Shown: in pieces, positions 1 through 32,472 of the stretch
Layout: each line of letters begins with the position of its first letter
Numbering within the stretch: the stretch's first letter is position 1
Origin: Verrucomicrobiota bacterium
Lineage (GTDB): Bacteria; Verrucomicrobiota; Verrucomicrobiia; Limisphaerales; CANJSG01
NCBI GenBank assembly: GCA_947476875.1
Contig: CANJSG010000019.1
Coordinates: 1-32,472, forward strand
Reading direction: 5' to 3'
Length of the DNA stretch: 32,472 nucleotides
Made by a program: the position numbers and the translations under genes
Notes under the pieces: generated by a model
Databases searched by the model: none
The model's input: only the letters and a program-made list of their open reading frames with translations
What the model was told of the DNA's origin: nothing

Positions 1-3000
1 AAAGTATCGGAGAAGCGGGCGTCCCGTTCGCCCGTCACCGGACCGTTGGGGCCGGTCAGCGCCCAGGTCCAATAGGTGTTCGTCAACGAGTCGAAGAAGA
101 GGCGGTTCGTGCCGGCGAGGGTGAAGGCGTAATAGTCGATGTCGCCGCCGCCATCGAGGGTGCCCTGCACCGTCGCTCCGATGGCCAGCGCGTTGGTCGT
201 GTAGGTCACGGGCAGATAGACGAAGCTGACGAAGCCAGTGAGGGAGTTGTTGTAGTAGGAATAGCCCTCGATCGCGAAGGTGTATTCCCCGGATGCCGGG
301 AGCACCAGGGTGGGTTGGTCGCCTGTCGGAGAGAACTGCTGGATGATCTGCCCGGACGGGCTGTAGAGGCGCGAATAGGGCTGCTGATTGAACCCCGTGG
401 AAGCCACGGTGCGGAACTGGATCGACTGTCCCGTCGCGCCACTGAAGCGGTAGAGCGACGTCCCGGTGCCGAAAAGGATGTTGGTGGAATTGGTGGTGCC
501 GATTCCCGTCAAGGCCGCGGTCGTCGCATCGAGAAGTCGGAATGAATACCCCGTCGGCAATGTCGACTGGGACTCGGCCCTGAACGTGTAGTTCCCCGGG
601 GGCAGCACAAACGAGGCATCGGCGACAAAAGAGCTGTCGGAGAAACGCGCGTCACGGCTGGTGGCGTAGGTCGTGTTTGATCCGCTCAAAGACCAGGTCC
701 AATAGGAGTTCGTCAGCGAGTCGAAGAACACGCGGGCCTTGCTGCCGAGGGTGAACGTGTAGGTGTCCACGTCGCCGCCGCCGTCAAAGGTTCCTTGGAC
801 GGTGACGCCGAGGGCCAGTGCGTTGGTATTCTGCACGGGCATCTGCATCGCGAAGCCGATGGAGCCGGTGGCCGTGATGTTGTTCCACGCGCCTTCGAGC
901 GCGAAGAAGTGGGTCTGGTTGGACGAAAGCGTGAAAGGACCGAAACCCGAACTGGGGGAGCCCATGCCCCATACAAGTCCGCCCTGCAGGCTGTAGAGCC
1001 GGACCTGCCTGCCGGCATTGAATCCACTGTCCAGCCGTCCGTCGTAGAAGAGAGTCGTGCCGGCCGGTTGCGTGACGCGATACAGGACCGACCCTGAGGA
1101 CGGCACAATCAGGTTGGTGACGCCTGTGTTCACCGCGAGAACCGGAGACGAGAGCACATCGAGGAACTGCACCTGCATGGTCTGCGCCGCGCCCCAGAAC
1201 TGCACCTCGAAGTCGCCGGCGGGCAGGTCGACCCACGGATGGGAATCGAATTGTCCGGAGTTCATGTTCACGGCAATGGCGACAGGCCCGTTCGTCCCGA
1301 TCACGGAATAGACAAGGGAGAGCGAATTGAGAGCGTCGATGTAGAGCGCCATCGGGCTGGCCGCATGGACGAGGAACGAGTTCGTCGTCGTGCTGGTGGC
1401 AAGGACATTGGTGTAGGCTTGGCCGAGCGTCACGGGCGTGCCGGTGAGCGCGGGCGGCGGGATGTTCGGGAACGTGGTGTTGGTGATATAGAGGGAACCG
1501 TTGACTGAATCGAAGAGGTAGCCTTCCAACAGGACCGTGTAGGTGCCGCCGCGGCTCAGGAGGTTGCTCAGGGAAGAATTGTTGAACCCGGAATACCAGA
1601 GTTGGTCACCGACGGGATCGATGAGCCGCCAGATGGCGTTGGGCGCACCCGACAGGGTCTTCCCGTCGAGACGGATGCGGTCGCCTGCCGCGGCGTTGAA
1701 GCGGTAGGCCGTCGAGCTCCACGCCGGGCTGAGGCCGACGGGAGTGGCGCTGTTCAGTGTCAGCGGAGTGGCCGCCGCGAGATCGAGGAGCACGAACTGA
1801 TAGTCGCCGACGGCGTCGTTCTGCGCGGTGACGGCCATCTCGTAGGCTCCGGCCGGGAGATTGAGCACCGGATTGCCGCCGCCGAAGTGCTGGGCGTCGG
1901 AGCCATTGAAAGCCCGGGTGGAGACGACGGTCCCGAGCGGCCCGGTGAGATTCCACTGGAAGGTGGAGTTGGTCCACGAGTCGAAGGCCAGCTTCGCTGG
2001 CGTGGGAAGGGTGAAGGTGTAGCGCTGGCGCTGGGCGGGCACGCCGAGCGTGCCGCTGACGAGGGTATTCAGCGTGAGCGGTTGGACGGTGTCGGGAGCG
2101 AAGACGTAGCGGAACGAGAAGATGCCGGACGCGGCAGGCTTGTTGATGTTCCCCTGGACAAGGAGCGTGTATGTGCCGGACTCGGTGAGCGTGTAGGGAC
2201 CACGGTCGCCCATCGATGTATCGAACAGATCAACGCCCGACGGAGTGTAGAGCCTCCAGAAAGGAACGCCGTAATACAGGTAGCCGCTCTGGCTGATGGA
2301 ATCGAGGAACAGGCGTTGACCGACGTTGGCGGTGAACTTGTAAACGGTGGTCGCAGCCACAGGGGTGGTGTTGCCGTTGATCGTGGTGACCGGCGGGATC
2401 GTCGTGCCGAGACTGAGGTCGAGGATGCGGAACTTGAATCCGCCGGTCGCAGAGCCGCCATTTCCCGAGACGGTGAGGGAGTAGCTGCCGGCACTGACGG
2501 GATAGACGAACCAGCCTTCGCTTGCGAACGACACGTTGTTCGCAATGACTCCCAAAGGCCCTGTAAGCGTCCACAAAAGCCCGGAACGGTTGGTCAGCGT
2601 GTCGAAGGAAATGCGCGTGTCGGCGGGGACGTTGAACGTGTAGGTCCGCGCCTGGCCGGGGTGCGCGATGGAATCGACGACCGTATCGCCGAGGTTGATC
2701 GACTGGGTGGCGTTGGTCACGCCGGAGACGGAGAGGCTGAACGAGCCGCTGGGGCTGGTTTCGTAGGAGCCATACCCACCGGCAAGCATGGTGTAGGTGC
2801 CGGACTCGGCCATCGTCAGCGGCCCCCGGTCGGTGAATGAAGTGTCAAACAACGGCAGGCCCGACGGGGACACGAGAGTCCAGTAGGCGCCGTAGGAATT
2901 GAATCCGCTTTGGGAGACCGCGTTGAAATAAAGGCTCTGCCCCGCCGTGGCGGTGAACTTGTAGGCGGTGGTTGTGGTCGGAAGGATGTTCGTGCTGACG

Positions 3001-5279
3001 ATCACATCTACGGCGACAGGAGTGGCAGCGGCGAAGTCGAGAAGGCGAAAGGCATAGCCCGGTGTCGCTCCGGAAGTGGCATCGATAGTCATCGTGTAGT
3101 CTCCCGCCGGAAGGGTATAGATGAGCCAGCCTGCGACGTTCATGCCGACTGTGTTGGCGACAACACCGTTCGGGCCTTGCAGGGTCCAGCGGACATTGGC
3201 CACGTTCGAAATACTGTCGAAGGAGACCGTTGTCGGCGCAGGCAGGGTGAACGTGTAGGTTCGCACCTGGCCGGGTTGGGTGAGAGCCCCGGCCACGGTG
3301 GTGTTCAGCGCCATCGGCAGCGAGGCGTTGGTCACGCTGGAAACAGTGAAGCTGAACGAACCGCTCGGCGTAGTTTCATACGAGGCATACCCGCCCGCTA
3401 GGATGGTGTAGATGCCGGACTCGGACAGCGTCCTGAGTCCTTGGTCGCCGAAATTGGCGTCAAAGAGTTGCACGCCGGACGGCGCCAGCAGCGTCCAGTA
3501 GGCGCCGTAGTTGTTGAATCCGCTCTGCGAGTTCGCCTTGAAGTAGAAGGCCTGCCCGGCGGTCGCAGCGAACTTGTAGGCCGTGGAACTGGCCGTGGAA
3601 CTGGCCGTCGGCACGACCGAGCCGTTGACCGTCGAGTCCGTCGCGAAGAGCGTGGCCGACGCGAGGTCCAGCAGGCGAAAAGCGTAGCCGTTGGTCACAC
3701 CGGACGAAGCATCGACCGCTAGGCTGTAGTCGCCGGCCGGAAGGGAATAGAGGAACCAGCCGGCGGAGTTCATATTGTTGGCAGCGACAGTTCCGGTCGG
3801 TCCAGAGAGCGACCACCGGACATTGCTCACGTTGGAGATGCTGTCGAAGGAGACCGTGGTCGGAGCGGGCAGCGTGAAGGTGTAGGTCTGGACCTGGCCG
3901 GGTTGGGTGATCGCGCCGCTGACCGTCGTGTTCAAGGCCATCGACTGCGCCCCGTCCACTACAGACACGACACGGAAGGAGAACGTGCCACTCGGACCTG
4001 GCTCGTAGTCGTTGCCGCTGACCAAGAGCGTGTAGTTCCCTGTGGCCCCGATGACGTAGGGTCCCTGATCGTTGAAACTGGTTTCGAACAAAACATTTCC
4101 ATACGGATCCAGTAGTTTCCAGGACGGGATTCCCTGGTAGTTGAAACCACTTTGTGTGAGAGCGTCGAAAAACACCTTCTGACCTGCTGTCAGGCCGATC
4201 TTGTAAACGCGGCTGCAGGCCGCGGGTTGATTGGTGCCGCTGACGATTGTGTCGAAGGTGATCGATTCGGCAGCCGACAAGTTGAACAGGCGGAACGCGT
4301 AGCCGCCGGTGTAGGCGCCTCCCGTGACGTTCATCTGATAGTCGCCCGCCGGCGCGAAGAAGACGTTCTGGCCGACGCCCCAGTCGTTGAAGTAGCTGCC
4401 GTTGCCCACCACTGTCCCTCCAGGTCCCAGCACCATCCGCATTGGTCCCGGCTGGTTGGTGAGCACGTCCAGAAAAACCCACGTCGGTTGCGCCACGGAA
4501 AAGGTGTAGGCGTTGGTGGTCCCCGCCGGAGTTAGGCCTCCGTAGTAGTTGGTCCCAAACGAAAGCGGCGTGCCGCTGAACAGGCGCGGCGCACTACCGA
4601 CCGGATTGACCACAAACGAATACAGGTTGGTCCCCGTGTTCGAGATGTCGCTCTCGACGAAGAGCACGTAGGTCCCGGCGTCCGGGAGCGTTGTTTTTCC
4701 GACAGTCGAAAAGCCCTGTTGGAAGAAGTAGTTGTTGTAGGGCCCGACCAACCGCCAATACAGCGCGCCGCTGGCGATCGTATTCGTGAAAGTGAACTGG
4801 TCGCCCGCCGCCGCGGTGAACTGGTAGAAGTCCGTCCGCTTCGAAAGGAACGCGCCGTTGGTCACCGTCGATCCCGGCGTGAGCAGTGTGGCCTCGGCCA
4901 GATCCACCAGACGGAAGGCGTAGGCGTTGGTCGCGCCTCCCGATGCTTCGATGGTCAGCGTGTAGTTGCCGGACGGCAGCACGAGGAGCGGGTTGCCGTT
5001 GTAGGCGTCCGTGCTGGTGAAGGAGCGGTTGGTCACGATGACTCCCGGTGGTCCGGCGATGGACCAGACAAGCGGGGAGACATTGGTCAGCGCGTCGAAA
5101 TAGAATCGCTTCTGTCCAGTCACGGAAAATGAATAGGTGTCCCGCTCGCCGGGATAGGCGATGTCGCCCCGGATGATGTTCGTGACTGTCGCCTGCCCAC
5201 GGGCATAACGCCCAAGTACAAGGCATGTAATGCCAACAATGAGACACTTCAATGCGAGGGGGAGATGCAGATGGCGCAT
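1..5279 (-). CDS. Giant secreted tandem-repeat beta-sandwich protein (PPC-like / surface protein), partial: C-terminus runs off the left edge
   Basis: Reading back from ATG at 5279 gives MRHLHLPLALKCLIVGITCLVLGRYARGQATVTNIIRGDIAYPGERDTYSFSV..., with a signal peptide. Frame checked at several landmark codons (TAC/TAT at 5135, 4508, 3884, 3257, 2642, 2021, 761, 131), all a multiple of 3 from 5279. My manual translation found no stop down to the edge (about 1,758 codons). ORF callers that need a stop would miss it. Confidence 0.85.
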   Translation of the reverse strand, partial: MRHLHLPLALKCLIVGITCLVLGRYARGQATVTNIIRGDIAYPGERDTYSFSVTGQKRFYFDALTNVSPLVWSIAGPPGVIVTNRSFTSTDAYNGNPLLVLPSGNYTLTIEASGGATNAYAFRLVDLAEATLLTPGSTVTNGAFLSKRTDFYQFTAAAGDQFTFTNTIASGALYWRLVGPYNNYFFQQGFSTVGKTTLPDAGTYVLFVESDISNTGTNLYSFVVNPVGSAPRLFSGTPLSFGTNYYGGLTPAGTTNAYTFSVAQPTWVFLDVLTNQPGPMRMVLGPGGTVVGNGSYFNDWGVGQNVFFAPAGDYQMNVTGGAYTGGYAFRLFNLSAAESITFDTIVSGTNQPAACSRVYKIGLTAGQKVFFDALTQSGFNYQGIPSWKLLDPYGNVLFETSFNDQGPYVIGATGNYTLLVSGNDYEPGPSGTFSFRVVSVVDGAQSMALNTTVSGAITQPGQVQTYTFTLPAPTTVSFDSISNVSNVRWSLSGPTGTVAANNMNSAGWFLYSLPAGDYSLAVDASSGVTNGYAFRLLDLASATLFATDSTVNGSVVPTASSTASSTAYKFAATAGQAFYFKANSQSGFNNYGAYWTLLAPSGVQLFDANFGDQGLRTLSESGIYTILAGGYASYETTPSGSFSFTVSSVTNASLPMALNTTVAGALTQPGQVRTYTFTLPAPTTVSFDSISNVANVRWTLQGPNGVVANTVGMNVAGWLIYTLPAGDYTMTIDATSGATPGYAFRLLDFAAATPVAVDVIVSTNILPTTTTAYKFTATAGQSLYFNAVSQSGFNSYGAYWTLVSPSGLPLFDTSFTDRGPLTMAESGTYTMLAGGYGSYETSPSGSFSLSVSGVTNATQSINLGDTVVDSIAHPGQARTYTFNVPADTRISFDTLTNRSGLLWTLTGPLGVIANNVSFASEGWFVYPVSAGSYSLTVSGNGGSATGGFKFRILDLSLGTTIPPVTTINGNTTPVAATTVYKFTANVGQRLFLDSISQSGYLYYGVPFWRLYTPSGVDLFDTSMGDRGPYTLTESGTYTLLVQGNINKPAASGIFSFRYVFAPDTVQPLTLNTLVSGTLGVPAQRQRYTFTLPTPAKLAFDSWTNSTFQWNLTGPLGTVVSTRAFNGSDAQHFGGGNPVLNLPAGAYEMAVTAQNDAVGDYQFVLLDLAAATPLTLNSATPVGLSPAWSSTAYRFNAAAGDRIRLDGKTLSGAPNAIWRLIDPVGDQLWYSGFNNSSLSNLLSRGGTYTVLLEGYLFDSVNGSLYITNTTFPNIPPPALTGTPVTLGQAYTNVLATSTTTNSFLVHAASPMALYIDALNSLSLVYSVIGTNGPVAIAVNMNSGQFDSHPWVDLPAGDFEVQFWGAAQTMQVQFLDVLSSPVLAVNTGVTNLIVPSSGSVLYRVTQPAGTTLFYDGRLDSGFNAGRQVRLYSLQGGLVWGMGSPSSGFGPFTLSSNQTHFFALEGAWNNITATGSIGFAMQMPVQNTNALALGVTVQGTFDGGGDVDTYTFTLGSKARVFFDSLTNSYWTWSLSGSNTTYATSRDARFSDSSFVADASFVLPPGNYTFRAESQSTLPTGYSFRLLDATTAALTGIGTTNSTNILFGTGTSLYRFSGATGQSIQFRTVASTGFNQQPYSRLYSPSGQIIQQFSPTGDQPTLVLPASGEYTFAIEGYSYYNNSLTGFVSFVYLPVTYTTNALAIGATVQGTLDGGGDIDYYAFTLAGTNRLFFDSLTNTYWTWALTGPNGPVTGERDARFSDT
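30..5180 (-). repeat. Coding tandem super-repeat, about 615-630 bp (205-210 aa) per unit, two alternating modules
   Basis: Equivalent Tyr codons of the [DT]-Y-[TAS]-F motif start at 5135, 4508, 3884, 3257, 2642, 2021, (one unit skipped), 761 and 131. Spacings are 627, 624, 627, 615, 621, 1260 (2x630) and 630. Module A: YTFTLPAPTTVSFDSxSN..W.LxGP.G...LPAGDYxLxVxA..G...GYAFRLLDLAxAT. Module B: YKFTATAGQxxYFxAxSQSGFN.YGAYWxLxxPSGxxLFDxxFxDxG....SGTYT. Confidence 0.85.
3579..3602 (-). repeat. Perfect 12-bp direct tandem duplication (GGCCGTGGAACT x2) encoding a repeated ASST
   Basis: Plus-strand text ggccgtggaact|ggccgtggaact at 3579-3590 and 3591-3602; encodes ...PTASSTASSTAYKF... in the giant ORF. 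Confidence 0.9.
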
Positions 5280-5514
5280 AGTTCAAAACGGAGTTGACGA
5301 CCCAGAGACTTCTTCCAGCCCGACCCATGAGGGATGACGGCTGTGTTCTAGAGATAAAACATTCGGCAACCACCCAACCCAAAGGCAAGTCGTAAAAGCC
5401 CCCTGCCGCCGGGTGAACGAACGAGGATTTGGCGCCCTAGCGAACAAAAAACGACCACTCGAACCCCGCGCCGACGAACCACCGCCAACGCCCCGCCCCG
5501 GAAAATCGAATCCC

Positions 5515-6645
5515 TCAACCGCAAACGCGGCGATAGAGGGCCTCGTAGAGCGGCACAATCGCCCCCGCGGTGAATTTCAGCCGGGCGGATTGCCGGGCGA
5601 ATTGCCCCATCGCGGCCCGCCGCGTCGGGTTCGTGATCAGGCTCTGGACGGCGAGAGCGAGGGCTCCAGGGTCGCCGATGGGCGCCAACAACCCGGTGAT
5701 ACCGTCGTCAATCACCTCCGGGATGCCGCCGACGGAGGTGGCGACACTTGGACAACCGAAAGCCATGGCTTCAAGAATACTTAGGCAGAAGCTTTCGGTG
5801 TCGGAAGTGATGAGTCCCAAGTCGGCGGCCTGGAGGTAGTCTTCGATGTCGGTCACCTTCTCCCGCACAACCACTCTGTCCGCCAATCCCAGTCGCCTCA
5901 CTTCATCGACGAAAGGGGCAAAGCTTCCGCCCGCGAGGACCAGCAGCTTGAACGAATTCGTCGGACGAATGAGCGCCGCCGTTGCGAGGAGCAGGTCGAT
6001 CCGTTTCAGCGGCCGCAGATTCGACGAATGAACGATCAGGACCTCACCTTCCTTCACGCCGAGCTCGGCCCGCACCTCGTCCCGCATGCGCAGCGCCGGC
6101 CGGGGTTCATAGAAATTGTGGATGACGTCGATCGGGCACCCGGTCCCAAGCACCCGCTGCGTCTCGCCCTTCAACCAGGCGGAGACTGTGGTCACCGCAT
6201 CCGAGCAGGCCAGCGCGTGGGTGATCGCCGGCCCGTATCCGGCGTCGCGGCCGAGCAGCGTGGTGTCGGTTCCATGCAGTGTCGTCACGACGCGCGGCCG
6301 CTGGTCGGACGGCAACATCGACCGCGCCAGGATCGCGGCCGTCGCGTGCGGCACCGCGTAGTGGACATGCAGGATATCGAGGCCGCAGTCGCGGCTGACC
6401 TCGGCCATCTTGACCGACAAGGGCAACGTGTAGTCGGGATACTTGAAGAGGTCGTAGTCGTTGATCAGGACCGGGTGGAAGTGGAGACGGGGCGCATCCG
6501 GCGGCAGGCGAAAAGGCCGCTCGTAGCTGATGAAATGCACCTCGTGGCCGCGTCGCGCCAGATCCACGCCAAGCGCGGTCGCCAGCACCCCGCTCCCTCC
6601 CACGGTCGGGTAGCAGGTGATGCCGATCTTGAGAGCCTTGCCCAT
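5515..6645 (-). CDS. bshA: N-acetyl-alpha-D-glucosaminyl L-malate synthase-like glycosyltransferase (GT4, BshA type)
   Basis: MGKALKIGITCYPTVGGSGVLATALGVDLARRGHEVHFISYERPFRL... is typical of BshA; the C-terminal ESFCLSILEAMAFGCPSVATSVGGIPEVI motif is GT4. Start trimmed from 6681 to 6645. Confidence 0.88.
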   Translation of the reverse strand: MGKALKIGITCYPTVGGSGVLATALGVDLARRGHEVHFISYERPFRLPPDAPRLHFHPVLINDYDLFKYPDYTLPLSVKMAEVSRDCGLDILHVHYAVPHATAAILARSMLPSDQRPRVVTTLHGTDTTLLGRDAGYGPAITHALACSDAVTTVSAWLKGETQRVLGTGCPIDVIHNFYEPRPALRMRDEVRAELGVKEGEVLIVHSSNLRPLKRIDLLLATAALIRPTNSFKLLVLAGGSFAPFVDEVRRLGLADRVVVREKVTDIEDYLQAADLGLITSDTESFCLSILEAMAFGCPSVATSVGGIPEVIDDGITGLLAPIGDPGALALAVQSLITNPTRRAAMGQFARQSARLKFTAGAIVPLYEALYRRVCG

Positions 6646-6646
6646 G

Positions 6647-7384
6647 TCAAAAACGACGCGCCCCGCGACCCAACTGCGCAAGCGAACCGATCAACGGCGG
6701 GTCATTCGGGAAAAGCGCGATGGCATGGCCTACCCCTGCCCTGAGACCGTTCGCGCGCGCGCGCGTCAGCTGCAGTTCGGAATAATTCCTCGTCACCATC
6801 TGGGATGCGTGCGCTTCCATCGCGGCCGTCCACGTCGCGATGATCTCGGGCGCGGATACGTCGACCAAGAAGGGAGAGATGTCGGACGGTTCGGCCTCCG
6901 GCGTCACCGCGTAGAACAAGAGCTGCCCGATCGCGTGCGGCGCGAGCTCCCGCAACTCGGCCAAGCCGCCGAAGCGCGCCAGCCGCGATGCGTCGCGGAC
7001 GAGCTTCCCCAAACGCCAATGGTCCGGGTGCTGGTTCTCGACGAGGGTGGGCGCGAGCACGATGCCCGGCTTCACCCGGCGAAGGATTCGGGCCAGCTTG
7101 ATCGCGTGCCCGGCCTTCACTTCCAGGCGGGCATCGCCGTCCAGCTCGATGAACTCGATCGACGCTCCCAATCCCTCAGCAGCCTTCTGAGCCTCGGCGA
7201 CGCGTTGCTCCGGGGTGCCGTTGGAGCCCGCTTCGCCCCGGGAACAAACGACCAGATGGGCCTTGCGGCCGAGGCTGGTTTCCTTCGCGACGATTCCGCC
7301 ACAGCCGAACTCGATGTCATCGGGGTGCGCGCCAAAGACCAGCAATGGCTCGGCGTCAGGCTGGGATGTCGGTGTAGGCTTCAT
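6647..7384 (-). CDS. bshB1: PIG-L/LmbE family deacetylase, BshB1 type
   Basis: MKPTPTSQPDAEPLLVFGAHPDDIEFGCGGIVAKETSLGRKAHLVVCSRGEAGSNGTPEQR... with AHPDD metal-binding motif and ENQHPDHW; immediately upstream of bshA (1-nt gap). Confidence 0.88.
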   Translation of the reverse strand: MKPTPTSQPDAEPLLVFGAHPDDIEFGCGGIVAKETSLGRKAHLVVCSRGEAGSNGTPEQRVAEAQKAAEGLGASIEFIELDGDARLEVKAGHAIKLARILRRVKPGIVLAPTLVENQHPDHWRLGKLVRDASRLARFGGLAELRELAPHAIGQLLFYAVTPEAEPSDISPFLVDVSAPEIIATWTAAMEAHASQMVTRNYSELQLTRARANGLRAGVGHAIALFPNDPPLIGSLAQLGRGARRF

Positions 7385-8132
7385 CGGAGCGGTCGATGGC
7401 GTCGCGGTTGATGTAGGTGATCTCGGGCGCGTCTTCCCGGCGCAGATAGGCCTGTTCGCCGGCGCCCGCAATGTAGTGGGTGCAATGCAGCACGGACTGC
7501 ATCCAGCGCAACCGGGTGTCGCGAGTCGGACTGGTCTGCGCCTTGGTAAACTCCATCGCAGGCAGCGTCAAAAATTGGTCTCCCCCTTTGTGGACTTTCA
7601 GCACTCCGTCGAGGAATCGCGCCCGCACGATTTCGTTCTCATACGGGGCGTCCACGAAGAACTCCGGGACATCGCACGCCGCATTGCGGAACCCGGGATC
7701 ACCGGACCGCGCCACGCGGATCCCGTCGAGCAGCCCCATGCGGCGATACATCTCGAGGCAGAATTCGCCGACGGTCGCGGAAGCCGTCTCGCGAAAGGCC
7801 GCGACCCAGCGGGGATCGACGTAGGCGGGAAGCTGGAGCGACGTCTTCGCGTGCCAGTCGGCGCGGACGCGTTTGAGATACAGCGGGGAGAACTTGCGCT
7901 GGATCTGGTTGTCGAAGGCGAAGTTCAGCTCGATGGCTTCGCCGGTCTTGCGGTGCAGCAGCGTCGTCCGCGTCTCGCGCGGATCGTGGTCGCTGTCGTG
8001 GTAGAAAAAGACGATCTCCCCGCCGATCTCGGACTGGAGCCGGCGGGCCGTGATGATCTTGGCGTAGAGGAAACGGCGCGGAAAAAAACCGCAGGGCTGC
8101 TGGCCAAAACAGATCACGGGAGAGGCGCTCAT
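7356..8132 (-). CDS. Compact BshC-like protein (putative cysteine-adding enzyme), about 258 aa
   Basis: BshC-like blocks in the expected order: ICFGQQPCGFFPRRFLYAKIITA, IVFFYHDSDHDPRETRTTL, ARSGDPGFRNAA, HYIAGAGEQAYLRRED. Shorter than the roughly 540-aa canonical BshC. Start trimmed to MSASPVICFGQQ. Confidence 0.7.
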   Translation of the reverse strand: MSASPVICFGQQPCGFFPRRFLYAKIITARRLQSEIGGEIVFFYHDSDHDPRETRTTLLHRKTGEAIELNFAFDNQIQRKFSPLYLKRVRADWHAKTSLQLPAYVDPRWVAAFRETASATVGEFCLEMYRRMGLLDGIRVARSGDPGFRNAACDVPEFFVDAPYENEIVRARFLDGVLKVHKGGDQFLTLPAMEFTKAQTSPTRDTRLRWMQSVLHCTHYIAGAGEQAYLRREDAPEITYINRDAIDRSDEAYTDIPA

Positions 8133-9835
8133 TCGGCGGACGCCTTCGCAGGAGTTTTGAAGAAAGCCTGCAGCGCGAGACTCAGGACCATGCACGAGGC
8201 GCAACCAATCAGGTTATACCAGAGATACGGGATCGAGAGGGTCATGTAGAGCACCACCACCAGCGCCTGCGCGGCGATCGCCGCCCAAAACACCGATGAT
8301 CCGCCTACCTTCCGCAGGAAAAAGGCGACCAGGAAAATCCCCAGGACGACGCCATAGAACAGGGAGCCGATGATGTTGATGGCTTCGATGAGATTCTCGG
8401 AGAACCCGGCGAACAACGCGAAGACGATGGCAACGACTCCCCACATGGCCGTGAACCATTTCGCGGCCCGGACGTTTCGCGCCTCGTCCGGCACCGCAAG
8501 AGGCCGCAACTGGCGCCACAGGTCGATGGTCGTCGTGGTGCCGAGGGCATTCAGCTCGCCGGCCTTCGAACCGAGGGCCGCCGCGATCATCACGGCAATC
8601 AGCAACCCGATGACCCCGTGTGGCAGTTGCGCGAGGATGAAGCCGATGAAGACGTAGTCGGAGTCCTTGGTCTTCGCCAGCGGGTTGGCCGTGGTCAGCG
8701 CCGCCTTGGCCTCCTTGCGGACGACATCCGTGGCGGCATTGGCGGCGACCATCTCAGCGCGGGCGGCAGGTTCGGCCGCGTTTTCGCCACGGGCGCGGAC
8801 GTCCAGCCAGGTGCGGATCTTCTCCTGCTTCACGGCGTGGAGCACCGCGTGTCTTTGCTCGATGTCGCGGAAAGAGGCCCCGTCCGGTCCGGCCGCATAG
8901 CGCGCCCATTCCACCCGGTTGTAGAACACCGGCGCCGGCTGGAACTGGTAGAACACGAACACGAGCGCACCGAGCAGCAGGATGAAGAACTGCATCGGGA
9001 TCTTCAGCAGCGCATTGAACATCAGGCCAAGCCGGCCTTCGCGGAGGGACGCCCCGCCGATGTAGCGCTGCACCTGGGACTGGTCGGTGCCGAAATACGA
9101 CAGCGAGAGGAACAGGCCGCCAAACAGGCCGGTCCAGAGCGTGTAGCGCTTGTCGGGGTCCAACGACACATCGACTGCCTGGAGCTTGCCCAGCGCACCG
9201 GCGACATGGGCCGCACCACCAAAGCCGAGGCCGGCGGGCAAGCGCATCAGGAGAATCACGAACGCCGTCACCATCCCGCCGAAGATGACGCCCATCTGCC
9301 ATTTTTGCGTGAGGCTCACGGCCGCACTGCCGCCGGTCACAGTGTAGATGATGACCAGCAATCCGGTGCCGATGATCGTGAGGTCGAGCCGCCAACCGAG
9401 CACCGTCGCGAGGATGATCGCGGGCGCGTAGATGGTGACGCCGGCAGCCAGCCCGCGTTGGAGAAGGAAAAGGCCGGCGCCGAGAAGGCGCGTCTTCCCG
9501 TCGAATCGCTGGCCGAGGAACTCGTAGGCGGTGTAGACGCCGAGCTTCCGGTAGATCGGCAGGAACACGGCGCAGACGATGATGAGCGCCAGCGGTAGTC
9601 CGAAATAATTCTGCACAAACCCGATGCCGCTCTCGAAGCCCTGGCCCGGGATGGAGAGGAACGTGATCGCGCTCGCCTGCGTGGCCATCACGGAGATGCC
9701 GATGGTGCCCCAACGCGTGGTCTTGCTGCCCTTGAGATAAGTGTCGAGATGGTCCGTGTGGCGCGTGTGCCAGGCGCCGTAGGCGGCGATCCCCACCATC
9801 GTCACGAGCAGCACGATCCAGTCGAGGTGGTTCAT
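8129..9835 (-). CDS. Sodium:solute symporter family protein
   Basis: 568 aa, many TM helices, MNHLDWIVLLVTMVGIAAYGAWHTRHTDHLDTYLKGSKTTRWGTIGISVMATQASAITFLSIPGQGFESGIGFVQNYFG; SSSF-type pattern. Confidence 0.9.
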   Translation of the reverse strand: MNHLDWIVLLVTMVGIAAYGAWHTRHTDHLDTYLKGSKTTRWGTIGISVMATQASAITFLSIPGQGFESGIGFVQNYFGLPLALIIVCAVFLPIYRKLGVYTAYEFLGQRFDGKTRLLGAGLFLLQRGLAAGVTIYAPAIILATVLGWRLDLTIIGTGLLVIIYTVTGGSAAVSLTQKWQMGVIFGGMVTAFVILLMRLPAGLGFGGAAHVAGALGKLQAVDVSLDPDKRYTLWTGLFGGLFLSLSYFGTDQSQVQRYIGGASLREGRLGLMFNALLKIPMQFFILLLGALVFVFYQFQPAPVFYNRVEWARYAAGPDGASFRDIEQRHAVLHAVKQEKIRTWLDVRARGENAAEPAARAEMVAANAATDVVRKEAKAALTTANPLAKTKDSDYVFIGFILAQLPHGVIGLLIAVMIAAALGSKAGELNALGTTTTIDLWRQLRPLAVPDEARNVRAAKWFTAMWGVVAIVFALFAGFSENLIEAINIIGSLFYGVVLGIFLVAFFLRKVGGSSVFWAAIAAQALVVVLYMTLSIPYLWYNLIGCASCMVLSLALQAFFKTPAKASAE

Positions 9836-9981
9836 GCGAAGAAGCGCGAGAACAGCGCCAGCAGGACGACGGTCACCACGAAAACCGCAAACACGAACGC
9901 ATACACCCCGCGCCAGGTGCGGAAGCCGGGCACTCCGGTCGATCCGTCATCGCTGGATGGATCGGGCGGCGAGGGCTTCAT
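9832..9981 (-). CDS. 49-aa single-TM protein, possible symporter small subunit
   Basis: My translation: MKPSPPDPSSDDGSTGVPGFRTWRGVYAFVFAVFVVTVVLLALFSRFFA*. Overlaps both neighbours by ATGA (9978-9981 and 9832-9835). Below the apparent size cutoff of the supplied ORF track. Confidence 0.75.
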   Translation of the reverse strand: MKPSPPDPSSDDGSTGVPGFRTWRGVYAFVFAVFVVTVVLLALFSRFFA

Positions 9982-12476
9982 TTTCCGAGCGAGACCAGGT
10001 TGGCGAACAAGCGATACGCTCCGGGATTGCCGGCCGGCAGCTGCCGGAAAAACGCGATTCCGGTGTAGATGTAGTTCCCCTTGCCGTGCTTCGCGATCAG
10101 CAGGCTGCTTTTCAACGGCTGCTCTCCCTTGTCGTTCATCGAGAGGATCGCCACGTAGCGTTCTTGATCCCAGCTGCTCGGGAAATACGCGCCGCGCTCC
10201 TGCACCCAGCCTGTGAAGTCGGCCTGCGTGATCTTGTTCGGCGTTGTCAAAGCCGCGTGATCGGGCGCGAGGAACGTCACGGGCGCATCCTCTTCGGTCA
10301 CACGCAAAGCCGGCGCCGGACCCTGGATGGAAAGGCTATAGGGACCGAGTTGCGGGGTGTTCAGGCCATTGGGGCGGTTGTATTGGGCGATGACGTTTCC
10401 GCCGCCCTCCACGAAGGCGAGCAGGCCGGGGAAGTTGGCCGCGAGGTCGGTGCGTTCGTTGAACGCGCGAACACCGATCACGACGGCATCCAGGCCACGC
10501 AGCTTGTCGGCATTGAGATCGGCCCCGGTGAGGGTGGTGACCTTGTAGCCGAGCTGTTCCAGTGCCTGCGCGGTGTCGTCGCCCGCGCCTGGCAGGTAAC
10601 CGACCGCCTTGCCCTTCGCGGCAAACTCGACCGCCACGGCCCGGACGCGCGCGGGCGGTTGGAGAATCTGAAGCGGGATGTGGTCGTAGCGGATCTCGAC
10701 GCGCTGATTGCTGAAACGCGCGCCGCCGATGTCGGCCACGGCGAGGAAACTGCCCGACGCCGCTTGCACGGGCGCCGTGGCCGAGAAGACCAGACGAGCC
10801 TTGTCTCCCGGATTGCCGAGTTTGAACGGTTGGCTGGCCGGCGAGACGCTCCAGCCTGTCGGCGCCTCGATGTGCACGACTCCGATCGAATTGCCCCGCG
10901 CGGCCGTGACTTCGACCTCAATCGGCTTCTTCGCCCCGGGTGTGAAAAGCACGACACCCGACCCGAAACGCAGCGCGACGGGCGAGGTCACAATCAACGT
11001 GCGCGGCAGTCTTCCAGTCGCGGACTTGGCGACTGGTTCATCGGTCAAGACGAGCCGTTGTCCTCCGACGTCGAACGAGTATTCGACGGTGAAGACGGGC
11101 GGATTATCGGGTAGGCCAACCAGCTTCGGATCCGTCACGCGAAACATGCCCGGGCCGGCCTCTTCGCGAAGCCAATAAGGCTGCGACACCGGAAGACCTG
11201 CGGGCACGTCGATCATGATGTCGGCCGTCGGACCGGAGGCGTTGCTCCGATCAAGCGGCACATTGCCACCGGGAAACTTCACATCGGCCGACAGCCAACG
11301 GACCTGGGACTTCGCGGACAACGAAACGGAGACGGTGAGTTTCAGTCTGTCGCCGGGAACTACTTCAGCCTGCCGCGCGGTCGTCTCGACGGTAAGACCG
11401 AGACAGCCGGCGAGGATTCGATCCAACTGGCCGCGCTTGTCGTCCACCACCGGGTCGGAGGGCAACGCGGCGAGCTTGGAGCGGATCGCGAGGAGCGCGG
11501 GCACGCTGGCGGAAGGGTCCTCGTCCTTGAATTCGGCGAGGGCGTTGGTCGTGAGTCGTCCAATCTCCGCACCACCGGGAACACGGGCCCAAGTGAGATC
11601 GATGCCGTCCATGATGTCGTCCTTGGCGGGTTCTCCGCCGAGCAGGCCGAATGTTTCTTGGCGCGCTCCGGCACCTCCGCTGGGTCCGCGTCCGCCGCCG
11701 CCACCGCCCGGGCCGAACTGGGTCTTATGCTGCGCGCTGGTGCGGGAGGCGATCGTCTGGACCGCGTCGCCCGTCACCGGGTCGCTGCCGCCGGCCGCGA
11801 TCGAAAGGCTGGTTCCTCCGTTTTGCAGGATGCGTTTCGGCTGCCACGGCTTGAGACCTTCCGCGATTTGTTCGGGATACGACTTGGGATCACCTGCGAT
11901 CTTGAAGGCTTCCACTGCCAGGAGCGCCGAGGCGTTGTGATGGCCGTGGTTCCCCTTCTGGGCCTGAGGAGAAAAACGCGTGACGATGACATCCGGCCGG
12001 AAAGTGCGGATGACCCGCACGACGTCGCCCAGCACCTGGTCGTGGTCCCAGACGGCCAGCGCCTCGGCCATGCTCTTCGAGTAGCCAAAGTCCAGCGCCC
12101 GGGTGAAGAACTGCCGCGCGCCATCGAAACGCCGGCCGGCGAGAAGTTCATGGGTGCGCGCGAGCCCGAGTTTTTCGCCGAACTCGCCGCCGATCTCGTT
12201 CTGGCCACCGTCGCCACGAGTGATCGAGAGATAGCCGGTGCGGTAGTTGCGGACGCGGGAAAGGTAGGCGAGAAGCAGGCGATTCTCGTCGTCCGGATGG
12301 GCGGCAACGTGGAGGACAGTCGCGTAGATACCGAAGCCGCGGAGGTCTTCCTTGATTGCCGCAGCCGGGGGAGGAGCGGACTCGGCGGCGAACGACATCG
12401 ACAGGACCACCGCCCCGAGAGACGCATGGAGCGCCGCCCGGCGGAACATCCGGAAAATGGTAGGGTGCGAGGTCAT
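9978..12476 (-). CDS. Large secreted PIG-L family deacetylase with C-terminal GATase1-like domain
   Basis: 832 aa with signal peptide; AAHPDDENRLLLAYLSR, TRGDGGQNEIG, NHGHHNASALL; C-terminal KGKAVGYLPGAGDDTAQALEQLGYKVTTLTGADLNADKLRGLDAVVIGVRAFNER. Confidence 0.85.
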   Translation of the reverse strand: MTSHPTIFRMFRRAALHASLGAVVLSMSFAAESAPPPAAAIKEDLRGFGIYATVLHVAAHPDDENRLLLAYLSRVRNYRTGYLSITRGDGGQNEIGGEFGEKLGLARTHELLAGRRFDGARQFFTRALDFGYSKSMAEALAVWDHDQVLGDVVRVIRTFRPDVIVTRFSPQAQKGNHGHHNASALLAVEAFKIAGDPKSYPEQIAEGLKPWQPKRILQNGGTSLSIAAGGSDPVTGDAVQTIASRTSAQHKTQFGPGGGGGGRGPSGGAGARQETFGLLGGEPAKDDIMDGIDLTWARVPGGAEIGRLTTNALAEFKDEDPSASVPALLAIRSKLAALPSDPVVDDKRGQLDRILAGCLGLTVETTARQAEVVPGDRLKLTVSVSLSAKSQVRWLSADVKFPGGNVPLDRSNASGPTADIMIDVPAGLPVSQPYWLREEAGPGMFRVTDPKLVGLPDNPPVFTVEYSFDVGGQRLVLTDEPVAKSATGRLPRTLIVTSPVALRFGSGVVLFTPGAKKPIEVEVTAARGNSIGVVHIEAPTGWSVSPASQPFKLGNPGDKARLVFSATAPVQAASGSFLAVADIGGARFSNQRVEIRYDHIPLQILQPPARVRAVAVEFAAKGKAVGYLPGAGDDTAQALEQLGYKVTTLTGADLNADKLRGLDAVVIGVRAFNERTDLAANFPGLLAFVEGGGNVIAQYNRPNGLNTPQLGPYSLSIQGPAPALRVTEEDAPVTFLAPDHAALTTPNKITQADFTGWVQERGAYFPSSWDQERYVAILSMNDKGEQPLKSSLLIAKHGKGNYIYTGIAFFRQLPAGNPGAYRLFANLVSLGK

Positions 12477-12543
12477 CGCTGGGAATCCGCAACGGCCGCT
12501 TCGGACACTGTCCTCCGCAAAGGCGCTTGGGTTGGAAGAGGGT

Positions 12544-12573
12544 CCCCGCCGCGGGTTTGGAACTGCGGCGGGG
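12544..12573 (-). terminator. GC-rich stem-loop, possible terminator/attenuator between DUF2911 and PIG-L genes
   Basis: Perfect 9-bp inverted repeat CCCCGCCGC (12544-12552) / GCGGCGGGG (12565-12573), 12-nt loop. No strong U-tract. Confidence 0.4.
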
Positions 12574-12629
12574 CGAATTGATTCGATTAAATCGCGACGG
12601 AAAGCAGGGGCCTTTCCGCCCGCGAGAGC

Positions 12630-13199
12630 CTACTTCGCGACGGTGAACGGCACGCTGAACGCCGTCTTCTCCCACATCAGCTTGATGACCCCGCCGCCGG
12701 CGGCGTTCTTTTCAACCGCCATCGTGAATTGATCCACGCTCTTCTCGACGGACTCTTTCTTGGCGTCGACCCGCGCCACGTCGGTCTTCTCGATCACCGG
12801 AACACCCCAACCACCCAGGCTGCTGCTGAAGGCGAGCTTGGAAGCCCCGTCCTCGCTGGGAACGAAATAAAGGGTGTAGGCACCGGCTGGAATCGTGGTT
12901 CCGCCGATGACAATGGGCTTCTGGATGAGGAGCAACGTCGCTTCATCGGAGCCCATGCGCCACGCTTTGCCGTAGGGAACGAGGCCGCCCCAAATCTTCC
13001 GGACTTCGTCGCTCTTGGGATTCTTGGAGAAAGGCCGTCCGTAGGTGACGGTGACGCGGTTGCCTTCGATCACGGCGCCGGTGGTCTCGTGGGGGCTGTT
13101 GCCACCGGTGGAGGCGGCTTTCTTCTGCTGGGCCATCAACGGCATGACGCCGACAAGGCCGACTGCCGCAATGAGGAGGGAGGATTTCAGGAGGTTCAT
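12630..13199 (-). CDS. DUF2911 domain secreted protein
   Basis: MNLLKSSLLIAAVGLVGVMPLMAQQKKAAS...NRVTVTYGRPFSKNPKSDEVRKIWGGLVPYGKAWRMGSDEATLLLIQKPIVIGGTTIPAGAYTLYFVP; DUF2911 signature. Start trimmed to 13199. Confidence 0.88.
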   Translation of the reverse strand: MNLLKSSLLIAAVGLVGVMPLMAQQKKAASTGGNSPHETTGAVIEGNRVTVTYGRPFSKNPKSDEVRKIWGGLVPYGKAWRMGSDEATLLLIQKPIVIGGTTIPAGAYTLYFVPSEDGASKLAFSSSLGGWGVPVIEKTDVARVDAKKESVEKSVDQFTMAVEKNAAGGGVIKLMWEKTAFSVPFTVAK

Positions 13200-13359
13200 G
13201 ATGGTTGGTGCGTTGAGGTGTCTGGAAAGGCTGAGGGGATGGTTTTGGTTCTGCAACACTTCCCACAAAGGGGCTCAGCGAACCACGGACGCCGACGCTC
13301 GCGGCGTTCGTGGTATTCAACGCCCGAGTCCACCAACGCAGGGCAAGGCCGGATTCCAA

Positions 13360-14715
13360 TCAAACACCCGCCAACCGAACATCGGCATCTCCAAAACGCG
13401 GGAGCTTCACGCCCATCCGGTCCATCAGGGAGAGATACAGGCTGCAGACCTTGCGGTTCTCGTCGCCCTTGCCGACGTAGCTGAGGACGCGGCCAGTCTC
13501 CAACGTTCCGCCCAAGCCGCCGACGGTGAGCATCGGAAGGCGCGTGCTGTCGTGGCGGTTGCCGGACCACATGTTGGAAAGGAACATCAGGCAGGAGTTG
13601 TCGAGCACGGTGCCTTCGCCCTCGGGCATGGCGTCGAGCTTGGTCGCGAGGTAGGCGACCTGGCTGACGTAGTATCGGGCAATGCGCTCGAAATCATCGG
13701 AGAGATCGTCGTGGGATGCGGAATGGTGCGCCTTGCGGACGTCGAGGAAGGGGTAGAACAGGCCCGAGAGATCGCGGCAAAGCAGCAGCGAAACGACGCG
13801 GGTCTTGTCGGTCTGGAAGGCCATCGCGGTGATGTCGCACATCAACCGCATGTGCTCACGGATATCCTCGGGCAGGCCGTTATCCGGACGTTTCATAAAA
13901 GCGACGGGCATGTTCTTGCCCTGGGCATTCTTCTCGGCTTTGGCCTGATCGCCCCGCATCCGGTCTATGCGCTTCTCCACTTCACGGACGCTCGTCAGGT
14001 ATTCGTCGAGCTTGGCCTTGTCGTTGCCGCTGATCTTCCGGCCAAGGCTGGAGGCGTCTTCCTTCACCCGGTCGAGGATGCTCTGCGTCCGGCGGGTGCC
14101 GCGGTTCTCGAAGAGGCTGTCGAAGGCGAGGGACGGATAAACCTCCATCGGCACCGGTGAATCCGCGCTCTGCCACGAGATGTGGGAGCTGTAGGCCATG
14201 GAGAAGTTGCTCTCGTGGTAGCCGGTGATGGGCTGTTCACAACCAAGGACCATGCTCGGCTGGATCGAATCCTGCCCGATGCTGTTGGCCAGCACCTGGT
14301 CCATGCTGATGCCGCCCTTGAGCACGGCGCCTTTCATCAGCGGCATGCCGGAGAGGAGGTTGCCGGTCTGCCCGGGATGGATGCCGACGCCGACGGCCGA
14401 CTTGTTGAAGAGGCCGTCGATGAAGTTCATCTTGGTCTTCAACCCTTCCATCGGCTGGAGACTCTTGCTGAGTTCCATGCTCTTGCCGGAGCCCTTGGCC
14501 GACCAATGGTTGCCGTTGACGCCATTGCCCCAGAAGAGCGCGGCGAACCGCTTCGGCATCGCGGCCGGAGCGCCGGCCTTCAAAGGCTCGTCGCCGAACG
14601 CCGGAATGGATTCGAGCCAGGGCAAAGCCATCGTGACACCGACGCCCCGGAGAAACGTCCGACGTGACAGTCGGAAGCGGCGGGCGGCTGGGGAATTCTC
14701 TTTTGGATCGCGCAT
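13360..14715 (-). CDS. DUF1552 domain protein, Tat-exported (copy 1)
   Basis: FRLSRRTFLRGVGVTMALPWLESIPAF twin-Arg signal; MPKRFAALFWGNGVNGNHW...; paralogue of 20013-21404 and 26534-27886. Confidence 0.88.
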   Translation of the reverse strand: MRDPKENSPAARRFRLSRRTFLRGVGVTMALPWLESIPAFGDEPLKAGAPAAMPKRFAALFWGNGVNGNHWSAKGSGKSMELSKSLQPMEGLKTKMNFIDGLFNKSAVGVGIHPGQTGNLLSGMPLMKGAVLKGGISMDQVLANSIGQDSIQPSMVLGCEQPITGYHESNFSMAYSSHISWQSADSPVPMEVYPSLAFDSLFENRGTRRTQSILDRVKEDASSLGRKISGNDKAKLDEYLTSVREVEKRIDRMRGDQAKAEKNAQGKNMPVAFMKRPDNGLPEDIREHMRLMCDITAMAFQTDKTRVVSLLLCRDLSGLFYPFLDVRKAHHSASHDDLSDDFERIARYYVSQVAYLATKLDAMPEGEGTVLDNSCLMFLSNMWSGNRHDSTRLPMLTVGGLGGTLETGRVLSYVGKGDENRKVCSLYLSLMDRMGVKLPRFGDADVRLAGV

Positions 14716-14719
14716 GGCT

Positions 14720-17700
14720 TTACTTGGCTGCGAGGTCTTCGGGACCCCGTTTGTTCAGGAACTGCGGACTGGTGACGATGCTTTCCACGAGACTGTCAAA
14801 CCTGTGCCCATTGGCCCTCAACTTGGCCCGCATGTCACGCACCGTAATGTCGTCGGACAGGATCAGGCTCCGGCCCAATCCGTAGGCCAGCATCTTGCGG
14901 CAAAGGTTGTCGAGGAAGTCGTCCTGGCGATGGGCCTTGATATAGGCGCGGAGCCCGGTGAGGCCGGAGCCTTCGCTGCCATCGGAGAAGACCGCATGGG
15001 TGTCGACGGGTTTCCCGCCAAGATCCTTCGTCCGCAGTTCGCCGACGGGCCCAAAACCCTCGAACACGAGCCCGAGCGAATCAAACCGTTGATGGCACCC
15101 GGCGCAACTGACGTCAGACCGGTGTTTCGCCAGCGTTTCGCGAAGGGTGAGTTCGCCAAGCTTGGCCTCGTCAGCCGGAAGTTCAGGAACAGAGGCGGGC
15201 GGCGGCGGGATGCGTTCGCCCAGGACACGGCGGGCCACCCAGTAGCCTCGTTTGACAGGACTGGTCCGCAGGCCGGGAGAATTGGCGGTCAGGAAAGCCG
15301 ACATGGAAAGAAGTCCACCACGGCCGACGCTGCCGATGTTCTCGACGCGCACCCAGTCGTTCGAAGCGATGGCTGGAATCGTCAGGCCGTAGTGCCTGGC
15401 CAAGGCCGGATTGACGAAGGTGTAGTCGCAATCGAGAAACTCCAAAACCGGGCGGTTTTCACGCACGGCATTGAGGATGAAGCGGACCGGTTCCTCGAAC
15501 ATCGACTGCCGCAGCTTGTCGTTGAAGTTCGGAAACCTTTGACGGTCGACGGCGTTGTGTTCCTCAAAGCGCCGGAAGTCGAGCCAGTGCCCGCCAAACT
15601 CGACCGCGAAACCCCGGACGCGTTCGTCTTTCAACATCCTCCGGGCCTGCGCGACGATGACTTCCGGCCGGTGCAAGTCACCCGCAGCCGCCCGCGCTAG
15701 AAGCTCTTCGTCCGGCGCGCTCGACCACAGGAAGTAGCTCAGCCGACTGGCCAGCGAGTAGTCGGACAACGGCAATGCACCGTTGGGTTGGACAGTCTTT
15801 CCCTTGGCAGCGCGGGAACCAGTTTTCGGGGAAGCGGGCGTTTGACTGCCGGACGCTTCCACGAGATCGACCCGGTAGCAGAAGCTCGGCGACATCAGCA
15901 CGCTCGCGATGCAGTCGCGGATCGCGTCGTCGTGCGTCAGCCCGTCCTTTTCACGGGATATTCGATAGAATCCAAGCAGGCCGTCGCGTTCAACGGCGGT
16001 CAGCGGCCGGCGAAACGCCTTCTGGGCGAACTGGACGAGCGCTTCGACGTGCTTCGGTTCCGCGTCGCGCTCCATCTTCTCGATGCGGGCGATTGCAACA
16101 GGCACCCGCTCGAAGTGTTCCTTGATGGCGGCGAGGGTGGCTTCGCTGGCGCCGACACGGACGGCTTTGGCGTAGTAGAGCTCCGCAAGCTTCTTCACCT
16201 TGGGCTCGGTCGTGCAGTCCTTGTCCTCGGCCCGCGCGAAGTCGAACTCGGCGTCGCTCAGGAATCGCGAGTCGGTGCGCTCGAAATACACCGTGCTCTG
16301 GTGCATCCGCTGCGGCACGGAGGCGATGACGTTGAACTCGTCCCACAAGTGGTCGAGTTCGCGCCGCCCCTTCTCGTCGAGGACCATGTCAAACAACGGA
16401 CCGTCGTCGCGGAAGTAGCCGGTCTGGTTGTGCAGGCCGGCGCTGAGGAGCCGCCCGACATTGCCATTGGCCTTCTCCTCCTCCGGGTCGATGAACGACC
16501 TCGCCCGTTCCTTCACGTAGAAGGCGTCGGGGAAAACCTCGGCGAATCGTGCGAAGGCCGCCTCGAATTTGGCCCGTTGCGCGGGGTCGGAAGGAACTTT
16601 CAGATTCGCGTCGGCCTCGCGTGTCTTGGCCTTCACCTTTCTCCGGTTGTAACTCGCGGCCTTGGCCCCTGCCTGGACGTTCGTCACGACCAGGCCGTCG
16701 ATCTGGAGCAATGCCGGGTCGAACTTCCGCCGGTTGGCGGCCCACTGCCGGTCCTTCCACAGGACCAACGCCTGTGCGCTGGGGTTCATCTCAGGCCCGT
16801 TCAGGTTGGGGACCTCCGGCCTGATCTTCTCGCGGAGCGTCACGACAAAATCTCTCATTGCCTCGCAGCTCTTCCGCACCTCCGCCGCCGGCTCGCCCCG
16901 CTTCTGGGCGGGCAACTCGCGGAACATCCCCTGCAACTTCGCGATCGGCCCGACCTCTTCCTTCGCGTTCAACGACTCCCAGACGGTCGCGAGATACTTC
17001 GCGCTGACTTTCGACTCGATGGCGATGTCGGCCAGCGTCGCCCGCGATTTGCCCAGGGCCGCCCGGTTCTTGAAGCGCCAAGCGGCGGCGAAGTAATCCG
17101 CGAAATCCGTGGGTTGCCGCAGGTAGAAATCAACGATCCGCAGGATGCCGTATTTGTCGCGGTCGGTGTGGACCATCATGGGGTGGCTCGCGAAGGCGAT
17201 GCCGTCCAGGTTCAACACCGCGTGCTGGCTCACTTCGCGCGCGGCCTCGAGATACTTCTTGAGCAGTGCCGGCGACATGGTGAGCGACTCGCCCGAGTTG
17301 TCGAAGCCATCCTGGTTCGCCGGATCGACGGGAAACTCTTTGGTCGGTTTCAGGTCAACGCCGGTCAGGTCGCGGATGGTGCGATCGTATTCGGCGTTGC
17401 TCAGGCGCCGCGCAAGAACCGGCCCCGGATCGCCGGCATTCTTCTCGGCTTCGTGCCGGCGCATTTCCTGGATCCAGGCTACGACCGCCTGGCTCTGGGT
17501 AGAAGTCGGGTGCTGTTTTGCCTTCTTCGGCGGCATGTCGCCGATCTGGAGTTTCTCCAGGACCATTTCCCAATGAGGGTGATCGCGGACGACCGCCTTC
17601 AGGTTGTCGTAGGGACTAAGGTCAAAGTCCGCCTTCGGTTTCTCCGCGCCGTGGCAATCAAGGCAGTAAGTGCCGATGAATGGCCGAACGGTGACCTCGA

Positions 17701-17806
17701 ACCGCTTCCCCAGCTCCAACGACACTTTGTCGAGCGACGCGGCCGGGGCGGCAATGGCGCCAAGCAGCAGGATCGCAATCGATGAGATGGAGCGAAGAAA
17801 TGACAT
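14720..17806 (-). CDS. DUF1592/DUF1588/DUF1587/DUF1595/DUF1585 (PSCyt-like) c-type cytochrome protein (copy 1)
   Basis: N-terminal TYCLDCHG and C-terminal DVSCAGCHQRFDSLGLVFEGFGP heme motifs; PPPPASVPELP; signal peptide MSFLRSISSIAILLLGAIAAPAAS. Confidence 0.87.
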   Translation of the reverse strand: MSFLRSISSIAILLLGAIAAPAASLDKVSLELGKRFEVTVRPFIGTYCLDCHGAEKPKADFDLSPYDNLKAVVRDHPHWEMVLEKLQIGDMPPKKAKQHPTSTQSQAVVAWIQEMRRHEAEKNAGDPGPVLARRLSNAEYDRTIRDLTGVDLKPTKEFPVDPANQDGFDNSGESLTMSPALLKKYLEAAREVSQHAVLNLDGIAFASHPMMVHTDRDKYGILRIVDFYLRQPTDFADYFAAAWRFKNRAALGKSRATLADIAIESKVSAKYLATVWESLNAKEEVGPIAKLQGMFRELPAQKRGEPAAEVRKSCEAMRDFVVTLREKIRPEVPNLNGPEMNPSAQALVLWKDRQWAANRRKFDPALLQIDGLVVTNVQAGAKAASYNRRKVKAKTREADANLKVPSDPAQRAKFEAAFARFAEVFPDAFYVKERARSFIDPEEEKANGNVGRLLSAGLHNQTGYFRDDGPLFDMVLDEKGRRELDHLWDEFNVIASVPQRMHQSTVYFERTDSRFLSDAEFDFARAEDKDCTTEPKVKKLAELYYAKAVRVGASEATLAAIKEHFERVPVAIARIEKMERDAEPKHVEALVQFAQKAFRRPLTAVERDGLLGFYRISREKDGLTHDDAIRDCIASVLMSPSFCYRVDLVEASGSQTPASPKTGSRAAKGKTVQPNGALPLSDYSLASRLSYFLWSSAPDEELLARAAAGDLHRPEVIVAQARRMLKDERVRGFAVEFGGHWLDFRRFEEHNAVDRQRFPNFNDKLRQSMFEEPVRFILNAVRENRPVLEFLDCDYTFVNPALARHYGLTIPAIASNDWVRVENIGSVGRGGLLSMSAFLTANSPGLRTSPVKRGYWVARRVLGERIPPPPASVPELPADEAKLGELTLRETLAKHRSDVSCAGCHQRFDSLGLVFEGFGPVGELRTKDLGGKPVDTHAVFSDGSEGSGLTGLRAYIKAHRQDDFLDNLCRKMLAYGLGRSLILSDDITVRDMRAKLRANGHRFDSLVESIVTSPQFLNKRGPEDLAAK

Positions 17807-17908
17807 TTGGGTGGCTGACCGGGCGAGTCTCACTTCATCCACGAGCTCACGCAACCCGCCGAATGGGGTGAATCGACGATCCCGGTATCCATGCTATTCG
17901 ATGACGCT

Positions 17909-19219
17909 TCAGCGTTTCTCCCCGTTGGACACGAAGAGGATCTTCGATCCATCCGGCGACCAGCAGGGATGTTCGATGCTGCCAACGCCTCCGAACAAGT
18001 GGGCGATGGTCCTGGGCGCTCCCCCGGACACGGGCATGAGCTTGAGGGAGACACGATGGTAGGCCACGGGCTTCTGCGGATTCGCGTCGTGCGGGTAGGC
18101 CAGATAGACGAGCCATCTCGAATCGGGCGACAGCTGGGGAAACCGCGCATGGTCGAGGTCGAAGGTCAGTTGGCGCGGATCGGTGCCGTCGAGCTTCTTG
18201 CGCCAGATCTGGCCGGTGCCTGTCTGACCATCGGCGAAGAAGAGGAACTGGCCGTCGGACTCGAGTCGTTTGGTGGCCGGCGGTGCCACGGGAGGTCTCG
18301 TCGGCCCGCCGGTGGCTGGGACGGACTGGATCTTCCCGCCGCTCTCGAAGACGACTTCCTTCCCGTCCCGGCCAAAGGCGAGTGCGCCGATCTTGTCGGT
18401 GGTTTCGTGGAGCACGAGGCGTTTGCCGCTGGCGACGTCGAGGGTCTCGATCCGGCTGCTGAAGACGAATGCCGCATAGTTGGTCGTCTTCACCTGCTTG
18501 TTCGGATGCCAGTCGGGCGCGACGGGCGTGGCGATTCGGACGTTCCAGACGCGGGCTTCCTGGACTGCATTGGTATCATGGGCCAGCACGTAGGGTCCGA
18601 TGAGAACTTCGTCCTTCAACTCCGGCAGCGTGATCGAACCCATGTCCTCCAGCGGCTCGCCGGGATGCGCCATCCGCATGGTGATCTTTTTTCCCATGCG
18701 TTCGAGCTGGATGATGTTTTCGCCGAAATACTGCTTCGGGAAAAAGATCTCCTCCTCGGGATCACGCATGTAGGCGCCGCGCATGGGACGCCATTGCAGC
18801 ACGACCAACCCATCGCCATGGACGCAGGAGTTGACGCTGACGGCGTCGTGGTCGGTGGTCTCGCGGATCATCCAGCCGGTTTTGCGATGGGTATTGCCCT
18901 TCTCGTTGCCGACGAGCTGGAAATTGGCCGTCAGGAGGAAGTCGCCTTTGATCTTCTTGTAGAGGAAATGGAACTCGTCGTGGTTGAACCAGATGTTGTA
19001 GCCGCCTCCCTTGAGTGTGTAGGTCTGGCTGGCCTCGTCGTATTCGGAGGAGCCGGCGCGCTTCGGGCCGCCAATATCGGCGGCCTTCGTGAACTCGCCG
19101 ACCTGAGCGGCGGCAAATCGAAGCGTGAGAAGCAGGAGCGCGACCGTCACGAATCGCGAAGTCCGAATCCACGAAGGCCGAAGGAAGAACGGAGGACGAA
19201 CAGCAAAATTCTGCGTCAT
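17909..19219 (-). CDS. TolB-like protein: N-terminal DUF1349/laminin-G-like region plus WD40-like beta-propeller repeats
   Basis: GYNIWFNHDEFHFLYKKIKGDFLLTANFQLVG...TGWMIRETTDHDAVSVNSCVHGDGLVVLQWRP, then LSPDSRWLVYLAYPHDANPQKPVAY and CWSPDGSKILFVSNGEKR. Confidence 0.8.
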   Translation of the reverse strand: MTQNFAVRPPFFLRPSWIRTSRFVTVALLLLTLRFAAAQVGEFTKAADIGGPKRAGSSEYDEASQTYTLKGGGYNIWFNHDEFHFLYKKIKGDFLLTANFQLVGNEKGNTHRKTGWMIRETTDHDAVSVNSCVHGDGLVVLQWRPMRGAYMRDPEEEIFFPKQYFGENIIQLERMGKKITMRMAHPGEPLEDMGSITLPELKDEVLIGPYVLAHDTNAVQEARVWNVRIATPVAPDWHPNKQVKTTNYAAFVFSSRIETLDVASGKRLVLHETTDKIGALAFGRDGKEVVFESGGKIQSVPATGGPTRPPVAPPATKRLESDGQFLFFADGQTGTGQIWRKKLDGTDPRQLTFDLDHARFPQLSPDSRWLVYLAYPHDANPQKPVAYHRVSLKLMPVSGGAPRTIAHLFGGVGSIEHPCWSPDGSKILFVSNGEKR

Positions 19220-19256
19220 GGGTGTGGGCGTTGTGATGATGGTAAATCGGATCCGG

Positions 19257-19567
19257 TCAGTCTGTCATTGGCGTGAACGGCAGCTTGACGGTGAGACTGG
19301 TCAGCCCTCGTTGGATGTTCTCGAAGAGATCGGCTTCGAACGCCTTGCCGATGTTGTTTCCATCGAGGTTTTCGCGCGCATGGTCATCGGATCGGGAAAT
19401 GAATGCGCCAGCACCTTGGGCGAACCGCAGGCGAGCAGACCCTTGGACTTGAACTCGGCCTTGCACTGCTTGATCCCAGCCATCCAATCGGCGGCGCGGC
19501 TCTTGGGCTACACGACGAGGGCCAGCGCCAAGAGCGCCGGCAGCAGGGGATGGGGCAGAGTCTTCAT
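19257..19567 (-). pseudogene. Probable degenerate gene for a small secreted protein (in-frame stop plus frameshift)
   Basis: ATG at 19567 gives MKTLPHPLLPALLALALVV* (TAG 19508-19510). The frame then continues PKSRAADWMAGIKQCKAEFKSKGLLACGSPKVLAHSFPD. A different frame carries DDHARENLDGNNIGKAFEADLFENIQRGLTSLTVKLPFTPMTD*. Confidence 0.45.
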
Positions 19568-19691
19568 GGAGTCTGTGGGGTTGAGGAGAGACGGTTGAGT
19601 GGCTGCTTAATTTAGGGGTTGTGAACCTATTCGGGAAAAGTTCAACAACCGAGTCGGAGGGGCAGATCCACCGAACGGTTAGGCCGCTTGG

Positions 19692-19973
19692 TCATACCGT
19701 CGGCAAAAGGCAAACGAACAATGTCCAGATGCTGACAGCCAACCCGTAGACTGCCAAACATCCGAATTGTCGTAAGTAAGAGAGCGAAAAGAGGAGCAGC
19801 GTGAAGCCACACAAGATCGCGAGAACGAGCGGAGCACCGTGCATGATATCCTGGATGCTCGGTCGCCGAGATTCGGCCCAAAGGATCGCGGCGGAAAGCG
19901 TGAGGCACGCGGCCATCAAGGAGCGAAAGCACACCCGCTCGATCGGCTGCTTGGGATTTTGAGTCTCGGGCAT
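19692..19973 (-). CDS. Small hypothetical membrane protein (about 3 TM)
   Basis: 93 aa with hydrophobic segments (LMAACLTLSAAILWA, APLVLAILCGFTLLLFSLSYL, CLAVYGLAVSIWTLFVCLL). No family recognised. Confidence 0.45.
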   Translation of the reverse strand: MPETQNPKQPIERVCFRSLMAACLTLSAAILWAESRRPSIQDIMHGAPLVLAILCGFTLLLFSLSYLRQFGCLAVYGLAVSIWTLFVCLLPTV

Positions 19974-20012
19974 GTCGTGCGTAGTAGCCTAACCATCTGC
20001 CTCACCCGATTC

Positions 20013-21404
20013 CTATGCGACAAGCTCCAACCGTCCGGTCGAGTCGCCATGGCGTTCGATGCCCTTCGCTCCCATCCGGTCGGCCATGCTGAGGAACAGG
20101 TTGGTGAGCGGAACATTCCTGGCCTTCACGAAGCGGCCCGACTGAAGGGTTCCGCCGCCGGAACCGGCCAGGAGGATGGGGAGGTTGGTGTGGGTATGGC
20201 GGTTGCCGTCGGCGTTGCCTGAGCCATAGACGATCATCGAGTTGTGCAGCAATGACCGGCCGTCCACGTCCTTGGTCTGCTCCATCTTCGTGAGGAATTT
20301 GCCGAGCTGCTTCACATACCAGAGGTCGATCTCCTTCACCTTGTCGATCTGCTCCTGCTGGTTGCGGTGATGTGTGAGGTTGTGGTGCCCCTCGGTCAGG
20401 CCGATCTCGGTGAAGGTGCGGTTGCTGCCCTCGCCGGCCAGCAGCATGCTGGCGATGCGCGTGGAGTCGGTCTGGAATGCGAGCGTCATCATGTCGAACA
20501 TGAGCGCGATGTGCTCCTCGTAGCTTGGCGGGATGCCGGCCGGGGAATCCACGGAGGGATTTGCGAGTGGGAACTTCTCGGCCTTCTCGATGCGCTGCTC
20601 GATCTCGCGGACGGCGGTGAGATACTGGTCGAGCTTCTGCCGGTCGCGGCCGTTCATCTTCTTCTCGATGGCGGCGGCGTCGGCCATGACGAAGTCGAGG
20701 ATGGACTGCTCTTCCCGCTGGCGGCGCTTGAGATTCTCCACACGCTCGGCCTGGGAACCGACGCCGAATAGTCGCTCGAAGACGAGGCGCGGATTAGGCT
20801 CGGGCGAGACGGGCTGTGTGGGCGAACGCCAGGCGAGATTGTATTCGTAGGCGCAGGAGTAGCCGGAGTCGCAGTTGCCGGCCTTGCGGACGGAATCGCA
20901 GGTCAGTTCGAGCGACGGAAAGCGTGTGAGATGCCCGATCTGGCGGGCCACGATCTGGTCGATGGAAGTCCCGGCGTAGATATCGGAGCCGGCGGTCTTC
21001 TTGATGCGCACGCCGGTGAGGAACGTGCCGCCGGCGCGGGCATGGTCGCCGCCGCCATCCGGTCCGGCGTCGGCGCTGATGTCCTCAAGGCCCCCGACGA
21101 CCTGGAGTTCGTGGCGGACCTTCTCCAGCGGCTGCAGCGTCCGTGACAAGGCGAAGTCCTTGCCCTCGTTCTCGGGGAACCAGGCGGAAGGAATGGTGCC
21201 GTTGGGCACGTAGAGGAAGGCCATCCGCGTCGGCGCCACTCTTGCGGCGGCGGCCGCCGGCGCAGAGAACGATCTAAACGGGCTCAGCGACTCGAAGGCG
21301 GGCAGAGCCATGCACGCGCCGATCCCGCGCAAGAAGGTCCGGCGGCTCAGGCTGGCGTGGCGTTCGGCGGCGAGGTTGCGGTTGGACATCGGGTTCTTGT
21401 TCAT
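20013..21404 (-). CDS. DUF1552 domain protein, Tat-exported (copy 2)
   Basis: [43 protein letters not shown]...RMAFLYVPNGTIPSAWFP. The supplied ORF start (21851) lies upstream in the overlapping gene; start set to 21404 (ATGA overlap). Confidence 0.88.
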   Translation of the reverse strand: MNKNPMSNRNLAAERHASLSRRTFLRGIGACMALPAFESLSPFRSFSAPAAAAARVAPTRMAFLYVPNGTIPSAWFPENEGKDFALSRTLQPLEKVRHELQVVGGLEDISADAGPDGGGDHARAGGTFLTGVRIKKTAGSDIYAGTSIDQIVARQIGHLTRFPSLELTCDSVRKAGNCDSGYSCAYEYNLAWRSPTQPVSPEPNPRLVFERLFGVGSQAERVENLKRRQREEQSILDFVMADAAAIEKKMNGRDRQKLDQYLTAVREIEQRIEKAEKFPLANPSVDSPAGIPPSYEEHIALMFDMMTLAFQTDSTRIASMLLAGEGSNRTFTEIGLTEGHHNLTHHRNQQEQIDKVKEIDLWYVKQLGKFLTKMEQTKDVDGRSLLHNSMIVYGSGNADGNRHTHTNLPILLAGSGGGTLQSGRFVKARNVPLTNLFLSMADRMGAKGIERHGDSTGRLELVA

Positions 21405-24127
21405 GGCTTGGAAGGTTTGATGGCGGCCTGGCGTGTGGCGGCGGAACCGGGAGAAGGTTCGGCGGAATTGGAAGCGGAGTCGGTCGCTTTGGTCCGCATT
21501 TTCTGGAAGGGGGCGGATTCGATCACGCCCATGAGGAGCACGGAGAACTTGCCGTTCCCTTTCTCGAGCTTGGCGACGATCTGGTCGATGGTCTCGACGT
21601 CGTAGTGCTCCGTGCCGCGGCCGAGGGCGTAGGTCACGAGCTTCTCGGTGAAGCAGCGGTAGAAGTCGCCCTTGTGTTCCGTCGCGAGGATCCGTTTCAG
21701 CTCGGCGACGCCGTTGAAGGACTCGCCGGTGATGAGCCGACCGGCGGTATCGATCGACTGGTTGCGCTCCTTGTCGCGCCACATGCCCATGGCGTTGAAG
21801 TTCTCGAAGGCCAGGCCGATGGGGTCCATGCGGGCGTGGCAGGAGGCGCACAACGGCTTCTCACGGTGGATCTGCATGGCCTCACGCATGGTGAGCTCGC
21901 GGTCCTTGACGCCCTGTTCGGTCGCTTCGAGCGAGGGGATGTTCGGCGGCGGCGGCGGGGCCGGAGTGCCCAAGAAGTTCTCGAGGATGAACAGGCCGCG
22001 CTTCACGGGCGAGGTGCGGTCCGGGTTCGAAGTGACGACGAGGGCGCTGCCGTGGGTGAGGACGCCGCCGCGCGGGCTGCCGGCCGGAAGGGCGACGCGC
22101 CGCATCTCGGTGCCTGTCACGTCGAGGTTCGTCAGGCCATAGACCTTGGCGAGCTTCTCGTTGAGGAAGGTGAAATCGCTGTCGATCAACTCGGTCACCG
22201 GACGGTCTTCGTGGATGATCGTGGAGACAAACATCTCGGTCTCCTGCTTCATCGCGTCGCGCAACTCGCGGTCGAGTTCGACGCGCGGATTCGTTGGACG
22301 CCTGAAGTTGTTGAATCCCTGCTTGCCTCTTTTTCCGGCCCCGAAGGCGAGGGCATTGGTGCCGGCGGCATTCGTCCCCAGGGCCACGTTCGTGGACAGC
22401 AGTCCGGGGGTAAAGGCGGGCACATTGGTGCGGGAGGCCTGCTGGGCGCGGAAGGCGGCCGCCTGTTCTCTCACCTGTTTCTCCGTGCCATCGTCGCGCG
22501 CCAGCACGGCACGGGCGTTGATGGCGATGCCGTCCACGTCGCGGGTCTGAAGCCATTGGCCGGTGAAGTTCTGCACGAGCTTCTCCGAGCGCGGATCGGC
22601 CAGCATCCGTTTGACCTGCGCGGCTTGGTTCTTCCGCAGCTCGCCTTTGCCGGCGAGGGCGATCAGTTCCTCGTCCGGCATGGTGGACCAGAGAAAGTAG
22701 GCGAGGCGTGAGGCGAGGGCGTATTCGTCGATGTCGGCGACGTCGCCCTTGGCCGTCGCGGCGGAGGGTTCCTCTATCCGGAAAAGAAAACGCGGCGAGG
22801 CGAGCACGGCGACCATCGCGTGGGCTATGCCGGCCTCGAAGGATTTGCCCGGCGCAGTGTAAACTCCTTCAGCGAGGGCGGCGAGTCGGTCGGCCGTGGC
22901 GGCTTCCACGGGACGACGGAATGCTTTCGTCGCGAAGCGCGCCATGAGTTCCGAAGCGTAGGCGCGGCGCCCGGCGGCGTCTTCGGGGGCCTGTCTGGTG
23001 AAGAAGCGATCGAAGTTCTTGGGAGTGATCCAGTGCTCCTTCTCCAGCGGTCCATGCAATGTCACGCGTGCGATCCGCATGTCGAGGGAGTTGATCTTCT
23101 TGTCCACCGGAGTGAGCGGTTCCAGCTCGATGGTCATCTTCTTTTCGCCGGGCTCCCACTTCGCGTCGAAGTCGAAGCTGAAGCTCTTGTTGTCATGCCA
23201 GCCGAACTCCTTCTTCAGGACTTCACGGCCGTCGATCTTGAACGTCACGCGGCAACGACCGGGATCGTAGTCGAAGTTGCCCTTGACCGCGAGGTCGAGC
23301 GTGACGCGGTAGCGGCCGGACTTCTCGACCTGCGCGGACGTGGCGACGCTGGCGGGCTCGTAGTAGTTGAGCGTCCGCATGGCGTCCTGCGGGTTGCCGC
23401 GCCCGCCGAATCCACCGCGACCACGGCCTTTGGCCTGATCCGGTGCCGCACCGACAGCGGTGAAACGGATGCCCGGAATGACGCGCTCGGGGATGACCTT
23501 GCCCACGATGGGAACCGCCTCGGACACGATGGCCTTGGCGGCGGCCATGTATTTCTCGAGGAGCATCGGCGAGACGGTGAGCACGTCGCCGATGTTGTCG
23601 AAACCGTAACCGGTGTCGTCCGGCGGGAATTCAACCTCGGAGTTGAAGTCGATGCCCATCAGGTCGCGGATCGTGTTGCGATACTCGACGCGGTTCAGCC
23701 GTCGGACGGTCACGCGGCCGGGATCGGGATTTTTCGGATCGATGCCGAAGGCGGCATACTTGATCCAGCGTTCGAGCTTCTGCTGGTCCGCTGCCGAAGG
23801 ACGGGGCTTTTTCGCCGGCGGCATCAGACCCGCACGGGTGTTCTTCAGGACGTTGAACCACAGCTCCGGATGCAGCAGCGCGGCGTCCGTCTTGAAGACG
23901 TCGAATGCGACTCCGCCCTTGGACTCCCCGTCGGCATGGCAGTCCGAGCAATACTCCTTGAGGATGGGCTCAACTTCGCGACGGAACTGCGCGGCCGCCG
24001 GAATCTCCGCGCCAGAAGCCGCCGCGCACGTGATCGCGACCGCAACCATAAGTCGCGCCGTCAACGGAAGGCACAATCCGACGGTTGGGATTGCGCTCTG
24101 AAATTCGAACATGGACGCGGTGATCAT
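21401..24127 (-). CDS. DUF1592-family (PSCyt-like) c-type cytochrome protein (copy 2)
   Basis: [78 protein letters not shown]. Start set to 24127 (ATGA overlap with the esterase). Confidence 0.88.
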
Positions 24128-25209
24128 GGTTTCTTGGCGGCTCCACCGCCGCTGGCAGGCGCGGATCCCGGCTGGTTGGCCGGATGGCGGAACGACCGTT
24201 CGACCATGTCGTTCGGATCCGTGGAAACCGGCTGGTCCCGCCAAAGCCAGCGCATCATTTCCGGAAAGATCGCGCCGCCCTGCTTCTGGCCGTGGTTGCC
24301 GATGCCCCAGGAGTAGTTCACGTCGTAGCCCTTCTTGGTGAGGGCGTTCATCAAACGGACGTTCTGCAGGAACCAATCTCCATTGGGCCGACCGGGGCGG
24401 CGGTTGTCGTTGCGGCCGTCCTGCATGAAGATCCGGAACGGCTTCTTCTCACTCTCGGCCACCAGTTCGGGATAGATGAACTCTCCGCGGATATCCGTGT
24501 AGCTTCCGACGAAGGTGATGATCTTCCGGAAATCATTCGGCCGGAACCAGGCCACGGAGAACGCGGCGCACCCGCCCGAACTCGACCCCATCATGCCGTG
24601 CAGGTCCGGCTCGGGTGAGATGTTGTATTCCTTCTTCAGCGCCGGCATCAGCTCTTCCACGATGACCCGGGCGTATTTGTCGGTCGGCGGGTTGTATTCC
24701 TCGGCGCGGTTCGACGTGCGGTCGCCCCAGTCGCGGGGATTGGGCTCCGGCTGGTCGGGACGCCGGCCCGGATTGATGAACACGCCGAGCATGACGGGGA
24801 TTTCACGCCGGAAGATCAGGTTGTCCAAAACGTTGTGCGCCTGGACGTCGCCCGGCTCGACCATCATCGCCTGTCCGTCGTTGAACACCATCACGGGAGT
24901 CGGCTGCGCCGGGTCGTATTGGGCCGGGACATAGACCCAGTAGGTGTGCTGCGTTCCAGGAAAGACGTTGCTCGGGATGACCTTGGCCTCGGAGAACTTC
25001 CCCTTCGGCACACCGTCCATCGGCTTGGAATCGGGCCCGAGCCGGTAGAAGAAATCGTTGGTGTTCGGGATTCCCCGGCCTGCCCGTGCGGGCGTCGCAG
25101 CGGCGCCCGGCACCACGGCATCGGCCGTCCGGCCAACGTCGGAGCCGAGCAACAAAACAGCCGCTACCGATGCGATCACGCTTCTCATATAGATTGGGTT
25201 CGAATTCAT
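24124..25209 (-). CDS. Secreted esterase family protein (alpha/beta hydrolase, putative esterase PF00756 type)
   Basis: [24 protein letters not shown]...[25 protein letters not shown]...[27 protein letters not shown]; GxSxGG nucleophile motif. Start trimmed to 25209. Confidence 0.82.
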
Positions 25210-25342
25210 CCTCGCAGAACAGGCCAGCCACTTCTTGTGATCCGGCGACAAAAAATTGAAGAATCCAGCCACGCCATCGGTCGTGCATTCGACCATCCTT
25301 CGTCGGATCCGAATAAGAACGCGCCAACCAGACCGCAAGATC

Positions 25343-26182
25343 ATGCGAAATACCGCCAAGCAAAAGCCTGAAACAGGGAAAGACTCGAAGCGGCGCCCTA
25401 CCCCGCCAACCGGTGGCGAATCGCTTAAGGTCCGGCTCGGGTTTCGTGATGATTTCTTCAAGGGTCAGGTCGATGCCAAACAGTTGCTCCAGCCGTTCGA
25501 CCACTTGCCGGGCCTGCTCTACTTCGTCAAGGACGCGGAAAGCCGGTTGATGGCCATGAGCCGCGACGTCGCGTTGCGGGTGGGCTTCAAGGACGAGGAG
25601 GAAATGATCGGCCTGACGGTCCACAGCTACCTTCCGCCGGACCTCGCGGACAAATACATCGCCGACGACCAACTCGTGATGCGCCAAGGCGAACCCCTCT
25701 GCAACATCGTGGAGATCTGGTTCAACGAACAGGGAGTGCGCGACTGGATCATCACCGACAAGTATCCGCTGCGCGACACGAGCGGAAAGGTGGTGGGACT
25801 CATCGGCACGATCCAACCCTTTGAAGCCCGGAGAAAGATGCTGGCCTCGCTCGGACCAGTCGGCAAAGCCGCCGACTTCATCAGAGACCACCTCGGCGAG
25901 CCGATCATGCTTTCCGCCATCGCCCGCCATGCGGGCTTCTCCGAGCGCCAGCTCCAGCGCCTCTTCCGCCAGGTCTTCGGCATGACCATGCAGCAGTTCA
26001 TCATCCGTTCCCGCATCCAGGCCGCCATCCACGAATTGACCCGGTCCAGACGGTCGATCGTCGAAATCGCGATGAAGTTCGGCTTCAGCGACCAGAGCGC
26101 GTTCACCAACCAGTTCCGCCAAGTCACCGGCATGCCGCCGAGCTCCTACCGCAAACGCTACTTCGCCGAGTTCACGCCGTGA
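25343..26182 (+). CDS. AraC-family transcriptional regulator with N-terminal PAS domain
   Basis: [39 protein letters not shown] (PAS-like); [104 protein letters not shown] (AraC HTH). Confidence 0.88.
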
Positions 26183-26249
26183 ATGGTCGAGCCTCGTCAA
26201 TAATTCCTAAGACGAGCCAGGAATCTGCGAACTCCGGCGAGACAACCAC

Positions 26250-26354
26250 TCACGAATTCCAGCGGTAGATGAACGACTTCGCCGTGTAGTTCCCCTCGGC
26301 AAGGACGAGGTGTTTGTCGGTGCTGTTCACGGTCGCCGGAGTGGATGGCCTCAT
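26250..26354 (-). pseudogene. Short protein-like fragment, possible C-terminal remnant of a decayed gene
   Basis: MRPSTPATVNSTDKHLVLAEGNYTAKSFIYRWNS* (34 aa) reads like the end of a secreted enzyme. No compatible long frame continues upstream. Confidence 0.25.
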
Positions 26355-26533
26355 CGAGTGTCGCGGCCGAGGGGGCGACGGTCGCCGCGCGTTGGCGAGC
26401 AAAGCAGCCGGACAGCAGCCTACCGATCACGGCGCCGCGTCGTTTGTTTTTCTCGGACGACTATTCTGCGAATTTCCGATCAGAGGCAACGCGTGCCCGA
26501 ACGGGCAACGCCAACCCCGGCATCTTCACTCCT

Positions 26534-27886
26534 TCAAGCCAACCCGTTGATCCCGCCGGTGCTGTTCCCGAAACGTTTTACGTCGTCGCCGACCTGCATG
26601 CGGTTGAGCACTTCGACAAGCAGGTTGGCCATCGGCGTGTGCGGGACGGACTTGATGTGGCGACCGGTCTTGAGCGTGCCGCCCGCGCCGCCGGCGAGGA
26701 GGACGGGAAGGTTGTGGACGATGTGGCTGCCGCCCTGGCCCAGCTCGGAGCCGAAAAGGAGCATCGAGTTGTCGAGCAGCGTGCCGTCGCCCTCGGGGAT
26801 GGAGCGCATCTTCTCGACGAGATAGCCGAAGCACGAGGCGTGGTAGCGGTTGAGCGCGGTGTAGATGTCGCCCTTGCCGGGCGCATCGGGATAATGCGAG
26901 ATGCTGTGGTGCTGCTCCTTCAGGCCGCTCTCGGGATAGACGTTCCACGATGCGCCATAGCCGAACATCATCGAAGCGACGCGCGTGTTGTCGGTCTGGA
27001 AGGCGAGGGCCATCAGGTCGAGCATGGCGCGGATGTGTTCCTGGATGGTCTGCGGGGTCTGCGGTGCGACAAGGTTGGTTGGGATGGTCGGCTTCCAGGA
27101 ACCACGATGCGCCTCGGCCACGATGATCCGGTTGATGCGTTTCTCCACGTCGCGGACGGCCTCGAAGTATTGGTCGAGCTTGTGTTTGTCCGCATTGCTG
27201 ACCTGGCCCCGCAGGCGCTTGGCATCCTGGAGCACGTGGTCGAGCACGCTGCGGTCGTCCTCCGTCTGGGTGGCGAGTGAGAGTTCGTCCTTGCCGGGCT
27301 CGGCCTTGTTGACGAGGTGGCGGAAGAGCCGGTCGAAGGCGTTACGCGGATTGATCTCCTTGGGCACCGGCGTGGTGGCGGAGTTCCACGCGATGTTGCG
27401 CGTGTAGACGCAGGAGAACCCGTCGCAGCTTCCCTGTTGCTGGAGCGTCTCGGGCAGGCCGAGTTCCAGCGAGGGCAGGCGGGTGAACTGCCCGATGCGG
27501 CGCGCGGCGAACTGGTCCGCCGAGATGCCGACGTAGGGGCTGCCTTCCTTCGGCGACGCGCCGGTGAGGAATCCCGCGATGGCGCGGTGATGCGGCGCCT
27601 CCTTGCAGAGATCGTTCGAGAGCCCGGAGAAGACGAGGAGCTCCTTCTTCACGGACTCAAGCGGCTTGAGGGCCTCGGGCAGCACGGTGAGCGCTCCCTC
27701 TTCCTTCGGAAACCAGGTGCTGGGCCGGACCCCGTTCGGGCAGAGGATGACCCCGAGACGCGTCGGCGGAAGGGCCTTGGCCGCGGCCTTCGAGACCGGC
27801 GACATCACGTCAAGCAATGGGAGCGCGAGGATCGCACCGGAGCCGCGGAGGAAGGTTCGCCGGGAGAGTTGCCAGGGCTTATTCAT
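26534..27886 (-). CDS. DUF1552 domain protein, Tat-exported (copy 3)
   Basis: MNKPWQLSRRTFLRGSGAILALPLLDVMSPVSKAAA...TRLGVILCPNGVRPSTWFPKEEG. Confidence 0.88.
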   Translation of the reverse strand: MNKPWQLSRRTFLRGSGAILALPLLDVMSPVSKAAAKALPPTRLGVILCPNGVRPSTWFPKEEGALTVLPEALKPLESVKKELLVFSGLSNDLCKEAPHHRAIAGFLTGASPKEGSPYVGISADQFAARRIGQFTRLPSLELGLPETLQQQGSCDGFSCVYTRNIAWNSATTPVPKEINPRNAFDRLFRHLVNKAEPGKDELSLATQTEDDRSVLDHVLQDAKRLRGQVSNADKHKLDQYFEAVRDVEKRINRIIVAEAHRGSWKPTIPTNLVAPQTPQTIQEHIRAMLDLMALAFQTDNTRVASMMFGYGASWNVYPESGLKEQHHSISHYPDAPGKGDIYTALNRYHASCFGYLVEKMRSIPEGDGTLLDNSMLLFGSELGQGGSHIVHNLPVLLAGGAGGTLKTGRHIKSVPHTPMANLLVEVLNRMQVGDDVKRFGNSTGGINGLA

Positions 27887-30281
27887 GGTTGGATGCAGAG
27901 GTCATCTGCGGGTTTTGACGGAACTGGAAGGGGAAACTTTTCACGATGCCCACGATGAGCGCCGAGGTCTTGTCCTGCTCGCGGTCGATTGACGAGGCGA
28001 TCTCACGAACAGGGCCTTCGTCGTAGAACTCAAGACCGCGCCGGAGGGCGAAGGTCAGCAGGCGTTCGGTCAGATTATGGCGGAAGAGGGCGCGCTTCTC
28101 GGTGAGGAGGAATTTCCTGAGTTCATCCGGGCCGTTGATGGTGCGGCCGCCGGGCATTTGGCCGGAAACGTCGAGCGGTTTGCCGGCGTCTTCCTCGCGC
28201 CACGCGCCGACGTTGTCGTAGTTCTCCAGCGCGAATCCGATGGGATCGATCTTGGCGTGGCAGCCGGCGCAGTTCGGATCGGAGCGATGCTGCGAAAGGC
28301 GCGCGCGGAGGGGGAGCTTCGGACCATCCTTCTCCTCCTTGGGCAACTGCGGGACATCGGGCGGCGGAGGCGGAGGCGGCGTGCCGAGGAGGACGTCGAG
28401 AACCCACTTGCCGCGGCCCGAGGGATTCGTGTCCTTCGGATGCGACACCGCCAGATGGACCGCGGCCATGCCGAGCACGCCGCCCCGGCGCTTCGCGGCG
28501 TCGCCGGTGAGGGCGACCTTGCGGAACTCGCGGCCCTTCACCTCGGGCAGGCCGTAGTGCTTGGCGAGCGCCTCGTTGACGAAGGCGTAGTCGGCTTCGA
28601 GCAGTTCGGTGATCGGGCGATCCTCGCGCACGAGATGGTCGAAGAAACTGACGACCTCCTCGCGCAGGTCCTCGCGTTCCCGGAGGTTGTTCGGGTGGAA
28701 CTTTCCGTCGCGATGGACGGCGAAAAGGCTGCCCAGCCCGAGCCACTGCGGCGCGAAGTTGTCGGCCAGCGCGCGCGACTTCACATCCTTCAACATGCGA
28801 CGCGTCTGGGCTTCGAGGACGGTGGGCTCGTGCAAGGTGCCGTTGGCCGCGACGCGCATGAGTTCCGCGTCGGGCATGGAACTCCACAGGAAATAGGAGA
28901 GGCGGTTGGCCAGCTCGAAGTCCGTGACGCGATAGGCTTCGCGGGTGCTGCGGTCGTGCTCGATGTGGAAAAGGAAATCGGGCGAGACGAGCACGGCCTT
29001 CAGCGTGAGTTTGATGGCGTCCTCAAAGGTGTCGCCGCGTTGCGAGGCACGATCGAAGAATCCCAGCAGCCTTTCGATCTCGTCGGCGACCACGGGACGG
29101 CGGAAGGCTTTGCCGGCGAAATTGGCGACGATCTTCCGCGCCGCGTCCTTGGGTTTCAGGTCGGGGCCGGGCCGGGCGACGAGGAGGTTGTCGAGGATCT
29201 CCTTCGCCTTGGCCTCGTTCTCCACCACGGGACCGATGACCTCGATGGACAGGAGGCCCACGCGGTTGAAGCGACGGGCGATGTCGGTGGCGTTGGTGGC
29301 CACGCCCATGCCTTCCATCTCCAGCTTGATGTCGTGGCGGCCGGCGCGGACGACGGCCTTGAGGACGGGCTCCTCCGTCGTGCCGGGACCGCGCGTGGGC
29401 ACACCGGTTTCGGCGACGCGATGGGCATCGAGCTTGAGTTTGAGCGAGGGACCGCGCTTCGCGTCCTCGGCCTTGTCGCCCCAGAGCCGGACTTTGAAAC
29501 GGTAGAGGCCCGTGTGCGGGAACTCATGGCTGAACGTGACGCCGCCCGTGTGGAAGAGCAGATGAGCGTTGGTCGTCACCTCGTGCTCGGGAGCGCCGAC
29601 GGGGAAATCGACCTTCTCATCGTCGCCGGAAAGGCCGAACTGGCGGACGTATTCGAGCTTCCTTGGATCGAACGACCAGCTCTTCGCCGGCGGCACGAAG
29701 ACGCGGTCGAGGACGTAGGCCGCCGATTGGAGATACTTCTCGAGATGGACCGAGGAGACCTCCTGCACGTCGCCGATCTGGTCGAAGCCGAAGGTCGCCT
29801 CGTCGGTCGGCAGATCGTCCGCCACTTCCATGCCGGTGCCGACGAGGTCGCGGATCGTGTTGCGATACTGCGTGCGCGTCAGCCGGTGCGACGGCATGTA
29901 GCCGGGATTGCGGAAGCGGTCGGGCTCGAAGTGGTCGAGCTTCCAGCGCAGCCAGTCGGTGACGTTCCTGCGCGAGGCGGCGTCGGGCTGCTTCGCGTCC
30001 TCGGGCGGCATGTTGGTGGTCGAGAGTTGCTCGATGACCTCCTCGAGGCGGGCGCGATGGCGGTAGAGGGACGTCTCGTCCTTGAAGATGTCGAGGTTGA
30101 TGCCGCCCTTGGTCTTCTCGGCGTTGTGGCACTTGGCGCAATAGGCGTCGAGGAACGGCCGGGCGTCCTTGGCGAAGTCCAGCTTCGGCTCCGGCGCGGC
30201 GTGGGAGGCGATGGACAAGCCCATCCCCAGCAAGGCCAGCGCTCCTAAGAGCGGCTGACGGAAGCTGGCGTGTGGTTGCAT
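27879..30281 (-). CDS. DUF1592-family (PSCyt-like) c-type cytochrome protein (copy 3)
   Basis: AYCAKCHNAEKTKGGINLDIF, FLWSSMPDAELMRVA, LLGTPPPPPPPDVPQLP, CAGCHAKIDPIGFALENYDNVGAWRE; signal peptide; 8-bp overlap with the DUF1552 gene. Confidence 0.88.
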   Translation of the reverse strand: MQPHASFRQPLLGALALLGMGLSIASHAAPEPKLDFAKDARPFLDAYCAKCHNAEKTKGGINLDIFKDETSLYRHRARLEEVIEQLSTTNMPPEDAKQPDAASRRNVTDWLRWKLDHFEPDRFRNPGYMPSHRLTRTQYRNTIRDLVGTGMEVADDLPTDEATFGFDQIGDVQEVSSVHLEKYLQSAAYVLDRVFVPPAKSWSFDPRKLEYVRQFGLSGDDEKVDFPVGAPEHEVTTNAHLLFHTGGVTFSHEFPHTGLYRFKVRLWGDKAEDAKRGPSLKLKLDAHRVAETGVPTRGPGTTEEPVLKAVVRAGRHDIKLEMEGMGVATNATDIARRFNRVGLLSIEVIGPVVENEAKAKEILDNLLVARPGPDLKPKDAARKIVANFAGKAFRRPVVADEIERLLGFFDRASQRGDTFEDAIKLTLKAVLVSPDFLFHIEHDRSTREAYRVTDFELANRLSYFLWSSMPDAELMRVAANGTLHEPTVLEAQTRRMLKDVKSRALADNFAPQWLGLGSLFAVHRDGKFHPNNLREREDLREEVVSFFDHLVREDRPITELLEADYAFVNEALAKHYGLPEVKGREFRKVALTGDAAKRRGGVLGMAAVHLAVSHPKDTNPSGRGKWVLDVLLGTPPPPPPPDVPQLPKEEKDGPKLPLRARLSQHRSDPNCAGCHAKIDPIGFALENYDNVGAWREEDAGKPLDVSGQMPGGRTINGPDELRKFLLTEKRALFRHNLTERLLTFALRRGLEFYDEGPVREIASSIDREQDKTSALIVGIVKSFPFQFRQNPQMTSASNHE

Positions 30282-30539
30282 AGAGACGAGGCTACCAGAC
30301 GGACAAGATCACGGAAGCCTTCAAAGCGTCCAACCTCGGTGCCTCCGCATCAGGCACGGACTGGGCGCATCGAACTTTCTTGTAGGGTTGCGCTTCTATC
30401 CGATCTTAAGCCTGAGGGGCTTCACCCAGAATAGCCGCAGGTGAAATCCACGGACCCGACGTGAAACGAACGCAACCCTGTGCGGGGTTGAACGGTTTGG
30501 TTGGAGGACCGGTTACAGTTCCACCCCTTCAGGTCACTA

Positions 30540-30557
30540 CGCCAATTCCGCCACTCC
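30540..30557 (-). other. 18-nt tRNA-Leu 5'-end-like sequence (acceptor/D-arm), not an intact tRNA
   Basis: Minus strand GGAGTGGCGGAATTGGCG resembles tRNA-Leu 5' regions. No GTTCGA-type T-loop or matching 3' acceptor found downstream. Confidence 0.25.
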
Positions 30558-30585
30558 GTGGGAATGCGCCCACCACAGCGAAATG

Positions 30586-31971
30586 TCATGCCAGCAACGC
30601 CTGAACCACGTTCCCATGCACATCGGTCAACCGATAGTCGCGGCCGCCGTGGCGGAAGGTGAGCTTCTCATGGTCCATGCCGAGCAGGTGCAGGATGGTG
30701 GCGTGGAAGTCGTGGACGTGGACGCGGTTTTCGGCGACCGCCGCCCCGATGTCGTCCGTGCTGCCGTAACTGGTTCCGGCCTTCACGCCCGCGCCGGCAA
30801 GCCAGGAGGAATAGCAGGCGCTGTGGTGTCCGCGGCCCTTGTCGCCATCGACGCCCGGTGTGCGCCCGAACTCCGTGGTCCAGACGACAAGCGTGTCTTC
30901 AAGCATGCCGCGCTGCTTGAGGTCTTTCAGCAAGCCCGCCACCGGCTGGTCGAGATTCTTGGCGTGTTTCGCGTGTTCGGCCATGTCGCCGTGCTGGTCC
31001 CAATTGTGGCTGGAGCTGCCGTCCACAAGTTCGACAAACCGCACGCCCCGCTCGACGAGCCTTCGCGCGACGACACAGGGCCAGCCGAAGCCGTCGGTCT
31101 GGCCACGCTTCATGCCATAGAGCGCGAGCGTGTCATCGCTCTCCTTCGAGAGATCGAAGACCTCGCGCGCCTCGGTCTGCATGTGGAAGGCGGTCTCGAA
31201 GGTGCGGATGCGGGCGGCGAGTTCGCTGTCCTGACCCCGAGCTTGGAGATGGCGCTGGTTCAACGTGCCGGCTAGGCCGAGCTCCAACTCCTGGACGGAC
31301 GACTGCTTCGTGCGGCGGTCGAGATTGGCGATGGGTTCCTTGCCCGGCACGACGCGGACGCCCTGATGGTAGGCGGGTAGGAAATCGTTGTTGAAGATCT
31401 GCGTGCCGGCGTAGGGCGAACCTGCGGAGATGGCGACGAACGAAGGCAGGTTTTGGTTCACCGTTCCAAGCCCGTGGCTGATCCATGAGCCGATGCTGGG
31501 CCGCGAGAAGAAGAACGAGCCCGTGTGGATGCCGAGCGTGGCCTGATAGTGTTCGTTGTCGTCGGACTTCATCGACTTGATGAGGCAGACGTCGTCCATG
31601 CATTCGCGCAGGTGCGGGAAAAGGTCGCTGACCATCGTGCCGCACTTGCCACCGGGCTTGAAGTCCCAGCCGGGCTTGAGCAGTCGACGTTGCTGGTTCG
31701 AGAGACCGCCGCCGATGCCCATGGTTTTACCGTCCGCTGCGAAGAGCTTCGGTTTGTGGTCGAAGGTGTCCATGTGCGAAACGCCGCCATTGGAGAAGAT
31801 GAAGATGACGCGTTTGGCCTTGGCCGGGAAATGCGGCGGCTTGGGCGAAAGCGGATCGGGGGCGGCATCCTCGGCCAACAGATTCGACACGAGCCCGGGC
31901 AACAGCAGGGAGCTTCCAACCAGCGAACGGATGACTTCGCGACGGCTGAAGTGGGGATGGCGGGTGTTCAT
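30586..31971 (-). CDS. DUF1501 domain protein, exported
   Basis: MNTRHPHFSRREVIRSLVGSSLLLPGL...KRVIFIFSNGGVSHMDTFDHKPKL...VVWTTEFGRTPGVDGDKGRGHHSACYSSWLAGAGVKAGTSYGSTDD; DUF1501 signature. Confidence 0.9.
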   Translation of the reverse strand: MNTRHPHFSRREVIRSLVGSSLLLPGLVSNLLAEDAAPDPLSPKPPHFPAKAKRVIFIFSNGGVSHMDTFDHKPKLFAADGKTMGIGGGLSNQQRRLLKPGWDFKPGGKCGTMVSDLFPHLRECMDDVCLIKSMKSDDNEHYQATLGIHTGSFFFSRPSIGSWISHGLGTVNQNLPSFVAISAGSPYAGTQIFNNDFLPAYHQGVRVVPGKEPIANLDRRTKQSSVQELELGLAGTLNQRHLQARGQDSELAARIRTFETAFHMQTEAREVFDLSKESDDTLALYGMKRGQTDGFGWPCVVARRLVERGVRFVELVDGSSSHNWDQHGDMAEHAKHAKNLDQPVAGLLKDLKQRGMLEDTLVVWTTEFGRTPGVDGDKGRGHHSACYSSWLAGAGVKAGTSYGSTDDIGAAVAENRVHVHDFHATILHLLGMDHEKLTFRHGGRDYRLTDVHGNVVQALLA

Positions 31972-31978
31972 GTTGGGT

Positions 31979-32472
31979 TCAATCGATGTAGACGAATTCG
32001 TTCAGCCTCAGGATCGCCCGGACCATGGGCTGCCACGCTTCCGCTTCGAGTTGGTCCGGAGCGGTGCCGGATTCCGTGAGCCGGGTGCGCGCTGCTTTCA
32101 GGAACGTGCGGCATTGCTCGATCTCGGGCCGTTCGGTAGTTCGTCCGAGCGCGGAACGGTAGGCGAACTGGATCCGTCCCGGTTCATCCTTGGCGAACGG
32201 GACGATGCGCTTGGCGAATTCCCGGGACTGCTCGTGGACGAACGGATCGTTCAACAGGAAGAGAGCCTGCAGCGGCGTGGTGCTCGATGTCCGAACGGCG
32301 GTGCTGGCCGACGGATCGGCGCCGTCGAAGATGGCGAGATACGGATGGCGCTGAATCCGCTGGGTCATGAGGTAGACACTGCGCCGCTTCGAGTCGTAGA
32401 CGGCCTTGAAGGGATTGTGCTGGGTGAACTTCCACTCCGCCTGTGGCGGGAACGGATGCGCTCCGGCGGGCG
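31979..32472 (-). CDS. DUF1553 (PSCyt2-type) domain protein, C-terminal part only; continues past the right edge
   Basis: Frame open to 32472: PAGAHPFPPQAEWKFTQHNPFKAVYDSKRRSVYLMTQRIQRHPYLAIFDGADPSASTAVRTSSTTPLQALFLLNDPFVHEQSREFAKRI; DUF1553 C-terminal signature. Confidence 0.85.
   Translation of the reverse strand, partial: PAGAHPFPPQAEWKFTQHNPFKAVYDSKRRSVYLMTQRIQRHPYLAIFDGADPSASTAVRTSSTTPLQALFLLNDPFVHEQSREFAKRIVPFAKDEPGRIQFAYRSALGRTTERPEIEQCRTFLKAARTRLTESGTAPDQLEAEAWQPMVRAILRLNEFVYID

Follow-up and report, generated by a model that had tools for sequence, protein, structure and literature searches.

Genes at the locus and their conservation

The window analysed here is a stretch of 32,472 nucleotides from a Verrucomicrobiota contig (CANJSG010000019.1). 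Seven genes lie together on its minus strand and are read in the order DUF2911, PIG-L, 49-aa ORF, SSS symporter, BshC-like, BshB and BshA. By ascending coordinate they are as follows:

5515..6645, minus strand: BshA, glycosyltransferase (GlcNAc and malate), 376 aa, TIGR03999
6647..7384, minus strand: BshB-like LmbE deacetylase, 245 aa, PIG-L 81 bits
7356..8132, minus strand: compact BshC, putative cysteine ligase, 258 aa, fold match to 4WBD
8129..9835, minus strand: SSS-family Na+:solute symporter, 568 aa, PF00474 and TIGR00813
9832..9981, minus strand: small single-TM protein, likely symporter accessory subunit, 49 aa, conserved position
9978..12476, minus strand: secreted PIG-L/LmbE metallohydrolase with a long C-terminal region, 832 aa, PF02585
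12630..13199, minus strand: DUF2911 protein with a signal-peptide-like N-terminus, 189 aa, PF11138 at 124 bits

The first-pass annotation had described a cluster of six genes. All six are present in the order it gave, and its calls of bshA, bshB, a BshC-like gene, a symporter and a secreted PIG-L protein are supported by the analyses below, but it had passed over the seventh gene, DUF2911. Its junctions are also found in the sequence. When the minus strand is read directly, an ATGA is common to PIG-L and the 49-aa ORF (9981-9978), to that ORF and the symporter (9835-9832), and to the symporter and the BshC-like gene (8132-8129). The BshC-like gene starts with the ATG at 8132, which gives 258 aa, and overlaps by 29 bp with BshB, whose ATG is at 7384, while a gap of 1 nt separates the BshB stop (6647) from the ATG of BshA (6645, giving 376 aa).

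With the BshC-like protein as query, a search of species genomes confirmed 267 relatives, the best 80 of which show 63-81% identity and come, judging by their titles, almost exclusively from Verrucomicrobiota MAGs. The order PIG-L, small ORF, symporter, BshC-like, BshB, BshA is kept in nearly all of these 80 related loci, as are many of the junctions: the symporter/BshC-like ATGA was found in 46 of 73 related loci, the exact 29-bp BshC-like/BshB overlap in 48 of 77, and a BshB/BshA gap of 0-2 nt in about 41 of 74. Since they recur across related loci, the junctions are not due to chance. Clustering of neighboring ORFs from 92 loci added only DUF2911, whose gene precedes that of PIG-L in about 75 of them. 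A small ORF with one TM segment precedes the symporter gene in 111 of 112 loci, and its stop overlaps the symporter start by 4 nt in 101 of 111; we therefore rejected the possibility that the 49-aa ORF is spurious. The cluster is probably expressed as an operon with translational coupling between its genes.

BshA scores 384.6 bits against TIGR03999, above the cut-off of 273.7, and its closest solved structures are BshA from B. anthracis (E 4e-88) and B. subtilis (E 9e-82). For BshB the closest model is BshB1 (TIGR04001), with a score of 131 bits, below the cut-off of 182.5; its HPDD and HPDH motifs are essentially invariant across 72 loci. In 9 of 31 further loci from the class sample BshB is missing beside BshA. 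Because of the score under the BshB1 cut-off and the loci with no adjacent BshB, the product of the pathway could differ from bacillithiol (BSH).

A compact protein with the core fold of BshC

At 258 aa, the BshC-like protein has half the length of BshC (about 540 aa). Neither Pfam nor NCBIfam gave a match to it at E<1, and PF10079, the family of canonical BshC, has no match in the genome that encodes it. Direct comparison of compact and canonical BshC by sequence gave an hhalign probability of 5.5% (E 0.007) and weak hmmsearch scores, and the profile of sequence alignment A1 found no relevant match among PDB chains. We therefore dropped the argument for BshC homology from sequence alone, as both hhalign and hmmsearch are at noise level.

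The AF2 model of the compact protein (pLDDT 86.6, pTM 0.86) has the BshC core fold. Foldseek finds a single PDB match with E<=1e-3, 4WBD (B. subtilis BshC, E 1.3e-9), and VIA-align superposes 240 of the 258 residues on 4WBD with Z 19.9, rmsd 2.7 and 17% identity, the runner-up being class I LysRS with Z 14.3. In a review, the structure of BshC is described as comprising a Rossmann core, connecting peptides and a coiled-coil through which it dimerises (PMC4360819). The compact model lacks the N-terminal segment of 4WBD and, having no long C-terminal helices within its 258 aa, the C-terminal coiled-coil dimerisation domain. The GQQ and DHDxxE motifs are conserved in sequence alignments A1 and A2 and fall in register between compact and canonical BshC in a profile alignment; on visual inspection, 'IAGAGEQAY' in the compact family corresponds to 'IAGPGE..Y', which canonical BshC has close to where the core ends. 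With sequence similarity at noise level, homology is argued from one predicted structure together with the motifs and the genomic context. Compact and canonical proteins are alike in core fold, in the GQQ and DHDxxE motifs and in being encoded with bshA and bshB, and differ in that the compact gene is clustered with a secreted module. The "BshC-like" call of the first-pass annotation holds; it had overlooked that this is a half-length variant unrecognised by current models.

Compact BshC in place of canonical BshC

Among 194 genomes of the phylum, BshA is found above its cut-off in 15. Thirteen of these coincide exactly with the set encoding the compact protein, and the other two, G046 and G126, with the set matching PF10079; no genome among the 194 encodes both compact and canonical BshC, and none encodes either of them in the absence of BshA. 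BshA is present in 44 of 335 genomes of the class sample, 13 of which are shared with the compact-BshC set of the phylum sample, and the compact gene was found in the BshA regions of all 31 others (one region, L184, lies at a contig edge with its remainder on L220, and another, L192, is split). The fold and the replacement pattern together make a good case for the compact protein taking the place of BshC, and it probably ligates cysteine to GlcN-malate.

In the two Verrucomicrobiota with canonical BshC, the genes BshC-BshB-BshA form a single block as they do in the window cluster, whereas this block has a SAM methyltransferase ORF in front of it and no adjacent symporter, PIG-L or DUF2911. The module genes are encoded elsewhere in G126. 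G046, a 2-Mb genome, has the canonical bsh genes but lacks the module altogether, an observation that counts against the module explanation.

PIG-L, symporter and DUF2911 proteins

The 832-aa PIG-L protein scores 53 bits against PF02585 (gathering score 28.2), and its best NCBIfam match is Mca, with 36.2 bits far under the cut-off of 277. Its zinc motif HPDD...H is present in 72 of 72 loci and is the one seen in active LmbE enzymes. Enzymes of the LmbE superfamily cleave N-acyl-glucosamines, and one of them, Bca, is presumed to permit the recycling of GlcN-malate (PMC4101496). The protein encoded in the window resembles the Mca/Bca amidases in its PIG-L domain, in the HXDD and H zinc motif and in its link to a GlcN-thiol, and is unlike them in its long extra region and in having a signal-peptide-like stretch at its N-terminus. 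Judged by eye from their N-terminal sequences, both PIG-L and DUF2911 are probably secreted.

The symporter matches PF00474 with 120 bits (cut-off 22.8) and TIGR00813 with 197.8 bits (cut-off 184). Its nearest solved relatives are 5nv9 (a putative sodium:solute symporter), SMVT, SMCT1 and NIS, followed by SGLT; these carry vitamins, monocarboxylates, iodide or sugars and do not name its substrate. Some SSS symporters have small accessory subunits, for example of the DUF4212 type. The 49-aa protein is similar to these in being a one-TM protein encoded directly upstream of the symporter and translationally coupled to it, and different in that it has no family match and that the pair is confined here to genomes with bsh genes. 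The DUF2911 protein gave a confident model, whose best VIA Z is 4.3 and which has no Foldseek match with E<=1e-3. We read no function from this fold because it has no clear match in the PDB, which does not in itself show that the fold is new.

Association of the module with bsh genes

Orthologues of PIG-L (all matches E<1e-155) and of the symporter (all E<1e-165) are shared by one set of 14 genomes among the 194 of the phylum sample, namely the 13 with compact BshC and G126, and PF11138 (DUF2911) marks the same 14. They are thus encoded by 14 of 15 bshA+ genomes and by 0 of 179 bshA- genomes, which refutes, within the phylum, the idea that they co-occur with bshA at random. The class sample gave one identical set of 44 out of 335 genomes for PF11138 and TIGR03999; this coincidence would have a chance of about 4e-56 if genomes were independent, which they are not, so the figure is not a p-value. 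The profiles are not independent because positive genomes group within families and linked genes may drop out jointly from incomplete genomes. Variation within genera and persistence without linkage are better evidence. Among the genomes listed for two genera, BshA and DUF2911 vary together: three have both and three have neither in genus g108, and three have both and one has neither in genus g116.

Physical linkage is not a condition of this association. In G126 the DUF2911, symporter, small-ORF and PIG-L genes lie together on one contig (C31) and the bsh genes on another (C117), and in G423 and G531 the module is likewise kept together, apart from the bsh genes; these split arrangements show where the boundaries of the module lie. 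The functional link of PIG-L and the symporter to the bsh genes, proposed in the first-pass annotation, is therefore supported, as their orthologues and DUF2911 track bshA even where unlinked. The controls B. subtilis, Thermus and Deinobacterium possess BshA and no DUF2911, indicating that the module is an addition and not part of every BSH system.

Discussion

The results are best explained by a bacillithiol locus with a compact BshC and a functionally linked extracytoplasmic module, a reading that we consider likely, a judgement that does not extend to a salvage step. The Verrucomicrobiota locus would then make BSH or a close variant, with a compact BshC performing the last step, the addition of cysteine to GlcN-malate; this enzyme would retain the class-I-synthetase-like Rossmann core and have lost the dimerising coiled-coil. 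The extracytoplasmic module (DUF2911, secreted PIG-L hydrolase, small membrane protein and Na+ symporter) would depend on the BSH pathway.

What the module does can be proposed more tentatively. The secreted PIG-L may cut exported or extracellular BSH-derived conjugates at the glucosamine amide, the symporter and its small subunit may import the GlcN-malate so freed, and compact BshC may put cysteine back on it. Such a salvage cycle, a more specific form of the salvage suggested in the first-pass annotation, fits the gene order, since the symporter gene adjoins that of BshC. It is the mechanism we place first, although we would not favor it over its alternatives taken together; import of a precursor instead of salvage is nearly as likely. 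We hold with similarly low confidence the complete arrangement, which would combine a minimal cysteine ligase with a periplasmic arm of its own: the secreted PIG-L would cleave exported BSH conjugates, DUF2911 would help and a two-subunit Na+ symporter would bring GlcN-malate back into the cytoplasm.

The module might instead scavenge carbohydrate, with PIG-L deacetylating an external GlcNAc glycoside and the symporter taking up an aminosugar or an organic acid to supply BshA. The relationship of the symporter to sugar and monocarboxylate transporters is consistent with this, as is the presence of PIG-L homologues on plasmids of Aminobacter, Rhizobium and others, all of them distant (about 28% identity). 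General scavenging, however, does not predict that orthologues of PIG-L, the symporter and DUF2911 are missing from every bshA- genome sampled, as they are; moreover, the symporter gene directly precedes that of BshC, not BshA. We regard this explanation as somewhat improbable.

It is less probable still that the compact protein derives from BshC and attaches a partner that is not cysteine, or builds another low-molecular-weight thiol upon GlcN-malate. BshC activity in vitro had not been demonstrated as of a 2015 review (PMC4360819), so the fold alone cannot fix the substrate, and the low identity to BshC, the loss of the coiled-coil, the missing family match and the BshB score under the BshB1 cut-off would all agree with a changed ligation. 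The one-for-one replacement of canonical BshC in the bshA+ genomes of the phylum and the motifs common to both forms argue against it. Finally, it is quite unlikely that the genes co-occur with no shared function, because they were inherited or transferred as a block and genomes are incomplete: linkage in most genomes, the clustering of positives in families and the presence of the cluster in G195, apparently from another phylum (suggesting block transfer or misbinning), speak for it, but the association is kept where DUF2911 or the whole module is unlinked (G126, G423, G444, G477, G497, G531, G561), G444 is a single contig, and BshA and DUF2911 come and go in step each time among the members of genera g108 and g116.

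A 2018 survey placed Verrucomicrobia among the lineages for which a low-molecular-weight thiol was neither documented nor predicted (PMC6282198), and we found no report of a BSH pathway in Verrucomicrobiota in the open-access papers searched. A 2025 survey of the BSH pathway, the main text of which does not mention Verrucomicrobiota, required BshC matches of similar length with >80% coverage and >25% identity (PMC12719100), criteria that cannot detect the half-length compact BshC. Our results suggest that many Verrucomicrobiota make bacillithiol with a last enzyme of half the usual size, and that four adjacent genes, which encode secreted and membrane proteins, are part of this pathway. The question of thiols in Verrucomicrobiota becomes directly testable through this locus, the 258-aa BshC represents a poorly understood enzyme trimmed to its core, and the DUF2911 family, mentioned in one of the open-access papers searched, gains a strong functional lead.

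Gene content of the cluster and of related loci

The genes that lie immediately upstream of the window cluster are on the same strand and seemingly form a unit apart from it:

13360-17854 of the window, minus strand: HXXSHH (DUF1552) and DUF1592/1588/1585 proteins of planctomycete-cytochrome type

Two DUF2911 paralogues, a short one of ~185 aa and a long one of ~290 aa, are encoded at the related loci L183, L191, L193, L194, L195 and L213, where they are often adjacent to each other and upstream of PIG-L. No BshB was found in the interval between compact BshC, the putative cysteine ligase, and BshA at L194, L195, L196, L197, L199, L201, L204, L205 and L209. In both Verrucomicrobiota with canonical BshC, a SAM-methyltransferase-like ORF, which could be a candidate NmbA-type BSH methyltransferase, immediately precedes canonical bshC:

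L115, 6799-7557: SAM-methyltransferase-like ORF
L116, 7982-8779: SAM-methyltransferase-like ORF

Evolutionary history of the cluster

A complete cluster is found on a 509-kb contig (C40, locus L048) of genome G195, titled Abditibacteriaceae, the only one of 101 genomes sampled from its phylum in which DUF2911 was found. Either block transfer or misbinning would account for the presence of the cluster in this genome.

The history of the symporter (8129-9835 in the window, and its relatives in related loci) differs from that of the bsh genes. Pairwise-distance correlations are 0.45-0.49 for the symporter and 0.64-0.74 for the other cluster genes among themselves, and a high-identity symporter type requires 13 changes on a bsh tree versus 3 on the symporter's own tree (FastTree). 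The symporter seems to have been exchanged between clusters, for example at L036, where identity is 89% for the symporter and 69% for the BshC-like protein.
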